The notes below the pieces were generated by a model. That model made no database searches. It was not told where the DNA came from and was given only the letters and a program-made list of their open reading frames with translations. The translations under genes were made by a program, and so were the position numbers. 64,000 nucleotides of DNA from Nitrospirota bacterium. GTDB taxonomy: Bacteria > Nitrospirota > JACRHJ01. This document shows, piece after piece, positions 1 through 64,000 of this stretch. How positions within the stretch are numbered: position 1 is the first letter of the stretch; each line of letters begins with the position of its first letter. The DNA is taken from assembly GCA_021784575.1 (NCBI GenBank), contig JAJYHX010000003.1:1-64000 (forward strand). Reading direction: 5' to 3'.

Positions 1-3000
1 TGCCGCTCATTTCGAGCGATGCCGGGCCGCCGCCGTTGTTTAACAGATAGGCGTACAGACCGTCGTAGTAGTTATTGCCGGCGGTGTTGGAATCCATCGT
101 GAGCGACGCGGCGCCCCCGGTGCCGCCCGTGTAGTTTTCCGCATAGGCCTCTATGCCGTAGCCGTCTGTGCTCCCGCTCGCCTGGTTGCCCGTAACGTTC
201 ACCGTGGTATTGCCGCCGCCCACGGCATTGTTCTCGGCTTCGGCGTAGATGTTGTCAGAGTAGTTGTTGTTCGCCGTGTTGTTTGCCACGTTCAGCGAGA
301 TGTCACCGGAGCCGGATGTTGCGGAGTCATTGTAGTTGTTGTACGCCTCGGCATCTATGCCGTAGCTGTAAAGGCTCCCGCTCGCCTGGTTGCCCGTAAC
401 GTTTACCGTGGTATTGCCGCCGCCCACGGCCTCGTTGTCGGCGTAGGCGTAGATGTTGTCAGAGTAGTTGTTGTTCGCCGTGTTGTTTGCCACGTTCAAC
501 GCAACGTCGCCGGAGCCGCCGACGTAGCTGTACGCCTCGGCGTCTATGCCGCTATATTGGGAGCTCCCGCTCGCCTGGTTGCCCGTAACATTCACCGTGG
601 TATTGCCGCCCACGGCCCAGTTCTCGGCGTAGGCTAAGATGCCTCCGCCAGTGTCGTTGTTCGCCGTGTTGTTTGCCACGTTCAGCGACACATCACCGGA
701 ACCGCCGACGTAGTTGTACGCCTCGGCGTCTATGCCGTAGCCCATGAAGTCAGGCTGATTGCTCGCCTGGTTGCCGGAGACGTTCAGCGCGGTATTGCCG
801 CCGCCCACGGCATCGTTCTCGGCGTAGGCTAAGATGTTGTCATAGGCGTTGTCGTTCGCCGTGTTGTTTGCCACGTTCAACGAGATGTCACCGGAGCCGG
901 ATGTTGCGTAGCCATTGTAGTTGTTGTACGCCTCGGCGTCTATGCCGTCGCTGTTCTTGCTCCCGCTCGCCTGGTTGCCCGTAACGTTTACCGCAGTATT
1001 GCCGCCGCCATAGGCATCGTTCTCGGCGTAGGCTAAGATGTTGTCATAGGCGTTGTCGTTCGCCGTGTTGTTTGCCACGTTCAACGCAACATCCCCGGAA
1101 CCGACGACGTAGCTGTACGCATAGGCGTCTATGCCGTCGCTGTTCTTGCTCCCGCTCGCCTGGTTGCCCGTAACATTCACAGCGGTATTGCCGCCGCCCA
1201 CGGCATCGTTCTCGGTCTCGGCGTAGATGTTGTCATAGGCGTTGTCGTTCGCCGTGTTGTTTGCCACGTTCAACGCAACATCCCCGGAACCGCCGACGTA
1301 GTTGTACGCCTCGGCGTCTATGCCGTCGCTGTGAAGGCTCCCGCTCGCCTGGTTGCCCGTAACGTTTACCGCGGTATTGCCGCCGCCCACGGCATCGTTC
1401 TCGGCGTAGGCTAAGATGTTGTCATAGGCGTAGATGTTGTCATAGGCGTTGTCGTTCGCCGTGTTGTTTGCCACGTTCAGCGTGGTATTGCCCGCGCCGC
1501 CGACGTAGTTGTACGCCTCGGCGTCTATGCCGTCGCTGTTCTTGCTCCCGCTCGCCTGGTTGCCGGAGACGTTCAGCGCGGTATTGCCGCCGCCCACGGC
1601 ATCGTTCTCGGCGTAGGCGTAGATGTTGTTGTCGTAGTTGTCGTTCGCCGTGTTGCCGGTTACGTTCAACGCAACATCCCCGGAACCGCCGACGTAGTTG
1701 TACGCCTCGGCGTATATGCCGGTGCCGTTCTTGCTCCCGCTCGCCTGGTTGCCGGAGATGTTCACGTTGGTCGAGCCGTCGCCCACGGCGTTGTTCACGG
1801 CGTTAACGTAGATGTTGTCGCCGGAGTTGCTGTTCGCCGTGTTGCCGGTTATGTTGATGTTCATATCCCCGGTGATGGAGCCGCCGGAGGGCGCCACGAC
1901 GCCTATGCCATTGCCGCCGTTCGAGCCGAGCATTAATAGCGGCGCGTTGTAAATCTCTATCCCGTCGACGCCGTTGTTCGAGAAGTTGTTGTCGTAGATG
2001 TCCGCCGTGCGCACTCCGGTGGCGTACAGGCCGTCCCCGCTCGCGCCGGTGACGTTCATGCCCCTGACGGTTATGTTCCCGCCCGCGCCTGAGCCGCCGT
2101 TAAAGAATATGCCGTTGGTGGTCAGGAACGGGTCCGTGCCCGCTGTCATGCCGGGAAGGGCGTATCCCTGGCCCCATACCATGTAGCTCTGGAGGTATGA
2201 GGAGCCGTTGCCGATCGAAAGCCCGTCTGTGTATGTGTTGTTGCCGTGGAAGACATAGATGTATGGAATATCGACAGTGCCGGTGGTGCCGCTGCCGGTC
2301 CGTCCGTTTACATCGTTCCCGGCCTGGGTGAGCGTGGTATACGGGTGGCTCAGGCTGCCGTCCTGGACGGTCCCCGTGTAGGCGTTGTTCACGTATATCA
2401 TGCTGTGGTCATTTGTGTAGTCGCTCGCGGTGCCGGTGCGGATCTCGATATCGCGGTCCCGCTCAACCCTGTCGGTCATCCGCTCGCGCGCGGTGCGCAC
2501 GCCCTTGCCGAAGGCGAGCGCGTCCTTAAGCCCGGCGAACGGGTTCTTCCCCGCCACGAGGTTATCGACGGAGAAAGGTATGTTCAGGTAGGCCTCGCCG
2601 CGCCAGTCGGAGCGGTTGACGTGGTCCCAGGAGTATATGCCGTTCAAGGTCACGAGCGGGACGGGGTCAATCTGCACCCTTGCGCGCACGCCCGTTATGT
2701 CCCCGGATTCCTTCGACGACCACCAGTAGCCGCCGACATACGCCCGCGTCTCTATGAAATTGGATATGCCGGGTATGGCCGCGCCAACCTCGCCGTCCAT
2801 GCCGGACATCGCCTCCTCGTAGCCGTTGCGCCGCAGCAGGTCGTTCTCGCCAAGGCTGTACATGTCGAGGCTGTTAAGCCGGTTCACGGAACTTCCCGTT
2901 ACGATATAACCGTTCAGTATGGCGTCTATCCATTTCGACCTTGCCTCCAGGCCCACGCCCACCTGGTCATACCTGTGGTTGTTCGCGCTGTATGTGGTGT

Positions 3001-3310
3001 CGAAGTAGGCGTTCCCGCCGACAAACCAGGCGTCGTTCATTATAAGCCTGCGGTAGCCGAGGCCAAGGTTGATCTCGTTTTCGTTGTTGAGGCCGGGGTT
3101 AACCCTGAAACGCGGATTGAAGAAGATAAGGGAGGAACTGTTCTGCCACACAGGCGAAAACATGTCTAACGAGTAGTCCGCCGTGCCCGTACCTGCGTTA
3201 AACTCCGGCCTGATTATCGTAGGCCACTCTTCACCGAAGGCCGGAAACGCGGAGAACCAAATACTCAAAACCGCTAAACCTATGCATAAAAACTTCCTCA
3301 ACGCATTCAT
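1..3310 (-). CDS. Inverse-autotransporter-like outer-membrane protein with beta-helix repeat passenger (partial)
   Basis: Reading from ATG at 3310, the minus strand stays open for about 1,103 codons to the window edge, so the C-terminus is missing. Residues 1-22 look like a signal peptide ending in AFPAFG. Residues about 30-285 resemble the inverse-autotransporter (intimin/invasin) beta-domain: an N-terminal barrel with segments such as EINLGLGYRRLI and WFVGGNAYFDTTY and NHRYDQVGVGLEAR, ending near VERDRDIEI. From about residue 300 a passenger begins with IYVNNAYTGTVQDGS and SHPYTTLTQA, typical of secreted right-handed beta-helix proteins. From about residue 510 it becomes Asn/Gly/Ala-rich tandem repeats. 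An AAGGGGGAGCATT ribosome site and a sigma70-type promoter precede the start. The likely role is a surface adhesin anchored by its N-terminal barrel. The family call rests on motif recognition. Confidence 0.75.
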   Translation of the reverse strand, partial: MNALRKFLCIGLAVLSIWFSAFPAFGEEWPTIIRPEFNAGTGTADYSLDMFSPVWQNSSSLIFFNPRFRVNPGLNNENEINLGLGYRRLIMNDAWFVGGNAYFDTTYSANNHRYDQVGVGLEARSKWIDAILNGYIVTGSSVNRLNSLDMYSLGENDLLRRNGYEEAMSGMDGEVGAAIPGISNFIETRAYVGGYWWSSKESGDITGVRARVQIDPVPLVTLNGIYSWDHVNRSDWRGEAYLNIPFSVDNLVAGKNPFAGLKDALAFGKGVRTARERMTDRVERDRDIEIRTGTASDYTNDHSMIYVNNAYTGTVQDGSLSHPYTTLTQAGNDVNGRTGSGTTGTVDIPYIYVFHGNNTYTDGLSIGNGSSYLQSYMVWGQGYALPGMTAGTDPFLTTNGIFFNGGSGAGGNITVRGMNVTGASGDGLYATGVRTADIYDNNFSNNGVDGIEIYNAPLLMLGSNGGNGIGVVAPSGGSITGDMNINITGNTANSNSGDNIYVNAVNNAVGDGSTNVNISGNQASGSKNGTGIYAEAYNYVGGSGDVALNVTGNTANDNYDNNIYAYAENDAVGGGNTALNVSGNQASGSKNSDGIDAEAYNYVGGAGNTTLNVANNTANDNAYDNIYAYDNILAYAENDAVGGGNTAVNVTGNQASGSLHSDGIDAEAYNYVGGSGDVALNVANNTANDNAYDNIYAETENDAVGGGNTAVNVTGNQASGSKNSDGIDAYAYSYVVGSGDVALNVANNTANDNAYDNILAYAENDAYGGGNTAVNVTGNQASGSKNSDGIDAEAYNNYNGYATSGSGDISLNVANNTANDNAYDNILAYAENDAVGGGNTALNVSGNQASNQPDFMGYGIDAEAYNYVGGSGDVSLNVANNTANNDTGGGILAYAENWAVGGNTTVNVTGNQASGSSQYSGIDAEAYSYVGGSGDVALNVANNTANNNYSDNIYAYADNEAVGGGNTTVNVTGNQASGSLYSYGIDAEAYNNYNDSATSGSGDISLNVANNTANNNYSDNIYAEAENNAVGGGNTTVNVTGNQASGSTDGYGIEAYAENYTGGTGGAASLTMDSNTAGNNYYDGLYAYLLNNGGGPASLEMSG
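10..1780 (-). repeat. In-frame tandem repeats of the surface protein passenger, nine units
   Basis: The conserved string CTCCCGCTCG (or its variant) recurs at 171, 375, 564, 756, 960, 1149, 1338, 1545 and 1734. The spacings are 204, 189, 192, 204, 189, 189, 207 and 189 bases, all multiples of three. Each protein unit of 63-69 residues has two halves starting N-V-x-x-N-x-A: one like NVTGNQASGS followed by DGIDAEAYNYVGG, the other like NVANNTANDNAYDNIYAYAE. Each half fits one or two beta-helix coils. Length changes come from small in-frame insertions, for example a repeated AYDNIY near 1420. Confidence 0.85.
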
Positions 3311-3364
3311 AATGCTCCCCCTTTTCTTCTTACCCTGGTCACAACGGAATTAGAAATTGCGCGA

Positions 3365-3394
3365 AATATACCGCACCCGCGTGAAAAAAGTCAA
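3365..3394 (-). promoter_or_regulatory. Sigma70-type promoter for the surface protein
   Basis: On the minus strand TTGACT (3394-3389) and TATATT (3370-3365) are separated by 18 bases, 55 bases upstream of the ATG at 3310. No competing gene lies between. Confidence 0.6.
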
Positions 3395-3437
3395 GAACAT
3401 TATTAAGATGTTTTAATATCTGAAATGAATGGCTGGG

Positions 3438-4367
3438 TTAAGAGGCGTTCTTCAGGAACCGAAGCGCCCTCGCCATGTCCTCCGGCGCCTCTTTTTCGAA
3501 CTGCATGTATTGCCCGGTCGAAGGGTGGATAATGCCGAGCAGCGCCGCATGGAGCATCTGGCGGGGTATGTGCATTCCGAGGAGCTTTCCTGCGCCGGGG
3601 CCGCCGTAGACCCTGTCCCCCGCGAGCGGGTGCCCGATATGCGCCATGTGCACCCGCACCTGGTGCGTCCTGCCGGTGGCGAGCCTGAGCCTGACATGCG
3701 CCGCGCCCCTGAAGTTTTCGATTACCCTGTAATGCGTCATGGCGTTCTTTCCCCGGAACGTCACGGGGGACATCTTCTTCCTGTCGGTAACGTGCCGCCC
3801 TATCGCCACGGCCACGGCGCCTTCCGCGTCCTTGAACGTCCCGACGGCTATGGCCTCGTATTCGCGTATGTTTGTATGGGCCTTGAACTGCCGGGCGAGG
3901 TTATGGTGCGCACGGTCGTTCCTCGCGACAACAATCACACCTGACGTGTCCTTGTCGAGCCGGTGGACAATCCCCGGCCTGAACCTCCCTCCGACGGAAG
4001 AAAGACTGCCGTATCTGAACAGGAGCGCGTTTACGAGCGTCCCGGAGAAATTGCCCGCGGCGGGGTGCACGACCATACCAGCGGGCTTGTTCACTACGAT
4101 AATGTCATCGTCCTCGTAGAGCACGTCGAGCGGGATGTCCTCCGGGACTACCTGCGGCTCCTCGGGCTCCGGCACAACCACGCTTACTTCGTCTCCGGCC
4201 TTAAGCCTGTAATTGGCCTTCCTGACCTTCCCCGAGACTATCACCAGGCCGTCGTCTATGAGTTTCTGCGCATGGTTTCGCGTAAGGCCGAGGCCGGAGC
4301 CGGCCAGGAAAACGTCGAGCCTCACGCCGGTTACGGAGGGGAGCAGGGAGACGGGCTTCTCTTGCAT
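3438..4367 (-). CDS. rluD: 23S rRNA pseudouridine synthase, RluD family
   Basis: This 309-residue protein isomerises uridines in large-subunit rRNA. An S4 RNA-binding domain lies at about residues 15-75 (RLDVFLA to SGKVRKANYRLKAGD). The catalytic domain follows with the signature HRLDKDTSG, whose Asp is the nucleophile, then GRTHQVRVHMAHIGHPLAGD. The ATG at 4367 is preferred because the protein then starts just before the S4 domain and overlaps the upstream stop as TGATG, indicating translational coupling. A longer in-frame start at 4526 would add 53 residues unlike the family and overlap the neighbour. It is the last gene of the 10642-3438 run. Assignment to RluD rather than a paralogue with another target is tentative. 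Confidence 0.9.
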   Translation of the reverse strand: MQEKPVSLLPSVTGVRLDVFLAGSGLGLTRNHAQKLIDDGLVIVSGKVRKANYRLKAGDEVSVVVPEPEEPQVVPEDIPLDVLYEDDDIIVVNKPAGMVVHPAAGNFSGTLVNALLFRYGSLSSVGGRFRPGIVHRLDKDTSGVIVVARNDRAHHNLARQFKAHTNIREYEAIAVGTFKDAEGAVAVAIGRHVTDRKKMSPVTFRGKNAMTHYRVIENFRGAAHVRLRLATGRTHQVRVHMAHIGHPLAGDRVYGGPGAGKLLGMHIPRQMLHAALLGIIHPSTGQYMQFEKEAPEDMARALRFLKNAS

Positions 4368-5500
4368 CAGGAGAGTATCTTGTTCTTCAGGATAAGGATT
4401 TCGAGAGACATGGACGCCTTGGCCATGAGGGAGGCGAAGAAGTCCGTATCGCAGCCGGTTTGGGTGCCGGGGCCGTTGTCCGCATAGAGGACGGCCACGA
4501 CCTTGCCCCTTATGACAAGCGGGCACGCCACGGCCTCAAGGGGCCGGCCGGCGGCAGCAGACTGGCCGCCCAATGCATTCAATAATATCTCGTTCTGGGG
4601 CAGGGGCGCGACGGGGCCTTTGTAGAACGACTTCCCTTCGACCACGTCCCTGAATATGCCGGGCAGTGCGGCGGCCATGCCGAGCTGCGAAATATCCGCC
4701 GCGCCTCCGGGAAGCGCGCACCGCCATCCGGTAATTATCCCGTCCTTCACCCTGAAAAGCGCCGCGCGAGACAGCTTCTCGCCGCACGCCGCGACGACGG
4801 CTGACGCTACGCCGTCCCTGTCCGAGGGCGCCGCGAGCATCTCATACGGAGAGAGATGTCCGGGCGCCGGGCCGGGGGATGCTTCGGGATAGACAGGCCC
4901 GGCAACGTCCCGCGCGGTCACGTAGACCGGTTCGGGGTCGGGCGGCCCCGGCTCGGAGGCGGCGGGGGCGGGTCCATTAGCCTTCTGCGGTTTCGGGACA
5001 AACGTCATGTCCCGCGGCCCCGATTCGGCGTCCCACGTCTTTTCCTCGTTCGGGACGGATACGTATCTCAAGTCCCGCTTTATGCCGTAGTATTTTTCGA
5101 GGGCGTAGAGGATCCTGATCTCCGAGGCGATGTATTCCCGTATCTCCGTCCCCAGCAGGAAGCGAATCTCGTCCACGACCGCGAAATCGTTCGGGTCCTT
5201 CATTGCGAGGTGAAGCTTCGAGCGCTCCTTCCTGAGCGGGAAGATGGTATACTTCCGGGCCTGTTCCGCCGTTACGGAGTCGAGCGCGTCCCGCATGACG
5301 TTCTCGAACTGCTTGGGCCCGGCATACGGCACGTTCAGCGCCCTGCCCAGGAACTTCGCCAGGTTCTCCTCGGATATGGCCCCCATCTCGACAAGGTTCG
5401 TGCCGATCCTGCCGCCGAAAATAATCTGGCGCTCCAGCGCGCGGGCGAGCGCATCGCCGGTGATAAGACCCGCATTTACCATCGCCTCGCCGAGTTTCAA
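4367..5500 (-). CDS. GspE-N (MshEN) domain protein with C-terminal GAF-like domain, no ATPase
   Basis: This protein of 377 residues begins MKLGEAMVNAGLITGDALAR, typical of the N-terminal domain of type II secretion/type IV pilus ATPases. A second helical part runs to about residue 150 (LEKYYGIKRDL). A Pro/Ala-rich linker covers about 150-215. A GAF-like region with CPLVIRGKVVAVLYADN then runs to the end. There is no Walker A or B motif, so it is not a secretion ATPase. GspE-N domains in other proteins bind cyclic di-GMP or partner proteins, so a regulatory role is an inference. The start is TTG at 5500, overlapping the upstream vorB stop as TTGA. Exact function is unknown. Confidence 0.75.
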   Translation of the reverse strand: MKLGEAMVNAGLITGDALARALERQIIFGGRIGTNLVEMGAISEENLAKFLGRALNVPYAGPKQFENVMRDALDSVTAEQARKYTIFPLRKERSKLHLAMKDPNDFAVVDEIRFLLGTEIREYIASEIRILYALEKYYGIKRDLRYVSVPNEEKTWDAESGPRDMTFVPKPQKANGPAPAASEPGPPDPEPVYVTARDVAGPVYPEASPGPAPGHLSPYEMLAAPSDRDGVASAVVAACGEKLSRAALFRVKDGIITGWRCALPGGAADISQLGMAAALPGIFRDVVEGKSFYKGPVAPLPQNEILLNALGGQSAAAGRPLEAVACPLVIRGKVVAVLYADNGPGTQTGCDTDFFASLMAKASMSLEILILKNKILS

Positions 5501-6582
5501 TTTTTCTTCCGCCCGCCGGCGGCCGACCGCCCCGGATAGTGTTTCGCCATTACCCTGTAAAGTTCGCCCGGAGTCGGGACGCCGCCGCCCGGCCTGCCGT
5601 AGAACTCCACCGGCCTTTTCCCGTTTACGCTGAGTCGAACGTCCTCAACCATCTGCCCAAGGTTCATCTCGATTGTCAGGAACTTCCTGGCGCGCAACGC
5701 GGCCTTCCGGTATGCATCTTCCGGGAACGGGAAGAGCGTCACGGGCCTGATAAGCCCCACCTTCTTCCCGGCGGCTCTCATCTCGCGGACGGCGGACTTT
5801 GCAATCCTCGCGGCGGTGCCGTATGCCGCAACGACAAGTTCCGCGTCGTCAAGCATGAATTCCTCGGCCATCGTCTCGGCTCTCTTCATGCGCTGGTATT
5901 TCTTGTGCAGGACGTAGTTCATCCTCTCAAGCTCGCCGTCGCCCATGAAGAGGGATTTCACGACGTTCGGCTCCCGCCCCTCGCACCCGGTGAGCGCCCA
6001 GGGCTTCTCGAACTTCTTAAGCTTCGGCGCCTTAAGCTTCACCGGCTCCATCATCTGCCCCAGGACGCCGTCCGCAAGTATCATAACCGGGTTCCTGTAT
6101 TCGTCCGCCTTCTCGAACGCCTTTATCGCAAGGTCGTAGGCCTCCTGCACGCTCGCGGGGGCATAGACGAGAAGACGGTAATCCCCGTGTCCGCCGCCCT
6201 TGACGGCCTGGAAGTAATCCGCCTGCGAGGCCGAGATGTTGCCAAGCCCGGGGCCGCCTCTCTGGACGTTCACGATAACCGCCGGGAGCTGCGCTCCCGC
6301 GAGATAGGATATGCCTTCCTGCTTCAGGCTTATGCCCGGGGACGACGAGGAGGTCATGGCCCTGACGCCGCAGGCGGATGCCCCGAAGACCATGTTTATC
6401 GCCGCCAGCTCGCTCTCGGATTGCAGGAACACGCCGCCCATCTCCGGCATCCTCCTCGACATATACTCCGGTATCTCGTTCTGCGGTGTGATGGGATAGC
6501 CGAAAAAGAACCGGCATCCGGCCCGGATGGAGCCTTCCGCCAGCGCCTCGTTGCCTTTTAAAAGGACTGTCTTTACGCTCAT
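5497..6582 (-). CDS. vorB: 2-oxoacid:ferredoxin oxidoreductase alpha subunit (VorB/KorA type)
   Basis: This 361-residue protein resembles the alpha subunit of 2-oxoisovalerate or 2-oxoglutarate ferredoxin oxidoreductase. Such complexes oxidatively decarboxylate 2-oxoacids to acyl-CoA and reduce ferredoxin. It opens with LLKGNEALAEGSIRAGCRFF and GYPITPQNEIPEYM, the pyrimidine-binding domain signature. QSESELAAINMVFGAS and TSSSSPGISLKQEG follow, and the C-terminal transketolase-like domain ends near YRVMAKHYPG. ATG at 6582 overlaps the upstream stop as ATGA. A complete enzyme also needs the TPP-binding beta and a gamma subunit. Neither is in this window, although a delta-type ferredoxin lies upstream at 7677-7877. 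Substrate preference cannot be read from the sequence. Confidence 0.85.
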   Translation of the reverse strand: MSVKTVLLKGNEALAEGSIRAGCRFFFGYPITPQNEIPEYMSRRMPEMGGVFLQSESELAAINMVFGASACGVRAMTSSSSPGISLKQEGISYLAGAQLPAVIVNVQRGGPGLGNISASQADYFQAVKGGGHGDYRLLVYAPASVQEAYDLAIKAFEKADEYRNPVMILADGVLGQMMEPVKLKAPKLKKFEKPWALTGCEGREPNVVKSLFMGDGELERMNYVLHKKYQRMKRAETMAEEFMLDDAELVVAAYGTAARIAKSAVREMRAAGKKVGLIRPVTLFPFPEDAYRKAALRARKFLTIEMNLGQMVEDVRLSVNGKRPVEFYGRPGGGVPTPGELYRVMAKHYPGRSAAGGRKKN

Positions 6583-7634
6583 GGATAATCCGCCTCCCAG
6601 AAATCGAATTCCACGTCAACCGTCCCGGTCTTCAGAGGCTGCGGCCCGCTCGCCTGGCCGGTCTGGCCCGCCGTCTGACCGGTCTGACCGGTCTGGCCGA
6701 ACTGGTCTGCCTGACCGGGCTGATTAAACTGGTCCATCTGGGCGGCCTGGGCAGCCTGGCTTGTCCGGGACGTGTCGTCAATGCTGTAGACATCATACCC
6801 GAAGCTGCCGGGATAGCTCCTTACGTCCATGCTGGAATTTGCCTGGACGACCGTCGAGGGCACCTCCGAGGGGCTTTTGAACACGAACCGCACCGGCGAG
6901 CTTGAGTTGTTCCGCAGTTTCCCGAGATACTCCTTCTGCTGGGCCATCTGCTGCTGCGCCCGCAGCTTCGCCTCGACGGCCTCCTGCCTCTTTTCCTCCG
7001 CCGCGGCGGCAGCCGCCGCCTTCGCGCGTTCGGCCTCTCTTTTCTTCTGTTCCTTCTCGTAGCCGTCTATCGACTTTATCTCGTCTGCGGCGGCCTGGGC
7101 AAAGCCCGTCCCCGGATATTTCTTTATTATCCCGTTGAAGGAGTCCTTCGTATAGGCCTTGAACGCGGCGTAGTAGTCCGGGTTAATCTCCTTCAGGTTC
7201 TTCTCCGGCAATTCCCTCAAGAGCGGGGCTATGAACCGGCTGTGCGGGAAGCGCGCGAGGAAATCCTTATAAGCCTCGCTCGAACCGGCCTTCACTGCGT
7301 GGTTGAGCGCGACAATCTCCGGCGTAAGCAGCCAGCGCGCCTGCATCCCGTCGGTTATCTTGTTCAGCTCGTAAAGCGGGAGCTTGTCGCTCCAGAACAT
7401 GTCCGAATACATCTCGGAGGACGTAATCCTCGCCGCCTCCTGCCCGGACTGCGTGACGATCAAAAACATCATGCCCGGCAGAACGCCGTCTTTTTTGCCT
7501 ATGTTCACGCACACTTCCCTGGCGTCCCTGTTCACCTCAATCACGGCGCCCACGGGAAAACCCATAATCGTCTGCCTCGCGCCCATAAGGGGCAGGGCAA
7601 TTAAAAGAAGCAGAGAGAACTTAAACCACTTCAT
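6579..7634 (-). CDS. Secreted FlgT-like/coiled-coil protein with Gln-rich tail
   Basis: No named function is recognised. Starting at ATG 7634 the protein has 351 residues and a signal peptide (FKFSLLLLIALPLMGARQ). Residues about 25-60 (GAVIEVNRDAREVCVNIG, GVLPGMMFLIV) resemble FlgT C-terminal-like domains of envelope proteins. A charged coiled coil rich in Ala, Lys and Glu follows at about 195-240, and the C-terminus has low-complexity GQTGQTGQT runs. The SD GGGGGAG lies two bases before the ATG and is supplied by a hairpin repeat. An in-frame start at 7652 is upstream of the SD and less likely. The gene sits between a ferredoxin and vorB, which it overlaps by four bases. That is odd for a secreted protein. 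Confidence 0.6.
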   Translation of the reverse strand: MKWFKFSLLLLIALPLMGARQTIMGFPVGAVIEVNRDAREVCVNIGKKDGVLPGMMFLIVTQSGQEAARITSSEMYSDMFWSDKLPLYELNKITDGMQARWLLTPEIVALNHAVKAGSSEAYKDFLARFPHSRFIAPLLRELPEKNLKEINPDYYAAFKAYTKDSFNGIIKKYPGTGFAQAAADEIKSIDGYEKEQKKREAERAKAAAAAAAEEKRQEAVEAKLRAQQQMAQQKEYLGKLRNNSSSPVRFVFKSPSEVPSTVVQANSSMDVRSYPGSFGYDVYSIDDTSRTSQAAQAAQMDQFNQPGQADQFGQTGQTGQTAGQTGQASGPQPLKTGTVDVEFDFWEADYP

Positions 7635-7679
7635 AACTCCCCCTTGTCCCACTCTTGCCTTAAGAGAGGGGAAAGGTTA
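7634..7679. repeat. TAAC/GTTA hairpin repeat, family A
   Basis: A GC-rich imperfect hairpin bounded by TAAC and GTTA, with arms of CCCCCTTG...CACTCTT and AAGAGAGGGG. On the minus strand its first bases form the TAA stop of the ferredoxin gene. Its last bases give GGGGGAGTT plus the A of the next ATG. Related copies lie at 22480-22519, 22531-22570, 34616-34660 and 37141-37190. Confidence 0.75.
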
Positions 7680-7877
7680 CACCACATCTATCGCCCCGTC
7701 CGGGCATATCAGCGAGCACATCCCGCAGCCGGTGCATTCATCCTGCCGGACGGCCAGCACCGCATAGAACCCGAAACTGTTATATTCGCCGCCCTGCTCC
7801 AAAAGGCCCTTCGGGCACATGGCCGTGCACAGAAGACACCCCTTGCAAAGCTCCCTGTCCACAATCGCCTCAGACAA
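7677..7877 (-). CDS. 2x[4Fe-4S] ferredoxin, delta-type subunit of 2-oxoacid oxidoreductase
   Basis: This 66-residue ferredoxin carries two cluster motifs, CKGCLLCTAMCP and CTGCGMCSLICP. Its layout is that of the small delta (KorD/VorD-like) subunit which takes electrons from 2-oxoacid:ferredoxin oxidoreductases. The link to vorB is supported by their occurrence in one run, although a secreted-protein gene separates them. The start is TTG at 7877 with GGAGG five bases upstream, and it overlaps the recN stop by eight bases. It could also serve other redox partners. Confidence 0.85.
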   Translation of the reverse strand: MSEAIVDRELCKGCLLCTAMCPKGLLEQGGEYNSFGFYAVLAVRQDECTGCGMCSLICPDGAIDVV

Positions 7878-9591
7878 CGCCGCCTCCCCTTTTCACAAGC
7901 TCCGCCGCATGGGCCGAAGCCGCCTTCGACTCGTCGTCTCCGAGCATCCTCGCCACCTCCCGCACGCGCTCGTCTTTTCCGAGCCTCCTTATGGATACCT
8001 TTGTGCTCTTCCCGTCCGTCGTCTTCTCCACGACGAAATGTTCCCCGGCCTGGGACGCAATCTGCGGCAGGTGCGTTATCGCCAGCACCTGCCGGTTCAT
8101 GGCCGCCTCCTTAAGCTTCCTCCCGACGGCGACGGCGGTCTTGCCGCCGACACCCGAGTCCACCTCGTCGAATATCAGCGTGGGGACATTGTCCGCGCTT
8201 GAGAGTATCACCTTCAGCGCGAGCATCACGCGGGAGAGCTCTCCGCCGGAGGCAATCTTCGCAAGCGGTTTCGGCCCCTCGCCGGGATTGGCCGAGAACA
8301 AAAACTCCGCCCTCTCCATCCCGTGCGCCGAGGGCCTCTCCTGCGGATAGAACTCCACCCTGAACTGCGCCTTCTCCATACCGAGCTCGGAAAGCTCGGA
8401 GCGCACCCTCTCGCCGAATTCCCCGGCCCCGGAGTTGCGCTTCCCGGAGAGCTTCCGGCCAAGCTCCAGCAGGGCGGCCTCGGAGCCGGCTATCCTCGCC
8501 TTCAGGCTGTCAAGGTCTTCCCCGCTTCCGCTTATGGCCTTAAGCTCTTCCTCAAGCCGCTCGCGGCAGGCCAGGACATCCTCTATGGTCCCGCCGCCGG
8601 TCGACTGGTCGGCGCCGGCCGGCCGGCCGTATTTCTTTTTAAGCCTCGATATGACATCCAGCCTCTCCTCGACTGCGGAAAGCCTCTCGGGGTCCGCCTC
8701 AAGCGTCCGCTCGAAATCCCTGACGGCCGAACACGCCTCCACGAGAGACACATGGGCGTTCTCGATGAGCTTCAGGGTCTCATCCAGGGAACCGGCCAGG
8801 GCCTGCATCTCACGAAGGGCCTTCCTGGCCTCGCCCACAGCCGCAAGCGCCGGGGAGTCAGAGTCCTTCAGCCATGCGAGGACATCCCCCGAGAGCGCCC
8901 GGAGCCTGTCCGCATGGACAAGCCTTTCGCGCTCGGACTTAAGCCCGTCCTCCTCCGGGGCCGAGAGCTCCGCCTTGTCGATCTCGTCTCTCTGGAAGAG
9001 CAGCATATCCAGCCTCTGCTCGCGCTCCCGCCTCCCCGTTTCGAGGCCGGCCAGGCTGTTCTTCAGCCCGGCAAGCTCCCGGAACCTCGCGGCATATTCC
9101 GAATAAAGCGCACAGGCCCCGCAGAATTCGTCGAGCTGCCCAAGCTGCCTGTCCGCTCTCAGAAGGGACTGGTGGTCGTGCTGGCCGTGAATGTCGACCA
9201 GGCGCTCGCCTATCTCCTGGAGCGTCTGGATGCTCGTGAGCGAGCCGTTCACGTATGCGCGTCCCCTGGGGGATATTATCCTCCTTATGGCAAGCTCGTC
9301 TCCGGAGGGCAGACCCTTTTCCTCGAGGAGCGCCCCGACCCCCGGGACAGAGGAGATGTCGAATATCCCCTCGACGGCGGACTCTTCGTCGCCACCGCCG
9401 CCGTTGCTACGGTCGCCGCCCGGCCCGACGCGGCTCGAACCGCCAGGACCTCCGAGGAGCACGCCTACCGCATCCGCGAGGATGGACTTACCGGCGCCCG
9501 TCTCGCCCGTCAGACATGTAAGACCGCCCGAGAGGGAGATTTCCAGCCTGTCTATGATGGCGAAGTTCCTGACCGAGAGGACTCTTAACAT
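7870..9591 (-). CDS. recN: DNA repair protein RecN
   Basis: A protein of 573 residues, close to the usual RecN length. It is an SMC-like ATPase that acts on chromosomal DNA in double-strand-break repair. The N-terminus MLRVLSVRNFAIIDRLEI is typical, with Walker A GETGAGKS at residues 29-36. A long coiled-coil centre spans about 160-390. The C-terminal ATPase half carries IASGGELSRVMLALK (signature) and LIFDEVDSGVGG (Walker B), then LAITHLPQIAS. Residues about 60-75 hold a Gly/Ser-rich insertion in the N-terminal lobe. ATG 9591 lies one base after the upstream stop, so the two genes are probably cotranscribed. Confidence 0.96.
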   Translation of the reverse strand: MLRVLSVRNFAIIDRLEISLSGGLTCLTGETGAGKSILADAVGVLLGGPGGSSRVGPGGDRSNGGGGDEESAVEGIFDISSVPGVGALLEEKGLPSGDELAIRRIISPRGRAYVNGSLTSIQTLQEIGERLVDIHGQHDHQSLLRADRQLGQLDEFCGACALYSEYAARFRELAGLKNSLAGLETGRREREQRLDMLLFQRDEIDKAELSAPEEDGLKSERERLVHADRLRALSGDVLAWLKDSDSPALAAVGEARKALREMQALAGSLDETLKLIENAHVSLVEACSAVRDFERTLEADPERLSAVEERLDVISRLKKKYGRPAGADQSTGGGTIEDVLACRERLEEELKAISGSGEDLDSLKARIAGSEAALLELGRKLSGKRNSGAGEFGERVRSELSELGMEKAQFRVEFYPQERPSAHGMERAEFLFSANPGEGPKPLAKIASGGELSRVMLALKVILSSADNVPTLIFDEVDSGVGGKTAVAVGRKLKEAAMNRQVLAITHLPQIASQAGEHFVVEKTTDGKSTKVSIRRLGKDERVREVARMLGDDESKAASAHAAELVKRGGGVV

Positions 9592-9592
9592 C

Positions 9593-10642
9593 TCACTTCA
9601 TCTCGTACCACGACATCTTTGTCGTGAAATCCCAGCCCGGCGCGCACGAACCGCACGCCCCGACCTGTATGGCCGGCGAGTAAAGGTTGTTGTTGATGTA
9701 AATGTCCGTCACCTCGCCCGGTGTTATGTCAACGCCTGCGGAATAGGTCTTCCAGGTGGGCGTGGGGTCCCAGGAGGACTCCTCCTTGTAGGGCATCCGC
9801 ACGGCGACCGTATAATCCCCCGCCGGGAAGTTCCGGCAGAACTTCGACGCCAGATACATGTTCTGGAAATGACCTATGGAGATTGTATGACTGCCGAAGG
9901 CGATGTCGCTGCTGGGGAGCTGGCTCCACCATATCCGCACACCGCCGTAAAGGCGGACGAGCTTCACATGTATCTTCGCCGTCTTCCCCTTCACCACCTC
10001 GACCTTCTGCCTGTATTCCTGATACCCGGACAGGCGAAGCCTTATCCTGTGCATCCCGGGCTTGAGGTCCTTCAGCGAAAGCGGCGTAATCCCGCTTTTT
10101 TCGCCGTCCACATACAGCCTGGCGCCTTCGGGTTCGGTCATTACCCGCATCACTCCCGGGACGGGCGGGAGAACCCCCGCCAGGGCCGCGATTATCTTGT
10201 TCGATAACTTGTCCACGTCGTCGAACATGGTGTTTTCCGTGGACTGCGCCTTGTCTATGAACTTTATCGCGCCGGTCTTTACGTCGTATACCCGGACGTC
10301 TATCCTGAACCGCCCGCCGAATATCACGTAATCGCCCGTCACGGCGTATGCCGCGCCAAGCTTTTTCGCAGCCTTCAGGGAGTCTTCGACGGACGGCGCG
10401 CCACCTGTGAGCGGCATGCGGAAAACCGCCTCCGACACCGTCTGCGGGTCTATGATGTCGATGTTATTTATCTTTGCGAGGTTCGTGAAGAACATGACCG
10501 GAAGGCCGGAGGACAGGCCCCTGTCCTTCGCCTGGCCGTTGTTCTCGAAAGGAAAGACCGCGAGCTTCGGGTTCGCGCAGAAACCGGCGGAAGGGACGGC
10601 AAGGACAAAGAGTAGAAACGATAAAAAGAATATTTTCCTCAT
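9593..10642 (-). CDS. Periplasmic FlgO/CsgG-like protein with PEGA domain
   Basis: Starting at ATG 10642 the protein has 349 residues and a signal peptide (MRKIFFLSFLLFVLAVPSAG). Residues about 25-165 (KLAVFPFENNG to NKIIAALAG) resemble the nucleotide-free FlgO/TolB/CsgG-type fold of envelope assembly proteins. Residues about 170-235 are a PEGA domain (TEPEGARLYVDGEKSG, PGMHRIRLRLSGYQEY), common in surface proteins. A C-terminal region of about 110 residues with CGSC near the end is not recognised. An upstream in-frame start at 10756 would begin inside the terminator palindrome and put sequence ahead of the signal peptide, so it was rejected. The gene leads the recN run. Its exact role is unknown. 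Confidence 0.7.
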   Translation of the reverse strand: MRKIFFLSFLLFVLAVPSAGFCANPKLAVFPFENNGQAKDRGLSSGLPVMFFTNLAKINNIDIIDPQTVSEAVFRMPLTGGAPSVEDSLKAAKKLGAAYAVTGDYVIFGGRFRIDVRVYDVKTGAIKFIDKAQSTENTMFDDVDKLSNKIIAALAGVLPPVPGVMRVMTEPEGARLYVDGEKSGITPLSLKDLKPGMHRIRLRLSGYQEYRQKVEVVKGKTAKIHVKLVRLYGGVRIWWSQLPSSDIAFGSHTISIGHFQNMYLASKFCRNFPAGDYTVAVRMPYKEESSWDPTPTWKTYSAGVDITPGEVTDIYINNNLYSPAIQVGACGSCAPGWDFTTKMSWYEMK

Positions 10643-10722
10643 TACCGCGTATTTTACTTCAAGGACACCGTCTTGGCAAGGGGAATGTGGAGAACGGAAC
10701 AGTGGTACGGAACCGGAAAAAT

Positions 10723-10754
10723 GAAAACGGCCCCGGAATTCCGGGGCCGTTTTC
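10723..10754. terminator. Perfect 32-bp palindromic terminator
   Basis: GAAAACGGCCCCGG, loop AATT, then the exact complement. It carries A-rich and T-rich ends on both strands and lies 12 bases past the stop codon of the minus-strand gene at 10767. Confidence 0.85.
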
Positions 10755-10766
10755 ACCCATCATCCC

Positions 10767-11741
10767 CTACGGGCTTTGCAGTGTCCCTGCCGCCCATTCG
10801 TTATCCGTGCCCTCTGAGACGCCATGCCCGCCGCTTACGCTGGAATCGACCCCGCTGGCGGTGTTAGACATTCCGCCGCTTACGCTGGATGCGGATCCGC
10901 TGGCGGTATTATATTCTCCCCCGCTCACGCTGGAAAAACTATAACTGGCGGTGTTAGACATTCCGCCGCTGACGCTGGAATAGCCCGCACTGGCGGTGTT
11001 AGACATTCCGCCGCTGACGCTGGAAAGACCCCAACTGGCGGTGTTAGACATTCCGCCGCTGACGCTGGATGCGGATCCGCTGGCGGTGTTACCAGCTCCG
11101 CCGCTCACGCTGGAATTCGGCCCGATTGTCTTATTCATTATGCCAGCCACGAACCCACCTACGCTGGAGTACTGATGAAACTGCCCCACTATCAGGTTGT
11201 GCGAGCCGCCCCTGTCGGTAAGGATTTGGCTACCATCTACAATGTTGAGTCGCGGCTCGTTGTAGCCTATCACGAGGTTGCCCAAGCCGGTTAGCATTTT
11301 GGTCGGATCGGTGAATATTCCATCGTCCGTGCTCCCCGACCCGTCCACGATATGAATGTTCGCACCGGTGAAAAAGACGTTGGGGCCTTTCATGCCGTAC
11401 ACGGCGTCGGGATTCACTGAGACGTAGGGGTTCAAGGCGTATATGTTGCTGTTCATTATCGTGGAGATGCTGCCGTTAAGCGCGTAAATCGTCGCGGCGG
11501 CCGTTGTGCTGAAAGTGGTAAATTTTACCTGAAGAGCCGAGATTTGGCCTGCCTGGGCAGAGTCCGCCGCCTGAAGCGCGGAAATCTGCGAAGCCTGCGT
11601 GTTGACCTGCGTCTTAAGCGCGCTGACCTGCGCCTGGAGCGCCGCCAGAGCCGGACTCCCCGCAATTGCCCCCGTGACATGCGATACCATAATAACTGCG
11701 GTCAGAGCCAATACTCCTGCGAATTTCCCGGTAATCCCCAT
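10767..11741 (-). CDS. Secreted coiled-coil protein with SVSGG repeats
   Basis: A protein of 324 residues with a signal peptide ending near GAIAGS and AAAGGAGG before the ATG at 11741. Residues about 30-75 form a coiled coil of seven-residue periodicity (LQAQVSALKTQVNTQASQIS). Residues about 95-205 are an unrecognised globular part. Residues about 200-310 are seven copies of a 15-residue repeat, SSVSGGMSNTASxxx. The layout of coiled coil plus short Ser/Gly/Asn repeats recalls the head repeats of YadA-type trimeric adhesins, but the order is reversed and no C-terminal membrane anchor is visible. A secreted structural or adhesive protein is the best guess. It has its own promoter and terminator. 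Confidence 0.65.
   Translation of the reverse strand: MGITGKFAGVLALTAVIMVSHVTGAIAGSPALAALQAQVSALKTQVNTQASQISALQAADSAQAGQISALQVKFTTFSTTAAATIYALNGSISTIMNSNIYALNPYVSVNPDAVYGMKGPNVFFTGANIHIVDGSGSTDDGIFTDPTKMLTGLGNLVIGYNEPRLNIVDGSQILTDRGGSHNLIVGQFHQYSSVGGFVAGIMNKTIGPNSSVSGGAGNTASGSASSVSGGMSNTASWGLSSVSGGMSNTASAGYSSVSGGMSNTASYSFSSVSGGEYNTASGSASSVSGGMSNTASGVDSSVSGGHGVSEGTDNEWAAGTLQSP
10828..11142 (-). repeat. Seven 45-bp in-frame tandem repeats
   Basis: Units start exactly 45 bases apart at 10828, 10873, 10918, 10963, 11008, 11053 and 11098. Each contains CCGCTNACGCTGGA and encodes SSVSGGxxNTASxxx. The three last residues of each unit are the variable ones. Confidence 0.9.
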
Positions 11742-11775
11742 AAATCCCCTCCTTTGTTATGGTAAAGTAATTATA

Positions 11776-11805
11776 ATAATATAAGCAATAACGTATTTCT
11801 GTCAA
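11776..11805 (-). promoter_or_regulatory. Sigma70-type promoter for the SVSGG-repeat protein
   Basis: Minus-strand TTGACA (11805-11800), an 18-base spacer and TATTAT (11781-11776), in AT-rich DNA 35 bases before the ATG at 11741. Confidence 0.7.
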
Positions 11806-12235
11806 GCAATGAGACATTATTTTGACCTTATTTAAATCCTGGCCCTCTCCCGGAGGTAGTGGGATAAAGGTAAGCTGTCATTCTGAGGCATCGCCGAAGA
11901 ATTCACAGTTGACTTTTAAGGTTTCAAAAACCACGATGTTATTTACTAATAATCTCGGGCCGGACTCCGATAGTAATCCTCATTGGTAGGCGAGGTTCAT
12001 TATCAGTAGCGATTCCGGACTATATCCGGAACATGCCGATTATTAAAGTAAACATAAGGAAAAATAGAGTTTTTCAGCCGGTATTGAAAGCGGCTAAAAA
12101 ACAGGCCATTTTTGGCAATTTCGGGCCAAAAAGGGGGCGCGGGGAAGATAGCGCGTTTTTAGGAGGAAAAAGTTATTTCCGTTGTCTATCAATGAGTTGT
12201 ATATCACATAAACAACTGTTTATTTATGGAGGTTC
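11806..12235. other. Intergenic stretch with a dispersed repeat and hairpins
   Basis: No gene was supported here. A copy of dispersed repeat B (TGTCATTCTGAGGCATCG...) lies at 11876-11910. A 7-bp hairpin TTCCGGA/TCCGGAA lies at 12013-12031. A TTTTTGGC/GCCAAAAA stem lies at about 12113-12136. An open frame from 12033 to 12278 runs into the rlmB 3' end and has no ribosome site. Confidence 0.5.
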
Positions 12236-13648
12236 TTATTTGTCGGGCAAAACCGCCCTCTGCCGCAGGACTTCGTAGAGCATAACTCCAGCCGCCACCG
12301 AGACATTCAGCGACGAGACCTGACCCATCATCGGGAGCGACACGAGCATATCGCAGGAATTCCTAACCACGGGCCTTATCCCCGCGCCCTCGCCGCCCAG
12401 GACAAGGGCAATGGGCACGGTTAGGTCTGGCCTGCTGTAGGTCTCAGGCGCCTCACCGGCGAGCCCGACAATCCAGAACCCGTTTTCCTTCAGGAAATTC
12501 AGATAGTTGGCAAGGTTCGGCACCTTCGCCACAGGCATGTGTTCAAGCGCCCCGGCGGAGGCCTTGGAAACGGCGGAGGTCAGATGCGCGGCCCTGTGCT
12601 CCGGGATCACCACCCCGTCCGCGCCCGCACCCTCGGCGGTGCGGATTATCGCACCCAGGTTCTGCGGGTCTTCGACCCCGTCGAGGACCACCAGCATGGG
12701 AGATTTCCCTTTTTTTACGGCATGTTCCGCGAGCTTGTACGGGTCGGCATATTCCTTCGGCGGCACAGTCGCCACGACGCCCTGGTGCCTCACGCCGAAG
12801 GCCATTTTATCGAGCGCGGCCCTCGGCACAACCCGTGCCTGAATACCTTTTTTCCTTGCAATTGCAAGGAGTTGCTCAAACTGGCTGCCGCCCTTGTCCT
12901 TGTCGATAAACAGGGTGTCAATCGGGCGGCTGTCGGAGCGCAGAAGCTCCAAAACCGAATTAATTCCGGCAATTATCCCCTCTTCGGCATGTGGGGAGAC
13001 AAAGGATTCCGGGGTGAATTTCTCCGGCGGCGATGGCGTTAAATCGCCTGTTTTACGGGCAGTTACAGCCTTTTTTTCATACGCCGGTGCGGGCTTGAAA
13101 CGGCCGAACGAGGCGTGGGCAGGCCTTCTTGCCGCACGGCTGTCTTCCTGTTTATATTCGCGTTTTTCCCGTGGAGGCTGGTATTCTCTTTTTTGGCCCC
13201 TGTGTTCGGGAAAATCCGACCAGCGCGGCGCATCTGAACGGCCAACTCCGCGTTTTTTCTCGAATTCCGGCGCAGGCGCAAACCCGCCGCGCGTCATGGC
13301 CCTGGGTTGCCTCGGGCCGGAAAAAGACCTCTCTCCGCCGCCCTTCTGCGCGTCTGTCTCGCCCCTGCGGAAGGTCTTTTGGCCCGTTTCCGGCCCTCTC
13401 GACCACCTGCCGGAAGACGAGTCGGCGCCCCTCGCGCCGCCTCTTCCCGAAGCCTGTCGACCAGCCCCGCCTCTTTCGGCTCCGTGCCCGCCTCTGCTTC
13501 CCTGAAAACCTCTCCCCGGCCCGCCTCCAGCCTGTCTTCCGGAACCCCGCCCCGGACCACCTCCGGAGCGACTTCCGGCGCCACGCCCGACTCCGCCCCT
13601 TCCCGAAGCCGGTCGCCCGGCCCCTCCACCTACTCTTTTATCTGCCAT
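12236..13648 (-). CDS. rlmB: TrmH/SpoU-family rRNA 2'-O-methyltransferase with long RGG-rich N-terminus
   Basis: A protein of 470 residues. The C-terminal half, from about residue 220, is a complete RlmB-type enzyme: a substrate-binding domain (IIAGINSVLELLRSD) then the knotted SPOUT domain with LDGVEDPQNLGAIIRTAEG and VLGGEGAGIRPVVRNSCD and SLPMMGQVSSLNVSVAAGV. It would methylate a ribose in 23S rRNA. The first 220 residues are disordered-looking, very rich in Gly and Arg and then in Lys/Glu/Pro, which is unusual for the family at about 250 residues. A good SD (GGAAGGGA) sits before ATG 13648, so the tail is likely translated. The start overlaps cysS by 19 bases. Confidence 0.88.
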   Translation of the reverse strand: MADKRVGGGAGRPASGRGGVGRGAGSRSGGGPGRGSGRQAGGGPGRGFQGSRGGHGAERGGAGRQASGRGGARGADSSSGRWSRGPETGQKTFRRGETDAQKGGGERSFSGPRQPRAMTRGGFAPAPEFEKKRGVGRSDAPRWSDFPEHRGQKREYQPPREKREYKQEDSRAARRPAHASFGRFKPAPAYEKKAVTARKTGDLTPSPPEKFTPESFVSPHAEEGIIAGINSVLELLRSDSRPIDTLFIDKDKGGSQFEQLLAIARKKGIQARVVPRAALDKMAFGVRHQGVVATVPPKEYADPYKLAEHAVKKGKSPMLVVLDGVEDPQNLGAIIRTAEGAGADGVVIPEHRAAHLTSAVSKASAGALEHMPVAKVPNLANYLNFLKENGFWIVGLAGEAPETYSRPDLTVPIALVLGGEGAGIRPVVRNSCDMLVSLPMMGQVSSLNVSVAAGVMLYEVLRQRAVLPDK

Positions 13649-15183
13649 TTGGTCCCTTCCGGGGAATCGAGAAGCTCTATCCCCATGCCCGACAGGAGAT
13701 TCCGGATTTCGTCGGCCTTTTTCCAGTCCTTCGAGGAACGCGCGGCGTTCCTGTCGGCGATGAATCCGTCTATGGCCGCGGAAGGCAGGGTATTGTCGGA
13801 AGCCGGTTCCACGCCTAATGCGCGAAGGCCGTCCCTTATCCCCGCAAGCCTTTCGCCATCGGCCTTTATGCGTATTTTTGCGCGGCTCCGCCCGAACCAG
13901 TCCTCCGGGTCTCTGCCGAAGAGGTTCAAGACTTTCGACGCCGCAGAGAGCGCGTCCCGCGCATGGGCAAGGGCGTCTTTTATGTGCGGGTCGTTTTTAA
14001 GAAGCTCCGTATCCGAGATGACCCTGTTTATGTCCCGCACCGTCTCGAACACGCTCCCGATGGCGGACGCGGTGTTGAAATCGTCGTCCATCGCCTCGTC
14101 GAATTTCCTCAAGAAGCCTTCCGCGCTCTTTATCAGGGCGTCCGCCGCCGGGGAAATTTCCTCCCCGGTATACGGGCCGGGCTTGTAATTTTTCCCTATC
14201 GCGTTATTCAGGGCCTCCGTCATCGTATAGAAGCGGTCGAGCGCGCTCCTGCCGTCCTGGAGGCTCTGGTCGGAGAAGTCGATGGGGTTCCTGTAATGCG
14301 TGGACAGGAGGAAAAACCTGATTACCTCCGGGTCGTAGGAATCCAGTATCTCTTTTATCGTAAAGAAATTGCCAAGCGACTTCGACATCTTCTCGCGGTT
14401 TACGTTCACGAACCCGTTGTGCATCCAGTAGCGCACGAACGGCTTTCCCGTCGCGCCCTCCGCCTGCGCTATCTCGTTTTCGTGGTGCGGGAACTGAAGG
14501 TCCATGCCTCCCGCGTGTATGTCGAAGGTCTCGCCAAGGTGCATCATGGACATGGCGGAGCACTCTATATGCCAGCCTGGCCGTCCCTTGCCCCACGGGG
14601 AATCCCAGGCGGGCTCGCCAGGCTTGGAGGCCTTCCAGAGGACGAAATCGAGCGGGTCGGCCTTCAGCTCGTTTACATCAACCCGCGCGCCGGAGAGCAT
14701 GTCGTCGATGGTCTTCTTCGAGAGCTTCCCGTAGCCCTGGAACTTCCGGACGGAGAAGAACACGTCGCCGCCGGATTCGTACGCCAGGCCGCGCGCGACG
14801 AGCCTCTCCACAAGCTCCACGATTGCCCGGATGTGCTCCGTGGCCTTCGGCTCGATATCCGGCCTGTCGACACCGAGCCTTTCCATGTCCTTTATGTATT
14901 CGTCCGTGTATTTCTCGGCAATCTCCTTCCACGTCGCGCCGCTCTCAGAGGCCCTCTTTATTATCTTGTCGTCAACGTCCGTGAAGTTCCGGGCGTATTT
15001 GACAACATATCCCTTGCGCTGGAGATACTTCCTGACGACGTCGAACACGACGGCCCCCCTCGCATGGCCAAGGTGGCTGTGGTCGTACACTGTCACGCCG
15101 CATGCATACATCCGAACTTCCCTGTCCGTAATCGGCACAAACTCTTCCTTGCGGGAGGAAAGCGTATTGAATATCTTCAGCAT
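13630..15183 (-). CDS. cysS: Cysteinyl-tRNA synthetase
   Basis: A protein of 517 residues that charges tRNA-Cys in the cytoplasm. It has the HIGH-type motif (HLGHARG), the Zn-site motif WHIECSAM, HHENEIAQAEG and the KMSKS loop (EKMSKSLGNF). The C-terminal DALR/anticodon region is slightly long. It overlaps the upstream cysE stop as TAATG, so the two are coupled. It lies in the yacL-ispDF-cysES-rlmB order. Confidence 0.97.
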   Translation of the reverse strand: MLKIFNTLSSRKEEFVPITDREVRMYACGVTVYDHSHLGHARGAVVFDVVRKYLQRKGYVVKYARNFTDVDDKIIKRASESGATWKEIAEKYTDEYIKDMERLGVDRPDIEPKATEHIRAIVELVERLVARGLAYESGGDVFFSVRKFQGYGKLSKKTIDDMLSGARVDVNELKADPLDFVLWKASKPGEPAWDSPWGKGRPGWHIECSAMSMMHLGETFDIHAGGMDLQFPHHENEIAQAEGATGKPFVRYWMHNGFVNVNREKMSKSLGNFFTIKEILDSYDPEVIRFFLLSTHYRNPIDFSDQSLQDGRSALDRFYTMTEALNNAIGKNYKPGPYTGEEISPAADALIKSAEGFLRKFDEAMDDDFNTASAIGSVFETVRDINRVISDTELLKNDPHIKDALAHARDALSAASKVLNLFGRDPEDWFGRSRAKIRIKADGERLAGIRDGLRALGVEPASDNTLPSAAIDGFIADRNAARSSKDWKKADEIRNLLSGMGIELLDSPEGTKWQIKE

Positions 15184-16445
15184 TAGTCTTCCGCGCCGCC
15201 ATTAGACCGGCCGCCGCCGGACAGAGATTCGCCTCCGGCCTGCCGGTTCTCGGATGCGGCTTCGGATTCGACCGCCACGAGAGGCGCGGGCGCGGGCCTC
15301 TCGACCGGCAACCGGGCCGACATATCCTCTGCGCCGCCGCCGGCCGGCTGGCCGCTATCGGGCGACTGGCCGCCTGTTGGCCGGCCTCCGCCGGCCGCAG
15401 CCTCGGCCATCTGCTCCTGCGTCTTCTGCGCTTCTGCCGGACGCCTCGGACGCCTCCTGCGGCGGCTCCTTTTCCTGAGGGGCGACGCCTCGCGCCCATG
15501 CTCCTGCCCGGCGGACTGAGACCGGTCCGCCGCTATCTGCTCCTGTCCGCCAGTTCGAGGCCGGTCTGCCGGCTCCTGCGGGAGAGCTGTGGCGGCATCG
15601 CGCTTCCTGACAGCCTGGGCCTTCATCCGCTCGACGCGCTCCATCCTCGCCATGCGGGCCTGTCTCTCCTGCACGGTTTCGGCCGTAAGGTTTTCAACTT
15701 CCTCCCTTATCCTCGAAAGGGCCTCCGGCCTGGGCGGCCTGAGTCTCTTCTCATGGCGCGGGGGTTTTTCCTGCCTCTGTTTCTCAGGCCTCTTCTCAGC
15801 CGCCGGGGCCTCCTGAATCCCCAGCTTCTGCTCAAGGCGGGTTATGCTCTTCTGCATCCTGACAAGGGCCTCGTTCAAGGGGTCCGGCATGTGGACGTGG
15901 TCGAGCATGGAGGCCTCCATCATCTTCTCGCCGTGGATCTTCACAACCCTGCCCGGAACGCCCACGACCGTGGAATGCGGCGGGACGGACTTCAGCACGA
16001 CGGCGTTCGCGCCTATTTTGACGTGGTCTCCGATGGTAATCGCGCCCAGGATCTTTGCGCCCGTGCCCACGACCACATGATTCCCGAGCGTCGGGTGGCG
16101 CTTGCCGCGCTCCTTGCCCGTGCCGCCAAGGGTGACGCCCTGGAATATCACGACGTTCTCGCCTATCTCCGTCGTCTCGCCGATTACGACGCCCATGCCG
16201 TGGTCTATGAAGAAGCTCTTGCCAATCTTCGCGGCGGGGTGAATCTCTATCCCTGTAAAGAACCTTGTCGCCTGACTGAGCGCCCGCGCGAAGAAAGGCA
16301 TGCCCATCCTGTGCAGCCAGTGGGCGATCCTGTGCATGAGTATCGCGTGGAAGCCGGCGTAAGTAAAGATTACTTCAAGCCTGCTCGTGGCGGCAGGGTC
16401 CATCTCGAAGACGGCCCTGAAATCCGCCCTGACATTATCGAACAT
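15183..16445 (-). CDS. cysE: Serine O-acetyltransferase with long low-complexity C-terminus
   Basis: Residues 1 to about 200 are a CysE catalytic domain that makes O-acetylserine for cysteine synthesis. It includes [39 protein letters not shown], the hexapeptide-repeat beta-helix and [13 protein letters not shown] short coiled coil ([14 protein letters not shown]) follows. About 190 further residues of Arg/Ala/Glu- and then Gly/Pro/Ser-rich sequence, with the basic run [13 protein letters not shown], are absent from ordinary family members. The SD GAGG precedes ATG 16445. The tail is in frame and ends overlapping cysS, so it is probably translated. Its role is unknown. Confidence 0.9.
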
Positions 16446-16456
16446 TTTTTCCTCTT

Positions 16457-16945
16457 TTATTCCGATTCCATCAGGGTGCAGACCGCAAAGGCGGCGATGC
16501 CCTCGCCCCTGCCTTCAGGTCCCAGGCCTTCGGTGGTGGTGGCCTTGATATTCACCCTGTCGCCGGTTATTCCCAGGTCCTCTGCCAGGTGTACCCTCAT
16601 GGCGGGTATATGCGGGGCCAGCTTCGGAGCCTGCGCGACGATTATGGAATCAATGTTATTGACTTTAAAATGATTTTCATTTAGCAGCCCCGCGACATTG
16701 CGCAGGAGCCGCCTGCTCGAAATCCCCTTGTAGGCCGGGTCGGTGTCCGGGAAATTTGTCCCGATGTCGGCAAGGCCCGCGGCGCCCAGGAGCGCGTCCA
16801 TTACGGCGTGGATAAGGACGTCCGCGTCAGAGTGGCCGAGAAGCCCCTTGTCGTAAGGGATCTCCACCCCCCCGAGTATAAGCTTCCGGCCCTCAACGAG
16901 CCTGTGGACGTCATAGCCGTTGCCTATTCTTACCTCCGGCCTCAT
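16457..16945 (-). CDS. ispF: 2-C-methyl-D-erythritol 2,4-cyclodiphosphate synthase
   Basis: A protein of 162 residues, normal for IspF, which closes the cyclodiphosphate in the MEP isoprenoid pathway. Metal-binding motif GYDVHRL is at residues 9-15. [31 protein letters not shown] and [20 protein letters not shown] are all present. AAAGGTAG precedes ATG 16945. ispD lies seven bases upstream, so the two consecutive MEP steps are cotranscribed. Confidence 0.97.
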
Positions 16946-16951
16946 CTACCT

Positions 16952-17668
16952 TTAGCCCGCCTTCCCCGCCGCCTCAGCCCCGCGCAGCCTGGCGAGTATG
17001 GCCTCGGCCAGTATCATGTCCTCCGGGGTGGTAATCTTGATGTTGGCGTACGAGCCCGCGACAACCCTGACGGAACCGCCGCACCTCTCCACCAGCGAGG
17101 CCTCGTCAGTCCCGTAAAAACCGTCCGCGTATGCCTTCCTGAAGGCCTCGGCAATTACCCTGTACGGAAACGCCTGGGGGGTCTGGACATGCCAGAGAAG
17201 CCGCCTGTCCAAGGTCTTCCGGACGAGGCGGTCTGTGCCGACCTCCTTCAGGGTATCCTTTGCGGGGACGGCGAGGACTGCGCCGTCGCACCCGTCAAGG
17301 GCAAGTATCAGGGCCGAAACCATCTCGCGGGTCACGAACGGGCGGACGCCGTCGTGAACCATGACCCAGCCGCCGGGAGGCTCCATTGCCATCAACCCGT
17401 TCCGGACCGAGTCCTGCCGTTCCCTTCCGCCGGGGACCACCCGCCTTACCTTCCTGAGTCCCTGGCTGTCCACGCACATCTCAAGGCATTCCTCCATCTC
17501 CGCTTCCGGGACGACAGGTATCACCTCGCAAACCTCCGGCATATCCTCGAAGCGCCTGAGCGTATGCGCGAGGACAGGCAGGCCGTCGAGGAGCAGGAAC
17601 TGTTTCTTTACGCGGCCGCCCATGCGGCTGCCGGAACCGGCCGCCGGGACAAGCACCGTAACCGACAT
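16952..17668 (-). CDS. ispD: 2-C-methyl-D-erythritol 4-phosphate cytidylyltransferase
   Basis: Starting at ATG 17668 the protein has 238 residues, the normal length, and transfers CMP to methylerythritol phosphate. It shows VLVPAAGSGSRMGGRVKKQF (nucleotide binding), VMVHDGVRPFV and VPAKDTLKEV, then TDEASLVERCGGSVRVVAG. The frame stays open upstream to a TTG at 17806, adding 46 Ala/Lys/Pro-rich residues similar in composition to the tails on neighbouring cysE and rlmB. No clear ribosome site marks either start, so the family length decides. The gap to yacL is 121 bases if the short start is right. Confidence 0.92.
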   Translation of the reverse strand: MSVTVLVPAAGSGSRMGGRVKKQFLLLDGLPVLAHTLRRFEDMPEVCEVIPVVPEAEMEECLEMCVDSQGLRKVRRVVPGGRERQDSVRNGLMAMEPPGGWVMVHDGVRPFVTREMVSALILALDGCDGAVLAVPAKDTLKEVGTDRLVRKTLDRRLLWHVQTPQAFPYRVIAEAFRKAYADGFYGTDEASLVERCGGSVRVVAGSYANIKITTPEDMILAEAILARLRGAEAAGKAG

Positions 17669-17789
17669 CGGCGCGGGCTTCGGCCCCGCGGTCTGTGCGC
17701 TTTTCGGCCTTGCCGCGCGCGCGCCCTTTGCCGCCGCCGGCCCGTCTGCTCCCTTTGCCCTCTTCGCCACCGCCGCCGGCCGACCGGCA

Positions 17790-18818
17790 TCAGCTCGCGT
17801 TGACAACCTGGTATTCCTCTTTCTCTGTCTCTTCCTTGAGCCTCGTGAATATCATCCGCCCCGCGGTTGTCTGGAGCACCGATGTGACCGCCACATCGAC
17901 GGTCTTGCCGATGTGCTTCCTGCCGTTCTCCACGACAATCATCGTGCCGTCGTCGAGGTAGCCCACGCCCTGGCCGAACTCCTTGCCTTCCTTGAGGACG
18001 AACACCCTCATAAGCTCGCCCGGCAGGACGACGGGCTTCACGGCGTTACTAAGCTCGTTTATATTCAAAACCGCCACGCCCTGGAGCTCCGCCACCTTGT
18101 TCAGGTTGAAGTCGTTCGTAATAATCTTCGCGTTCTTTGCCTTCGCGAGCGCCACGAGCTTCGCATCGACCTCCCGTATCTTCGGGAAATCCTCATCCAC
18201 CACCCGCACGTCAAGCCCCGCCGTCTTCTGGATACGGTGCAGGATGTCGAGCCCCCTCCTGCCTCTCGCCCTCTTGAGAGGGTCGGACGAGTCGGCGATA
18301 TGCTGAAGCTCGTGAAGGATAAACTGCGGTATCATAAAGACGCCTTCGAGGAAGCCGGTCTCGCAGATGTCGGCGATCCGGCCGTCGATTATGACGCTGG
18401 TATCGAGAATCTTGATATTCCCGGCCTCAGCCGAGGCCTTGAAGACGCCTATGGCCCTTCTGAAATCGAATTCTATGCCCTTTCTGGCTCCGAAGGCAAG
18501 CCCGAAATAGGCGAACACGGTGTATATAAAGAACCGCGTTATCCCCCCGACTGTGGCCGAAAGGGGAAGGTTCTTTATCGGCACGCATACGAGAGCGGCG
18601 AGCATGATGCCGAGGGCGAGGCCTATGATGGCGCCGGTCAATGCCCTGACGGGCGCCCTCCTTACGGCGAGCTCGAGGATAATGGCCGCCATGCCGACGG
18701 CCAGACCTATCCCCGCGCCCAGGAAGGTATCGCCTCCCAGGTTCGTCATCTGCGAAAATATAAGCTGTCCAATTACCGCCGCGACAGCGAGAAAAACCAC
18801 CCTTATTACACTGAACAT
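17790..18818 (-). CDS. YacL-like membrane PIN/TRAM-domain protein
   Basis: A protein of 342 residues from ATG 18818, with GGAG seven bases upstream. Four hydrophobic segments span about residues 2-115. A PIN-domain nuclease-like part starts at [16 protein letters not shown] (first acidic residue Asp) and includes [21 protein letters not shown], then [24 protein letters not shown] domain (about 270-335) follows. The family (Bacillus YacL) is membrane anchored and presumed to act on RNA. The function is not established. A start at 18950 would translate a dispersed repeat (giving IPAKAGIQ), so it was rejected. Confidence 0.85.
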
Positions 18819-18886
18819 CAAAAACTCCAAACCATTAATTTCCATCGTCTCGGAATGACTTAATCCAAGACCCGGTTTAAATTCCT

Positions 18887-18913
18887 GGATTCCCGCCTTA
18901 GCGGGAATGACGG
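18887..18913. repeat. Dispersed repeat C (TGGATTCCCGC...GCGGGAATGACGG)
   Basis: A short hairpin with TTCCCGC and GCGGGAA arms, between htrA and yacL. A related copy lies at 63492-63520 inside the ribosomal operon. Confidence 0.7.
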
Positions 18914-18922
18914 CTGCTGTTT

Positions 18923-20410
18923 TTACTCTCCGGGGCTTACCGGGAGCCACAGCTCCGAACCCTGTCTGTTTATAAGCAGAAGCGCCGCGGCGTTCTTCTT
19001 AAGCTTCCCGACCCTGGCATTATAATCCTTTACGTTCTTTATGGCATGCCTGTCTATCTCGGTTATCACGTCGCCTCTCTGGAGGCCGGATTCCTCAGCC
19101 GCGCTCCCCGGCCTTACGGAAATGACCGCAACGCCGGACGCGCCGGACGAAAGCCCAAGCTTGCTTCTGAGTCCGGGCGTGAGGTCTTCGACGCTGACAC
19201 CCGAAAGGACCGTGCTCTTGCCCGCTTCCTCGGGCTTGCCCGCCGCCGCTTCCTTCTTCTTCGGCAGTTCGCCGACGGTCACAGTGAGGGTAACCTTTTT
19301 ATTGTCCCTTATCACGACGACCTTAACCTTGCTGCCGACGGCGGTAGCGGCCGTAAGGTTCCTCAAGTGGCCCGGGTCCTCGACCTTCCGGCCATTGTAT
19401 TCCTCGATTACGTCGCCCGGCTTGAAGCCGGCCTTCCGGGCCGGGCTGCCCTTGACAACCTCGCCCACGAGCGCGCCTTCGCCCACCGTGACTCCGAACT
19501 GTTTTGCCAGCTCGGGCGTTACGTCCTGCACGGAGACGCCGAGATAGCCCCTTATCACCTTGCCGGTCTTGATGAGGCTTTCCATGACATGCCTGGCCAT
19601 GTTGGACGGCACGGCGAAACCTATGCCCTGGTAGCCGCCCGTGCGCGAGTAAATGGCGGTGTTAATGCCGACCAGGTTGCCCTTCATGTCAACGAGCGCT
19701 CCACCGGAGTTGCCGGGGTTGATCGCGGCGTCCGTCTGGATGAAGTCCTCATAGTCCTCTATGCCGACGTTTGCGCGCCCGACGGCGGAGATTATGCCCA
19801 TCGTCACGGACTGCGTAAGGCCGAAGGGCGAACCCACCGCTATGACCATCTCACCCGGCCTCAGCTTGTCGGAATTGCCCCAGGCGATGATCGGCAAATC
19901 CTTCGCGGCGATCTTTACCACGGCGATGTCGCTCCTGGAATCCGCTCCAACGACCTTGCCCTTGAACTCGCGCTTGTCCGCAAGGACGACCTTTATCTCG
20001 CTTGCGCCCTCGACTACATGATTATTGGTAACAATATAGCCGTCCGAGGAGACGATTACGCCGGAACCCAGGCTCCGCTCCTTGTATTTATACTCACGAC
20101 CGCCCGGCTCGTTCGGCTCGCCGAAAAACTTCCTGAAGAACGGGTCCTCGAAGAACGGGTACATCGGATTTTCTTCCTTGACTGTCTTGGTCGTAGATAT
20201 ATTCACCACCGCGGGCGTAATCTGCGCGGCGACATTCGCCAGGGCGTCCGACATCTGGACAAGGGCCGGCGACGCCTTGAAGGGCTTCTCCTTCTGCGCC
20301 CTGCTAAGGTTCATTATGCCAAGACGAGACGAGACTATTAGACCGGAAACTACGCCGACGGCAACCAGCACGACCACCCACATCCACGCCAGAAGTTTTT
20401 TGCGGTTCAT
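18923..20410 (-). CDS. degP: Periplasmic serine protease, HtrA/DegP family
   Basis: A protein of 495 residues acting in envelope protein quality control. An N-terminal membrane/signal segment spans residues 8-30. The trypsin-like domain has the catalytic triad His131 (TNNHVVEG), Asp161 (SRSDIAVVK) and Ser235 ([11 protein letters not shown]). Two PDZ domains follow, at about 300-390 and 405-490. A Lys/Glu/Ala-rich linker joins them. AGGAGG precedes ATG 20410, with a promoter further upstream. It heads the minus-strand run toward yacL, although a 104-base gap with repeat C separates them. Confidence 0.95.
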
Positions 20411-20440
20411 CTCGTAATTCCTCCTGAGTTATTTATACAA

Positions 20441-20469
20441 AGTATAGCACCCGATGCCACGGAAGTAAA
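20441..20469 (-). promoter_or_regulatory. Sigma70-type promoter for htrA
   Basis: Minus-strand TTTACT (20469-20464), a 17-base spacer and TATACT (20446-20441), 30 bases before the htrA ATG. Confidence 0.6.
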
Positions 20470-20512
20470 TAAGTTGTTGAGTTTTACGGAGATTTCAGCC
20501 CGAAGCCGGTTC

Positions 20513-20539
20513 ACCCTCTCCCATTGGAATGGAGAGGGT
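20513..20539. repeat. Hairpin ACCCTCTCC/GGAGAGGGT
   Basis: Nine-base perfect arms with a further ATT/AAT inner pairing, between hpt and the htrA promoter. It has no T-run, so it is more a repeat of the CCCTC hairpin type than a clear terminator. Confidence 0.55.
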
Positions 20540-20558
20540 AACAAGGTATCCGGCATAA

Positions 20559-21080
20559 TTATCCCGGAGGCCGCACCCTGAACACCCCCTGCAGGTTCCT
20601 GTGGCGCCCGTCCAGGTCGAGACCGTAACCCGCGAAGAAGTGGTCGCCCACCAGAAAACCGGTATAGTCCGGGTTTATTTCCGCCTTCCTTCCGGAGCGC
20701 TTGTCCAGGAGGGCGCAGACCTTCAGTGTACTTGGATTTTCGGCCATAAGCCTTTTGATGATGACATTTAAAGTCAGCCCCGTATCCACGATATCCTCCA
20801 CTATCAGCACGTCTTTCCCCTTTATATCCGCATTCGGCCAGCACTCCACCCTTACAACTCCCGAGCTTTCGGTGGAAGAGTAGCTCCTCACCTTCAGAAA
20901 ATCCACCTCCACAGGCGGCGTAACTTCCCGGATTAAATCGGAAAAGAAGATAAAAGAGCCGTTCAGGACGCATAAGGCGAGTATACCACGGCCGGCATAA
21001 TCCCGGCTTATTTCGGCCCCCAGCCGCTTCACGGCCGCCGAAATCTCGCCGGGAGAAAAAACCTCGGAAAGCTCTTCCAT
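20559..21080 (-). CDS. hpt: Hypoxanthine phosphoribosyltransferase
   Basis: From ATG 21080 the protein has 173 residues, the normal size for this purine-salvage enzyme. The PRPP-binding loop is VLIVEDIVDTGLTL. The N-terminal substrate loop is seen at LCVLNGSFIFFSDL and the flexible-loop region at VRSYSSTESSGVV. C-terminal PDYTGFLVGDHFFAGYGLDL is typical of the family. A longer frame to 21323 was rejected: it adds 81 Arg/Ala-rich residues and overlaps the cytochrome gene. GCAGGGGGT precedes the ATG. Confidence 0.93.
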   Translation of the reverse strand: MEELSEVFSPGEISAAVKRLGAEISRDYAGRGILALCVLNGSFIFFSDLIREVTPPVEVDFLKVRSYSSTESSGVVRVECWPNADIKGKDVLIVEDIVDTGLTLNVIIKRLMAENPSTLKVCALLDKRSGRKAEINPDYTGFLVGDHFFAGYGLDLDGRHRNLQGVFRVRPPG

Positions 21081-21210
21081 ACCCCCTGCCTGTCTTGCCT
21101 TGCAGCCGGGTTGTCCGGCGGTTAAAGGCCTGCCTGCACGAATGCGTTGCTGTCCAAATAAATTACCACCATGCGTCAGGCGAGTCAAGAGAAGCGAAAT
21201 TTCCGGCGGG

Positions 21211-21447
21211 CTACGTCTTGTGGCAGCCCGTGCAGCGGGGGTCTTCGGACATCTGCTTTTTGGGGCCGCCGGGAAATTTCTTCTGGAGCGGGCCGTGGCA
21301 CTTCGGGCAGTCCTTGAACCCAAGGGCCTGGTGCATCAGCACCATCTTCGGATTTTTGCTGTGGCAGGAGTTGCAGGCAGTTGCCGACGACGGGAAAAGC
21401 ATGGCGGAGATGACCAGCGCGAGATATAAAACCCTGTTCCTAATCAT
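21211..21447 (-). CDS. Small periplasmic triheme cytochrome c
   Basis: A protein of 78 residues with a signal peptide (VLYLALVISAMLFPSSATA). Three CxxCH heme motifs are present: CNSCH, CPKCH and CTGCH. The spacing is compact, as in cytochrome c7/c3-type electron carriers, and His residues between motifs (MHQALG) could be axial ligands. It likely shuttles electrons in the periplasm. A transcript running on would reach hpt, 130 bases downstream on the same strand. No strong ribosome site precedes ATG 21447. Confidence 0.85.
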   Translation of the reverse strand: MIRNRVLYLALVISAMLFPSSATACNSCHSKNPKMVLMHQALGFKDCPKCHGPLQKKFPGGPKKQMSEDPRCTGCHKT

Positions 21448-21529
21448 AACGCGGATTTCAGAAAGCCTCTATAATTCTTATAAGCTTCCTGTCCTCGTTT
21501 GTCAATGAATATTATGATGCTCTAATTTA

Positions 21530-21558
21530 TTGACTTATCCCTTCAAAAACGCTATAAA
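21530..21558 (+). promoter_or_regulatory. Sigma70-type promoter for livH
   Basis: TTGACT (21530-21535), 17 bases, TATAAA (21553-21558). The livH ATG is only eight bases after the -10 box and has no Shine-Dalgarno, so the transcript is probably leaderless. Confidence 0.65.
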
Positions 21559-21566
21559 TCCCCACT

Positions 21567-22475
21567 ATGGAATTATTCCTGGAGCAGATAATCAACGGCC
21601 TGACCGTGGGCGCGGTATACGCCCTCATCGCGCTCGGATACACGATGGTCTACGGCATCCTCGAGCTTATAAACTTCGCGCACGGCGAGATATACATGCT
21701 CGGGGCATACCTTGGGATAATACTCCTCGGCGTCCTGACGGCCACGGGCGTTACGGCGATGAGCCTGCCGCTCTCCATAATAATCACGATAATCGCCGCG
21801 GGAATAATCTGCGCGGCATACGGCGCGACGATGGAGAAGATCGCATACCGCCCGCTTCGGGACGCCCCGCGTCTGGCCCCGCTCATCTCCGCGATGGGCA
21901 TGTCGATATTCCTACAGAACTATGTCATGCTCACCCAGGGCCCGAACGACAAGGTCTACCCGCAGACTATACCGGTTACCACGTTTACGTTCATGGGCGC
22001 GGACGTGACGTATATACAGCTGTTCATAATCGCCGCGTCCGTGCTGCTCATGGCGGCGCTGCACTTCTTCATCATGAAGACGAAGATGGGCAAGGCCATG
22101 CGCGCGACGGCTCTCGACAAGAAGGCCGCCGGCCTGATGGGCATAAACATAGACTCGGTCATTTCCGTAACGTTCATCCTCGGCTCGTTCCTTGCGGCCG
22201 TGGCTGGGGTGATGGTGGGGATATACTACGGAGTCGTGAACTTCTACATAGGCTACCTCGCGGGCATGAAGGCGTTCACGGCGGCAGTCCTCGGCGGCAT
22301 CGGGAACATCCCCGGCGCGATGCTCGGCGGCTTCGTCCTCGGCATACTCGAAAGCCTTGGCGCGGGCTACCTCTGGCCGGAATACAAGGACGCCTTCGCG
22401 TTCCTGGTCCTTGTATTGATACTCATCATAAGACCGCAGGGCCTCCTGGGCGAGCGGATGCCGGACAAGGTGTAA
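21567..22475 (+). CDS. livH: Branched-chain amino acid ABC transporter permease LivH
   Basis: A hydrophobic protein of 302 residues with about eight membrane segments, matching LivH. It has EQIINGLTVGAVYALIALGYTMVYG at the N-terminus and MRATALDKKAAGLMGIN, the cytoplasmic loop that contacts the ATPase, near residue 175. AVLGGIGNIPGAMLGG follows near 245. With livM it would form the membrane pore for branched-chain amino acids or related solutes. The ATPases LivG/LivF and the binding protein are not nearby. Confidence 0.93.
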   Translation: MELFLEQIINGLTVGAVYALIALGYTMVYGILELINFAHGEIYMLGAYLGIILLGVLTATGVTAMSLPLSIIITIIAAGIICAAYGATMEKIAYRPLRDAPRLAPLISAMGMSIFLQNYVMLTQGPNDKVYPQTIPVTTFTFMGADVTYIQLFIIAASVLLMAALHFFIMKTKMGKAMRATALDKKAAGLMGINIDSVISVTFILGSFLAAVAGVMVGIYYGVVNFYIGYLAGMKAFTAAVLGGIGNIPGAMLGGFVLGILESLGAGYLWPEYKDAFAFLVLVLILIIRPQGLLGERMPDKV

Positions 22476-22479
22476 TCCT

Positions 22480-22570
22480 TTACCCCACTCTTAAGATAAG
22501 AGGGGGTTGGGGGGAGTTATGAAAGGAACGTAACGCCCCCTCGCTCCCCCTCTTAACCCAAGATGGGGAT
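22480..22570. repeat. Two inverted family A hairpin repeats
   Basis: One copy at 22480-22519 ends GGGGGGAGTTA and is followed by TG, giving a four-codon reading frame ATGAAAGGAACGTAA. A second, inverted copy starts TAACGCCCCCTC at 22531 and runs to about 22570. Both lie between livH and livM. Confidence 0.75.
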
Positions 22571-22580
22571 GAAGGAAAAA

Positions 22581-23735
22581 ATGAAGAACAAATATCTGAA
22601 ATGCCTCCTTGCCGGGGCGTGGATAGGCCTGCTCACGATTCCTTTCGCGGGAATCATTCGGGCCGCGTATATTGCGTGCGCGGTTGCGGGCGCGTCAATC
22701 GTCGTTACGTCCCTTGCGCGCCTGAGGCAGGCAGGCATCCTGAAAATCCCGCCGACCGGCGCGCTCATCGAACGCGCGGAGCGGCTATACACAGGCCCGA
22801 AAAAAATCATCGCGATTGCAGTCCTTCTCGCGGCCCTGTCGGCGTTTCCGTTTATCGCAGACCGCTACGCGCTCGACCTGGCAAGCCAGACGGGGATATA
22901 TATCGTCCTCGCGCTCGGCCTTAATATCGTCGTCGGACAGACGGGCCTTCTCGTGCTCGGATACGTCGCGTTCTATGCCGTCGGGGCATATACCTACGCG
23001 ATACTCTCCACCGGGCACCTCATAAACTTCTGGGCCGCGCTGCCAGTCGCCGCGTTCATGGCCGGGATATTCGGCCTTATACTCGGCGCGCCGACGCTAA
23101 GGCTCCGGGGAGATTACCTCGCCATCGTAACGCTCGGCTTCGGCGAGATTACCCGTATCGTGCTCAACAACTGGGACAAGCTTACAGGCGGCCCGAACGG
23201 CATCGCGGACATACCGAGGCCGCGCATCGGGTCGTTTCGGTTCACCCTCACATACTTCTATTACCTCGTCCTTGTATTCGCCGTGCTGACGGTGATATTC
23301 GTGGGCAGGCTGAACAACTCCCGCATCGGGCGGGCGTGGATTGCCATACGCGAGGACGAGACGGCGGCGGAGGCGATGGGTGTGAACACCACCTGGCTGA
23401 AGCTCCTCTCCTTCGCGCTCGGGGCGACGCTCGCCGGTCTGGCCGGGGTATTCTACACGGCAAAGATGGGGTTCGTAAGCCCGGAGAGCTTCAATTTCCT
23501 GGAGTCCGTTATAATCCTCTGCATGGTAGTCCTGGGCGGCATGGGGAGCATCCCCGGCGTCATACTGGGGGCCGTAATCCTCTACATCATGCCGGAGGCC
23601 CTCCGTGATTTCCAGCAGTTCCGGATGCTGATATTCGGCGGCTCGCTCGTGGCGCTCATGGTCTTCAGGCCGCAGGGAATTATCGGGACGAAGCGACGGG
23701 GGGTGGAGATGAAGGTAAAACCTGCAACTGAATGA
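22581..23735 (+). CDS. livM: Branched-chain amino acid ABC transporter permease LivM
   Basis: A protein of 384 residues from ATG 22581, chosen because AAGGA lies five bases before it. In-frame ATGs at 22563 and 22569 lie within or at the repeat. About nine membrane segments are visible. LivM hallmarks are GQTGLLVLGYVAFYAVGAY, TLRLRGDYLAIVTLGFGEI and RAWIAIREDETAAEAMGVN (ATPase contact), with GGMGSIPGVILGA near the C-terminus. It pairs with livH. The next gene, alr, is convergent, so no ATPase gene follows. Confidence 0.92.
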   Translation: MKNKYLKCLLAGAWIGLLTIPFAGIIRAAYIACAVAGASIVVTSLARLRQAGILKIPPTGALIERAERLYTGPKKIIAIAVLLAALSAFPFIADRYALDLASQTGIYIVLALGLNIVVGQTGLLVLGYVAFYAVGAYTYAILSTGHLINFWAALPVAAFMAGIFGLILGAPTLRLRGDYLAIVTLGFGEITRIVLNNWDKLTGGPNGIADIPRPRIGSFRFTLTYFYYLVLVFAVLTVIFVGRLNNSRIGRAWIAIREDETAAEAMGVNTTWLKLLSFALGATLAGLAGVFYTAKMGFVSPESFNFLESVIILCMVVLGGMGSIPGVILGAVILYIMPEALRDFQQFRMLIFGGSLVALMVFRPQGIIGTKRRGVEMKVKPATE

Positions 23736-23750
23736 CAGGCAAAAAAGCAG

Positions 23751-23775
23751 TTTCCTCGCCTTGCTCAGAATGACA
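23751..23775. repeat. Dispersed repeat B, inverted copy
   Basis: On the minus strand it reads TGTCATTCTGAGCAAGGCG. The copy overlaps the 3' end of alr and supplies its last codons and TGA stop. Confidence 0.6.
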
Positions 23776-24883
23776 TATATTCCCGCCCGACACGTTTGCT
23801 GACGTTGCAGAGGACCTCGTACGAGATGGTTCCGAGGAGTTTCGCCACTTCTTCGGCGGTGATTTCCTCGTCGCCTTGGCGCCCGATTATTACTGCTTCA
23901 TCAAAGACTTGCGCATCCGGAACGCCGGTTATGTCCACCATCGTCATGTCCATGCAAACCGTGCCGACAATGGGGCAGCGTTTTCCGCCGATGAGGACGG
24001 AACCGCGGTTGCTGAGTCCGCGGCTCAGGCCGTCCGCGTAACCTATCGGTAACGTCGCAATAACGCTGTCTTTTTTCGTGTAGAACGTCCGCCCGTAGCT
24101 TATCGGCGTGCCGGGGCCGACGGTCTTGATGTGCATAATCTTCGTCCTTACGCTCATCACGGGCTTCAGGCGAACCAAATTCCTCATATTTTCAGATGGA
24201 TAGCAGCCGTAGAGCATAATGCCGGGGCGCACCATGTTGAAGTGCGCGGCAGCGAAATCTATCACGGCGGCGCTCCCCGAGGCGTGCGCAAGCGGGATTT
24301 CGACGCCCTCCTCCTTGAGCCGATTAATCACCAACTTAAAGCGTTCCACCTGCAACTCCGCGAAAGATTTATCTTTTCCCGCCACGTCGGAGAGGTGCGT
24401 CATCAATCCGGCTACCCTCAGGCCGGGCATTTTCGTAATCGACAGGACGAAGTCCACCGAGTCCTCAGGCGTAATCCCCACGCGGCCCATTCCCGTGTCG
24501 ATCTTGACATGCACCGGCAGGATTTTCCCTGCATTTACAGCCGCTTGCGAGAACGCCTCCGCCTGGACGGTGGTATAAACAGCGGGGGTAAGGTCATACT
24601 CTATCAGCTCGTCAGCCTGGGTCTCGAACACGCCGCCGAGCACCAGTATCTGATTGTTTATATTGGCTTTTCTGAGTTCCGCACCCTCCTCGACGAGCGC
24701 GACGCCGAGCATGTCCACGCCCTCTCTGACAAGCGCCTTCGCGCACTGAACCGCACCGTGTCCGTAGGCGTCCGCCTTCACGATTCCCAATATTTTCCGG
24801 CCACTTGCGCACCTGCGCACCTCGGAGAGGTTATGCGCCAGCGCGGATAAATCTATGTATGCGTATGTCGGACGACCTGTCAT
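23765..24883 (-). CDS. alr: Alanine racemase
   Basis: A protein of 372 residues making D-alanine for peptidoglycan. The PLP lysine lies in LGIVKADAYGHGA near residue 34. The catalytic tyrosine region is TPISYGRTFYTKKDSVIATL, followed by GYADGLSRGLSNRGSVLI and the signature TVCMDMTMVDITG. GGGGAGACGGAAAA precedes ATG 24883. The final codons fall in dispersed repeat B. The family normally ends about there, so little or nothing is lost. Confidence 0.96.
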   Translation of the reverse strand: MTGRPTYAYIDLSALAHNLSEVRRCASGRKILGIVKADAYGHGAVQCAKALVREGVDMLGVALVEEGAELRKANINNQILVLGGVFETQADELIEYDLTPAVYTTVQAEAFSQAAVNAGKILPVHVKIDTGMGRVGITPEDSVDFVLSITKMPGLRVAGLMTHLSDVAGKDKSFAELQVERFKLVINRLKEEGVEIPLAHASGSAAVIDFAAAHFNMVRPGIMLYGCYPSENMRNLVRLKPVMSVRTKIMHIKTVGPGTPISYGRTFYTKKDSVIATLPIGYADGLSRGLSNRGSVLIGGKRCPIVGTVCMDMTMVDITGVPDAQVFDEAVIIGRQGDEEITAEEVAKLLGTISYEVLCNVSKRVGREYMSF

Positions 24884-24972
24884 TTTTCCGTCTCCCCTGC
24901 CCCCTTAAACTGTCCCGAAATCACGCTCCGGAACCCCCAAAGACGCCCGTGGCGAATCCGCAAAAACCCCGA

Positions 24973-25058
24973 TTTCAAAAATAGGGACACACCCCTATTT
25001 TTTCATTTAGCGCGCCTTATTGAAAACAGGGATGTGCCATTGTTTTTCATCTGCCGCG
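24973..25058. repeat. Two diverged copies of repeat D (GGGACACACCCC type)
   Basis: Copy one (24973-25014) contains AAATAGGGACACACCCCTATTT, itself a hairpin split here as AAATAGGG and CCCTATTT. Copy two (25021-25058) reads GAAAACAGGGATGTGCC then TTGTTTTTCATCTGCCGCG. They form an imperfect tandem pair upstream of the AT-rich lipoprotein remnant. Confidence 0.55.
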
Positions 25059-25079
25059 CTCATTCTGCCAGACGGCCAT

Positions 25080-25595
25080 TTACTTTGTTATTCTTGATAA
25101 AAATGCCGAGACATATTTTCCTGGCACATAATAAATTAAATCATGTCCGCCATATTGACTCGCAAGTTTGAAATTTAAACCATCGTATTTATGTTTTTCT
25201 AAATAGTTTATATTAACCAATACTAAAACAATTTCTTTGTATGAACAATACCCGTCGGCATTACAATAGCTTACGTTGGAATAGATACGGGAACTTTTTA
25301 ATTTAGTCCCGTCCGAATCGTATACCGCCTTATAAAAACGCCACGAAGAATCATTATATTGTGCCGTAAGATAGATGGCGTAATTTGCCTTTGTTACAGG
25401 AGAGTCCACATAAACCAAATTAGCATAATCGAAGTATTTTGATTGTCGATAAGCCGGCCCGGTATATGTTACCGTTTTTCTATATTAGTCATGGGTTATG
25501 CGAATATTATTTTCAATATCTTTTGTGTTATTCCAATTAATAGAGGCGCAACCGGAAACTATAAATAAAAGCACAAGCGCCAAAACTCGTTTCAT
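25080..25595 (-). pseudogene. Lipoprotein gene interrupted by an in-frame TAA
   Basis: From ATG 25595, with GGAGGG before it, the frame encodes MKRVLALVLLFIVSGCASIN, a clear lipoprotein signal with lipobox. It meets TAA at 25487-25485 after 36 codons. The same frame then continues without any other stop for 134 codons to 25080, with plausible sequence directly after the stop (YRKTVTYTGPAYRQSKYFDY). The reading frame is thus one gene of 171 codons with one nonsense codon. The DNA is much more AT-rich than its neighbours. No family is recognised. It could be a young pseudogene, a sequence error or a read-through gene. Confidence 0.7.
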
Positions 25596-25660
25596 AAACC
25601 CTCCTTTATTTAATGACAGTCAAATAAGGTGGTAATTTCAGTCTCCGTTTTCGGCCTTTT

Positions 25661-25696
25661 GGAAATTCGGGACGTATCCTATATTTTCCATTTGCG
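25661..25696. repeat. Repeat D, third copy
   Basis: GGAAATTCGGGACGTATCC and then TATATTTTCCATTTGCG. It matches the two copies at 24973-25058 in order and spacing, so the AT-rich lipoprotein remnant is bracketed by this repeat. Confidence 0.5.
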
Positions 25697-25710
25697 ACTA
25701 TCTTCGCTCC

Positions 25711-26202
25711 TCAATCCTCCGCCGCGGCGAGCATCTTCTGGAAATCGTCCTCGAACAGCTTGACGAGTTCCGGGCTGTTCCTTATGACTTCCGGGCTGTA
25801 GTCCCGCCGCCGGGCGCCCGGGGAGAAGTCGTAGGAGCCCGCGATTACCTCTTTGCCGTCGATAATCATATACCTGTTACTTAGCGCATCTTTCTTTCTT
25901 ACGAGGACGCGCACGCCGCCGTTTAAAAGAATGTAGACTTGAGAGCTTTTTGTCATCGCGCTCCGGTCGAGGTAGACTACGACGTCCACGCCCGATTTAT
26001 GGAGCTTCACAAGCTCTCCGACAATCGCCGGAGAATGGATTCCGTATGCGGCCACCCATACCGTTTTCCTGGCGGCGGAAAGCTCCCTGAGTATATTGCA
26101 GGGCGCGTTCCGCACCGGGGACACAGCCGTCCTCCGGCTATGGCCGCACCCGGAGACGGCGATTGCCGCAATGAGAAGAAGAGTCGTGATTAGCCGACGC
26201 AT
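25711..26202 (-). CDS. PLD-like lipoprotein lacking the HxK catalytic pair
   Basis: A protein of 163 residues with a lipoprotein signal (LLIAAIAVSGCGHS), so anchored in the envelope. The rest follows a single phospholipase-D-like domain as in Nuc-type endonucleases: LRELSAARKTVWVAAYGIHS, VDVVVYLDRSAM, then MIIDGKEVIAGSYDFSPGA. At the HxK position the sequence reads SNRYMIIDG. The catalytic His and Lys are Asn and Tyr, while the Asp and the downstream GSYDFS remain. Hydrolase activity is therefore doubtful. A binding role or decay are alternatives. Confidence 0.7.
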   Translation of the reverse strand: MRRLITTLLLIAAIAVSGCGHSRRTAVSPVRNAPCNILRELSAARKTVWVAAYGIHSPAIVGELVKLHKSGVDVVVYLDRSAMTKSSQVYILLNGGVRVLVRKKDALSNRYMIIDGKEVIAGSYDFSPGARRRDYSPEVIRNSPELVKLFEDDFQKMLAAAED

Positions 26203-26260
26203 GCCTTAATTTACTCCATCACCCGCGCGTTCGCAACAATATTCTTTCTCCTCAATTTTA

Positions 26261-26289
26261 TTGACTTTCCAGACCGTTCCACGTAGACT
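26261..26289 (+). promoter_or_regulatory. Sigma70-type promoter for the dehydratase-like operon
   Basis: TTGACT (26261-26266), 17 bases, TAGACT (26284-26289), seven bases before ATG 26297. No Shine-Dalgarno is seen, so the transcript is probably leaderless. Confidence 0.6.
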
Positions 26290-26296
26290 TCTCCCG

Positions 26297-27304
26297 ATGG
26301 GAAAAATCGGATTTACCACCACCGTCCCCGTGGAAGTTATCCTCGCCGCGGGGCTTATTCCGGCAGACTTAAACAACATCTTCATAACCGGGGCCGACCC
26401 AGGCGACGTCGTTGACCGCGCGGAGACGCTCGGTTTCCCCCGGACGACCTGCGGCTGGATCAAGGGGATATACCTCTCTGCGAAGGAGGCGGGGATAACG
26501 GACGTCGTTGCCGTTACGCAGGGGGACTGCTCGAATACGCACGCCCTGATGGAGCTCTGGCAGGCGGACGGGATGAACATCATGCCGTTCGCGTATCCGT
26601 ACGACCGGGACAGAGACCTGCTCAGGCTCCAGATGCGAAAACTCATGGACGCGCTCGGGACGAGCGAGGAAAAAACGGACAAGGTCTTCCGGGAATTGGC
26701 GCCGCTAAGGACGAAACTTAAGCGCGTGGACGAGATGACATGGAAGGACGGCAATGTCACGGGCGCGGAAAACCACCTCTGGCTTGTGTCCGCGAGCGAT
26801 TTCGACGGCGACAGGGATGACTTCGAGGCGCGGCTGGATGCTTTTTTAAAAGAGGCGGAGAAGCGCGAAACCGCTCCCACGGGTCGGCCCGGCGCCGGCC
26901 TGCCGGCTGTCCGCCTCGGATATATCGGGGTGCCGCCGATATTCACGGACATCTACGAGACGGCCGCGCGCTCGGGAGCGCACGTGGTATATAACGAAGT
27001 GCAGAGGCAGTTCTCCATGCCGCACGATACGGACAATTTATACGAACAATACGCCCGCTACACCTATCCCTACGACGTCTTCGGGCGCATCCGTGACATA
27101 AAAGAAGAGATAAAACTCCGGCGCATCGACGGCATAATACACTACTGCCAGAGCTTCTGCTTCAGGGCGATAGAAGACCTTATAGTAAGGCGCGAGCTGA
27201 AGCTCCCCGTCCTGACAATCGAAGGCGACAGACCGGGGCCGGTGGACGCCAGAACGCGCATCCGGCTGGAAGGGTTCGTCGAGATGCTGCGGGACATGAA
27301 ATGA
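26297..27304 (+). CDS. 2-hydroxyacyl-CoA dehydratase D-component-like (HgdB/double-cubane family) protein
   Basis: From ATG 26297 the protein has 335 residues. It matches the HgdB/BcrB superfamily: GKIGFTTTVPVEVILAAGLI at the start, RTTCGWIKGIY, AVTQGDCSNTHALMELW, FAYPYDRDRDLL and IIHYCQSFCFRAIEDLI, then TRIRLEGFVEML. Cysteines 52, 78, 284 and 288, the only ones seen, could hold an Fe-S cluster. Family members are activated by an ATP-driven one-electron donor, and the next gene encodes such an activator. A TTG frame start at 26261 coincides with the -35 box and was rejected. There is no second HgdA-like subunit, so it may act as a homodimer. The substrate is unknown. Confidence 0.85.
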   Translation: MGKIGFTTTVPVEVILAAGLIPADLNNIFITGADPGDVVDRAETLGFPRTTCGWIKGIYLSAKEAGITDVVAVTQGDCSNTHALMELWQADGMNIMPFAYPYDRDRDLLRLQMRKLMDALGTSEEKTDKVFRELAPLRTKLKRVDEMTWKDGNVTGAENHLWLVSASDFDGDRDDFEARLDAFLKEAEKRETAPTGRPGAGLPAVRLGYIGVPPIFTDIYETAARSGAHVVYNEVQRQFSMPHDTDNLYEQYARYTYPYDVFGRIRDIKEEIKLRRIDGIIHYCQSFCFRAIEDLIVRRELKLPVLTIEGDRPGPVDARTRIRLEGFVEMLRDMK

Positions 27305-27308
27305 CCGG

Positions 27309-27420
27309 CAATTATGGGAGCATCCTCGCAGAAAAAATATCTTGAACGTAAAACAAAGCTATAACCCAAAACAGTATTATTGTGAATAATATTTTCTCGG
27401 AGAGGATGCTCCCATAATTG
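27309..27420. repeat. 112-bp MITE-like element with 19-bp perfect inverted ends
   Basis: CAATTATGGGAGCATCCTC (27309-27327) is repeated as its exact reverse complement at 27402-27420. The similarity continues imperfectly inward (AGAAAAAATAT against ATATTTTCTC). The 74-base interior is AT-rich and non-coding. It lies between the dehydratase-like gene and its activator. No target duplication is obvious. Confidence 0.8.
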
Positions 27421-27437
27421 AACCTGGGAAACGAAAA

Positions 27438-28184
27438 ATGATCCGATGCGGGATGGATTTGGGAAGCAGGACGGTGAAGCTTGTCCTCGACGAGGACGGC
27501 GAAATCACGCTGAAGAGGAGCTTCGACACCGCCGCGTTCTACCGCGAATTCTGGAAGAGCAATGACGGCGAGCTCCGCGTGGACACGGCGCGGCTCGGCC
27601 TGCCGGAGAGCGGCCTTACCGTCACGGGCTACGGCAGGAACGCCGTTAAGGTTAAAGGCGCGCAGGTAATCTCCGAGGTGAAGGCGCATTGCATGGGCGC
27701 GGCGCGGCAGACGGGTCTTGACGACTTCGTCCTCCTCGACATCGGCGGGCAGGATACAAAAATCGCAAGGGTATCTGGCGGCAGGATGGAGAACTTCATG
27801 ATGAACGACAAGTGCGCCGCGTCGTCCGGGCGATATATCGAGAACATGTGCGGCGTGCTCCAGATGCCGCTCGACGAAATATCGCGCCACTTCGAGAACC
27901 CCGCGCGCCTCTCGGCCACATGCGCGATATTCGGGGAGAGCGAGATAATCCAGAAGATAACGGAGGGGACGCCGCCGGGCGAGATTGCGGCCGGCGTGAA
28001 CCTCTCCGTCGTGAAGCGCGTCCTCCCGATGCTTGCGAGGTTCCCGGACGGGCCGATTGTCTTCGCGGGCGGAGTCGCAAGGAACAAGGCGGTGACATAT
28101 TTCATAAAGGAACGGACCGGCCGGGAGGTGATTGTCGTCCCGGAGCCGGTATACAACGGGGCGATAGGATGCGCGTACTTGTAA
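27438..28184 (+). CDS. Acyl-CoA dehydratase/reductase activase (HgdC, BadF/BcrA family)
   Basis: A protein of 248 residues of the ASKHA fold. It uses ATP to drive a low-potential electron into a partner dehydratase or reductase. GMDLGSRTVKLVL (phosphate 1) is at the N-terminus, LLDIGGQDTKIARV (phosphate 2) near residue 100 and VFAGGVARNKAVTYFI (adenosine) near 210. The two cysteines expected to share a dimer-bridging [4Fe-4S] cluster are in NDKCAASSGRYIENM and SATCAIFGESEII. It follows the dehydratase-like gene after the inverted-repeat element and overlaps the next gene by 16 bases. Confidence 0.92.
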   Translation: MIRCGMDLGSRTVKLVLDEDGEITLKRSFDTAAFYREFWKSNDGELRVDTARLGLPESGLTVTGYGRNAVKVKGAQVISEVKAHCMGAARQTGLDDFVLLDIGGQDTKIARVSGGRMENFMMNDKCAASSGRYIENMCGVLQMPLDEISRHFENPARLSATCAIFGESEIIQKITEGTPPGEIAAGVNLSVVKRVLPMLARFPDGPIVFAGGVARNKAVTYFIKERTGREVIVVPEPVYNGAIGCAYL

Positions 28185-29626
28185 TCAGCACAAACAGAGA
28201 GATGTCCCCGCAGCCGGTTGCGCCGGTCGGCGCGGCGTGGATTGCGGAGGCGCTCTCACAGGCGGGTTTCAATACGCGCCTTCTCGATCTGTCTTTCGAG
28301 AAATACCCCGCCCGCAGGGTATTGAAGGAGCTTGCCGAATTCAGCCCCGAAGGCATTGCCGTCTCCGTCCGGAACGCGGACAACGGGGACTTCCTTAACC
28401 CCAGGAGCTTCCTGCCGGAAGTAAAGGAGATAACCGGGATTATCAGGGACAACAGCTCCGCGCGCATCATAATCGGCGGCCCCGGAGTCAGCATAATGCC
28501 CCGTGAGATGCTGGACTACCTCGGGCTTGACTGGGCCTGCATGGGCGAGGGCGAGGAGGCGGTCGCCGCATTCTTCAAGGCCGGAAAACCGGAGGACGCG
28601 GCTGGTTTTCCGGGCATAGTCTCAAGAAAATCGCCCCGGCATTGCGCGGAGCGCAGACAGTGGATAAAGCCGGACACCGTAAGACCCAGGCTGCACGGGT
28701 GGGTGGACGTGAAGCGGTATCTGAAGTTCGAGCCTGTCCTGCCCGTGCAGGGGAAGAGGGGCTGCGCCAACAACTGCCTGTATTGCACCTACAACCGCAT
28801 CGAGGGCCGGTTCTGGAGGCTCCGGGATCCGTCCGTCGTAACGGAGGAGATTTCCGAGCTGATATTCCGCACGGGCGCCCGGACGTTCGAGTTCGTGGAC
28901 AGCATATTCAACCAGCCGGAAGGCTACATGGAGGCCCTGCTCGAAGAGATTATAAGATGGGACCTTAAGGCGAAATTCCACGTGTCGTCCATGAGCCCGA
29001 AGGGCCTGACCAAAAAACAGGTCTCCCTGATGGAGCGTGCGGGCATAACCGCCGCCGGCATAACGCCCGAAGCCGCCGCGGACGAGACGCTCGGCTCGCT
29101 CCGTAAGGGATTCGGCGAGCCGGAGGTTTACAGGGCGGCGGAAATCTTGAACGGCTCGTCCATAAAAATGCTCTGGTGCTTCCTCATGGGCGGCCCGAAA
29201 GAGGACGAGACCACGGTCAAAAAGACGCTAAAGTTTATAAACGCGATCCCGTCGAAGGACAAGGCGTTTCTAACCGCCGGCATCCGCATATATCCGCACA
29301 CCGGTATGCACGAGCTGGCGATACGGGAGGGAATACTCCCGCCATCGGAGACTCTGCTGATGCCTTCGTTTTATTTCACGGACAGGCTCTCTCCGGACGA
29401 GATGAGAAAGATGCTGGAAGAGGGCCTCAGCGACAGCCGCAAGGTGATTTTCCTGACGGACACGAACTTCCCGTCGCTTGGGGCCTTGCGCTGGATCGGC
29501 ACAAAGCTTAAGCTCCCCTCGCCCTTCTGGAGCTACGCGAACTACATGAACCTGATGCTCTCCGGGAGAAGGGTGATAAACAGGGAGTGGCGCGGGGCGA
29601 ATTCTATTGACAACTCGCGCCGTTGA
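28169..29626 (+). CDS. B12-binding-domain radical SAM protein
   Basis: From ATG 28169, overlapping the activase by 16 bases, the protein has 485 residues. Residues 1 to about 150 form a Rossmann-like B12-binding domain: MRVLVISTNREMSPQPVAPV and IIIGGPGVSIMPREML, then ACMGEGEEAVAAFF. The radical SAM core starts near residue 190 with the cluster motif CANNCLYC. It continues with FEFVDSIFNQPEGYMEALLE and LWCFLMGGPKEDETT. The chemistry of this subfamily cannot be read from the sequence. Tight overlap with the activase suggests a shared pathway. The long frame upstream to 27812 is only the shadow of the activase gene. Confidence 0.88.
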   Translation: MRVLVISTNREMSPQPVAPVGAAWIAEALSQAGFNTRLLDLSFEKYPARRVLKELAEFSPEGIAVSVRNADNGDFLNPRSFLPEVKEITGIIRDNSSARIIIGGPGVSIMPREMLDYLGLDWACMGEGEEAVAAFFKAGKPEDAAGFPGIVSRKSPRHCAERRQWIKPDTVRPRLHGWVDVKRYLKFEPVLPVQGKRGCANNCLYCTYNRIEGRFWRLRDPSVVTEEISELIFRTGARTFEFVDSIFNQPEGYMEALLEEIIRWDLKAKFHVSSMSPKGLTKKQVSLMERAGITAAGITPEAAADETLGSLRKGFGEPEVYRAAEILNGSSIKMLWCFLMGGPKEDETTVKKTLKFINAIPSKDKAFLTAGIRIYPHTGMHELAIREGILPPSETLLMPSFYFTDRLSPDEMRKMLEEGLSDSRKVIFLTDTNFPSLGALRWIGTKLKLPSPFWSYANYMNLMLSGRRVINREWRGANSIDNSRR

Positions 29627-29636
29627 ATGTTATATA
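29607..29636 (+). promoter_or_regulatory. Sigma70-type promoter for ndk
   Basis: TTGACA (29607-29612), 18 bases, TATATA (29631-29636). It overlaps the end of the radical SAM gene, 43 bases before the ndk ATG. Confidence 0.6.
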
Positions 29637-29679
29637 ACTTCGCTCAACCACTTAAAATCATGGAGGCTTGAGGAGGATT

Positions 29680-30099
29680 ATGGAAAGAACGCTTTCGATA
29701 GTCAAACCGGACGGCGTCAGGCAGGGAAACATCGGCGACGTCGTATCCACGTTCGAGAAAAACGGCCTGAAGGTTGCGGCCATGAAGATGATACACATGG
29801 ATAAAAAAGAGGCCGAAGGGTTCTACGCCGTGCACAGGGAGAGGCCGTTCTTCGGCTCGCTTACGGACTTCATGTCCTCCGGGCCGTGCGTGGTAATGGT
29901 GCTCGAAGGCGAAAACGCCATTGCCAGGAACCGCGAGCTCATGGGCGCAACGAACCCGGCGAACGCCGCCCCAGGAACGCTCAGGAAGCGTTTCGCAACG
30001 TCCGTGGAGCAGAACGTCGTGCACGGCTCCGACGCGCCTGAGACGGCGGCTTACGAGATTGGCTACTTCTTCAACCAGCTCGAGATTGTGAATAAATAA
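29680..30099 (+). CDS. ndk: Nucleoside diphosphate kinase
   Basis: A protein of 139 residues, the standard size. It balances nucleoside triphosphate pools by phosphate transfer through a histidine. [20 protein letters not shown] opens it, [20 protein letters not shown] follows and [12 protein letters not shown] contains the catalytic His near residue 116. ATG 29680 has AGGAGG six bases upstream and is preferred over the in-frame ATG at 29668. A single-gene unit with its own promoter and terminator. Confidence 0.97.
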
Positions 30100-30125
30100 C
30101 CGGAACCAGGCCGGGATTTAAAGCT

Positions 30126-30167
30126 AAAAAATGCAAGCATTGCTTAAATGATGCTTGCATTTTTTTA
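30126..30167 (+). terminator. Rho-independent terminator after ndk
   Basis: The 15-base arms AAAAAATGCAAGCAT and ATGCTTGCATTTTTT flank a ten-base loop and run into a T-tract. Confidence 0.9.
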
Positions 30168-30207
30168 TTTCGTATGCTAAATATGTAAGCATATGGAGGA
30201 TGCAAGC

Positions 30208-32142
30208 ATGAATAACGACACCGTAACCGGCAAGGCAAGGGGCGGGAAGGCGCGCGCGGAGAAGCTCACTCCCGGCCAGAGAAGGGAAATCGCGCGCAGG
30301 GCGGCGGAAGCAAGATGGCAATCCGAAACAAACAAGGCGGGGATTACAATGAACAACGAAAACAGGCTCCTTAAGGAGCGAACAAAGTTTGAGCTTCAGG
30401 ACGTCTCCGAACCCAACCTGTTCCGGGAATACTTCCCGTATTCGGAGGTGCCTAAGCTCCCGTTTTCAGACCGCATCGTGCCGATGGAGCTTCCGAAGGA
30501 CATTTTCATTACGGATACCACCTTCCGGGACGGGCAGCAGTCCCGCCCGCCGTATACGCCGGCCGAGATGGCGGCAATCTTCGACTTCCTGCACAGGATG
30601 AGCGGCGAGAGAGGCGTCATAAGACAGACTGAATTTTTCCTTTATTCCGACAAGGACAAGGAGGCCGTCCGGCTCTGCATGGAGCGCGGATACCGCTTCC
30701 CGGAGATTACCGGCTGGATACGCGCGGTAAAGAGCGACTTCCAGCTCGTGAAGGACATGGGCCTCAAGGAGACCGGCATTCTCGTCTCCTGCTCGGACTA
30801 CCACATATTCCTTAAGCTGGGCATGACGCGCAAGAAGGCGATGGAGCAGTACATGTCCGTCATAAAGGCCGCGCTCGACGCGGGCATCATACCGCGCTGC
30901 CACTTCGAGGACATAACGAGGGCGGACTTCCCCGGCTTCGTGATACCATTCGCGCAGGAGCTTATGCGGCTGTCCGAAGAGGCGCGCATACCCATCAAAA
31001 TCCGCGCGTGCGACACGATGGGATACGGCGTGCCCTATACAGGCGCGGCGCTCCCAAGGGGCGTGCCGGAGATAATATACTCCTTAAGGCGTCATGCGGG
31101 AGTCCCGCCGGAGCTTCTGGAGTGGCACGGGCACAACGACTTCCACAAGGGCCTTGTCAACGCCACGACCGCATGGCTTTACGGCTGCGCCTCGGCCAAC
31201 GGCGCGCTCCTGGGATTCGGAGAGCGCACCGGCAACACGCCCGTTGAGGCGCTGCTGGTGGAATATGCGAGCATCACCGGCGGGACAAACGGCGCCGACC
31301 TCACAGCAATAACCGAGATGGCCGGATATTTCCAGCGGGAGCTGAAATTTAACGTCCCGGCCAACTTCCCGTTCGTCGGCGCGGACTTCAACAACACCGC
31401 CGCGGGCATACACGCCGACGGCGCGATGAAGAACGAGGAGATATATAATATCTTCGACACGACAAGGCTTCTGAACCGCCCGATGGGCGTCATAATAACG
31501 GACAAGTCCGGGATCGCGGGCATCGCGCTCTGGGCCAGCAACTACCTCGGCCTTTCCGGGGAGAAGGCCGTGGACAAGCGGCATCCCGGAGTGGCCAAGA
31601 TACACAAGTGGGTCATGGAGCAGTACGCCCAGGGACGCACGACCAATATCTCCCGCGACGAGATGGCGGAGAAGGTGAAGAAACACCTCTCAGAGTTCCT
31701 GGTCTCCGACCTCGACGTCATAAAGCAGAAGGCCCGGGATGTCGCAGTCCATCTAATCGAAGGCGTCGTGGCGGAAGAGGCGTTCAGGCGGATAAACAAA
31801 AAAGGCATGGAGGCGGCCCTGCAGAAGCTCCTCGACGAAAATCCGTTCATACAGTTCGCCTATGTCGTGAATACCGAGGGCAGGAAGGTTACGAAGAACC
31901 TCACGCAGATAATCGACCGGGCTACATACGAGCACTTCGGCCTGGACGAGGACTTCTCGGACAGAAGCTGGTTCATCAACCCCATGAAGGACGGAAAGAC
32001 CTTCGTGACGAACTTCTACACCTCCAAGATTACCGGGGCGCTGGCAATAACCGTCTCCACGCCCGTCCGGGACAACGGGGACGACATTATCGGCGTCCTG
32101 GGCATCGACATGAAGTTCGAGGACCTTGTGAAGGCGGAATAA
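30208..32142 (+). CDS. Citrate/isopropylmalate-synthase-like enzyme (HMGL family) fused to a C-terminal Cache-type domain
   Basis: A protein of 644 residues from ATG 30208 (GGAGG eight bases upstream). Residues 1-40 are a basic GGKARAEKLTPGQRREIARR segment. The catalytic TIM barrel runs about 95-400: ITDTTFRDGQQSR (metal Asp), FEDITRADFPGF, LEWHGHNDFHKG (HxH metal site) and NNTAAGIHADGAMK. The family condenses acetyl-CoA with 2-oxoacids (isopropylmalate, homocitrate, Re-citrate synthases). Next to frd and suc genes, Re-citrate synthase is the favoured guess but unproven. Residues about 545-644 (AYVVNTEGRKVT, DFSDRSWFINPM, TVSTPVRDNGDDIIGVLGID) look like a PDC/Cache ligand-binding domain, normally extracytoplasmic. 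No membrane segment is present. An internal ATG at 30349 could give a shorter form. Confidence 0.8.
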   Translation: MNNDTVTGKARGGKARAEKLTPGQRREIARRAAEARWQSETNKAGITMNNENRLLKERTKFELQDVSEPNLFREYFPYSEVPKLPFSDRIVPMELPKDIFITDTTFRDGQQSRPPYTPAEMAAIFDFLHRMSGERGVIRQTEFFLYSDKDKEAVRLCMERGYRFPEITGWIRAVKSDFQLVKDMGLKETGILVSCSDYHIFLKLGMTRKKAMEQYMSVIKAALDAGIIPRCHFEDITRADFPGFVIPFAQELMRLSEEARIPIKIRACDTMGYGVPYTGAALPRGVPEIIYSLRRHAGVPPELLEWHGHNDFHKGLVNATTAWLYGCASANGALLGFGERTGNTPVEALLVEYASITGGTNGADLTAITEMAGYFQRELKFNVPANFPFVGADFNNTAAGIHADGAMKNEEIYNIFDTTRLLNRPMGVIITDKSGIAGIALWASNYLGLSGEKAVDKRHPGVAKIHKWVMEQYAQGRTTNISRDEMAEKVKKHLSEFLVSDLDVIKQKARDVAVHLIEGVVAEEAFRRINKKGMEAALQKLLDENPFIQFAYVVNTEGRKVTKNLTQIIDRATYEHFGLDEDFSDRSWFINPMKDGKTFVTNFYTSKITGALAITVSTPVRDNGDDIIGVLGIDMKFEDLVKAE

Positions 32143-32194
32143 GGCCGTGTTCGCGGGTCGTGAAAAGACCGTATAGCGGAAAAAATATTTCAAG

Positions 32195-32229
32195 AGCCGT
32201 GTTTGTCACAGCGCATCGCGGCTTTTTTG
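32195..32229 (+). terminator. Rho-independent terminator after the synthase gene
   Basis: AGCCGTG and CGCGGCT pair with one G-U, separated by a 15-base loop and followed by a T-run. It lies 53 bases past the stop. Confidence 0.65.
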
Positions 32230-32236
32230 TTATAAT
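32228..32236 (+). promoter_or_regulatory. Extended -10 element upstream of frdC
   Basis: TGTTATAAT is a consensus extended -10 box. No good -35 at 17 bases was found. The leader to frdC would be about 45 bases and has no clear Shine-Dalgarno. Confidence 0.45.
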
Positions 32237-32287
32237 AAGCAAAAGGTTGCCACGAACACGAATAACTAACGCGGACCACTGCTTTTT

Positions 32288-32884
32288 ATGACCCTCTCCG
32301 ATAATTTATTCTGGCGCAGGCTGCACTCCTTCGCGGGGGTCGTCCCCCTCGGCGGGTTTTTGTTGTTCCATATCTTCGAGAACTCCTACTCCTACGGCGG
32401 GCCGGAGTTCTACAACGAACATATCGCCCCGCTTCGGCAAATCCCTTACCTGCTTTTCATAGAGGCCGCCGTCATATACATCCCGCTCGCATATCACGCC
32501 TTCTATGGCGTGTACATATGGTCAACGGGCAAGAACAACGTCCTGCAATACCGCTACACCGGAAACTGGCTATATACTCTCCAGCGCTGGACGGGCGTGT
32601 TCGTCTTGTTCTTCGTGATATTCCACATCATCGACCAGCGCATAAGAACGATACCGTCCTTCGAGAACGTGGCCGGGTCTCTGCATCACCCGTTGATTCT
32701 CGTCTTCTATATCCTCGGCGTGGCGGCCGCGGCGTTTCACATGGGCAACGGCCTTTGGAATACGCTGATAAAATGGGGTTTCACGTCCGGCTCCGGGAGC
32801 CAGAGGATAACGGGGATAGCGTTCACGGTCTTCTGGATACTCCTCGGCGCGGCGGGGATAAAGGCGCTGGTTAATTTCTTATGA
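32288..32884 (+). CDS. frdC: Succinate dehydrogenase/fumarate reductase cytochrome b subunit
   Basis: A protein of 198 residues with five hydrophobic segments, the single-anchor, di-heme-type arrangement of Bacillus SdhC and Wolinella FrdC. Candidate heme ligands include RLHSFAGVVPL, LFHIFENS, YHAFYGV, FFVIFHIID and AAFHMGNGLWNT. It anchors the flavoprotein and iron-sulfur subunits and exchanges electrons with quinone. Its TGA stop overlaps the frdA start as ATGA. Confidence 0.9.
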   Translation: MTLSDNLFWRRLHSFAGVVPLGGFLLFHIFENSYSYGGPEFYNEHIAPLRQIPYLLFIEAAVIYIPLAYHAFYGVYIWSTGKNNVLQYRYTGNWLYTLQRWTGVFVLFFVIFHIIDQRIRTIPSFENVAGSLHHPLILVFYILGVAAAAFHMGNGLWNTLIKWGFTSGSGSQRITGIAFTVFWILLGAAGIKALVNFL

Positions 32885-34608
32885 AAGCCAATATAATCAT
32901 CATCGGCGGGGGCTTGGCCGGGCTGATGTCCGCGATAAAGGTGGCGGAGTCCGGGCGGCATGTGAAGCTGTTCGCCATACACCCGACGCGCCGCTCGCAC
33001 TCCGTCTGCGCGCAGGGAGGTATAAATGCGGCGAAGAACTTGAAGGGCGAGGACGACTCCGTCTGGAAGCACTTCGACGATACGGTATATTCCGGGGACT
33101 TCCTCGCCAATCAGCCGCCGGTATTGAAGATGTGCGAGGCCGCGCCGGGCATAATCGACCTGACCGACCGTATGGGCGTGATGTACAACAGGACGCCTGA
33201 GGGCCTGCTGGACTTCCGCCGCTTCGGAGGGACGAAATACCACCGGACGGCGTTCGCCGGGACGACGACGGGCCAGCAGCTCGTATACGCGCTGGACGAG
33301 CAGGTGCGTCGCTTCGAGGCGGCGGGGCTTGTGGAGAAGTTCGAGAACTGGGAGTTCCTCTCGCCCGTAATCGACGGCTCCGGGACTTGCCGGGGGATAG
33401 TTGCAATCAACCTTTACACGATGGAACTGAAGGCTTTTCCGGCAGATGCCGTAATCGCCGCGACGGGCGGCATCGGCGCGATATTCGGCAAGAGCACGAA
33501 CTCCATCGTAAATACCGGGAGCGCGGTTTCCGCGTTCTACCAGGCGGGCGCGGCATACGCGAACCCGGAGATGGTGCAGGTGCATCCTACCGCCATGCCG
33601 GGCGAGGACAAGACACGGCTTATTTCCGAGTCCGCGCGCGGCGAGGGCGGGCGCGTCTGGGTTCCGCGGGACGGGAAGCCCTGGTATTTCCTTGAGGAGT
33701 GGTATCCCGCCTACGGGAACCTCGTCCCAAGGGACGTTGCATCCCGTGCCATATTCAAAGTCGTTTATGAGCTGGGGCTGGGCGTCGAAGGTAAGCCGGT
33801 CGTGTATCTCGACATCTCGCGCCTACCGAAGGAAGACCTCGATACCCGGCTATTCGGCATAATGGAGATATACCAGACCTATACCGGCCAGGACCCGCGC
33901 AAGGTCCCCATGCAGGTATTCCCCGGCGTGCATTACAACATGGGCGGCTTCTGGGTGGACTACAACATGGCCACGAACATACCGGGCCTCTTCGCCGTCG
34001 GCGAGGCGGAATACCAGCACCACGGCGCGAACCGTCTCGGCGCGAACTCGCTCGTCTCCTGCATTTTCGACGGCATGGTCGCAGGGCCCGCGGCTGTTCA
34101 TTACGCCTCCGGGCTTAATACCCGCTCGGAGGATATGGCCTCATCGCTTTTCGACGCGGAGACGAAGAGACAGTCCGAAATAAATTCCGGACTGCAGAAG
34201 AGAAGCGGCAGCGAGAACCTGCGCGCCCTTTACCGTGAGATGGGCGACGTTATGCGTGAAAATGTTACGGTCGTGCGGTATAATGAAAAACTGAAAGCGG
34301 CGGACGCAAAGCTCCGGGAACTTACGGAGCGTTATGAAAATATCGGCCTCCCGGACGGCGGCCAGTCCCTGGTGTTCGCGCGGGAGCTTTGGAACATGCT
34401 TGTCCTTGCGCGTGCGATAACGCTTGCGGCCCTCGAGAGGGACGAATCGCGCGGCGCGCACTACAAGCCGGAATTTCCGAAACGCGACGACGAAAACTGG
34501 CTCAAGACGACAAAGGCGTTTTATACTCCGGACGGGCCGCGCTTTGAATACGAGCCGGTGGACATCTCGCTCATAAAGCCGCGTGAGCGGCATTACGAAA
34601 TAGAATAA
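32881..34608 (+). CDS. frdA: Succinate dehydrogenase/fumarate reductase flavoprotein subunit
   Basis: A protein of 575 residues carrying FAD and the active site. The dinucleotide fold is IIIIGGGLAGLMSAIKVAE. RRSHSVCAQGGINAAKN contains the His expected to bind FAD covalently. HPTAMPGEDKTRLISESARG is the active-site loop, VHYNMGGFWVDYNM and HHGANRLGANSLVS follow. The C-terminus has the helical domain with ALERDESRGAHYKPEFPKRD. Direction (fumarate reduction or succinate oxidation) cannot be told from sequence. Confidence 0.96.
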   Translation: MKANIIIIGGGLAGLMSAIKVAESGRHVKLFAIHPTRRSHSVCAQGGINAAKNLKGEDDSVWKHFDDTVYSGDFLANQPPVLKMCEAAPGIIDLTDRMGVMYNRTPEGLLDFRRFGGTKYHRTAFAGTTTGQQLVYALDEQVRRFEAAGLVEKFENWEFLSPVIDGSGTCRGIVAINLYTMELKAFPADAVIAATGGIGAIFGKSTNSIVNTGSAVSAFYQAGAAYANPEMVQVHPTAMPGEDKTRLISESARGEGGRVWVPRDGKPWYFLEEWYPAYGNLVPRDVASRAIFKVVYELGLGVEGKPVVYLDISRLPKEDLDTRLFGIMEIYQTYTGQDPRKVPMQVFPGVHYNMGGFWVDYNMATNIPGLFAVGEAEYQHHGANRLGANSLVSCIFDGMVAGPAAVHYASGLNTRSEDMASSLFDAETKRQSEINSGLQKRSGSENLRALYREMGDVMRENVTVVRYNEKLKAADAKLRELTERYENIGLPDGGQSLVFARELWNMLVLARAITLAALERDESRGAHYKPEFPKRDDENWLKTTKAFYTPDGPRFEYEPVDISLIKPRERHYEIE

Positions 34609-34615
34609 AACGTCA

Positions 34616-34698
34616 TAACACCCCCTCTGTCACCATCTTATCCTAAGAGGGGTATGTAAGGGAAATGTCATTCCGAGCGAAGCGAAGAATCCACAGTT
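34616..34698. repeat. Family A hairpin followed by dispersed repeat B
   Basis: A degenerate A copy, TAACACCCCCTCTG...CTAAGAGGGG (34616-34660), is followed directly by repeat B, TGTCATTCCGAGCGAAGCG (34666-34698). Together they fill the gap between frdA and the lipoprotein gene. Confidence 0.7.
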
Positions 34699-34719
34699 AG
34701 TATTGCGTAGGAGGTTTTT

Positions 34720-35205
34720 ATGAATATGAAATCGTTGATACCTGTTGTGTTAATCGCGTTATTTCTTTCCGCCTGCGCCTCACCGGGCGGCGGGACAAAA
34801 GCCGCGATGATGATGCCGGCCGTACGGGCGCTGCAAGCCGTATATGTCTGGGACGCGGACGGCTACCCCGACATAAACCTCCTGCGGGCGCTGAAGGCGG
34901 AGACGGCAAAAGAGCTTCGGGAAAAGGGCCTTCTCGTGTCGAACGACCAGAACTCGACTCAGGCGTACGTAAAAATAACGGTGCTGAAAGGATACGACAG
35001 CGTAAGCAGAGACAGGTCGTATCTTAAGGCGCGGCTTTATTTCATAGACGCGGCCGGAGAGAATATCTTCTACGACAAGACCGCGTCCGCGTCGCTCTCA
35101 GGCGACAGGCCCACCGGCAACGGAGGCGAAAAAGGCCCCGGCTGGCCCGTGAAACGGTTGGTGCGTAAGCTTCTGTCGGACTATCCTAAGGTCGCGGTGA
35201 AATGA
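34720..35205 (+). CDS. Small lipoprotein inside the frd operon
   Basis: A protein of 161 residues with a lipoprotein signal (LIPVVLIALFLSACASPGG). No enzyme family is recognised. The mature part resembles small outer-membrane lipoproteins of the DUF4136/DUF4410 kind: VYVWDADGYPD, TAKELREKGLLVS and YVKITVLKGYDSVS with alternating hydrophobic strands. GTAGGAGG precedes ATG 34720. It separates frdA from frdB and overlaps frdB by four bases, so it is cotranslated with the iron-sulfur subunit. A role in the complex is not implied by any motif. Confidence 0.75.
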   Translation: MNMKSLIPVVLIALFLSACASPGGGTKAAMMMPAVRALQAVYVWDADGYPDINLLRALKAETAKELREKGLLVSNDQNSTQAYVKITVLKGYDSVSRDRSYLKARLYFIDAAGENIFYDKTASASLSGDRPTGNGGEKGPGWPVKRLVRKLLSDYPKVAVK

Positions 35206-35954
35206 AGCAGGGCGAGAAGTTCATAGCGAGGATAAGGCGGCAGGAAGGCCCTGCCTCAAAACCTTACCGGGAGGAATTCGAGCTGGCCTTCCGCCCAGGC
35301 ATGAACGTCATCATCGCGCTCATGGACATACAGGAAAACCCTGTGACGCGCGACGGCGAAAAGACGACTCCCGTCGCATGGGAATGCTCGTGCCTCGAAG
35401 AGGTATGCGGGGCCTGCGCAATGATTATAAACGGCGTCCCGCGGCAGGCGTGCAGCACGCTCATCGACAGCCTCGAGACGCCGGTCGTAATAGAGCCTTT
35501 GACGAAGTTCCCGCTTGTAAAAGACCTTGTGGTAGACAGGCGCTCGATATTCGAGAACTTCAGGAAAATCCGGGCGTGGGTTCCGATAGACCTCACATAC
35601 GGCGCGGGGCCGGGACCGAGGGTAAGCCAGGAGGCGCAGAGGAAGGCGTATCCCCTTTCCCGGTGCATAACCTGCGGGAACTGCCTTGAGGCTTGTCCGC
35701 AGGTAAACAGCGGCTCCCCTTTTATGGGCGCGGCCGTGCTGAACCAGGCGACGCTTATGGACTCTCATCCGACGGGGCGGATGAACAGGTCGGAGCGGCT
35801 TGCGGCGGTGCGGGCAAAGGGGGGCGCGGGAGACTGCGGGAACGCCCAGAACTGCGCCCGCGTATGCCCGAAGAAGATACCGCTCGTTGACTCCATCGCG
35901 CGGCTTAACCGGGAGGCCATAATCGACGGCCTCCTCAAGTGGCTGGAGAAATAA
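35202..35954 (+). CDS. frdB: Succinate dehydrogenase/fumarate reductase iron-sulfur subunit
   Basis: A protein of 250 residues that passes electrons from FAD to the membrane heme. The [2Fe-2S] domain has CSCLEEVCGACAMIINGVPR with a further Cys in RQACSTLID. The C-terminal part has CITCGNCLEACP and CGNAQNCARVCPKKIP for the [4Fe-4S] and [3Fe-4S] centres. ATG 35202 overlaps the lipoprotein stop. sucC starts at the very next base after the stop. Confidence 0.95.
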   Translation: MKQGEKFIARIRRQEGPASKPYREEFELAFRPGMNVIIALMDIQENPVTRDGEKTTPVAWECSCLEEVCGACAMIINGVPRQACSTLIDSLETPVVIEPLTKFPLVKDLVVDRRSIFENFRKIRAWVPIDLTYGAGPGPRVSQEAQRKAYPLSRCITCGNCLEACPQVNSGSPFMGAAVLNQATLMDSHPTGRMNRSERLAAVRAKGGAGDCGNAQNCARVCPKKIPLVDSIARLNREAIIDGLLKWLEK

Positions 35955-37124
35955 ATGCGGCTTCACGAATACCAGGCAAAGGAAATCCTCCGAAAGACCG
36001 GCATACCCGTCCCGAATGGGTTTCTCGCCTCGACTCCGGGCGAGGCCGGGGCGGCATATGAAAACATAGGCTCGCACATCGCGGTCTTGAAGTCCCAGGT
36101 ATTGGCCGGCGGGCGCGGGAAGGCAGGGGGCATAAAGACCGCCCATTCAGCCGAGGAGGCGCAGTTTGCCGCATCGCAGATGCTCGGGCGCAGGCTCGTT
36201 ACATCCCAGAGCGGCCCGGAAGGCGTCCACGTGCGCAGGCTACTTGTCGAAGAAGGCGTTGCCGTCGAGAACGAATATTACGTGGCGATAACCATCGACA
36301 GGGAGAAGAAAAAGCCCGTGGTGATCGCCAGTTCCTCCGGCGGCATGGAGATAGAAGAAACAGCAAGAAGATTTCCGGAAAAGATTGTCCGGGAATACAT
36401 AGAGCCGGTATTCGGCCTCCAGCCCTATCAGGCCAGGAAAATCGCGTACGGGCTCGGCATACGCGGGAACCTGGCGCAGCTTTTCGTGGACGTCCTGCTC
36501 AAGCTGCATATTATCTTCCTTGTCTCCGACCTCGAAATAGCCGAGATAAACCCGCTTGCCAAGACCGAAGAAGACCGCTTCGTGGCGCTGGATTCCAAGA
36601 TGAAGATAGACGACAGCGCCCTTTTCAGGCACGAGGACATCGGAAAACTGGCGGACCCGCTCGACATGGACCCGCATGAATACGAGGCCCGCAAGGCCGG
36701 GGTAAACTACATAAAACTGAAAGGCAATATCGGCTGCATGGTAAACGGCGCTGGGCTTGCCATGGCGACGATGGACCTTATAAAATCCGCCGGCGGGGAA
36801 CCTGCAAACTTCCTCGACGCAGGCGGCGGCGCGGATGCGGAGCATATCAAAAAGGCGCTTGAAGTGCTCGCCTCCGACCAGAGGGTGGAGGCCATCCTCG
36901 TCAATATCTTCGGCGGGATTTTGAGGTGCGACGTCCTAGCGGAAGGGATTGTCCGGGCGGCAAGGGAGCTTAACATTACCGTCCCGGTAGTCGTGCGCCT
37001 CGAAGGGACGAACAAGGCGCAGGGAGAAAAAATCCTGCGGGATTCCAGGCTTCCCCTCCACTTCGCCGCGACAATGCGCGAGGCCGGGGAGATGGCCGTC
37101 AGGTCGATAAGGAGCAATGCATAA
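35955..37124 (+). CDS. sucC: Succinyl-CoA synthetase beta subunit
   Basis: A protein of 389 residues with an ATP-grasp N-terminus. It interconverts succinate and succinyl-CoA with nucleotide phosphorylation. MRLHEYQAKEILRKTGIPVP is typical, AVLKSQVLAGGRGKAGG binds nucleotide and EINPLAKTEEDRFVALDSKM carries metal ligands. GNIGCMVNGAGLAMATMD and FLDAGGGADAEHIKKAL follow. GGAG six bases upstream defines the ATG. It abuts frdB, so fumarate/succinate and succinyl-CoA steps are cotranscribed. Confidence 0.96.
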   Translation: MRLHEYQAKEILRKTGIPVPNGFLASTPGEAGAAYENIGSHIAVLKSQVLAGGRGKAGGIKTAHSAEEAQFAASQMLGRRLVTSQSGPEGVHVRRLLVEEGVAVENEYYVAITIDREKKKPVVIASSSGGMEIEETARRFPEKIVREYIEPVFGLQPYQARKIAYGLGIRGNLAQLFVDVLLKLHIIFLVSDLEIAEINPLAKTEEDRFVALDSKMKIDDSALFRHEDIGKLADPLDMDPHEYEARKAGVNYIKLKGNIGCMVNGAGLAMATMDLIKSAGGEPANFLDAGGGADAEHIKKALEVLASDQRVEAILVNIFGGILRCDVLAEGIVRAARELNITVPVVVRLEGTNKAQGEKILRDSRLPLHFAATMREAGEMAVRSIRSNA

Positions 37125-37140
37125 ATGTAAGTTAACTAAG

Positions 37141-37190
37141 TAACGCCCCCTCAATCCCCCTCTTAAGATAAGAGGGGGATGGGGGAGTTA
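37141..37190. repeat. Family A hairpin repeat, most complete copy
   Basis: TAACGCCCCCTC then CCCCCTCTTA, loop AGAT, AAGAGGGGGA then GGGGGAGTTA, bounded exactly by TAAC and GTTA. The last base is the A of an ATG. The GAGG right behind it serves as the ribosome site for sucD at 37202. Confidence 0.85.
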
Positions 37191-37201
37191 TGAGGATTTT
37201 A

Positions 37202-38116
37202 ATGTCTATATTGATCGACAAGACAACAAAGGTAATCGTGCAGGGCCTTACCGGGCGCGAAGGCTCGTTCCACGCCGAGCAGATGCTCTCTTACGGCACG
37301 CGCGTGGTCGGAGGCGTTACGCCGGGCAAGGGCGGGAAAGAAGTCCAGGGCCTCCCGGTGTTCGATTCCGTGGTTGAGGCGGCGAAAGAGACCGGGGCCG
37401 GCGCATCGGTGATATTTGTCCCGGCGGTGCACGCCTCCGACGCCATCCTCGAAGCCGCGGACGCCGGCATAGGACTTATCGTCTGCATAACCGAGGGCAT
37501 ACCGGTGCACGACATGCTGGTTGTCGCGCGGGCGCTCGAAGGCTCGCAAAGCCGGCTAATCGGCCCGAACTGCCCCGGCGTCATAACTCCGGGAGAGGCA
37601 AAAATCGGCATCATGCCGGGCTATATCCATGCAAAAGGGAATATCGGAGTCATATCCCGCAGCGGGACATTGACTTACGAAGCGGTCTTTCAGCTTACGG
37701 CGGCGGGCCTCGGCCAGTCCACCTGCATCGGCATAGGGGGCGACCCGCTCATAGGCACGGACTTTACGGATTGTCTCGGGATGTTCGAGGACGACCCGGA
37801 GACGACGGCCGTCCTGATGATAGGCGAGATAGGAGGCGCGGCGGAGGAGCGCGCGGCGGAGTTTATAAAAAGCGGGGCGTTTAATAAACCTGCCTTCGCC
37901 CATATCGCGGGGCTAACGGCCCCCGAAGGCCGGAGGATGGGCCATGCCGGCGCGATAATATCCGGCGGAACCGGCACGGCCGGGAAAAAAGTCGAGACAC
38001 TGGCCGATGCCGGTGTTAAAATAATAACCGACCCTTCCGCCATCGGGGAGACAGTAAGTGCGGGGTTGAGCGTAGAGCGAAAAAGAGTTACGGCAAGGCG
38101 GAAGGCAGCCAATTAA
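37202..38116 (+). CDS. sucD: Succinyl-CoA synthetase alpha subunit
   Basis: A protein of 304 residues from ATG 37202, the usual start ([20 protein letters not shown]). GAGG six bases upstream supports it over the in-frame ATG at 37190. CoA-binding and phosphohistidine motifs are present: [34 protein letters not shown] and [17 protein letters not shown] with the active His. It pairs with sucC, 77 bases upstream across a hairpin repeat. Confidence 0.95.
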
Positions 38117-38176
38117 AAATATGCGGCGGCCCGTCCCTGTCGAGGGCGTTATGAAAAACAGGAGGTTTGCAGTTTT

Positions 38177-38380
38177 ATGAAGATGCTTTTGCCCGTGATA
38201 GACCCCGATCTCTGCACCGCGTGCGGGCTTTGCTGCGCGGCGTGTCCTTACGAGGTGCTGGAAATGAAAAACGGCCTGGCCGTCGTCGTGAAGCCGAAGG
38301 CCTGCAAGGACCTCGAAGCCTGCGTCTCGGCCTGTCCGACGGGCGCAATCACGATGGAAGAGGCGGAAGTCCCGGATTAA
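38177..38380 (+). CDS. Small [4Fe-4S] ferredoxin
   Basis: A protein of 67 residues. The first cluster motif is canonical (CTACGLCCAACP). The second, CKDLEACVSACP, has five rather than two residues between its first two cysteines, so it may not bind a normal cluster. The size matches delta subunits of 2-oxoacid:ferredoxin oxidoreductases and its place after sucCD would suit 2-oxoglutarate oxidation, but no such enzyme follows. GGAGG lies upstream. Confidence 0.8.
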   Translation: MKMLLPVIDPDLCTACGLCCAACPYEVLEMKNGLAVVVKPKACKDLEACVSACPTGAITMEEAEVPD

Positions 38381-38414
38381 AGCACGGGGCGACAAAATAA
38401 AAAGGAGGCTTTCT

Positions 38415-38927
38415 TTGACCGAAAATTTCTCGGATTCCAGAAGGAAGTTCCTGGGCTACGCGATTGCCGGGATGGGCGGGGCGGTGGCGCTGGGCTATGC
38501 CATACCTCTCATCCAGTATCTTGTGGGGCCTGCCATGGCGCCGCAGGAAGATTCATGGTCCCTGGTATGCGGCGCGCAGGACGTCCCGGTGAACGATCCG
38601 AAATCCATTACGTTTGTCTCCAACGTGAAGTCCGGCTGGCAGACCAAGCGCGTCCAGAGAGACGTCTGGGTAGTAAAAAAACCAGACGGGAGCTATACCG
38701 TATTCTCGCCGGTATGTCCGCACCTGGGCTGCGCCTACAACTGGAACGGCCAGGAAAGGCGCTTCATATGTCCGTGCCACGGGAGCGTATACACCATTAC
38801 CGGAAAAGTTGTCGCCGGGCCTGCCCCAAGGCCGCTTGATACGCTTCCAGTAAAGATCGAAAACGGGAATATATACGTCAAATACGAGAAATTCCGCCTC
38901 GGAATCCCCGAAAAGGTGCTCGCATGA
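38415..38927 (+). CDS. qcrA: Rieske iron-sulfur protein of a quinol:cytochrome c reductase
   Basis: A protein of 170 residues with an N-terminal membrane anchor preceded by a twin-Arg-like SRRKFLG. The [2Fe-2S] site is CPHLGC (residues 101-106) and CPCHGS (119-124). Ligands would be Cys101, His103, Cys119 and His122, with a Cys106-Cys121 disulfide. The start is TTG at 38415 with AAAGGAGG six bases upstream. It overlaps the cytochrome b gene by four bases. Confidence 0.94.
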   Translation: MTENFSDSRRKFLGYAIAGMGGAVALGYAIPLIQYLVGPAMAPQEDSWSLVCGAQDVPVNDPKSITFVSNVKSGWQTKRVQRDVWVVKKPDGSYTVFSPVCPHLGCAYNWNGQERRFICPCHGSVYTITGKVVAGPAPRPLDTLPVKIENGNIYVKYEKFRLGIPEKVLA

Positions 38928-40246
38928 CCCAAACATCAAAGGTAAGGTCGTGGTTTGAAGAACGCCTCGGACTCTCCCGTCTGATGGCCCCCCTGATGTA
39001 CAAGCCGCTCTCCGGCGGTGCGCGCTACCAGTTCAGCGTGGGCTCTTTGAACCTCCTGCTCTTTGTGAACCAGGTGCTTACCGGCATCTTCCTGATGATA
39101 TACTACGTCAACTCGCCCGATCATGCCTATGATGCAGTCAAGTACATACAGCGCCAGGTCGATTTCGGCTATCTGGTGCGCGGCCTGCACTACTGGGGCG
39201 CGAGCGCGATGGTCGTTTCTGTAATGCTCCACGTCATACGCGTATTCGTCTACGGCGCATATAAAAAACCGCGCGAGATAATGTGGGTCAGCGGAACATT
39301 ACTGATGCTGCTCGTCTTAGGGTTCGCCTTCACGGGCTATCTCCTGCCCTGGGACCAGAAGGCATACTGGGCAACAGTTGTAGGAACAAGCATCCCCGGC
39401 ACGACGCCGGTAATCGGGGACAGCCTCGTCCGCCTCATCCGCGGCGGCATCAGCGTAAGCAACCTCACCCTCACCCGCTTCTTCGCCATACACGTCGAGG
39501 TATTGCCCTGGCTCCTGGTGATTCTCGCCGGAGCGCATCTTACCGTCCTCCAGATTGTTGACCACACACCGCCCTGGAACCCGGAAAAGGCGAAAATCGA
39601 GGCGCCTTTCTACCCCGACCAGGTCTTCAAGGACATGGTCCTGTTTCTGCTGGTTTTCGTGGGGCTGGTGGCCCTTGCCAACCTCCACCCCGCGCCGCTC
39701 GGCTCCGTTGCGGACCCGACGGTCAAGACCTACGTGCCGCGCCCCGAATGGTATTTCTTCTTCCTGTTTCAGCTTCTGAAATTCTTCCAGGGCCCCTATG
39801 AGATTGTCGGCACGATGGTCTTGCCGACCCTATTCATCGTCCTGATGCTGCTTCTGCCTTTCTACGACAGGAACCCGGCCCTTGCCCCGAAGAAGCGCCC
39901 CGTCGCAATGGCCTGCATCGGGATATGCGTCGTCGGCTATATTACCCTAACCGCCATGGCCGCCTTGAGCGGGAAACCGGGAGGCGGGCCGTCTACGGTC
40001 TCCGTGTCGAAAGGGAAGCTCCTTTTTGCGCAGCTTCACTGCGATTCGTGCCACAGCATCAACGGAGTCGGCGGACAGGTCGGCCCGCCGCTCGACAAGG
40101 AGGCAGAGAAGCGGACAAGGGAGTGGCTGATTGCGCATTTCAAGGACCCGCAGAAGATGTCTCCGGGGAGCATAATGCCGAAATTCAACTACCTGACCAA
40201 AGAGCAGCTGAGCGAACTTACGGACTACATGCAGAGCCTGAAATAA
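38924..40246 (+). CDS. qcrB: Cytochrome b (b6-type) with fused C-terminal cytochrome c domain
   Basis: A protein of 440 residues. Residues about 30-350 are a complete cytochrome b. Heme ligands are His89/His103 and His190/His205, the latter with the 14-residue spacing of b6-type proteins. The quinol-site PEWY lies in YVPRPEWYFFF. The last about 85 residues add a c-type domain with Cys373-Cys376-His377 (CDSCH) and a Met candidate in SPGSIMPKFNYL. The fusion replaces a separate cytochrome c1/c subunit. It would take quinol electrons and pass them to a periplasmic carrier such as the triheme cytochrome. No signal peptide is needed because the fusion exports the heme domain. Confidence 0.94.
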   Translation: MTQTSKVRSWFEERLGLSRLMAPLMYKPLSGGARYQFSVGSLNLLLFVNQVLTGIFLMIYYVNSPDHAYDAVKYIQRQVDFGYLVRGLHYWGASAMVVSVMLHVIRVFVYGAYKKPREIMWVSGTLLMLLVLGFAFTGYLLPWDQKAYWATVVGTSIPGTTPVIGDSLVRLIRGGISVSNLTLTRFFAIHVEVLPWLLVILAGAHLTVLQIVDHTPPWNPEKAKIEAPFYPDQVFKDMVLFLLVFVGLVALANLHPAPLGSVADPTVKTYVPRPEWYFFFLFQLLKFFQGPYEIVGTMVLPTLFIVLMLLLPFYDRNPALAPKKRPVAMACIGICVVGYITLTAMAALSGKPGGGPSTVSVSKGKLLFAQLHCDSCHSINGVGGQVGPPLDKEAEKRTREWLIAHFKDPQKMSPGSIMPKFNYLTKEQLSELTDYMQSLK

Positions 40247-40344
40247 GGCTGCAAGACAGGGCTGCCGGGCGGCATTCCAAAGCGAAAACGAGGGCCTCGG
40301 ACGCCAAAAAAAGAAGGCTGCACGGCGGAATCGTCATTTAATGT

Positions 40345-40373
40345 TTGACTTGAAAGCCCCGGTATAATATAAT
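40345..40373 (+). promoter_or_regulatory. Near-consensus promoter of the tRNA gene
   Basis: TTGACT (40345-40350), 17 bases, TATAAT (40368-40373), placing transcription start about eight bases before the mature 5' end. Confidence 0.85.
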
Positions 40374-40387
40374 CTTTTAATTCGTGA

Positions 40388-40464
<77 letters not shown>

Positions 40465-40472
40465 AATAAATC

Positions 40473-40509
40473 AAGGGGTTAGCCCTAAAAAGCTAACCCC
40501 TTATTTTTT
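40473..40509 (+). terminator. Rho-independent terminator of the tRNA
   Basis: Arms AAGGGGTTAGC and GCTAACCCCTT, loop of eight, then ATTTTTT. Confidence 0.9.
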
Positions 40510-40633
40510 ATCGATTTGACTACTTTTCACTACCGCGTTTCTCAGTAGCCGCGAGATGTAAACTTTACCAGACAATTGTTCCGGAGAGTAAATAGTTATA
40601 CGAACTTTTAATCAACGCAAACTCCCGATGAAG

Positions 40634-40661
40634 TTGACAAACACTTATCAGGTGTTATATT
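40634..40661 (+). promoter_or_regulatory. Promoter of the polysaccharide cluster
   Basis: TTGACA (40634-40639), 16 bases, TATATT (40656-40661). The leader to the first gene at 40777 would be about 110 bases. No gene or riboswitch was recognised in it. Confidence 0.65.
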
Positions 40662-40776
40662 AAATATCAATATCTCCGCCATAAATCTGAAGGACGTTTT
40701 CTAAAACCTCCGGTTATATCAAGTCTTTTGCTTTCCGATTTCAAGCCCCCTGGACAAAATATACAGAAGGGAAAGG

Positions 40777-42039
40777 ATGAAAAGAGATATCATCATTACC
40801 TTTATCGGTTACGCTTTAAGTTTTCTGTTCGGTATCATGGTTTACAGGCTGGCCGCGGGAATGCTCGGCCCTGAAGGTTTTGGCGTATATACTCTTGCGC
40901 GTCGCGCTGAAAGCTTCATGGAGCCGGTATTGATAATGGGTTTGGGAGTCGGTATTGCCAGGTATACGGCAATTTATTCAGCAAAGAACGACGGCCCCGG
41001 GCTTGTTTCTTACCTCGCCGCCGGGTATGTGATTGTTATTGTTTTTTCGCTCCTTGTGCTTGCAATCGCAAATATTATGCCCGGTATCCTGGGAAGGGCA
41101 ATCTTCGGCAAGCCGGGTTATGGGGGATACATCCGGATAATTTCCGTCCTCGGAGAAAGTTATACGGTAATATCGCTTGTCTACTCGTTCTACAGGGGGC
41201 AAAGCAGATTCAAGTCGGCAAGCGTCATAAGCGTCTGCACCGCCGCCGCGCCGCTTATAGCTGTGCTGGCGGCAGGCTCGGTAAAGGCAATGCTGGAACT
41301 TACGGCGGCAGGCGTTTTCATGGTAGCCGCCGTTTTTTCTCCGCCCGTATTTATGACCATTCTTCCCCATCTTAAAAAGGTCAGGCTGACATCGTCGGCA
41401 AAAGACCTCTTGAGGTTCGGCCTCGCAAGGATACCCGGAGACATCAGCATGGCCGGGATGCTTGCGCTGCCGGCATTTTTAACATCGAACCTGTTCGGCA
41501 TCAGACAGGCGGGTTATGTCGCGTTCGGCGTAAGCATTGTTAATATGATAGGGGGGATGTTCCAGCCCGTGGGCCTGATAATGCTGCCGAAGATGAGTTC
41601 CATGGTGTCCGAGGGGCGACAAAATGAAGCGCGGGTCATCCTTGGAAGGATAATAAAGTATACAGCGCTATTGTCCGTCGGCATGACAATAATATTATTT
41701 ATTTCTGCAAAATACCTGCTGCATTACTGGCTCGGCCCGCAGTTCGATGAAGCAACCGGCATCCTGAGGATTGCCGTATTGGCCGCGGCGCCGTACGCCT
41801 TGTTCGTAGCGCTCAGGAGTTCTATCGACGCAGCGCACGTCAAGGCGGTAAATGCGGGCAATGTCTACAAAGCCCTGTTCGTTTCCGCCGCCGCATATTT
41901 CGTCGTCAAAACAGGCCGCCTTGCCATTACGGGCATCCCGGTTTCTTTCATCCTGGGTATGCTTATACTTTGCTTCCTGACCTTGAGGGTCCTGCTTTCC
42001 ACTTATGGGCTTACTTTTAAATGGAGCTTAAAGCGATGA
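40777..42039 (+). CDS. Lipopolysaccharide/O-unit flippase-like membrane protein
   Basis: A protein of 420 residues with about 12 hydrophobic segments and the polysaccharide-export flippase (Wzx/MATE-like) pattern. The start is IIITFIGYALSFLFGIMVYR and AAGMLGPEGFGVYTLARRAE, then FGLARIPGDISMAGMLALPAF. It would move lipid-linked sugar units across the inner membrane. GGGAAAGG precedes the ATG. It is the first gene of a five-gene run, and its stop overlaps the next start as ATGA. Codon third positions look less GC-rich than in the surrounding housekeeping genes. Confidence 0.85.
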   Translation: MKRDIIITFIGYALSFLFGIMVYRLAAGMLGPEGFGVYTLARRAESFMEPVLIMGLGVGIARYTAIYSAKNDGPGLVSYLAAGYVIVIVFSLLVLAIANIMPGILGRAIFGKPGYGGYIRIISVLGESYTVISLVYSFYRGQSRFKSASVISVCTAAAPLIAVLAAGSVKAMLELTAAGVFMVAAVFSPPVFMTILPHLKKVRLTSSAKDLLRFGLARIPGDISMAGMLALPAFLTSNLFGIRQAGYVAFGVSIVNMIGGMFQPVGLIMLPKMSSMVSEGRQNEARVILGRIIKYTALLSVGMTIILFISAKYLLHYWLGPQFDEATGILRIAVLAAAPYALFVALRSSIDAAHVKAVNAGNVYKALFVSAAAYFVVKTGRLAITGIPVSFILGMLILCFLTLRVLLSTYGLTFKWSLKR

Positions 42040-43436
42040 GGGAAAATGCGCTTTCTCAGTGGCATGAACTCAGGACAGCCGGTATCTTTATGCTGGCGCT
42101 GGTTGCGATAACGGCTGCGGGCGCGCTGATGTCGAAGTTTCCGGTGAAATTCATCCTGCTGGCCTTTGCCGTGTTATTTCTCGTTGTATTGACGGTCAAG
42201 CTCCCGGAGGTGCTCATGGCGCTGTTTCTGAATGCCGGCGAGCTGAAGAACGATCCGCGCTTTCAGTTTCCGGTAGACCTGACGCTGCTCCTCTGGCTCT
42301 TAACGATTTTAAGTATCTACATTGGGATAAGAAAAGGGCGCATAAAGTTAACGATGCCGCCGCTCAAGATGGCCCTGCCATTCCTGTCCGTGTGCATAAT
42401 AGCGCTCACAAGCCTAATTTATACCAACGACCCCGGCTATGGTTCGATTAAAGCGATCAGATTGGCGACGCTTGGAATGCTGGCGCTTTTCGGGTCGTTT
42501 TATATAATGGGGGATTACAAAAGAGTCCGGAATTTTATGTTTACGTATATAGTCCTCGCAATGGCGATAGTGGTGGATTTCCTTCAAAAAAACCACAAAC
42601 CCGGCGCAGTGGTCAAAGTTTCCATAACCTCCAACTATCTTACCATGGGCTCATCGATGGCATACGCGTTCATAATGATCTTGCTTTATTTCTTTATGAC
42701 GGACAAGTCGCCCATCCGCAGGGCGCTGTATATCCTGGTCCTCTCGCCGGCAACTCTTTATGTCCTTATGTTGTCCGGCGGGCGCGGACCTTTCATCGCG
42801 CTTATCGCTACAATGTTCTTCGCCCTGACGCTTGGCCGCAGAGGCGCTGAAAGAAAAAAAATAAGAATCTGGCTGCTCATCATTATCGCCATATCGGGAA
42901 CATACCTAAGCCTGGACTATCAGGACTTCACGCGGATGACGTCAAGGATGATGCTGTTTGACGAAGGCGGCGGGAGGTCTGTCCTTGAGAGGGAATGGAT
43001 GGCAAGGTCGGCCTTTAAGGCGATGAGAACAATGCCTTATTTTTTCACCGGCCTTGGCTCAGGCGGTTTCTCAACGTATTACGAGGGACTGGATGAAAAA
43101 GGGAACATGTATCACTACCCTCACGACATCCTTCTGGAGATGGGCGCCGAACTGGGTATCTTCGGTCTTATATCAATCGTATCGTTCCTGTACTGGAGTA
43201 TCAGGAAGGGTTACTCGTTTGTAAGGAAGACGAGCGGCGAAAATTTCTATGCGGCAGCCGCCATATTCTCCGTCTATTTCTTTACTGTTTTGAACGCCCT
43301 CAAATCCGGCGACATAAACGACCACAGGTTTCTTTTCGCCCTGGCGGGAACCATCTATGCCCTGGATCGCAAAACCGGGCATACTGCACCGCCCGATAAA
43401 AAAATGGCCGAGGGAATGGAACCATGCAAGTCTTAG
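42036..43436 (+). CDS. O-antigen ligase/polymerase-like membrane protein
   Basis: A protein of 466 residues from ATG 42036 (GGAG upstream, ATGA overlap with the flippase). It has about 11 hydrophobic segments and a large extracytoplasmic loop at about 285-370. RSAFKAMRTMPYFFTGLGSG and the following YPHDILLEMGAELGIFGL match the Wzy/WaaL conserved His-containing loop (H in HYPHD). It likely polymerises or ligates the repeat unit. Which of the two cannot be told from sequence. Confidence 0.82.
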   Translation: MRENALSQWHELRTAGIFMLALVAITAAGALMSKFPVKFILLAFAVLFLVVLTVKLPEVLMALFLNAGELKNDPRFQFPVDLTLLLWLLTILSIYIGIRKGRIKLTMPPLKMALPFLSVCIIALTSLIYTNDPGYGSIKAIRLATLGMLALFGSFYIMGDYKRVRNFMFTYIVLAMAIVVDFLQKNHKPGAVVKVSITSNYLTMGSSMAYAFIMILLYFFMTDKSPIRRALYILVLSPATLYVLMLSGGRGPFIALIATMFFALTLGRRGAERKKIRIWLLIIIAISGTYLSLDYQDFTRMTSRMMLFDEGGGRSVLEREWMARSAFKAMRTMPYFFTGLGSGGFSTYYEGLDEKGNMYHYPHDILLEMGAELGIFGLISIVSFLYWSIRKGYSFVRKTSGENFYAAAAIFSVYFFTVLNALKSGDINDHRFLFALAGTIYALDRKTGHTAPPDKKMAEGMEPCKS

Positions 43437-44476
43437 ATAAAAACCGCCACGACGAATGGGACAGGTTTGTGTATAACGGCAGCGGCACCATCTTTCATAC
43501 TTCGTGGTGGCACAAAGCCTGGAACGTTGACATGGATATACATGCTTCTCTGGACGACAGCGGGGAAATACAATCCGGAATGCCGGTCTATATATCCCGG
43601 TTTCCGGGTATGCCAACGGCGCTGGATTTATTCGGCATAAGGGGCCTTACAAAACCGCCTCTCACTCCCATAAACGGCCCGATATTCAAGATGTGTCCAA
43701 AACCCGGCAGGACATCGATATATTCGCATGTCAAGAAGGAAATTATAGAGTCCTTGCGGTCTCTTCCCAAGCTGGATTTCTACGATTTCCACCTGTGGAG
43801 ATTTTGCAGCGACCTGATGCCGTTTATGTGGAACGGGTTCGAGACACAAGTCTTATATACCTATCTTATCAAGGCCGACAGCGCGAAGATATGGCAAAGC
43901 AACATGTCGAAAAAAGCGAGGCGCTTTTTAAAAGACGCCCGAAGAGAAGCCGCCAGGGAAGGCTGCTCCGACGTAATAACCGACGCGCCGCTCTCCGAGA
44001 TGGATATACCTTTCCGCGAGACCATGAAGGTTAAAAAATTCGAGGTTGCGCAATATTCCAGACTGCCGGGATGGTGGGACGCGGTGCAAAGCAGGAATGC
44101 CGGGAAATCGTATCTCATAAAAGACCGGGAAGGCAAACCAATATGCGCTTCGATAATGGTATGGGACAACCGCACGGCATATTCCCTGATAGGCGGGATG
44201 GCTCCCGCACTCCGCAAGGACAGCCATATAAACATGCTTGTATTTGAAAGGATGATACAGGATGCCCTCGATATGGGACTCGATTTCGACTTTGAAGGCT
44301 CCTCGCTTATGGGTGTGGAGCGGTTCTACAGGGGCTGGGGAGGCGAACTCAAGCCGTGCTTCCGGGCAATAAAGGTGCCTTCAAAAGCGGCTTATTTAGG
44401 ATTTAAGACGCATAAGTATCTAACCATGCACAGGAAAAAGGGCTGGATAAGCTCCGGCGAAACGGAGGGGATTTGA
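43424..44476 (+). CDS. FemAB-like GNAT-family protein
   Basis: A protein of 350 residues. N-terminal GTIFHTSWWHKAWN and a C-terminal acyltransferase-like half with SYLIKDREGKPICASIMVWD, INMLVFERMIQDALDMG and FDFEGSSLMGVERFYRGWGG match the FemAB/BioF2-like group found in exopolysaccharide clusters. Members may attach amino acids or acyl groups to sugars or peptidoglycan. The donor and acceptor here are unknown. It overlaps the genes on both sides (12 bases upstream, TTGA downstream). Confidence 0.78.
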   Translation: MQVLDKNRHDEWDRFVYNGSGTIFHTSWWHKAWNVDMDIHASLDDSGEIQSGMPVYISRFPGMPTALDLFGIRGLTKPPLTPINGPIFKMCPKPGRTSIYSHVKKEIIESLRSLPKLDFYDFHLWRFCSDLMPFMWNGFETQVLYTYLIKADSAKIWQSNMSKKARRFLKDARREAAREGCSDVITDAPLSEMDIPFRETMKVKKFEVAQYSRLPGWWDAVQSRNAGKSYLIKDREGKPICASIMVWDNRTAYSLIGGMAPALRKDSHINMLVFERMIQDALDMGLDFDFEGSSLMGVERFYRGWGGELKPCFRAIKVPSKAAYLGFKTHKYLTMHRKKGWISSGETEGI

Positions 44477-45609
44477 GCCTTAAACCAAAAGTGCGCATCC
44501 TGACTTCATCGCACAAGGCAAACGACGAACGAATCTTTTATAAGCAGGCAAAGAGCATTACTGGAGCGGGCTATGATACCGCAGTTATTGCGCCTCATCC
44601 CCATAACGAGGTGCTGGACGGCATTGCTGTCAAGGCCGTCCCGAAATTTGACGGCAAACTTGCGAGGCTCATTATAACCCCGCTTTACATCCTGATTTCC
44701 TCTATAAGGGAAAAGGCGGACCTTTATCATTTCCACGACCCGGAACTTATACCCGTTGGAGTTATTCTAAAGCTCCTGGGCAAGAAAGTTGTTTACGACG
44801 CACACGAGTACTACAAGCTTAAAATAATGTCAAAGGCTGGAATTCCCCGTATTATCAGGCAACTGACGGCCTCGGCGTTCGATATTTTTGAAACCGCTGC
44901 CTCCATTACATTCAACGCGGTTATAGTCGTGGACAAGACTACAGAGGCCAAGTTCAGAGGGAGGTCCGTTCGGCTGGGTAATTTCCCGTTCAGGCCCCAG
45001 GAACCCGTCAGGCGAAGGAATGGGACCGGTGTATTCAAATGCGTCTATGCAGGCGGCCTTTCAGCCGACCGCGGGCTTTTTAAGATGTTGCACGCTATGG
45101 AATATGTTGACGACCGGATAAAACTTGTGCTGGCCGGCCCAATGTCCGACGCAGACATTGAGGAGATGAAACGGTTGAAAGGATACGAACGGGTCGAATA
45201 CCTGGGGTTTATACCTTGGTTAAAGGTGCTGGAACTGCTGCCGGAATGCGACCTGGGGCTTGTGCTCTTGCAACCGGTACCGGCATATATTTATGCCGGT
45301 GAGAATACGGTAAAACTCTTTGAATACATGATGGCCTGCCTGCCAACACTTGCCTCGGATTTCCCAAACCTAAAAGAAATACTCGACCATAATACATGCG
45401 GAATAACCGTAGACCCGACCAACCCCGCAATGATTGCAGAAAAGATAATGTATTTCGCGGATAATCCGGATGTCGCGGGCAGGATGGGGGAAAACGGCGT
45501 CAAGGCGGTAATGGCAAGATATAACTGGGAGAACGAAGAGAAGAAGCTGCTTGCGCTTTACAGCAGGATACTGGATTCAAAGGCCCGTGGTATGCGCTAT
45601 CATGCCTGA
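44473..45609 (+). CDS. Glycosyltransferase, GT4 family
   Basis: A protein of 378 residues with a GT-B fold. N-terminal RILTSSHKANDERIFYKQAK and YHFHDPELIPVGVILKLLGK, a middle GVFKCVYAGGLSADRG, and the C-terminal YIYAGENTVKLFEYMMACLP with the ExxxxxxE-type nucleotide-sugar site. It would add a sugar to the lipid-linked unit in the cytoplasm. The start is TTG 44473 with GGAGGGG close upstream, overlapping the FemAB stop. Confidence 0.88.
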   Translation: MSLKPKVRILTSSHKANDERIFYKQAKSITGAGYDTAVIAPHPHNEVLDGIAVKAVPKFDGKLARLIITPLYILISSIREKADLYHFHDPELIPVGVILKLLGKKVVYDAHEYYKLKIMSKAGIPRIIRQLTASAFDIFETAASITFNAVIVVDKTTEAKFRGRSVRLGNFPFRPQEPVRRRNGTGVFKCVYAGGLSADRGLFKMLHAMEYVDDRIKLVLAGPMSDADIEEMKRLKGYERVEYLGFIPWLKVLELLPECDLGLVLLQPVPAYIYAGENTVKLFEYMMACLPTLASDFPNLKEILDHNTCGITVDPTNPAMIAEKIMYFADNPDVAGRMGENGVKAVMARYNWENEEKKLLALYSRILDSKARGMRYHA

Positions 45610-46657
45610 TTTATACCCTTTTGTCAGCATAATCCTGCCTTGCCGGAACGAAGAGAAGTTTATCGCAGGATGCCTCGATTCCATAATCTCATCCGATTAT
45701 CCCAGGGAGAGACTGGAGGCGCTCGTCGTAGACGGCATGAGCGAGGACGGCACAAGGGATATACTTGCCAGATATACCGAGCGCTACAAGTTCATCAGGA
45801 CGCTGGAGAACAAAAAGAAAATAACGCCATGCGCATTCAATATCGGCATCGAAAATTCCCGCGGGGATATTATAATAATAATGGGCGTTCATGCGGTTTA
45901 TTCCGAGGACTACATATCCAAGTGCGTGAAGTATCTCCACGATTATGACGCGGACAACGTCGGGGGCGTGATGATTACCGTCCCAAGGGAGAATACTCTT
46001 AAAGGCAGAGCGATAGCGCAGGCCTTGTCGCATAGATTCGGGGTTGGAAATTCAATATTCAGGACGGGGGCCGGGGAACCGTTATTTGTCGATACCGTTT
46101 TCGGAGGGTGCTATAAAAAAGAGGTCTTCGAGCGAATAGGGCTTTTTAACGAAAAACTCGCAAAACATCAGGACATGGAGTTCAATTGCCGTCTGAGGGC
46201 GGCCGGGGGACGGATACTCCTCGCGCCGGATATAGTCTGCCAATACTACGCGCGCACCGACATCAAATCCTTCATCCGGCACAACTGGGGCAATGGATTA
46301 TCCGTCTTCTCCTCCTTGAAGGACACCCGGGCGATGCCGTTCTCCACAAGGCATTTCATACCGCTCGTTTTCGTGGCATCCCTTATTGTTTCGGCTGTCC
46401 TTTCGATATTCTCCCCGGACTTCTTCCGGCTTTTTGCCGCGATAGCAGGTTTATATATACTGGCCGCCGCTTACTTTTCGTTAAGAATAAGCATCGACAG
46501 GAAAAGCCCCGGACTTTTATTCGTCATGCCGTCCGTCTTCGCCATGCTTCACATCAGCCACGGCCTGGGCTCACTGTGCGGGGTCTTGTCCCTACCGGCC
46601 TCGTGGCGTTTCTGGTCAAAACGCAAGGCTATCAATCGTTATAGATTACTCTCTTAG
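45602..46657 (+). CDS. Glycosyltransferase, GT2 family, membrane anchored
   Basis: A protein of 351 residues from ATG 45602, overlapping the GT4 stop by eight bases. The GT-A domain has FVSIILPCRNEEKFIAGCLD, EALVVDGMSEDGTRDIL and an NSRGDIIIIMGVHAVY nucleotide-binding segment, then DTVFGGCYKKEVFERIGLF with a QDMEFNCRLR active-site motif. Three hydrophobic segments near 255-340 anchor it to the membrane. It could start or extend the repeat unit. A frame start at 45551 lies inside the GT4 gene. Confidence 0.88.
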   Translation: MPDLYPFVSIILPCRNEEKFIAGCLDSIISSDYPRERLEALVVDGMSEDGTRDILARYTERYKFIRTLENKKKITPCAFNIGIENSRGDIIIIMGVHAVYSEDYISKCVKYLHDYDADNVGGVMITVPRENTLKGRAIAQALSHRFGVGNSIFRTGAGEPLFVDTVFGGCYKKEVFERIGLFNEKLAKHQDMEFNCRLRAAGGRILLAPDIVCQYYARTDIKSFIRHNWGNGLSVFSSLKDTRAMPFSTRHFIPLVFVASLIVSAVLSIFSPDFFRLFAAIAGLYILAAAYFSLRISIDRKSPGLLFVMPSVFAMLHISHGLGSLCGVLSLPASWRFWSKRKAINRYRLLS

Positions 46658-46690
46658 TATTCGTTTCTGTTTTACAAACGAACCCTATCT

Positions 46691-46716
46691 TATTTAATTA
46701 GTTAACTAATTAAATA
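46691..46716. repeat. 26-bp AT-only-armed perfect palindrome
   Basis: TATTTAATTAGTT and its exact complement, centred on GTTAAC at 46703/46704. It sits between two convergent genes. It is too AT-rich for a classical terminator and could be a protein-binding site. Confidence 0.7.
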
Positions 46717-46720
46717 TTAT

Positions 46721-47101
46721 CTATTTATTTCCCTCCTGCATAACCTTACGCTTTTCCTTCCATTTTGCGACGAGCTTATCGAACTTCCTCTCCTGGTCCG
46801 GGCGAAGCGCCGTCCTTATCTTGGTCTGCGCATCGGTCAATATCGAGTCAATCTTCGGCTGGTCTTCCCGCCGCATCTCGCGCATCTGGTTGTGGGCGTC
46901 GTTGACTATTACCTCCACCTGGGCGCGCTGGCCAGCATTGAGGCCAAGCTTGCGGCTAAGCTTCCTGACAACCTCTTCCCTGGAAGGCGGCTTACCCCAG
47001 GGCCTGCACTGCCGTATTACCGCGCTGCTTATTATCCCGCCTGCTATGGCGCCAAGGATGAATATAAAGATAATACCCAGGACTGCCTTCCATCTTTTCA
47101 T
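46721..47101 (-). CDS. Spy/CpxP-like periplasmic protein, membrane anchored
   Basis: A protein of 126 residues with one N-terminal membrane segment (VLGIIFIFILGAIAGGIISS). The helical remainder has the two-fold LTxxQ-like motifs of Spy/CpxP/heavy-metal sensor proteins, here LNAGQ and LRPDQ, with REEVVRKLSRKLG and WKEKRKVMQEGNK. Such proteins chaperone envelope proteins or sense metals and regulate stress systems. GGAG seven bases upstream defines the start. It overlaps the anti-sigma-like gene by four bases. Confidence 0.8.
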   Translation of the reverse strand: MKRWKAVLGIIFIFILGAIAGGIISSAVIRQCRPWGKPPSREEVVRKLSRKLGLNAGQRAQVEVIVNDAHNQMREMRREDQPKIDSILTDAQTKIRTALRPDQERKFDKLVAKWKEKRKVMQEGNK

Positions 47102-47397
47102 CTTCTGTCTCCCATTAGGCTGCTCAGATACATGGTCTGGTCATAATTGGCCGTCAGGGCTGTGCGCATGTCGATGGTGGGCGCAAACAGATAATACCAG
47201 CCTCCCAGTATCATAACCAGCACCGTAAATACCGGCATGAGCCTCCATGTCCAGGTAAACCAGACCGTCCTGGCCTCGCGCTCCGCCCGGAGTCTTGCCA
47301 AAACCCTCGTCTCCAGACCTCTCTCGACACCCGACACATCAGGCTCCATAGTCCGCGCCAGTCTAAAAAACTCGTCGATTTTGTCCTTCATGTTCAT
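47098..47397 (-). CDS. Small single-pass membrane protein, probable anti-sigma factor
   Basis: A protein of 99 residues with a charged N-terminal cytoplasmic part of about 50 residues, one membrane segment (LMPVFTVLVMILGGWYYLF) and a short periplasmic tail. No recognisable zinc anti-sigma motif is present. It is called an anti-sigma factor from its size, topology and position directly after an ECF sigma gene, which it overlaps by four bases. An in-frame ATG at 47391 has the better-spaced GAGG. Confidence 0.6.
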   Translation of the reverse strand: MNMKDKIDEFFRLARTMEPDVSGVERGLETRVLARLRAEREARTVWFTWTWRLMPVFTVLVMILGGWYYLFAPTIDMRTALTANYDQTMYLSSLMGDRR

Positions 47398-47960
47398 ACC
47401 TCGTCATTAACTCCGAGTATTTTTTTCAACGCCTTACGCGCCCGAAACGCCCGGACTTTTATATTCGCTTCGGAGAGCCCGGTAATTACCGCAGCCTCCT
47501 TTACAGTCCTCTCCTCAAGCTCCAGCAGGGTAATGACTATACGCTCTATAGGCTTAAGCTTTGAAAGAGCCTTATCGAGCATCTCTTTTGCCTGCAATGC
47601 CTCCAGCTTCTTGCCTCCGTCCGCCGGCACGCTCAGGCTATACTCCACCTCTTCGATAGGCACGTCCCGCCTGGCGTTCTTCTTCTTTCGCAGGAAGTCG
47701 TAGCAGGCGCTCACGGCGACCTTTGTAAGCCAGTGCTCGAAAGGCGCTTCCTTCCTGTATCCGCCCAGGTTCCGGTATATTTTTATAAAAATATCCTGGG
47801 CAATATCGTCAAGCTCGCCGTGGTCCGCGGCATACCGGGCGGCAAGCCTCAGGACCTTGCGCTTATGCCTTCTGACAAGCTCGCCGAAAGCCTCGTCCTT
47901 GCCGGACTTGGCCGACTCCACAAGACTCTCGTCCGGAAGTTCCTCCAGGGAAATGTTCAT
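47394..47960 (-). CDS. ECF-type RNA polymerase sigma factor
   Basis: From ATG 47960 the protein has 188 residues. Region 2 is seen in ESAKSGKDEAFGELVRRHKR and ELDDIAQDIFIKIYRNL with KVAVSACYDFLRKKKNARR. Region 4 is in LSKLKPIERIVITLLELEER and AAVITGLSEANIKVRAFRAR, the helix-turn-helix for the -35 box. Longer frames to 48089 run through the Gly/His repeats of the upstream gene and were rejected. It probably controls the operon, because an ECF-type promoter lies upstream of the first gene. Confidence 0.92.
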   Translation of the reverse strand: MNISLEELPDESLVESAKSGKDEAFGELVRRHKRKVLRLAARYAADHGELDDIAQDIFIKIYRNLGGYRKEAPFEHWLTKVAVSACYDFLRKKKNARRDVPIEEVEYSLSVPADGGKKLEALQAKEMLDKALSKLKPIERIVITLLELEERTVKEAAVITGLSEANIKVRAFRARKALKKILGVNDEV

Positions 47961-47976
47961 CCTTTTATTATAACGC

Positions 47977-49386
47977 TCATCTCCCGGAACGACCGCCGCC
48001 ATGCCCGCCAAAACTGTGACCGCCTCCACCGAAACCGCGGCCGCCTCCAAAGCTGTGTCCGCCTCCACTGAAACCGTGTCCGCCTCCAAAACTGTGTCCC
48101 CTGCCTATCGACCCGCCGCCCCGGAAGGCGCTTGATGCGCCAAACGACCTTGCGGGTGCGCTGAACGACCTCACGGGCGCATTATTGAACGACCTCGCTG
48201 GCGCACCGAACGACCTGCCCTGCCTGAAAGTCCCGAATGCCCTGTTCCCATTTATGGCTGGTCTGTTAAACGACCTCCGGATATTCGGAGCGTTGAACCG
48301 GCCCGTAATATTCTCCGGCCTCCTCCACGGAATCCTGCCGGAGACTCCCGGCCTGCCGAGACTTCTGAAAGACCTCGCGGGCGCCGAACCGCTTCTGAAA
48401 CCCTGCGACGGCCTTAGCTTCCTCCCGAATATAGGCGCGCCGGGCGTGCCGGGACGGCTTACGCTCCTGTCAAGAATCCTCTGCGCGCTCCTGCTGTTAA
48501 AACGGCCAAACCGCCTTTCTCCATTGAATCCGGTATTGCCAATGATCCTCTGCCCGCGCAAGGCTACCCTTGAAACCGGGGCAAAAGACCTCGCGCCTAT
48601 CGGCCTGAAATCCGTCCGGACAAATGGCCGCTTGGAAACCGGGTCCAGCGCAACGGCATGTCCTGTAACCGGGTCAATAATATGGCTGCTTATCTGCCTG
48701 TCCCCGCGCAACATCCACCTGTGATGCCTGTAGAACCGGAAATCGTCCCTGTTGGTGAACGTGAAACCGTTATAGCCCGCGAACGTGAAGTCGAAGTCCG
48801 AAAGGACATAGTAGCCGGGGAACCAAAACCCGCCGCACCAGAACGGGAACGGATCCCAGAGGTACAGGTATGCGAAATCCGGCGGCGGAGCATAGTATGT
48901 GATGATGGGGGGGCCTTCGTCGTAATAGTAGTTTTCTACGACAGTTGGGGCGGTATAGGCCTCATCGCCGGTATATTGCTCCCCCGTTCCCGCCTGCGCA
49001 ACCTCGATGCCTATTTTACTGTTCAATGCGGCAAAGGCCTGCTCTGCATCCGCCTTGTTCATTGGAAGCTTGCCGGCATTGGCGGCGGCGGCAATGGCTG
49101 TCTGCAACTGTGCGATAATATCCGGCGTGACAGGAAAGTTGGAAATCCAGCCGCTCTTCGGGGCTATGCCTATATTGGCAAGCGCGGTTTCGGCATCGGT
49201 TTCCTTCTCCTGCGGGCCGATTTTGAGCGTCTGAACCAGCTCAATGGCATAATCGCCTTCCCTTACAACCTGTTGGCCCACGGAAGGCACAGTTTTGGAG
49301 CCTGAGTTATAATCCGAAGCAACGGTCAGCGAGGGTGAAACGAGGAATAATGTGGCCGTAATTATTGATAAAAACAGCCTTTTCAT
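47977..49386 (-). CDS. Secreted protein with Arg/Phe/Ser-rich centre and His/Gly-rich C-terminus
   Basis: A protein of 469 residues with a signal peptide (SIITATLFLVSPSLTVASD). Residues about 35-145 form a mixed domain. Residues about 155-235 are rich in aromatic residues (VENYYYDEGPPIITYYAPPP, LYLWDPFPFWCGGFWFPGYY). From about 270 on it is Arg/Phe/Ser/Pro-rich with RSFGAPARSF-like repeats. It ends in GGGHSFGGG-type repeats rich in His. This layout is found in DUF3300-like envelope proteins. His-rich repeats suggest metal binding (inference). GAGG precedes ATG 49386. It is the first gene of the sigma operon. Confidence 0.72.
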   Translation of the reverse strand: MKRLFLSIITATLFLVSPSLTVASDYNSGSKTVPSVGQQVVREGDYAIELVQTLKIGPQEKETDAETALANIGIAPKSGWISNFPVTPDIIAQLQTAIAAAANAGKLPMNKADAEQAFAALNSKIGIEVAQAGTGEQYTGDEAYTAPTVVENYYYDEGPPIITYYAPPPDFAYLYLWDPFPFWCGGFWFPGYYVLSDFDFTFAGYNGFTFTNRDDFRFYRHHRWMLRGDRQISSHIIDPVTGHAVALDPVSKRPFVRTDFRPIGARSFAPVSRVALRGQRIIGNTGFNGERRFGRFNSRSAQRILDRSVSRPGTPGAPIFGRKLRPSQGFRSGSAPARSFRSLGRPGVSGRIPWRRPENITGRFNAPNIRRSFNRPAINGNRAFGTFRQGRSFGAPARSFNNAPVRSFSAPARSFGASSAFRGGGSIGRGHSFGGGHGFSGGGHSFGGGRGFGGGGHSFGGHGGGRSGR

Positions 49387-49437
49387 AATTGCCTCTTTTC
49401 TCCTCTTGTGAGGATATTTCTCTTTCTTTTAATTATA

Positions 49438-49465
49438 TAGACGGTATAGCCGGAAGTATGGTTAC
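49438..49465 (-). promoter_or_regulatory. ECF-sigma-type promoter
   Basis: On the minus strand GTAACC (49465-49460), 16 bases, CGTCTA (49443-49438), 52 bases before ATG 49386. AAC-type -35 and CGTC-type -10 boxes at this spacing are known for many ECF sigma factors, so the sigma factor of this operon may control itself. Confidence 0.6.
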
Positions 49466-49480
49466 AAAAAATGGGGCGTA

Positions 49481-50935
49481 TCAGGAGGGCGGGTTTAGGG
49501 GTTTACCCTTGAATAACTGGAACTTGCCGTATTCATGAACAAGGCTAAGACGTTCCTTGAGGTATTCCGGCAGGTTGTCCCCTCTTTGAAAAACAAAGAA
49601 ATTGTCCGAACCGGGTTGAAGGAATGTTTCGGCGGCCTTTAAGTTATGGGCCAGGATTGCCTTGCCGCCCGAATAAAATCCGGCGGAATACGGTTTATTG
49701 AAAAGATACACCAGCTTACACTCCGGGCCGGGACGATAACGGTAATACGCCTCCACCTCATCCTTCTGGCATTTAAACGACTGGAGCGGCCTTCCAAAAA
49801 CCACTATCGCGGCAAAACATACCGGGAGCAGCAGGCCGGAGAAGAGCATCAACCGCCCTACACGCTTATTGTCATGGTCTTTGCTTATTATTTCACCGAG
49901 CAGGAGCGAAAAAGCGGGCATTCCGGGCAGGACATATGTCCAGATGATGTTGCCGGCGAGCGTAAAAAATATCATCGGAGTCAAAGCCCATAGAAGCATG
50001 TATGAGCCCCATCCGTCGTTTGTAATGCCCGAAGCCTTTGATTTGTCTTTCAAAAGCGCTCTTATGAAGATAATGCCCCAGGGAAGCGTTGCGGCCAGCC
50101 AGTAGAGCCATATTGCCCCCCTGAAAGTGGGATGGGTATAGCCGTATTTATCGCCGTGCCAGCTACTGTCCACGAACCTTAAGATATGCTCTCCTATGAG
50201 AAAATATTTAAGGAAACCGGGCGAGTAGATTTCTGCGGCTATATACCAGGGAACAGCTATGACGAGCATCAAAATACTGCCCTTGACCCACGGCAAGCCT
50301 TCCCAGGCCTCCTTTACCTTTTTCTTCCATAATACCCACACGCCTATCGGGAACATCGTCAGGACAACCGCCACCGGACCTTTTGCGAGAAGACCAATGC
50401 CCAGGGCAATAAAGAAAACATATGCCCAGACCCGCTTTTTATCCGCGCCGGAGATTGCGTTCCAGAATGCCGCCATCGCCAGGGTCGTCGAAAACACCAG
50501 AGACGGATCCGTCATTACTCCGCCGCTTATGATAAAGAAGACAGGGGTGGTCCAAAGCACTATCGACGAGGCAAGGGCGCAATCCTTCCCGCCCCTTTTT
50601 TTGGCAAGCGCATAAACCAGCCAGAACATCCCGAGAGAATACAGAAAGGACGGCAGCCGCACCGCGAATTCGTTTATGCCGAAGATTAGCATCGAAGCGG
50701 CGGAAGACCATGTCGAAAGCGGCGGCTTGGCCCAGAACGGCACGCCGTAATGATATTGCGGCATGACCCATATCCCGGTCTCAACCATCTTACGGGCTAT
50801 CTCCGCATAGCGGGATTCCGTATCGTCGAACAATGGATAAAAACCCATTGTTATCAATCGGATAGCTATCGCAATAATCAGTATTGCCGTCAATAGCCAA
50901 GGCCGGTTGTCGAGTATTCTTTTAACTGAACGCAC
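49481..50935 (-). CDS. GT39/ArnT-like membrane glycosyltransferase
   Basis: A protein of 484 residues with about 11 membrane segments. The first periplasmic loop MGFYPLFDDTESRYAEIARK holds the catalytic acidic pair of the PMT/ArnT family. KPPLSTWSSAASMLIFGINE and FAVRLPSFLYSLGMFWLVYA follow. It transfers a sugar from a polyprenyl-phosphate donor to lipid A, a protein or another glycan. The acceptor is not readable here. The C-terminal about 100 residues are periplasmic. Confidence 0.87.
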   Translation of the reverse strand: MRSVKRILDNRPWLLTAILIIAIAIRLITMGFYPLFDDTESRYAEIARKMVETGIWVMPQYHYGVPFWAKPPLSTWSSAASMLIFGINEFAVRLPSFLYSLGMFWLVYALAKKRGGKDCALASSIVLWTTPVFFIISGGVMTDPSLVFSTTLAMAAFWNAISGADKKRVWAYVFFIALGIGLLAKGPVAVVLTMFPIGVWVLWKKKVKEAWEGLPWVKGSILMLVIAVPWYIAAEIYSPGFLKYFLIGEHILRFVDSSWHGDKYGYTHPTFRGAIWLYWLAATLPWGIIFIRALLKDKSKASGITNDGWGSYMLLWALTPMIFFTLAGNIIWTYVLPGMPAFSLLLGEIISKDHDNKRVGRLMLFSGLLLPVCFAAIVVFGRPLQSFKCQKDEVEAYYRYRPGPECKLVYLFNKPYSAGFYSGGKAILAHNLKAAETFLQPGSDNFFVFQRGDNLPEYLKERLSLVHEYGKFQLFKGKPLNPPS

Positions 50936-51089
50936 GGCGCTATTCTACACTGATTCAGGGCGCGCTTCAACAACAAAAACACTCGGGAAAGAACCTGAAA
51001 AACGGCCTCCAACGGCCTGTCCCGCGGCATCATAAAACCTCCCGGGGCGCCGTAAAAAGCCCTGTAATCGGCCCGCCGATAAAAATCTG

Positions 51090-51117
51090 TTGCCACAATC
51101 CCGTGTTGTGTTAAAAT
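51090..51117 (+). promoter_or_regulatory. Sigma70-type promoter of the NYN-hisS run
   Basis: TTGCCA (51090-51095), 16 bases, TAAAAT (51112-51117), about 42 bases before ATG 51160. Confidence 0.55.
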
Positions 51118-51159
51118 ACCTCTCTACTTTTACTTGACTATAAAAAAAAGGGCATGACC

Positions 51160-52023
51160 ATGTCGTCTTTTGCAAAGGTGGGCGTATTTGTGGATAACGA
51201 GAACATCCGCAGGAACGGCGGGTTCGGCATGAGGTATGAAATCCTCCGGAACTTCGCCTGCCGGGGCAATGCGGAACCCATACGCCTGAACGCATACGTG
51301 TCATTCGACAGGCGGCGGGCCGAGAAGGACAGCGACTACAGGATAAACATAAACAAGTTCTTCTCTTCCATCCGCGACACCGGTTTTAAGGTAATCGAGA
51401 AGGAAGTAAAGTGGTTTACGAACGAGGACGGCACGGAGTTCGGAAAAGCCAACGCCGACCTCGACATGGCCGTTGACGCGCTCCTTCAGTCCGAGAGCCT
51501 TGAAAGGGTTATACTCGCGACAGGCGACGGCGACTTCGTGCAGGTCGTCCGGGCGCTTCAGAACAAGGGGTGCCGGGTGGAGGTAATATCCTTCGACAAC
51601 GTCTCCCAGGAGCTTCGTCGCGAGTGCGACATGTTCGTCTCCGGGTATCTCATCCCCGACCTCCTGCCTGTCAAGGACCGCCGCGACCCGGCTCGAACCG
51701 GCACGGCCGGCAGGCCGGGATGGGGCGAGGTAGGTTCGAGGGTTCGGGGGACGTGCTATTTCTACAAGCAGGACGACAACTTCGGGTTTATGAAGTTCCA
51801 GAAGAAGATAGGCGAGATATGCATCGTGGACAGCCGGGAAAAGGAGTCTCCCTACAACACGATTTATTTTAATAAGGCCGCCCTGCAGAACAATTTCGAC
51901 CTCTCCGAACTCCCCAGCCGCAACTACGTCTTCGAGTTCACGATTAAGGAGAAGTCTATCCGGGGCGAGACCAAGCCCGTCGCGGACGAGATAGACTTGC
52001 TGTACAAATATTCTAATATATAA
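51160..52023 (+). CDS. NYN-domain (LabA/PIN-like) protein with C-terminal OB-fold-like domain
   Basis: A protein of 287 residues from ATG 51160 (AAGGG seven bases upstream, the ATG at 51154 is too close). The NYN nuclease-like domain covers about 1-165 with acidic motifs VGVFVDNENIRR, KANADLDMAVDALL and LATGDGDFVQVVRAL, then RRECDMFVSGYLIPD. The C-terminal part, about 190-270 (GTCYFYKQDDNFGFMKFQ, TIYFNKAAL), resembles a cold-shock/OB RNA-binding fold. RNA processing is a reasonable inference. It lies 9 bases upstream of hisS. Confidence 0.82.
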   Translation: MSSFAKVGVFVDNENIRRNGGFGMRYEILRNFACRGNAEPIRLNAYVSFDRRRAEKDSDYRININKFFSSIRDTGFKVIEKEVKWFTNEDGTEFGKANADLDMAVDALLQSESLERVILATGDGDFVQVVRALQNKGCRVEVISFDNVSQELRRECDMFVSGYLIPDLLPVKDRRDPARTGTAGRPGWGEVGSRVRGTCYFYKQDDNFGFMKFQKKIGEICIVDSREKESPYNTIYFNKAALQNNFDLSELPSRNYVFEFTIKEKSIRGETKPVADEIDLLYKYSNI

Positions 52024-52032
52024 ATTTTGCCA

Positions 52033-53295
52033 ATGCTTACCCAAGCCATAAAAGGCGTTAAAGACATATTGCCGGAGGATTCGCCAAAGTGGCGGCGCCT
52101 TGAGGATGCCGTCCGGAAATTATTCTCCGATTACGGATTCTCCGAAATCCGCACGCCGATAATCGAGCATACGGTTCTCTTCGCCCGGAGCATCGGGGCC
52201 ACCTCAGACATTGTCGAAAAGGAGATGTACGCATTCAAAGACCAGGGCGGAGACGAGATAACCTTAAGGCCCGAAGGCACGGCGGGCGTCGTGCGGGCGT
52301 ATGCAGAGCACAAGCTCTTCGCCTCCCGGCCGGTTACGAAGGTATATTACATGGGGCCGATGTTCAGGCGGGAGCGCCCCCAGGCGGGGAGATTAAGACA
52401 GTTCCATCAAATAGGCGTCGAGGCCCTTGGCGTATCCGAACCTGGGATTGACGTCGATGTCCTGGCGGCGCTTGTCGAGCTTTTTGGCAGGCTCGAAGCG
52501 CAAGGGGTCGAGCTTCACATAAATTCCCTGGGCTGCAAGGACTGCCGGGCGGCATACAAGGCCGCGCTTAAGGACTTCCTGATGCGGAAAACAGATTCTC
52601 TCTGCCCGGACTGCCAAAGGCGCATCGAGACGAACCCCCTGCGCGCGCTGGACTGCAAATCCGAGCGCTGTAAGGCCGCCACAGCCGACGCGCCGATGAT
52701 GTCGGAATATCTCGACGGCGATTGCCGGGCGCATTTCGAGAGTGTGAAACAGGGACTTGACGACCTTGGAATACAATACGTCGTAGATCCGCGCATGGTC
52801 AGGGGACTCGATTACTACACCCGCACGACCTTCGAGATGATTGCCGTGGACAAGCAGGGCGCGCAGAACGCCGTCGCCGCAGGCGGCAGATACGACGGCC
52901 TCGTGGAAGAAATCGGCGGGCCGTCAACTCCCGGAATCGGTTTCGCCATCGGAGTTGAACGGCTGTTGATGATGCTCCCGGAGGCGGGAAACGGCGCGGG
53001 CTCTCCACAGGTATATATCGCGGCGATTGGCGGCCGGGCGGAAAGGTTCGGGCAGAAGCTCGCGGACGAACTCAGGAAGTGCGGGATTCCCGCGGAGCGC
53101 GATTACTCGCCCGGGGGCCTCAAGAACCAGATGAAGAAGGCCGACCGTTCCGGCGCTTCGTTCACAGCCATAATCGGCGAGGACGAGATGGCCAGGGGTG
53201 CGGCTATTATCAGGGACATGAAGAGCCGTGAGCAAACAGAAGTAAGATTCGACAGGCTGGTCGAAGAAATCAAAACACTGACAAGGTCATTATGA
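52033..53295 (+). CDS. hisS: Histidyl-tRNA synthetase
   Basis: A protein of 420 residues from ATG 52033. Class II motifs: IKGVKDILPED, TLRPEGTAGVVRAY (motif 2 region), RRERPQAGRLRQFHQIGVEA, and the HisA motifs GLDYYTRTTFEMI and AAGGRYDGL with PGIGFAIGVERL (motif 3). The C-terminal anticodon-binding domain runs from about 330. A zinc-like CKDCRAAYKAALKDF/CPDC pair near 180-200 is common in family members. No good ribosome site is seen. Coupling to the upstream gene is likely. Confidence 0.96.
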   Translation: MLTQAIKGVKDILPEDSPKWRRLEDAVRKLFSDYGFSEIRTPIIEHTVLFARSIGATSDIVEKEMYAFKDQGGDEITLRPEGTAGVVRAYAEHKLFASRPVTKVYYMGPMFRRERPQAGRLRQFHQIGVEALGVSEPGIDVDVLAALVELFGRLEAQGVELHINSLGCKDCRAAYKAALKDFLMRKTDSLCPDCQRRIETNPLRALDCKSERCKAATADAPMMSEYLDGDCRAHFESVKQGLDDLGIQYVVDPRMVRGLDYYTRTTFEMIAVDKQGAQNAVAAGGRYDGLVEEIGGPSTPGIGFAIGVERLLMMLPEAGNGAGSPQVYIAAIGGRAERFGQKLADELRKCGIPAERDYSPGGLKNQMKKADRSGASFTAIIGEDEMARGAAIIRDMKSREQTEVRFDRLVEEIKTLTRSL

Positions 53296-53798
53296 AAATA
53301 ATCTGCATATCGGACACGCACATCGAAAACGGCGACAAGAAACTCCCAACAGTTCTTACACGCGCCCTGGAAGGCGCAGACCTCATACTCCATGCCGGGG
53401 ACATAACCTCTTTGGAAGTGATTGACGAACTCCGTACCTATGCAAAGGTCGAGGCCGTGGCGGGGAACATGGACGGCTTCGATGTCGCCGCAAAGCTCCC
53501 GGAGAAGACGATAATCCAGGCAGGTAATTTCCGCATCGGGCTTATCCACGGCGGCGGAAGCGTCCGGGACCTGGAAGAGCGCGTAGTCAGGATGTTCCGG
53601 AACGATGACGTGGACTGCATCGTCTACGGGCATTCGCACAGGGCGAATATCGAGCGCCGACCGGTTGACCGGCTTCAGCGAAAGAGCGTCCTGCTCGTGA
53701 ACCCCGGAAGCCCGACAGACCGCGTCCACGCAAAGGAAAACTCATACGCCGTGATTACGGCTGACGAAGGACTCCACGCGGAGATAATAAAGATATAG
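53292..53798 (+). CDS. YfcE/MJ0936-type metallophosphodiesterase
   Basis: A protein of 168 residues with all metallophosphatase motifs: IICISDTHIEN, ILHAGDITSLE, VAGNMDGFD (GNMD variant of GNHD), LIHGGGSV (variant of GHxxG) and VYGHSHRANIE, then VNPGSPTDRV. It would cleave phosphodiesters using two metal ions. The substrate is unknown. The start overlaps the hisS stop as ATGA. Confidence 0.9.
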   Translation: MKIICISDTHIENGDKKLPTVLTRALEGADLILHAGDITSLEVIDELRTYAKVEAVAGNMDGFDVAAKLPEKTIIQAGNFRIGLIHGGGSVRDLEERVVRMFRNDDVDCIVYGHSHRANIERRPVDRLQRKSVLLVNPGSPTDRVHAKENSYAVITADEGLHAEIIKI

Positions 53799-53799
53799 C

Positions 53800-54342
53800 A
53801 TGGAACCATACAAACTGCTCGAAAAATATTATTTCGCAAACTCCAGCACATACAACTTCCTCGTAACGCACAGCAGGGCGGTGGCGGACCTCGCTCTCAA
53901 GGCGGCGGGGCGGATAAAGCACTTAAACCCTGATTTGCAGTTCATCGAGGAGGCGGCCCTCCTGCACGATATAGCCATATTCAAGGTAAACGCGCCGAAG
54001 ATAGGCTGCATCGGCCCGATGCTGTATGTCGAGCACGGCTACCTCGGACGCGAGTTGCTGGAGCAGGAAGGCTATCCCAGGCACGCGCTTGTCTGCGAGA
54101 GACACGTCGGCTGCGGGCTGTCGGCTGATGATATACGGAAATACAGGCTCCCACTGCCGGAACGCGAGATGATACCCGTTACGCTGGAGGAAAAAATAAT
54201 CTGCTGGGCGGACAAGTTCTTCTCGAAGGTCCCGCATCGCCTGACAGAGGAAAAGCCGCTTGAGGCCGTCCGGAAGATGGTGTCAAATTACGGCGACGAG
54301 CAGCTAAAAAGATTCGACGAGTGGCAGACGATGTTCGGATAG
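53800..54342 (+). CDS. HD-domain hydrolase
   Basis: A protein of 180 residues. The HD motifs are SRAVADLALKAA (first His in THSR), EEAALLHDIAIFK (the HD pair), CERHVGCGL and EEKIICWADKFFS. Members hydrolyse phosphomonoesters or phosphodiesters of nucleotides. The substrate is unknown. It starts one base after the phosphodiesterase stop, so both are probably made together. Confidence 0.88.
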   Translation: MEPYKLLEKYYFANSSTYNFLVTHSRAVADLALKAAGRIKHLNPDLQFIEEAALLHDIAIFKVNAPKIGCIGPMLYVEHGYLGRELLEQEGYPRHALVCERHVGCGLSADDIRKYRLPLPEREMIPVTLEEKIICWADKFFSKVPHRLTEEKPLEAVRKMVSNYGDEQLKRFDEWQTMFG

Positions 54343-54371
54343 ATGGCGTCGAAACGCCATAAGTTGGAATT

Positions 54372-54402
54372 AAAAAAGCCCCCGGTTTCCGGGGGCTTTT
54401 GA
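54372..54402. terminator. Bidirectional terminator between HD gene and rplQ
   Basis: AAAAAAGCCCCCGG, loop TTT, CCGGGGGCTTTT. The A-run and T-run serve both convergent genes. Confidence 0.9.
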
Positions 54403-54417
54403 TTTATAAGCTTTCGT

Positions 54418-54996
54418 TTATTCTTCCGGTTTCTTTTCTTCGGCAGGCGCCGGAGCCTTGGCCTTCTCTACCACCTCGGCGGAGGCGGCTTCTTTCGGCG
54501 CGGCGGCCTCGGGCGCTTCCTCTTTTTTCTTCCTGCCCCTCTTCGGCTTCTCGGCGGCTGGCGCCTCAGCCGGCGCGGCCACGGCAGTGGCGGTCGGCTT
54601 ACCAGCTTCGGCTTCCTTCTTAGCCGCAGGCGCTGCGCCTTCCTTGTCAACAAGTTCTATTATCGCCATCGACGCGGAATCTCCCAGACGCACGCGGGAC
54701 TTTATTACCCTCGTGTACCCGCCGTTACGCTCCGCGGAGCGGGGCGCAATCTCGCTGAAGAGCTTTGCGACGACATCGCGGCTCTGGATGTAGGAGAACG
54801 CCATCCTCTTGGCGTTTAAGTCTCCCTTCTTCCCAAGGGTAATCATCCTGTCCGCGATGCCGCGGATTTCCTTGGCCTTCGCCTCTGTCGTCTCGATGTG
54901 CCCGTGCTCAAGAAGCGAGGTCACGAGGTTCCTGAAAAGAGCCTTCCTGTGGCTCGAATTCCTGCCGAACTGCCTTCCCGCAAGCCTGTGTCGCAT
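54418..54996 (-). CDS. rplQ: Ribosomal protein L17 with Ala/Lys-rich C-terminal tail
   Basis: Residues 1-118 are an ordinary L17 ([20 protein letters not shown] to [12 protein letters not shown]). About 74 more residues rich in Ala, Glu, Pro and Lys follow, including [11 protein letters not shown]. Tails of this kind occur in some bacterial L17 proteins. It is the last gene of the alpha operon. Confidence 0.95.
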
Positions 54997-55022
54997 GAAA
55001 TTATATCCCTTCCTTTATACGC

Positions 55023-56033
55023 TTAGACGCCGGATTTCTGCAGCGATTTCTCAAACGCCCTGAGTTTCTCGTTGTCTATCTTCATTCCGAACGAAAGTCC
55101 CATCTCCGAGAGTATCTCCTTTATCTCGTTTAAGGATTTCCTGCCGAAGTTCTTGGTCTTCAGCATCTCGCCCTCGGACTTCTGAACGAGGTCTGCGATG
55201 GTCTTGATGTTGGCGTTCTTCAGGCAGTTCGCCGAGCGCACGGAGAGCTCAAGCTCGTTAACGCTCCTGAGGAGGTTCTCATTGAACTTGTCCTCGATCT
55301 CCTCCGCCTCGGTTTCTATCATCTCGCCCTCTTCCTCGAAGTTGATGAATATGCCGAGATGGTCCTTCAAAATTTTTGCGGCGTATGCAACCGCGTCGTC
55401 CGGGCGGACGCTGCCGTCCGTAAGAACTTCCATTATCAGCTTGTCGTAGTCGGTCTCTTGTCCCACGCGCGCGCTTTCCACCCAGAAGTTGACCTTCTGA
55501 ATGGGCGAGTATATGGAGTCTATCGGTATCACGCCTATCGGCATGTCAGGCTCCTTGTTCTTCTCGGAAGACACATAGCCGCGGCCTTTCTTCACGGCCA
55601 TCTCTATCGTAAAACGGGTGTCCTTGTCAAGCGTCGCTATCAGGAGGTCGGGGGTCAGTACTTCGATGTCGGCATCGGTGTCGATATGGGAGCCGTAGAC
55701 CGCGCCGGGACCTTCGACATCTATCGTAATGGTCTTCGGCTTGTCGGTATGCATCTTGAAGCGAAGCTTCTTTATATTTAATATTATGTCCGTGACGTCT
55801 TCGACAACCCCAGGAACGGAAGAGAACTCGTGCAGGACGTTCTCTATCTTTATGGAGGTAACGGCGGCGCCTTCCAGCGACGAGAGCAATACCCTGCGGA
55901 GCGAATTTCCGATAGTTGTGCCGAAACCCCGCTCGAAAGGTTCCGCGCTGAACTTGCCGTAGGTGTTCGTCAGCGAATCCGCCTCGAACTCCAGCTTTTT
56001 GGGGATCTGGAATCCCTTTAGCTTCATTGTCAT
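55023..56033 (-). CDS. rpoA: RNA polymerase alpha subunit
   Basis: A protein of 336 residues. The N-terminal domain has [20 protein letters not shown], which nucleates polymerase assembly, and the C-terminal domain has [20 protein letters not shown] and [15 protein letters not shown], the UP-element/activator contact. AGGAG six bases upstream supports ATG 56033, with an alternative ATG at 56027. It sits between rpsD and rplQ as usual. Confidence 0.98.
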
Positions 56034-56107
56034 TAACCTCTCCTTGTCGGTTTCTTTGAAACTCTAAAAGGAGACCGGAAACCTCATTGCCCCCGGTCTT
56101 TCCTTCT

Positions 56108-56734
56108 TTATTTCGAGTAAAGCTCGACTATGAGGTTCTCGTTTATAGGCAATGCGATGTCCTCCCTTGAAGGCGCGGACAGTACTTTCCCCTTCAGGTT
56201 CTGCTTGTCCAGTTCCAGCCAGGCCGGCAAACCCTTCCTGTCCATAGCCGCCGCCAGTTCCTGGAACCGAAGCGACGCCCTGCCCTTCTCGTTCAGGGAT
56301 ATTTCGTCTCCGACCTTCACGATAAAGGAAGGGATGTTAACCATCCTGCCGTTGACCAGGAAGTGCCCGTGGGAAACCAAGGCCCTCGCTTCTTTACGAG
56401 ACGCGCCGAGACCCAGCCTGAATATGACGTTATCGAGCCTGCGCTCAAGGAGTTGGAGCAGGTTCTCGCCGGTCACGCCCCTCATGCGGGCGGCCTTGAG
56501 ATAATAGCCTCTGAACTGCTGTTCCAGCACGCCGTAAATCCGGCGAACCTTCTGCTTCTCGCGGAGCTGCACGCCGTAGTCCGATACTTTGGCTCTGCCC
56601 TGCCCGTGCTGTCCGGGCGCATAAGTCCTTCGCTCCACCGCGCATTTCTCGGTAAAGCAACGGTCGCCTTTCAAAAAGAGCTTGATGGTCTCCCTCCTGC
56701 ACTGCCTGCAGACAGGACCCGTATATCTCGCCAA
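56108..56734 (-). CDS. rpsD: Ribosomal protein S4
   Basis: A protein of 208 residues with a zinc-finger-like N-terminus ([28 protein letters not shown]) and a C-terminal S4 RNA-binding domain ([30 protein letters not shown]). It binds 16S rRNA early in small-subunit assembly. In the alpha operon S4 commonly represses translation, but no binding structure was identified here. Confidence 0.97.
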
Positions 56735-56765
56735 AATTTCCCTCCTGTGTCAGCTGAACCTTATA

Positions 56766-57158
56766 TTAAACCCTTCGCCTCTTGGGCGGTCGGCATCCGT
56801 TGTGCGGTATGGGCGTAACGTCCCGTATCGCCGAAATATCCAGCCCTGCGGATTGAAGGGCCCTTATAGCTGATTCCCGCCCCGCGCCCGGCCCCTTCAC
56901 CCATACCTCGACGCTCCTCATTCCCTGATCCATCGCCTTCTTCCCGGCGTTCTCAGATGCCATTTGTGCGGCGAACGGGGTGCTCTTCCTGGAACCCTTA
57001 AAACCCTGGTTGCCCGCGCTCGACCAGCATACGACGTTTCCGTTCTGGTCGGTTATGCTTACGATAGTGTTGTTGAAAGAGGCAAAGATATGCGCCACCC
57101 CTGTCGGGATGTTCTTCCTCTCCTTCTTCGGGCCGCCTCTCTTGGCAGGTACAGCCAT
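56766..57158 (-). CDS. rpsK: Ribosomal protein S11
   Basis: A protein of 130 residues ([60 protein letters not shown]). AGGAGG precedes ATG 57158. A 143-base gap with a GTGTTCGTG/CACGAACAC inverted pair separates it from rpsM, wider than normal for this operon. Confidence 0.97.
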
Positions 57159-57301
57159 TTTACCTCCTGATCTTTAAAATAACGTTATTTCGTGTTCGTA
57201 AAACCTAAAAACCATAATAACCAGCGCCTTATAACGCCATACCGCCGTTTCATTCCACAGCTTTCACGAACACGACGGACGAGCCACAAACACGGCGTTT
57301 G

Positions 57302-57679
57302 TTACTTCACGGCCTTCTTCTTGCCTGCGACAGTGCGTTTCGGCCCCTTGCGGGTGCGCGCGTTGGTCTTTGTCCTCTGGCCGCGGACAGGCATCCCGCG
57401 CCTGTGGCGAAGCCCCCTGTAGCAGCCGATGTCCATCAGCCTTTTTATGGCCATGGTGCGGTCCCTGCGAAGGTCGCCCTCAACCTTAAAAGACCTGTCG
57501 ATTACTTCCCTGAGACGGTTTACCTCCGTCTCCGTAAGATCCTTGACCCTCGTATCCGGGCTTACGCCCGCCTCGGCCAGAATCTTCTGCGCAGAGGCGC
57601 GCCCTATCCCGAAGATATAGGTAAGGCCTATCTCGATCCTTTTTTCTCTTGGCAGGTCAACGCCTGCAATCCTTGCCAA
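57302..57679 (-). CDS. rpsM: Ribosomal protein S13
   Basis: A protein of 125 residues ([59 protein letters not shown]). The basic C-terminus [20 protein letters not shown] reaches into the decoding site. rpmJ lies 22 bases upstream. Confidence 0.97.
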
Positions 57680-57701
57680 TGCACCCTCCTTGGGCCGGTT
57701 G

Positions 57702-57815
57702 TTAACCCTGCCGCTGTTTGTGTCTCGGGTTCACGCAAATGACCCGGACTGTGCCTTTCCTCTTTATGATCTTGCACTTGTCGCAGATCTTTTTTACCGA
57801 CGAACGGACTTTCAT
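57702..57815 (-). CDS. rpmJ: Ribosomal protein L36
   Basis: A 37-residue protein, [20 protein letters not shown] followed by [17 protein letters not shown]. The C-x2-C...C...H zinc ligands are intact. It lies between infA and rpsM, as in the usual gene order. Confidence 0.95.
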
Positions 57816-58058
57816 GGTTGAAACCTCTTATTTTAACCTGTACGGGCAAACAGCCTGTTGCGTAATACGCACCCGCGTTGATTGCCAAGCCCCTTAGTCC
57901 AGCTCCATTATTTGAAACGGCCCGGAGTCGTTCAAATGTTGAGCAGCCCCCCCTGATTAAACGGCCCACTAAGTTGCACGGCCGGCTTATTCGAGCCGTA
58001 AGCCATTCCCCGCCGGCGCCGCGCTTGCAGAGTATCCGGTCGGCCTGATCCGGCCTAC

Positions 58059-58277
58059 TTATTTGAACCTGTATGTTATCCTGCCCCTGGTCAGGTCGTA
58101 TGGGGAAAGCTCGACTGTAACCCTGTCGCCCGGAAGTATCTTGATAAAGTGCATCCTCATTTTCCCGGAAATATGAGCGAGCACAATATGTCCGTTTTCG
58201 AGCTCTACCCGGAACATCGCGTTCGGCAGGGTCTCAAGTATCTTGCCCTGCACCTCAATCGCGTCTTCCTTGGCCAT
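58059..58277 (-). CDS. infA: Translation initiation factor IF-1
   Basis: A 72-residue protein from ATG 58277 ([20 protein letters not shown]), the family's exact length, with AAAGGA five bases upstream. The OB fold includes [19 protein letters not shown] and [14 protein letters not shown] frame start at 58319 would add 14 residues and was rejected. Confidence 0.97.
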
Positions 58278-58403
58278 TAGGTTCCTTTGTTTTCCGGTAA
58301 TTACAGAACGACCGAACACCCGCCTGGCCGCCGGTCACTTAATATCGCGTTAATACGGGCTTGCTTTTCGACACAACTCCTGCTTATGCCGAAGCCGACT
58401 ACC

Positions 58404-59150
58404 CTATTCCGCCGTCAGTATTACCGGCCCGTTTTCGGTAATCGCAATCGTATGCTCAAAATGGGCCGATGGCATGCGGTCTACCGTGACAGCAGTCCAG
58501 CCATCCTTCATGATAACCGTGCCAGGCTTGCCCATGTTTATCATCGGTTCGATAGCGATTGTCATCCCGGCCTTGAGCCTTGGCCCCTGTCCCGGAGGGC
58601 CAAAATTAGGAACCTGCGGCTCCTCGTGCAGGCTCCTGCCGATGCCGTGCCCGACAAACTCGCGCACCACGGAATATCCGAACGACTCGGCAAAAACCTG
58701 CACAGCGTTTGATATGTCCGAGACGCGGTTACCGACGACGGCTTTTTTTATTCCCCGGTAAAGCGACGCTTCCGTCACTTCCAGGAGCTTCTTCAGGTCA
58801 GGCGATATATCGCCGACGGGGACGGTTATTGCGGCATCTCCGTAAAACCCGTCCACCACCGCGCCGAGGTCCAGTCCGATTATCTCGCCTTCCTTCACAA
58901 CCCTGCCGGAAGGTATCCCATGCACAACAACTTCATTGATGGACGCGCACAGGCTGTTGGGATAACCGAGGTAGCCTTTAAACGCCGGTTTCCCGCCGTG
59001 TTTGATTATATATTCCTCGGCTGCCGCATCCAGGCTCTTGGTGGTTATGCCCGGCTTTATGGTTTCCCGGAGCCTTGCCAGCGCCCCGGCGACTATACGG
59101 CAGGCCGCCCGGATATTCTCCACCTCGCCAGGCGACTTCAGGATTATCAC
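58404..59150 (-). CDS. map: Methionine aminopeptidase type I
   Basis: A protein of 248 residues that removes initiator methionine. Metal ligands are in IGLDLGAVVDGFYGDAAITV (two Asp), GHGIGRSLHEEPQ (His), TIAIEPMINMG (Glu) and FEHTIAITENGPVILT (Glu). It starts two bases after the adk stop, in the normal spc order adk-map-infA. Confidence 0.97.
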   Translation of the reverse strand: MIILKSPGEVENIRAACRIVAGALARLRETIKPGITTKSLDAAAEEYIIKHGGKPAFKGYLGYPNSLCASINEVVVHGIPSGRVVKEGEIIGLDLGAVVDGFYGDAAITVPVGDISPDLKKLLEVTEASLYRGIKKAVVGNRVSDISNAVQVFAESFGYSVVREFVGHGIGRSLHEEPQVPNFGPPGQGPRLKAGMTIAIEPMINMGKPGTVIMKDGWTAVTVDRMPSAHFEHTIAITENGPVILTAE

Positions 59151-59152
59151 TG

Positions 59153-59797
59153 CTATCCTTCGAGGGCCTTTACCATCCTGCCCAGGATGACATTCATGTC
59201 ACCGACGCCGTCGATTGCCGCCAACGCGCCCTTGTTCTTGTAATAGCCGATGAGCGGCGCGGTGGAAGCCACGTATACCTTCAGGCGGTTCTTTATGGCT
59301 TCTTCCTTGTCGTCGTCCCTCTGGTAGAGCTCGCCGCCGCAGGAATCGCAGACGCCTTCCTTCTTCGAGCGCTTGAACATGACATGATACCCGGCCTGGC
59401 AGCTGCGGCATGTCCTGCGTCCGCCGAGCCTTTTTACAAGCTCGGAATCAGGCACTTCTATCGAGAGCACCTTGTCTATCGGCGTCTTCATCTCGGCAAG
59501 GGCCTTGTCGAGCGCTTCCGCCTGTGGGACCGTCCTGGGAAAGCCGTCCAGTATATAGCCTTTTTTGCAATCGCCTTCCTTCAGGCGATCCCTGACTATC
59601 CCGACCACGACAGAGTCCGGGACGAGCTCGCCTTTATCCATGTATTTCTTTGCCTCAAGACCGAGCGGGGTCTTCTCCGCCAGGTTCTTCCGGAGGATGT
59701 CGCCGGTCGATATCTGGGGTATCCCGTACTTCTTAACCAAGTCCTTCGCCTGCGTACCTTTCCCGGCCCCCGGAGGGCCAAGCAATATTATTCTCAT
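59153..59797 (-). CDS. adk: Adenylate kinase, zinc-lid type
   Basis: A protein of 214 residues (MRIILLGPPGAGKGTQAKDL, P-loop). The LID has the four-cysteine zinc site CRSCQAGYHVMF and GVCDSCGGELYQRDDD, instead of the His/Ser/Asp/Thr lid of enteric enzymes. GFPRTVPQAEALD is the NMP-binding signature. It is eight bases downstream of secY. Confidence 0.98.
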   Translation of the reverse strand: MRIILLGPPGAGKGTQAKDLVKKYGIPQISTGDILRKNLAEKTPLGLEAKKYMDKGELVPDSVVVGIVRDRLKEGDCKKGYILDGFPRTVPQAEALDKALAEMKTPIDKVLSIEVPDSELVKRLGGRRTCRSCQAGYHVMFKRSKKEGVCDSCGGELYQRDDDKEEAIKNRLKVYVASTAPLIGYYKNKGALAAIDGVGDMNVILGRMVKALEG

Positions 59798-59804
59798 AAT
59801 GGCT

Positions 59805-61109
59805 CTATCTCCTCCCCTTGATGCGAACGCCTTTCATGAAACCCTCATAATGGCGGGTGATTAAATGGGTCTCAACCTGGCTTATGGTGTCAAGGGCAAC
59901 ACCGACAACTATTAATAATGATGTCCCGCCAAAATAAAAACTTATGTGAAACGTCCTGTAAAATATGTCCGGCAATACACAGACCATCGCGAGGTAAATC
60001 GCCCCGCCGAAGGTTATCCTGTTCAGCACCTTGTATATGTAGTCGGACGTGCTCTTCCCTGGCCGGATGCCCGGAATGAACCCGCCGTATTTCTTCATGT
60101 TATCCGCCACATCGACGGGATTGAATACCACCGCAGTATAGAAGAAAGCGAAGAATACTATCATCCCGACATACAGCACGGTGTATAGCAGCGCCCCGTG
60201 GGTCAATTCGCTTTTAAGCCAGGTAAGCCAAGGCCAGGGCGCGCTTGAAAACCTCGCCATCATGGTCGGAAACATCAGTATCGAAGAAGCGAATATCGGA
60301 GGTATAACGCCAGCCGTATTCAGCTTCAGAGGCATGTGCGTGTTCTGTCCGCCGGTCATCCTGCCGCCGGTCAGTCTTTTCGCATACTGGACGGGTATCC
60401 TCCTCTGGCCGCGTTCCATGAATATTATCGCCGCAATGACTGCAACTATAATAATCAGCATAACAAGCACTGTAAAGAGCGAGAGCTCGCCCGCCTTAAA
60501 AAGCCTGCCGGTTTCTATGACGGCGTTCGGGAGCCTGGATACGATACCCGCAAATATTATAAGGGATATGCCGTTGCCGATACCCCTCTCGGTAATCTGC
60601 TCGCCAAGCCACATGATAAACGACGTGCCGCAGGTGAGCGTGATCATGGTCATTATCCTGAAGCCCCAGCCGGGATTCGTTATGAACGCGCCGTTCTGCA
60701 TCTTTTCCAGCGCTATCGCTATCATAAACGCCTGTATCAGGGATATGGCGATTGTCCCGTAGCGGGTATACTGCGTTATCTTCTTCCTGCCGCGCTCACC
60801 TTCCTTCTGGAGCTGGGCAAGATATGGGAAAACCACCGTGAGGAGCTGAAGGATAATCGACGCGCTGATATAAGGCATTATGCCCAGCCCGAAGATGGTA
60901 ACCCTTGAGAGCGCTCCTCCGGAGAACATGTCGAAAAAGCCCATCAAAGCCCCCGCATTGGCATGGAGGAACTTGGAAAGCTCTTCGCCGTTTATGCCCG
61001 GAGTCGGGATATGACCGCCTATCCTGTACACCACAAGAAGCGCAAGCGTAAAGATGATGCGTTTCTTCAGCTCCGGTATTTTAAAGATATTTTTAAAGCT
61101 TTCTATCAA
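59805..61109 (-). CDS. secY: Protein translocase subunit SecY
   Basis: A protein of 434 residues with ten membrane helices, the pore of the Sec channel. N-terminal IPELKKRIIFTLALLVVYRI, GHIPTPGINGEELSKF, plug-region FDMFSGGALSRVTIFGLGIM, and C-terminal TSLLIVVGVALDTISQVETH are typical. It overlaps rplO by four bases. Confidence 0.98.
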   Translation of the reverse strand: MIESFKNIFKIPELKKRIIFTLALLVVYRIGGHIPTPGINGEELSKFLHANAGALMGFFDMFSGGALSRVTIFGLGIMPYISASIILQLLTVVFPYLAQLQKEGERGRKKITQYTRYGTIAISLIQAFMIAIALEKMQNGAFITNPGWGFRIMTMITLTCGTSFIMWLGEQITERGIGNGISLIIFAGIVSRLPNAVIETGRLFKAGELSLFTVLVMLIIIVAVIAAIIFMERGQRRIPVQYAKRLTGGRMTGGQNTHMPLKLNTAGVIPPIFASSILMFPTMMARFSSAPWPWLTWLKSELTHGALLYTVLYVGMIVFFAFFYTAVVFNPVDVADNMKKYGGFIPGIRPGKSTSDYIYKVLNRITFGGAIYLAMVCVLPDIFYRTFHISFYFGGTSLLIVVGVALDTISQVETHLITRHYEGFMKGVRIKGRR

Positions 61110-61552
61110 AGCTGTATTACCTCTGCGCGCCCGCCGGCGGCCTCAATCTTCTGGACGGCGCTTTTGGAAAATTTATGGGCCTGCACCGTCACGGCCTTTT
61201 TCAGTTCGCCAAGACCCAGCACCTTTATGCCATCGCCAAGCTTCTTTATGACGCCCTGATCGAAAAGGGCTTCCGGGCTTACCACGTCCACGCCTTCGAG
61301 CTTCGCTATGTCGCGGAGATTGACAAGGGCATATTCCTTGCGGAAGATGTTGACAAATCCGCGTTTCGGGATTCTTCTTACAAGCGGCATCTGCCCGCCC
61401 TCAAAGCCGGGGCCTTTTGCGCCGCCCGCGCGGGACTTCTGCCCCTTCTCGCCCCTGCATGCGGTCTGCCCGTGGCCGGAGCCAGGCCCCCTGCCTATTC
61501 TTTTCCTGTTCTTCCTTGCCCCGGGATTAGGGGCCAGTTCCTCTATCCTCAT
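61106..61552 (-). CDS. rplO: Ribosomal protein L15
   Basis: A protein of 148 residues (MRIEELAPNPGARKNRKRIG, GRGPGSGHGQTACRGEKGQK, GGQMPLVRRIPKRGF). The start overlaps the rpmD stop as TGATG. Confidence 0.97.
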   Translation of the reverse strand: MRIEELAPNPGARKNRKRIGRGPGSGHGQTACRGEKGQKSRAGGAKGPGFEGGQMPLVRRIPKRGFVNIFRKEYALVNLRDIAKLEGVDVVSPEALFDQGVIKKLGDGIKVLGLGELKKAVTVQAHKFSKSAVQKIEAAGGRAEVIQL

Positions 61553-61740
61553 CAGACCCCCTCCTCCACAATCTTTACCAGGTGCGACACTTTCTTTACC
61601 ATACCGCGTATCTGCGGCGTATCCTGCCGTACGACAGTACTGCTTATTTTTGTAAGCCCCAGACCGGCCAGGACTTTCCTCTGCTTTTCCGGATGACCTA
61701 TAGGACTCCGCGTCAGTTTAACTTTTATGATTCCAGCCAT
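61552..61740 (-). CDS. rpmD: Ribosomal protein L30
   Basis: A 62-residue protein (IKVKLTRSPIGHPEKQRKVL, GLTKISSTVVRQDTPQIRGM), the normal length. The 87-base gap to rpsE holds a GCGCAA/TTGCGC hairpin at 61779-61794. Confidence 0.96.
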   Translation of the reverse strand: MAGIIKVKLTRSPIGHPEKQRKVLAGLGLTKISSTVVRQDTPQIRGMVKKVSHLVKIVEEGV

Positions 61741-61827
61741 GATTTTTCTCCGAACCGGTAATATTCCACAATTGTAGGGCGCAAATTATTGCGCACGCGG
61801 GCGCGATGAATCAGGCCCATGCACAAA

Positions 61828-62328
61828 TCACGATGTTATTTCTTCCGCGGCCTTGCCGCGAAGCCTGGCAACCTGGTCCAGGTTCCTTAGCTGCTTCAAC
61901 CCTTCGAGAGTGGCCCTCGCCACATTGTGCGGATTGGAACTGCCCAGCGATTTTGATAATATATTATGAACGCCCGCCACCTCAAGTATGGCCCTGACCG
62001 CTCCACCCGCAATAAGCCCTGTGCCCGGGGAAGCGGGTTTCAGGAGGACTTTTGCCGAACCGAAATGTCCCAGTGTCTCATGCGGTATGGTAGTATCCTT
62101 GAGCGCCATCTTCACCATGCTCTTCTTTGCGCGCTCTACCGCCTTCTGTATCGCAACCGGCACTTCGACGGCTTTTCCTTTGCCAATGCCGACACTGCCA
62201 TCGCCGTCGCCGACTACGACAAGCGCCGAAAAGGAGAACCTCCGCCCGCCCTTGACGACCTTGGCCACCCTGTTTATATGGATAACCTTGTCCTTGAAAC
62301 TGGAGCCTTCGGCTTCGTACTTTTCCAA
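61828..62328 (-). CDS. rpsE: Ribosomal protein S5
   Basis: A protein of 166 residues ([59 protein letters not shown]). The start is TTG at 62328 with AGGAGG six bases upstream. An unusual 148-base spacer separates it from rplR. Confidence 0.97.
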
Positions 62329-62340
62329 TTAATTCCTCCT

Positions 62341-62476
62341 GTCAAAATTCAGGCCGGCTTTCTCCGCCGCGCCTTCCGGCCATGTTCAAAGCCGCCCTGC
62401 AACCGCCCTCTTGCCATAGCGGGAAAAAAGTTTTAAGGTATCTCCCGTCATGTTCAAAGCCGTCCTTCTGCCACCG
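62341..62476. repeat. Imperfect duplication in the rplR-rpsE spacer
   Basis: CATGTTCAAAGCCG occurs at 62381 and 62449, 68 bases apart. AAATTCAGGCCGGCTT occurs at 62345 and 62481, 136 bases apart, the second being the 3' end of rplR. The spacer therefore carries a diverged copy of the last codons of rplR (reading KAGLNF). Confidence 0.6.
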
Positions 62477-62845
62477 TCAGAAATTCAGGCCGGCTTCCCT
62501 CGCCGCGTCGGCCAGGGCCTTGATTCTTCCGTGAAATATGTATCCGCCTCTGTCGAAAATGATTTCTTTTACGCCTTTTTCGATGGCTTTTTTGGCTACT
62601 GCGGTTCCGACCTTCTTCGCCGCGTCTATGTTGCCTTTGGATTTCAGACCTTCCCTGATTTCCTTGTCGAGCGTGGATGCGGCGGTTATGGTGACACCTT
62701 TTGCGTCGTCTATGACCTGGGCATAGATGTTCGAGGCGCTCCGGAATACGTTCAGCCTGGGACGCAAGGCCGTTCCATGAACCTTTTTCCTTATCCTGTC
62801 CTGTCTTCTCTGCCTCCCGGCAAGTCTCTCGCTTGTGGAGCCCAT
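62477..62845 (-). CDS. rplR: Ribosomal protein L18
   Basis: A protein of 122 residues ([60 protein letters not shown]) that binds 5S rRNA. It starts one base after the rplF stop. Confidence 0.97.
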
Positions 62846-62846
62846 G

Positions 62847-63383
62847 TTATTTACCCTTCTTCCCTTCCTTGCGGAGTATTGTCTCTTCGACGTACTTTAT
62901 TCCCTTGCCCTTGTAAGGCTCAGGTTTCCGGACCGCGCGGACGTTTGCGGCTACCTGCCCCAGGAGCTCCTTGTCGATGCTCGAAAGCTTTATGGTGGTC
63001 GCCTTGTCCACGGAAGCGGAAACGCCCTTGGGGAGTTCAAAGTTGACGGGGTGAGAGAAGCCCATGCTAAGCACGAGCGTGCTACCCTTAACCTCGGCCT
63101 TATAACCCACGCCGTTTATTTCCAGCACTCTCTCAAAACCCTTGGTGACGCCGGAGACCATGTTGTTTATCAATGTCCTGGTCAGCCCATGGAGCGAACG
63201 GTCGAACCTGTGGTCGGAAGCCCTTTCCACGACGATCGATTTCCCATCCTGCCGTATCGTCATCTTGGGGTGAAAATCCTTCACGAGTTCACCTTTCGGC
63301 CCCTTTACGCGCAGGTTGCTGCCGGAGAGCTTCACCTCCACTCCGGCTGGTATCTCCACGGGTTTTTTGCCTATCCTCGACAT
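62847..63383 (-). CDS. rplF: Ribosomal protein L6
   Basis: A protein of 178 residues ([60 protein letters not shown]). A 210-base spacer with a dispersed repeat separates it from rpsH, where this operon normally has only a few bases. Confidence 0.97.
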
Positions 63384-63593
63384 TTTATAACTCCCTCACC
63401 GGTTCATTCTATAAAAAAATTAATGCGGATTTTTCCCCTTCACTTCGTTCAGGGCTTCTCGGTTTACTCGTTCAGAACAACGGCTATTCGTTGGATTCCC
63501 GTTTTTGCGGGAACGACGGGCACAATGAATTGCGCCCCTGCACTTACTTTAATCAACGAATTTATTATAACTCGCCCCGGCTCATCGCCCGGA
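63384..63593. repeat. Spacer with dispersed repeat C inside the ribosomal operon
   Basis: The gap contains TGGATTCCCGTTTTTGCGGG...CGACGGG at 63492-63520, the same family as 18887-18913, preceded by CACTTCGTTCAGGGCTT. No gene is seen in it. Confidence 0.65.
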
Positions 63594-63992
63594 CTACCAG
63601 ATGTAGCAGAGAATTTCGCCGCCGATATTCTTCTGCCGCGAGTCTCTATCCACCATGACGCCCCTCGACGTGGAGATGATAGCAACGCCGAGGCCGCCCA
63701 TCACGCGCGGGATGTCGTCGGCTCCCACATAAACGCGGTTGCCGGGACGGCTCACCCTTTTCAAACCGTTTATAACCCTGGCCTCGTCGGGACTGTATTT
63801 CATATAGACCCGGACTATCCCCTGCTTGCGGTCCTTGAGAAGCTTGAAGTTCTTTATATATCCCTCTTCCTTCAGGACGCGGGCCAGTTCCAGTTTCAGG
63901 TTGGACGAAGGCACATCCACCTTCTCCTGTTTCGCCAGGTTGGCGTTTCTGATCCTGGTCAGCATATCAGCAATCGGGTCCGTCATTCCCAT
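63594..63992 (-). CDS. rpsH: Ribosomal protein S8
   Basis: A protein of 132 residues (MTDPIADMLTRIRNANLAKQ, GLKRVSRPGNRVYVGADDIP, GVAIISTSRGVMVDRDSRQK). ATGs at 63992 and 63986 are both possible. rpsN and upstream ribosomal genes would lie past the window edge. Confidence 0.96.
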   Translation of the reverse strand: MGMTDPIADMLTRIRNANLAKQEKVDVPSSNLKLELARVLKEEGYIKNFKLLKDRKQGIVRVYMKYSPDEARVINGLKRVSRPGNRVYVGADDIPRVMGGLGVAIISTSRGVMVDRDSRQKNIGGEILCYIW

Positions 63993-64000
63993 CTTCCATT

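What the first reader, a model, noticed from the sequence alone, without database searches (positions are those of the whole stretch)
26297..29626. Compact ATP-driven reductase module: HgdB-like protein, activase and B12 radical SAM enzyme
The sequence shows a single 335-residue dehydratase/double-cubane-family protein (Cys52, 78, 284, 288), its ASKHA activase with both cluster cysteines, and a B12-binding radical SAM protein overlapping the activase by 16 bases. Established members need an ATP-dependent electron injector to do reductions at very low potential. There is no second dehydratase subunit, CoA-transferase or acyl-CoA enzyme nearby, so the usual amino-acid fermentation role is not supported. 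An uncharacterised low-potential reduction linked to radical SAM chemistry is an inference.
Basis: partly seen in the sequence, partly recalled or inferred. Interest (0 to 1): 0.6.

Follow-up and report, generated by a model that had tools for sequence, protein, structure and literature searches.

The report
Uncharacterised ATP-driven iron-sulphur reductase pair

Summary
The three genes are real, at the stated coordinates, and under purifying selection. HgdB-like (26297-27304) is full-length PF06050; the activase (27438-28184) passes TIGR00241; the third (28169-29626) is a B12-binding radical SAM protein nearest TIGR04072 ('lipid biosynthesis'), just under its cut-off. The TRIAD is not a conserved module: the radical SAM gene follows the activase only in this Nitrospirota genus. 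In the sister genus it lies elsewhere, next to fabF, and it is beside the pair in none of the other loci fetched. The PAIR is conserved: 54 of 70 loci (two as gene fusions) in many phyla, and 69 of 398 sampled Bacillota genomes carry the HgdB protein. HgdB proteins and paired activases each form one clade at 100/100 support, outside the double-cubane and HadC/BcrC/BzdN-like sequences tested. Only Cys52, Cys78 and Cys288 are invariant, matching the three cysteines shared by all the relatives; every extra double-cubane cysteine is missing and Cys284 is local. Best reading: a dedicated ATP-driven low-potential reductase with one three-cysteine [4Fe-4S] cluster, not a double-cubane enzyme and not an amino-acid-fermentation dehydratase. 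The substrate is unknown; glutamate-mutase, queuosine, lipid and corrinoid links were examined and none is established.

The parts
26297..27304 (+). HgdB-like [4Fe-4S] reductase subunit (335 aa); putative cluster ligands Cys52, Cys78, Cys288
   Evidence: PF06050 E=6.7e-39; AlphaFold model pLDDT 90.8 matches DCCP 6eno and HadC 3o3n_B, TMq 0.74-0.78; three invariant Cys; own clade 100/100
27309..27420 (.). MITE/REP-like inverted-repeat element (32-nt arms, 91% complementary) inserted between HgdB and activase genes only in this genome; it displaced the original overlapping activase start
   Evidence: z = -6.5; absent in G003, G004, G001
27438..28184 (+). ASKHA activase (ATP-dependent electron injector, 248 aa); Cys126 and Cys162 the expected ligands of the dimer-bridging cluster
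   Evidence: TIGR00241 169.5 bits > 125.4; 1hux E=5e-37; belongs to the HgdB-paired activase clade, 100/100
28169..29626 (+). B12-binding radical SAM protein (485 aa); genus-level neighbour, not part of the conserved pair
   Evidence: PF02310 + PF04055; TIGR04072 330.7 bits, cut-off 360; adjacency only in the window genus

Best explanation
The HgdB-like protein and the activase form a dedicated two-component, ATP-driven reductase (an 'archerase' system). The activase homodimer carries one [4Fe-4S] cluster between its subunits (Cys126/Cys162 of each), takes an electron from a low-potential carrier such as ferredoxin, and ATP hydrolysis drives that electron into the HgdB-like protein. The latter, most likely a homodimer, holds one [4Fe-4S] cluster per subunit on three cysteines (Cys52, Cys78, Cys288), leaving one iron open to bind and reduce a small substrate or cofactor. 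It is not a double-cubane enzyme and not an amino-acid-fermentation 2-hydroxyacyl-CoA dehydratase. The adjacent B12-radical SAM enzyme is a genus-specific operon partner, probably for lipid or cofactor modification, and is not needed for the pair's core function. Shown here: gene structure, family, fold, invariant cysteines, pairing and co-divergence. Inferred: cluster occupancy, ATP-driven electron transfer, oligomeric state. Unknown: the substrate.
For: PF06050 and TIGR00241 above curated cut-offs. Fold match to DCCP and HadC. Cys52/78/288 coincide with the three cysteines shared by DCCP, YjiM, HadC, BzdN and MbdN; in HadBC three cysteines hold each cluster (PMC11574389). Activase adjacent in 52 of 70 loci, usually overlapping or within 75 nt, plus two HgdB-activase fusions. 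Paired activases form one clade and the HgdB proteins form one clade, both 100/100: a dedicated pair. Usually one copy per genome; 69 of 398 sampled Bacillota genomes. Purifying selection.
Against: Some lineages (Dehalococcoidia, Planctomycetes, Armatimonadetes, Scalindua) have no adjacent activase; the small Dehalococcoidia genome G412 has a single activase of another clade, so there the partner differs or is unused. No biochemistry exists; the open coordination site, a homodimer and any substrate are inferences. Neighbourhoods outside close relatives are diverse and point to no common pathway.
Confidence: 0.72

Rival explanations
1. In this genus the three genes act together on lipids: the ATP-driven reductase supplies or modifies a lipid intermediate used by a ladderane-type B12 radical SAM enzyme.
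For: Nearest model of the rSAM is TIGR04072 'lipid biosynthesis B12/radical SAM' (330.7 bits; 339.5 for the G001 ortholog); the G001 ortholog overlaps fabF (496 bits, over the TIGR03150 cut-off). [quoted passage not shown] A B12-rSAM (Kuste2803) is a ladderane candidate (PMC2649909).
Against: TIGR04072 cut-off not reached; the following gene in the window reads as nucleoside diphosphate kinase, not a lipid gene; HgdB-activase pairs elsewhere have no lipid neighbours as a rule; pair and rSAM are unlinked in G001.
Confidence: 0.15
2. The pair is a reductive (re)activator of corrinoid enzymes, reducing cob(II)alamin to cob(I)alamin at very low potential.
For: B12-binding genes occur near the pair: the B12-rSAM in this genus, glutamate mutase in 14 Bacillota genomes, a MetH-like protein in L030, a mutase B12 subunit in L037, a corrinoid protein in L040. 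About 0.9 such loci would be expected among 15 non-Bacillota loci and 4 were seen (my estimate; post hoc).
Against: Outside the glutamate-mutase operons and the window genus the B12 genes lie 4-6.5 kb away, two of them on the opposite strand; many genomes with the pair have no glutamate mutase; G412 has the HgdB but no B12-binding domain hit.
Confidence: 0.12
3. The pair works in queuosine/7-deazaguanine tRNA modification, for example as an alternative epoxyqueuosine reductase.
For: hgdB-activase-queC-queD-queE is one operon in L184; hgdB overlaps the end of queE in Armatimonadetes L033; queD/queE/folE/queC lie about 2 kb from the pair in Clostridium bowmanii L038.
Against: QueG is present in two of those three genomes (G739, G411), so no replacement pattern; most loci have no que genes. 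QueH and QueA were not tested.
Confidence: 0.07
4. The pair serves the methylaspartate (glutamate mutase) fermentation pathway.
For: In about 13 fetched Bacillota loci the pair sits inside glmS-glmL-glmE-mal-hgdB-activase operons.
Against: glmE occurs in 18 of 59 genomes with and 5 of 21 without the HgdB; most genomes with the pair, the window's included, lack glmE.
Confidence: 0.05

Closest known systems
Double-cubane cluster protein DCCP and its reductase DCCP-R (PDB 6eno, 7yyl); E. coli YjiM/YjiL
   Same: Best sequence-profile hit (7e-17) and structural hit; single-gene reductase paired with one activase; not a CoA-enzyme operon
   Different: 39.8 bits against the 350 cut-off of NF040772 (YjiM scores 531); the additional conserved cysteines of DCCP/YjiM are all missing; 335 instead of 380-420 residues; separate clades, each 100/100
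2-Hydroxyacyl-CoA dehydratases HadBC / HgdAB with activases HadI / HgdC
   Same: HGD-D fold (HadC TMq 0.78), the same three cysteines, same activase family (1hux E=5e-37)
   Different: One subunit instead of two different ones; no hit to the HadB/HadC models at E<=0.01; a separate clade
Class I benzoyl-CoA reductases (Bcr, Bzd, Mbd)
   Same: Superfamily, three cysteines, activase subunits homologous to BcrA/D
   Different: Two-gene rather than four-subunit system; no BcrB/C or BzdN/O model hit at E<=0.01
Plasmalogen synthase PlsA/PlsR
   Same: Same superfamily, ATP activase plus reductase domains; precedent for non-CoA chemistry
   Different: PlsA-type proteins are long multi-domain polypeptides; the window genome has a separate ~1,400-aa double-activase protein of that size elsewhere
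TIGR04072 ladderane-type B12 radical SAM proteins (third gene only)
   Same: Full-length match, B12 plus radical SAM domains
   Different: 330.7 bits, below the 360 cut-off; only 31-36% identical to paralogs in the same genome

Membership tests
PF06050 HGD-D (2-hydroxyacyl-CoA dehydratase / benzoyl-CoA reductase / DCCP superfamily) | Score over the Pfam gathering threshold across the whole domain | tested here: met
   134.8 bits against 28.4, positions 2-342 of 342
PF06050 HGD-D superfamily | Three cluster cysteines | tested here: met
   Cys52, 78, 288 invariant in the family and aligned with Cys in all DCC, HadC, BzdN and MbdN rows
PF06050 HGD-D superfamily | Bound [4Fe-4S] cluster with ATP-dependent reduction | not testable with these tools
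   Needs anaerobic purification and EPR/Moessbauer
Double-cubane anaerobic reductase (NF040772) | Equivalog score at or above 350 bits | tested here: not met
   39.8 bits for the window protein; 45.8-55.6 for relatives; YjiM 531.4
Double-cubane anaerobic reductase (NF040772) | Extra cysteines conserved in DCCP/YjiM beyond the common three | tested here: not met
   Columns with Cys in all four DCC sequences hold T, S, N or a gap in all 18 family members
2-Hydroxyacyl-CoA dehydratase (HadBC/HgdAB) | Two different HGD-D subunits | tested here: not met
   One PF06050 protein in the whole genome
2-Hydroxyacyl-CoA dehydratase (HadBC/HgdAB) | HadB/HadC equivalog match | tested here: not met
   No NF052455/NF052456 hit at E<=0.01
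Benzoyl-CoA reductase class I | Equivalog match to BcrB/C, BzdN/O | tested here: not met
   No hit at E<=0.01 for the HgdB-like protein; the activase gives only sub-cut-off TIGR02259/02261/03192 hits
Acyl-CoA dehydratase activase (TIGR00241) | Score over cut-off and two conserved cysteines | tested here: met
   169.5 bits against 125.4; Cys126 and Cys162 kept in all Nitrospirota orthologs
TIGR04072 lipid biosynthesis B12-binding/radical SAM | Equivalog score at or above 360 bits | tested here: not met
   330.7 bits; G001 ortholog 339.5; a paralog from G002 354.9
Plasmalogen synthase PlsA/PlsR | Activation and reduction domains combined in the synthase (PMC12838417) | tested here: not met
   Two separate short genes with one activase domain and one HGD-D domain
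   Kept in the genus only; absent in G001 and in the other loci

The most novel reading that the evidence does not exclude
The pair is a third kind of stand-alone ATP-driven low-potential reductase, next to double-cubane proteins and dehydratases/benzoyl-CoA reductases: a minimal homodimer with one site-differentiated [4Fe-4S] per subunit, widespread in anaerobes and acting on a substrate (perhaps a corrinoid, lipid or tRNA-precursor group) not yet known for this superfamily.
Probability: 0.35. Interest if true: 0.75.

Novelty: new variant of a known kind. Interest (0 to 1): 0.5.

Why it matters
ATP-driven electron injectors perform some of the hardest reductions in biology (benzene rings, inactivated C-OH bonds, nitrogenase-like small molecules). 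A compact, single-subunit branch with its own activase, carried by about one in six sampled Bacillota genomes and scattered over many phyla, has no assigned function; finding its substrate would assign a widespread anaerobe gene pair and could add a reaction type. The three-cysteine arrangement also offers the simplest setting in which to study how such an enzyme uses one cluster.

Tried and rejected
Three-gene module: rejected, the rSAM is adjacent only in the genus. Double-cubane enzyme: rejected by score and by missing cysteines. Fermentative dehydratase: rejected, one subunit only and outside the clades tested. Glutamate-mutase partner: operonic in 14 genomes, but glmE is about as common without the pair as with it (5/21 against 18/59). 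Epoxyqueuosine reductase replacement: three que-linked loci, but QueG is present in two of those genomes. Corrinoid reactivation: weak, post hoc enrichment only. Selenium-linked HgdB/activase genes of PMC5322559 were read; no selenium genes were recognised among the neighbours I read. Fold search hits below rank 16 (metal-binding ABC proteins, TM 0.2) are irrelevant. Literature searches found no paper naming this family. The DCCP paper (PMC5866592) was not held, so the double-cubane ligand set was judged from aligned sequences, not from that paper.
Full report
WHAT IS THERE. The window lies in a Nitrospirota MAG (genome G000, 2.1 Mb; relatives are titled 'Nitrospirae bacterium'). The three ORFs exist as described. 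HgdB-like 26297-27304 (335 aa) matches PF06050 end to end (E=6.7e-39), the activase 27438-28184 (248 aa) passes TIGR00241 (169.5 > 125.4 bits), and 28169-29626 is a B12-binding radical SAM protein whose best NCBIfam model is TIGR04072 'lipid biosynthesis B12-binding/radical SAM' at 330.7 bits, below the cut-off of 360. The last two overlap by 16 bases. All three are under purifying selection relative to the congener G003 (dN/dS 0.14-0.24). The genome has exactly one PF06050 protein.

THE TRIAD. In the genus the order HgdB-activase-rSAM is kept in G003 and G004; in G005 the contig begins at the activase and shows activase-rSAM; G002 (87% complete) gave no match to the HgdB. In the sister genus G001 the pair is intact but flanked by unrelated genes, and the rSAM ortholog (65%) lies on another contig, overlapping a fabF gene (496 bits, over the TIGR03150 cut-off). 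Among 396 Nitrospirota genomes only this family's members carry the HgdB protein. In 29 loci from the GTDB collection, from Syntrophomonadaceae to Planctomycetes, Armatimonadetes, Dehalococcoidia, Clostridium, Scalindua and Wallbacteria, the only one with an rSAM of this type near the pair is the congener G003 itself (L045), and a B12-domain scan of the wider set again found it only in the genus. The triad is therefore a genus-level arrangement.

THE PAIR. The HgdB-activase pair is a unit. A profile of the family found it in 69 of 398 sampled Bacillota genomes, almost always once. In 70 loci, 52 have the activase directly downstream on the same strand, most overlapping or within 75 nt (gaps estimated from the GxDxGS motif), and two more (L044, L046) carry HgdB and activase fused in one protein. 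The 70 include two near-duplicate pairs of loci and several truncated contigs. A maximum-likelihood tree places the 18 family members tested on one branch (100/100, length 2.9), apart from the double-cubane group (YjiM, DCCP, also 100/100) and from HadC, BzdN, MbdN and BcrC-like sequences (the DCCP, HadC, BzdN and MbdN rows were taken from the alignments printed). The paired activases form one clade (100/100) apart from YjiL and other activases of the same genomes; the two 'other' rows inside it (L074, L075) are the same genes as PAIR_L030 and PAIR_L041.

CYSTEINES AND FOLD. Cys52, Cys78 and Cys288 are invariant. In a joint alignment they fall on the three columns that are cysteine in every DCC, HadC, BzdN, MbdN and BcrC-like row; the further columns that are cysteine in all four DCC rows hold Thr/Ser, Asn or gaps in every family member. 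The AlphaFold model (mean pLDDT 90.8) matches DCCP (6eno) and HadC (3o3n_B) with TM-scores 0.74-0.78. In HadBC each subunit's cluster is held by three cysteines and the alpha cluster has an open iron (PMC11574389). The likeliest anatomy is thus one three-cysteine [4Fe-4S] per subunit, reduced through the activase; this step is inference.

FUNCTION. Neighbours were read to find a substrate. In Bacillota the pair commonly lies between murI and rph-rdgB-yfcE, a background neighbourhood of housekeeping genes. In about 13 fetched loci it is inside a glutamate-mutase/methylaspartase operon (glmS-glmL-glmE-mal-hgdB-activase), but glmE is about as common in genomes without the HgdB (5/21) as with it (18/59), and most genomes with the pair, including the window's, lack it. 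It abuts queuosine genes in L184 (hgdB-activase-queC-queD-queE), L033 (queE-hgdB) and lies near them in L038; QueG is nevertheless present in two of those three genomes. B12 genes are somewhat frequent around the pair in non-Bacillota loci (4 seen, about 0.9 expected by my estimate), a post hoc observation. Gene names in neighbourhoods other than those cited to a model were assigned by eye from sequence. None of these links is established. The lipid reading rests on TIGR04072, on fabF beside the rSAM in G001, and on the precedent of plasmalogen synthase, a member of the 2-hydroxyacyl-CoA dehydratase family (PMC12838417); it concerns the rSAM more than the pair.

THE INSERT. Between HgdB and activase lies a 112-bp inverted repeat (27309-27420; 32-nt arms, DNA fold z = -6.5), absent in G003, G004 and G001, where the genes overlap or nearly touch. 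It displaced the original activase start; the ATG at 27438 now serves as the likely start.

VERDICT. The B12-rSAM link is local. What remains is a dedicated, widespread, uncharacterised reductase-activase pair that forms its own deep clade of a known superfamily: a new variant of a known kind with an unknown substrate.

Noticed in passing
window 27309-27420: MITE/REP-like inverted-repeat element inserted between the HgdB and activase genes in this genome only; no other copy in the window. Other copies in the genome were not searched for.
   Followed up: partly
G000:C6:418493-420169 (other contig of the same genome): A ~1,399-aa protein with two tandem activase domains, a size and arrangement like plasmalogen synthase PlsA; also in G001, G003, G004 and many genomes that carry the HgdB pair. 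Possible ether-lipid capacity in Nitrospirota.
   Followed up: partly
window 30193-32142: A 649-aa protein that reads as an isopropylmalate/citrate-synthase-like (HMGL) enzyme with a Cache-like sensory stretch at its C-terminus, directly upstream of succinate dehydrogenase/fumarate reductase and succinyl-CoA ligase genes; perhaps a Re-citrate synthase fused to a sensor. Read by eye only.
   Followed up: no
L044:165-2057 and L046:7122-8981: Natural fusion of the HgdB-like reductase with its activase in Wallbacteria and UBP16, a good construct for biochemistry.
   Followed up: partly
L184:6547-10196: hgdB-activase-queC-queD-queE in one operon, and queE-hgdB overlap in Armatimonadetes L033: an unexplained tie to 7-deazaguanine genes.
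   Followed up: partly
L019:9433-12137 (G001): Ortholog of the window's B12-radical SAM protein overlapping a fabF gene, a hint at acyl-chain chemistry for this rSAM.
   Followed up: partly
L163 (G580:C16): A ~1.4-kb insertion separates HgdB and activase in one Bacillota genome, an independent interruption of the pair.
   Followed up: no

What the first reader, a model, noticed from the sequence alone, without database searches (positions are those of the whole stretch)
46721..49465. Self-controlled ECF sigma operon with His/Gly-rich secreted protein and Spy-like partner
One transcript would encode a secreted protein with His-rich repeats, an ECF sigma factor, a one-pass membrane protein and a Spy-like protein, all with tight overlaps. 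GTAACC-N16-CGTCTA in front fits autoregulation. The set looks like an envelope or metal stress circuit with an unusual sensor order: target gene first, regulator after.
Basis: partly seen in the sequence, partly recalled or inferred. Interest (0 to 1): 0.5.

Follow-up and report, generated by a model that had tools for sequence, protein, structure and literature searches.

The report
Self-switching envelope stress sigma circuit
A Nitrospirota bacterium carries a self-controlled genetic switch that appears to turn on a protein-folding helper and a drug-type efflux pump when the cell envelope is stressed; many relatives in its phylum carry the same switch with nearly the same promoter sequence.

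Summary
The four-gene minus-strand operon and its GTAACC-N16-CGTCTA box are real. The box occurs three times, exactly, in the 2.1 Mb genome: before this operon, a Spy/CpxP gene and an mdtA-mdtB efflux operon (reversed-pattern control 0). In five genomes of the genus all 12 exact copies lie at these three orthologous promoters. Of 40 relatives of the Spy-like gene examined in the phylum, 36 sit behind a sigma gene on the same strand; 33 of 37 sigma loci keep GTAACC...CG(A/T)CT; 18 of 40 have an MdtA-type gene downstream. So this is best read as an autoregulated ECF circuit with a CnrY-shaped anti-sigma candidate and a CnrX/Spy-fold sensor candidate, controlling spy and mdtAB, targets that E. 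coli gives to BaeSR. Corrections: the first protein is Gly/Arg/Ser/Phe-rich, its His tail not conserved; target-first order is common, usually with a Spy-type gene; the Spy-like protein here has one His, so the CnrX metal site is absent. No published description was found in the library searched. A new variant of a known kind. Stimulus, protein contacts and expression are untested.

The parts
49438..49465 (-). Proposed autoregulatory ECF promoter: GTAACC (-35, 49460-49465), 16-nt spacer, CGTCTA (-10, 49438-49443)
   Evidence: conserved at the same place in G001, G002 and G003
47977..49386 (-). ORF1: secreted 469-aa protein; conserved N-terminal region and YYYDEGPP...WDPFPFW core, variable Gly/Arg/Ser/Phe-rich tail; occupies in this genus the slot between promoter and sigma
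   Evidence: (no Pfam family)
47394..47960 (-). ECF sigma factor (regions 2 and 4), proposed to read the GTAACC/CGTCTA promoters
   Evidence: (TIGR02937 97.1 bits, cut-off 42.9)
47098..47397 (-). One-pass 99-aa membrane protein, proposed CnrY-like anti-sigma factor (hydrophobic segment 53-71; orientation inferred)
   Evidence: (anti-sigma model 17.7 bits, below its cut-off 100)
46721..47101 (-). SpyX: membrane-anchored four-helix Spy/CnrX-type protein, proposed periplasmic sensor or co-anti-sigma

Best explanation
This is an autoregulated ECF sigma circuit for envelope stress. In unstressed cells the one-pass 99-aa protein holds the sigma factor at the membrane, and the anchored Spy-fold protein SpyX reports the state of the periplasm to it. 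On stress SpyX changes state, the sigma factor is freed and reads GTAACC-N16-CGTCTA promoters: its own operon (raising ORF1, sigma, anti-sigma and SpyX together, hence positive feedback with built-in shut-off), a free periplasmic Spy/CpxP chaperone, and an MdtAB RND efflux pump. Shown by sequence comparison: the operon, the box, its three conserved sites, and the linkage in the phylum of sigma, a one-pass protein, SpyX, Spy and MdtA. Inferred: that this sigma reads the box, that the one-pass protein is the anti-sigma factor, that SpyX senses, and that the stimulus is periplasmic misfolding or a toxic compound.
For: Exact box: 3 in the genome, reversed control 0. In five genomes of the genus 12 of 12 exact boxes lie upstream of the same three orthologous genes: operon 4, mdtA 5, spy 3; the G002 spy site has one mismatch and the G003 spy contig begins inside the site. 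MdtA and MdtB exceed NCBIfam equivalog cut-offs; the Spy target exceeds both Pfam thresholds. Independent linkage: of 40 SpyX loci 36 have sigma on the same strand with a gap of 163-410 nt, and 18 have an MdtA-type gene (phmmer E 1e-97 or better) downstream on the same strand, 16 of these within 90 nt. GTAACC-N15..17-CG[AT]CT lies by the sigma gene in 33 of 37 loci; 40 hits in the 40 loci against 1 in the backward control. Detached mdtA genes with their own site: L276, L300. The SpyX model matches CnrX, Spy and CpxP next after a Salmonella VirG-like (STV) protein. The genome has two intact ECF genes; two further sigma hits are long, non-ECF frames by eye.
Against: No expression or binding data. 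G004 shows no operon yet keeps the spy and mdtA boxes; its contig stops inside the flanking gene, so absence is not shown. The one-pass protein has no Pfam family and no PDB match. SpyX is below both Pfam thresholds, its Foldseek matches have E > 1 and its Z scores are in the range helical bundles reach by chance. Four of 37 sigma loci lack the promoter pattern (L244, L257, L263, L279; L263 is cut at the contig start); in three of the 33 (L271, L275, L278) the site lies inside the longest sigma frame, so a later start must be assumed. A stricter pattern in 14 genomes gave 21 hits against 8 in control. With looser matching the box sinks into noise: 32 against 26 at two mismatches in the home genome, 39 against 17 at one mismatch in five other genomes.
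Confidence: 0.78

Rival explanations
1. A CnrYXH-type metal circuit: SpyX binds a metal such as Ni, Co, Cu or Zn and releases the sigma factor, which induces efflux and metal-binding proteins.
For: Same part list as CnrYXH-CnrCBA (passages of PMC7689651 and PMC4803752): anti-sigma, anchored sensor, ECF sigma, RND pump under the same sigma; PF13801 Metal_resist is the best Pfam hit of SpyX; CnrX is among the better structural matches; [quoted passage not shown] in relatives a second His (position 80) recurs in 20 of 43 and a Met (92) in 17 of 43, and some first-gene Spy proteins look His-rich by eye.
Against: In the window SpyX has one His; this His is kept in 30 of 43 aligned sequences, Cys32 in 4 of 43, and the four sequences of the genus lack the second His and the Met. 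The pump is MdtB-type, 1598 bits against cut-off 1584, while the CusA/CzcA metal model scores 369 against cut-off 701. The ORF1 His tail is not conserved.
Confidence: 0.17
2. The operon is autoregulated by its sigma, but the spy and mdtAB boxes are read by the second ECF sigma, whose own promoter is GTAAAC...CGTCTA.
For: A second ECF gene and a short ECF-like frame exist in the genome; the promoters differ at one base of the -35; G004 keeps both boxes with this operon unseen.
Against: The box classes stay distinct at orthologous sites in the genus; in other families mdtA and a Spy-type gene lie beside this sigma type.
Confidence: 0.12
3. SpyX is only a chaperone product, not a sensor; the one-pass protein alone senses, for example by regulated proteolysis as RseA does (recalled).
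For: E. coli Spy is a regulon product, and a spy gene is a target here.
Against: SpyX has an uncleaved-looking membrane anchor and keeps its place behind the sigma gene in 36 of 40 loci even where free Spy and MdtA are elsewhere.
Confidence: 0.3

Closest known systems
CnrYXH-CnrCBA of Cupriavidus metallidurans
   Same: ECF sigma, membrane anti-sigma and anchored periplasmic sensor; the sigma drives its own operon and an RND efflux operon (passages in PMC7689651 and PMC4803752).
   Different: Gene order sigma/one-pass/SpyX rather than Y-X-H; the single His of SpyX cannot form the CnrX metal site; the pump is MdtB-type; a free Spy chaperone and ORF1 are added; no sequence match of the one-pass protein in the PDB search.
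BaeSR regulon of Escherichia coli / Salmonella
   Same: The core targets are spy and mdtA (with acrD) according to passages of PMC3160322; here spy and mdtAB share one promoter box.
   Different: An ECF sigma and membrane partners instead of a histidine kinase and response regulator; acrD was not looked for.
Caulobacter crescentus sigma-F / NrsF
   Same: GTAACC -35 with N16 spacing; sigma acts on its own promoter and a small regulon (passages of PMC3511200).
   Different: -10 is CGAA there, CGTCTA here; sigF is not strongly autoregulated under metal stress there; NrsF has two functional cysteines, the one-pass protein here none.
Spy / CpxP (LTXXQ) periplasmic chaperones
   Same: Predicted four-helix fold; structural matches to Spy and CpxP; profile match to Spy at E 0.024.
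   Different: SpyX is membrane-anchored, below the Pfam thresholds, and fixed in a sigma operon.

Membership tests
ECF sigma factors (TIGR02937; PF04542, PF08281) | Sigma regions 2 and 4 above family cut-off | tested here: met
   97.1 bits vs 42.9; PF04542 61.6 vs 24; PF08281 51 vs 25.7
ECF autoregulation | Own operon preceded by the promoter shared with the regulon | tested here: met
   33 of 37 sigma loci in the phylum. By sequence only
CnrYXH system | ECF sigma, short one-pass membrane partner and anchored sensor in one operon | tested here: met
   (hydropathy; function of the partner untested)
CnrYXH system | One-pass partner homologous to CnrY | tested here: inconclusive
   No PDB sequence match up to E 10
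CnrYXH system | Sensor has the CnrX fold | tested here: inconclusive
   CnrX Z 6.5 over 78 residues, rmsd 2.5; Z below about 13 is not decisive for helical bundles
CnrYXH system | CnrX metal ligands (several His, Glu63, Met123; the His set is recalled) | tested here: not met
   One His in the window SpyX. In relatives a second His recurs in 20 of 43, not in this genus
CnrYXH system | RND efflux operon under the same sigma | tested here: met
   Shared box before mdtA in 5 of 5 genomes of the genus; by sequence only
MdtABC (multidrug RND) | NCBIfam equivalog scores for MdtA and MdtB | tested here: met
   416.7 vs 391 and 1598.4 vs 1584
BaeSR envelope stress response | spy and mdtA under one envelope-stress regulator | tested here: met
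   Shared box; by sequence only
BaeSR envelope stress response | BaeS/BaeR two-component pair as that regulator | not tested
   The regulator in the operon is an ECF sigma; no search for BaeSR homologues in the genome was made. A response regulator and a kinase-like gene lie divergently beside mdtA, not studied
Spy/CpxP family (PF07813, PF13801), SpyX | Score over the Pfam threshold | tested here: inconclusive
   PF13801 25.8 vs 29.2; PF07813 22.1 vs 24.3
Class I zinc-binding anti-sigma (zf-HC2 / RsrA type) | zf-HC2 domain or its His/Cys motif | tested here: not met
   No Pfam family; 0 Cys and 0 His in the one-pass protein
Sigma-F/NrsF of Caulobacter | Anti-sigma with two conserved cysteines | tested here: not met
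   0 Cys; feature from PMC3511200 passages

The most novel reading that the evidence does not exclude
In this lineage a metal-independent relative of CnrX has become a chaperone-based sensor: the anchored Spy-fold protein reads unfolded periplasmic protein or membrane damage directly and gates an ECF sigma factor. Nitrospirota would thus run the spy-mdtAB stress response, which enterobacteria run by BaeSR, through an ECF switch kept with its promoter across much of the phylum, with an exchangeable effector slot (Spy in many lineages, ORF1 here) between promoter and sigma. (Lowered from 0.35 after one search showed a second His in 20 of 43 relatives.)
Probability: 0.32. Interest if true: 0.68.

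Novelty: new variant of a known kind. Interest (0 to 1): 0.52.

Why it matters
It gives Nitrospirota a concrete, promoter-defined candidate envelope-stress regulon that can be tested in E. coli with cloned parts. It links a CnrX/Spy-fold anchored protein to an ECF sigma in a setting without the CnrX metal site, and shows the same pair of targets (Spy and MdtAB) wired to a different regulator class, which bears on how envelope stress circuits are rebuilt in evolution.

Tried and rejected
Rejected: His-rich tail as a metal store (not conserved). Rejected: unusual gene order. Rejected: ORF1 as a core part of the circuit. Of the 38 loci fetched around ORF1 homologues (35 from other genera, 3 in-genus paralogues), 37 have no sigma-type hit; the one that has it (L143) carries a second-type sigma on the other strand. 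Some of these contigs end near ORF1, so neighbours can be missed. Of ten named loci L181-L190 (several the same contigs as above) one, L187, the same contig as L143 by length, has a sigma gene. The in-genus paralogue loci L173-L175 hold no GTAA[ACT]C...CG[AT]CT site.

Led nowhere: ORF1 structure (mean pLDDT 49; Foldseek best E 1.1); Pfam on 13 ORF1 relatives, one weak ApbE hit; sigma-70/terminator scan, at shuffle level; the ECF classification paper PMC7826278 is not held, so no ECF group number is given. VIA-align's listing excludes no other family.

Literature: absence of a published description rests on searches only; their listings were read, not the papers. Of five papers (PMC8103513, PMC3511200, PMC7689651, PMC4803752, PMC3160322) I saw passages. 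Subscription papers are mostly missing from the library.

Selection told: the 40 SpyX loci (L244-L283) were fetched by hand from the match tables (395 genomes, 65 with an A2 match), mostly the best matches, plus G294:C191 (sigma side of a broken contig) and G222:C45 (weak match). Loci without a sigma hit: L248, L252 (contig ends) and L283 (weak match). Of the 16 genomes with a one-pass match the five weakest (E 2e-5 to 0.008) may be chance. Of 25 one-pass candidates measured, 22 have a hydrophobic segment; L272, L273 and L281 do not and look like wrong-frame picks. In one search I first printed only well-conserved columns; one search counts all His/Cys/Met columns.
Full report
What is there. 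On the minus strand, one operon runs from a 28-nt ECF-type promoter (49438-49465) through ORF1 (47977-49386), an ECF sigma factor (47394-47960), a one-pass 99-aa protein (47098-47397) and an anchored Spy-type protein, here called SpyX (46721-47101). The last three genes overlap by 4 nt each; ORF1 and sigma are 16 nt apart. The sigma factor has regions 2 and 4 well above Pfam cut-offs and is an ECF sigma by TIGR02937; its best solved relatives are RpoE and similar sigmas, with CnrH also in the list. The one-pass protein has one hydrophobic segment at residues 53-71 and no Cys or His; SpyX has an N-terminal one at 6-24 and a predicted four-helix domain (block pLDDT 71-91 over residues 41-120; mean of the whole model 67).

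The organism. The window is part of contig C5 of a 2.1 Mb assembly, 96.7% complete. Orthologous contigs are titled 'Nitrospirae bacterium', so the phylum is Nitrospirota.

The box is a regulon box. GTAACC-N15..17-CGTCTA occurs three times exactly in the genome and never in the reversed control. The other two copies stand 46 nt before a secreted Spy/CpxP-family protein (PF13801 and PF07813 above threshold) and about 100 nt before an mdtA-mdtB operon, both above the NCBIfam equivalog cut-offs. In five genomes of the genus there are 12 exact copies (3; 9), and all 12 lie before these three orthologous genes: ORF1 4, mdtA 5, spy 3. The G002 spy site has one mismatch; the G003 contig starts within the site, leaving CGTCTT. 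G004 shows no operon, but its contig ends inside the flanking glycosyltransferase gene. Looser searches are noisy: two mismatches give 32 hits against 26 in control in the home genome, one mismatch 39 against 17 in five other genomes. All five mdtA leaders also hold a TATAAT further down, perhaps for basal expression (by eye).

Independent support from relatives. A SpyX profile matches 65 of 395 genomes of the phylum (E up to 0.001) and a one-pass profile 16 of 395 (E up to 0.01). I read 40 stretches around SpyX matches. In 36 of 40 a sigma gene lies on the same strand with a gap of 163-410 nt, room for a gene of about 100 codons; in 35 of these the sigma is closest to the one studied here, in one (L279) to the second sigma type, beside a zinc-finger-type anti-sigma hit. 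L248, L252 and L283 have no sigma hit (two contig ends, one weak match); L253 has sigma and the one-pass gene at a contig end. In 22 of 25 picked middle frames there is one strong hydrophobic segment. In 18 of 40 an MdtA-type gene follows on the same strand, in 16 of these within 90 nt.

The promoter is conserved with the circuit. GTAACC-N15..17-CG[AT]CT lies by the sigma gene in 33 of 37 loci that hold one; missing are L244 (which has GTAACT instead), L257, L263 (cut) and L279. In all 40 loci on both strands the pattern has 40 hits, against 1 when read backwards. By my sorting, the 40 sites lead to a sigma gene (16), a secreted Spy-type gene (18), an MdtA gene (1) or other frames (5). I tested 14 Spy-type first genes by Pfam: all 14 match PF07813 at E 0.003 or better, 11 of 14 above at least one of the two family thresholds. 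Detached mdtA genes with their own site are L276 and L300, G203. In 14 genomes without an adjacent mdtA in the fetched stretch, the stricter GTAACCTT pattern gives 21 hits against 8 in control; enriched but not clean, and in most of these genomes the operon site was known beforehand.

How it most likely works. The one-pass protein is the anti-sigma factor, SpyX the periplasmic partner that reports stress, and the sigma factor, once free, drives its own operon, a Spy chaperone and the MdtAB pump. Because anti-sigma and SpyX come from the same transcript, the loop is positive but self-limiting. Shown: anatomy, box, conservation, linkage. Inferred: every protein contact, the sigma-promoter pairing, and the stimulus. 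The genome holds five sigma region-2 hits: this sigma, the second ECF, a short frame, and two long frames that read as primary-type sigmas by eye.

What it resembles. The part list and wiring are those of CnrYXH-CnrCBA, where sensor CnrX, anti-sigma CnrY and sigma CnrH control an RND pump (passages of PMC7689651 and PMC4803752). The SpyX model aligns with CnrX (Z 6.5, 78 residues), Spy (Z 6.2) and CpxP (Z 4.7), behind a Salmonella VirG-like (STV) protein (Z 8.6); such Z values alone are not decisive for helices, and Foldseek E-values are above 1. The CnrX metal site is not there: SpyX has one His, kept in 30 of 43 aligned sequences, with Cys32 in 4 of 43. Against a general claim, a second His at position 80 recurs in 20 of 43 and a Met at 92 in 17 of 43, none of them in this genus, so metal sensing in those relatives is open. 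I say the circuit works like CnrYXH but do not file it as a member. The targets are the core BaeSR targets spy and mdtA (passages of PMC3160322), under another class of regulator; a response regulator and a kinase-like gene also lie divergently beside mdtA here and were not studied. The -35 GTAACC is that of Caulobacter sigma-F, whose -10 is CGAA and which takes part in chromium and cadmium responses (passages of PMC3511200).

ORF1. Relatives occur in 40 of 395 genomes of the phylum and in Geobacter and Syntrophaceae records, but among the loci read outside the genus only one contig has a sigma gene nearby, on the other strand. A second copy in three congeners has no box. So ORF1 probably joined this circuit in the genus, in the slot that elsewhere often holds a Spy-type gene. 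Its fold was not resolved and its function is open; a surface or periplasmic protective role is a guess.

Novelty. Paper searches with sigma, Spy, CnrX, MdtABC and Nitrospira terms gave no description of this circuit in their listings; the library lacks most subscription papers and the ECF classification paper. ECF operons with anti-sigma genes are a known kind; the variant is the CnrX/Spy-type anchored partner, here without the metal site, tied to spy and mdtAB in many lineages of a phylum.

Noticed in passing
G000:C6:431681-433590 and on (L099 about 6680-9820): A second ECF operon: Lys-rich secreted protein first, then ECF sigma, zinc-finger anti-sigma (PF13490) and a DUF3106 protein; its promoter is GTAAAC...CGTCTA, one base from the box studied here, also found in G001 (twice), G003, G004 and G005. 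The same target-first order.
   Followed up: partly
G000:C2:28067-28095 (L177, gene 5949-7985 minus strand): A third box class, GTAATC-N16-CGTCTA, lies before a FecR-DUF6600 protein in G000 (Pfam) and before similar-looking frames in G002 and G005; boxes of this class also occur in G001, G003 and G004 (downstream genes not read, save one in G001 that differs). No hit to either sigma in the 15 kb read.
   Followed up: partly
G000:C3:45245-45487 (L176 6245-6487, minus strand): An 80-residue frame with only part of sigma region 2, perhaps an ECF remnant.
   Followed up: no
L173, L174, L175 (G002:C6, G001:C26, G003:C38): A second copy of ORF1 (44-47% identical over the N-terminal part in two of them), near a gene that looks like seryl-tRNA synthetase by eye, without the box.
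   Followed up: partly
G199:C4:192344-192469 (in L278) and G199:C14:3664-3786: GTAACCTT boxes occur as divergent pairs about 100 nt apart at two places, one of them at the sigma operon.
   Followed up: no
L001 448-903 (minus strand): A small secreted protein follows spy in G000, G001 and G004; no Pfam or NCBIfam family found for the G000 one.
   Followed up: no
L098 7725-9721 (plus strand): A response regulator and a kinase-like gene lie divergently from mdtA in the home genome, so mdtAB may have a second regulator, as in enterobacteria (by eye).
   Followed up: no
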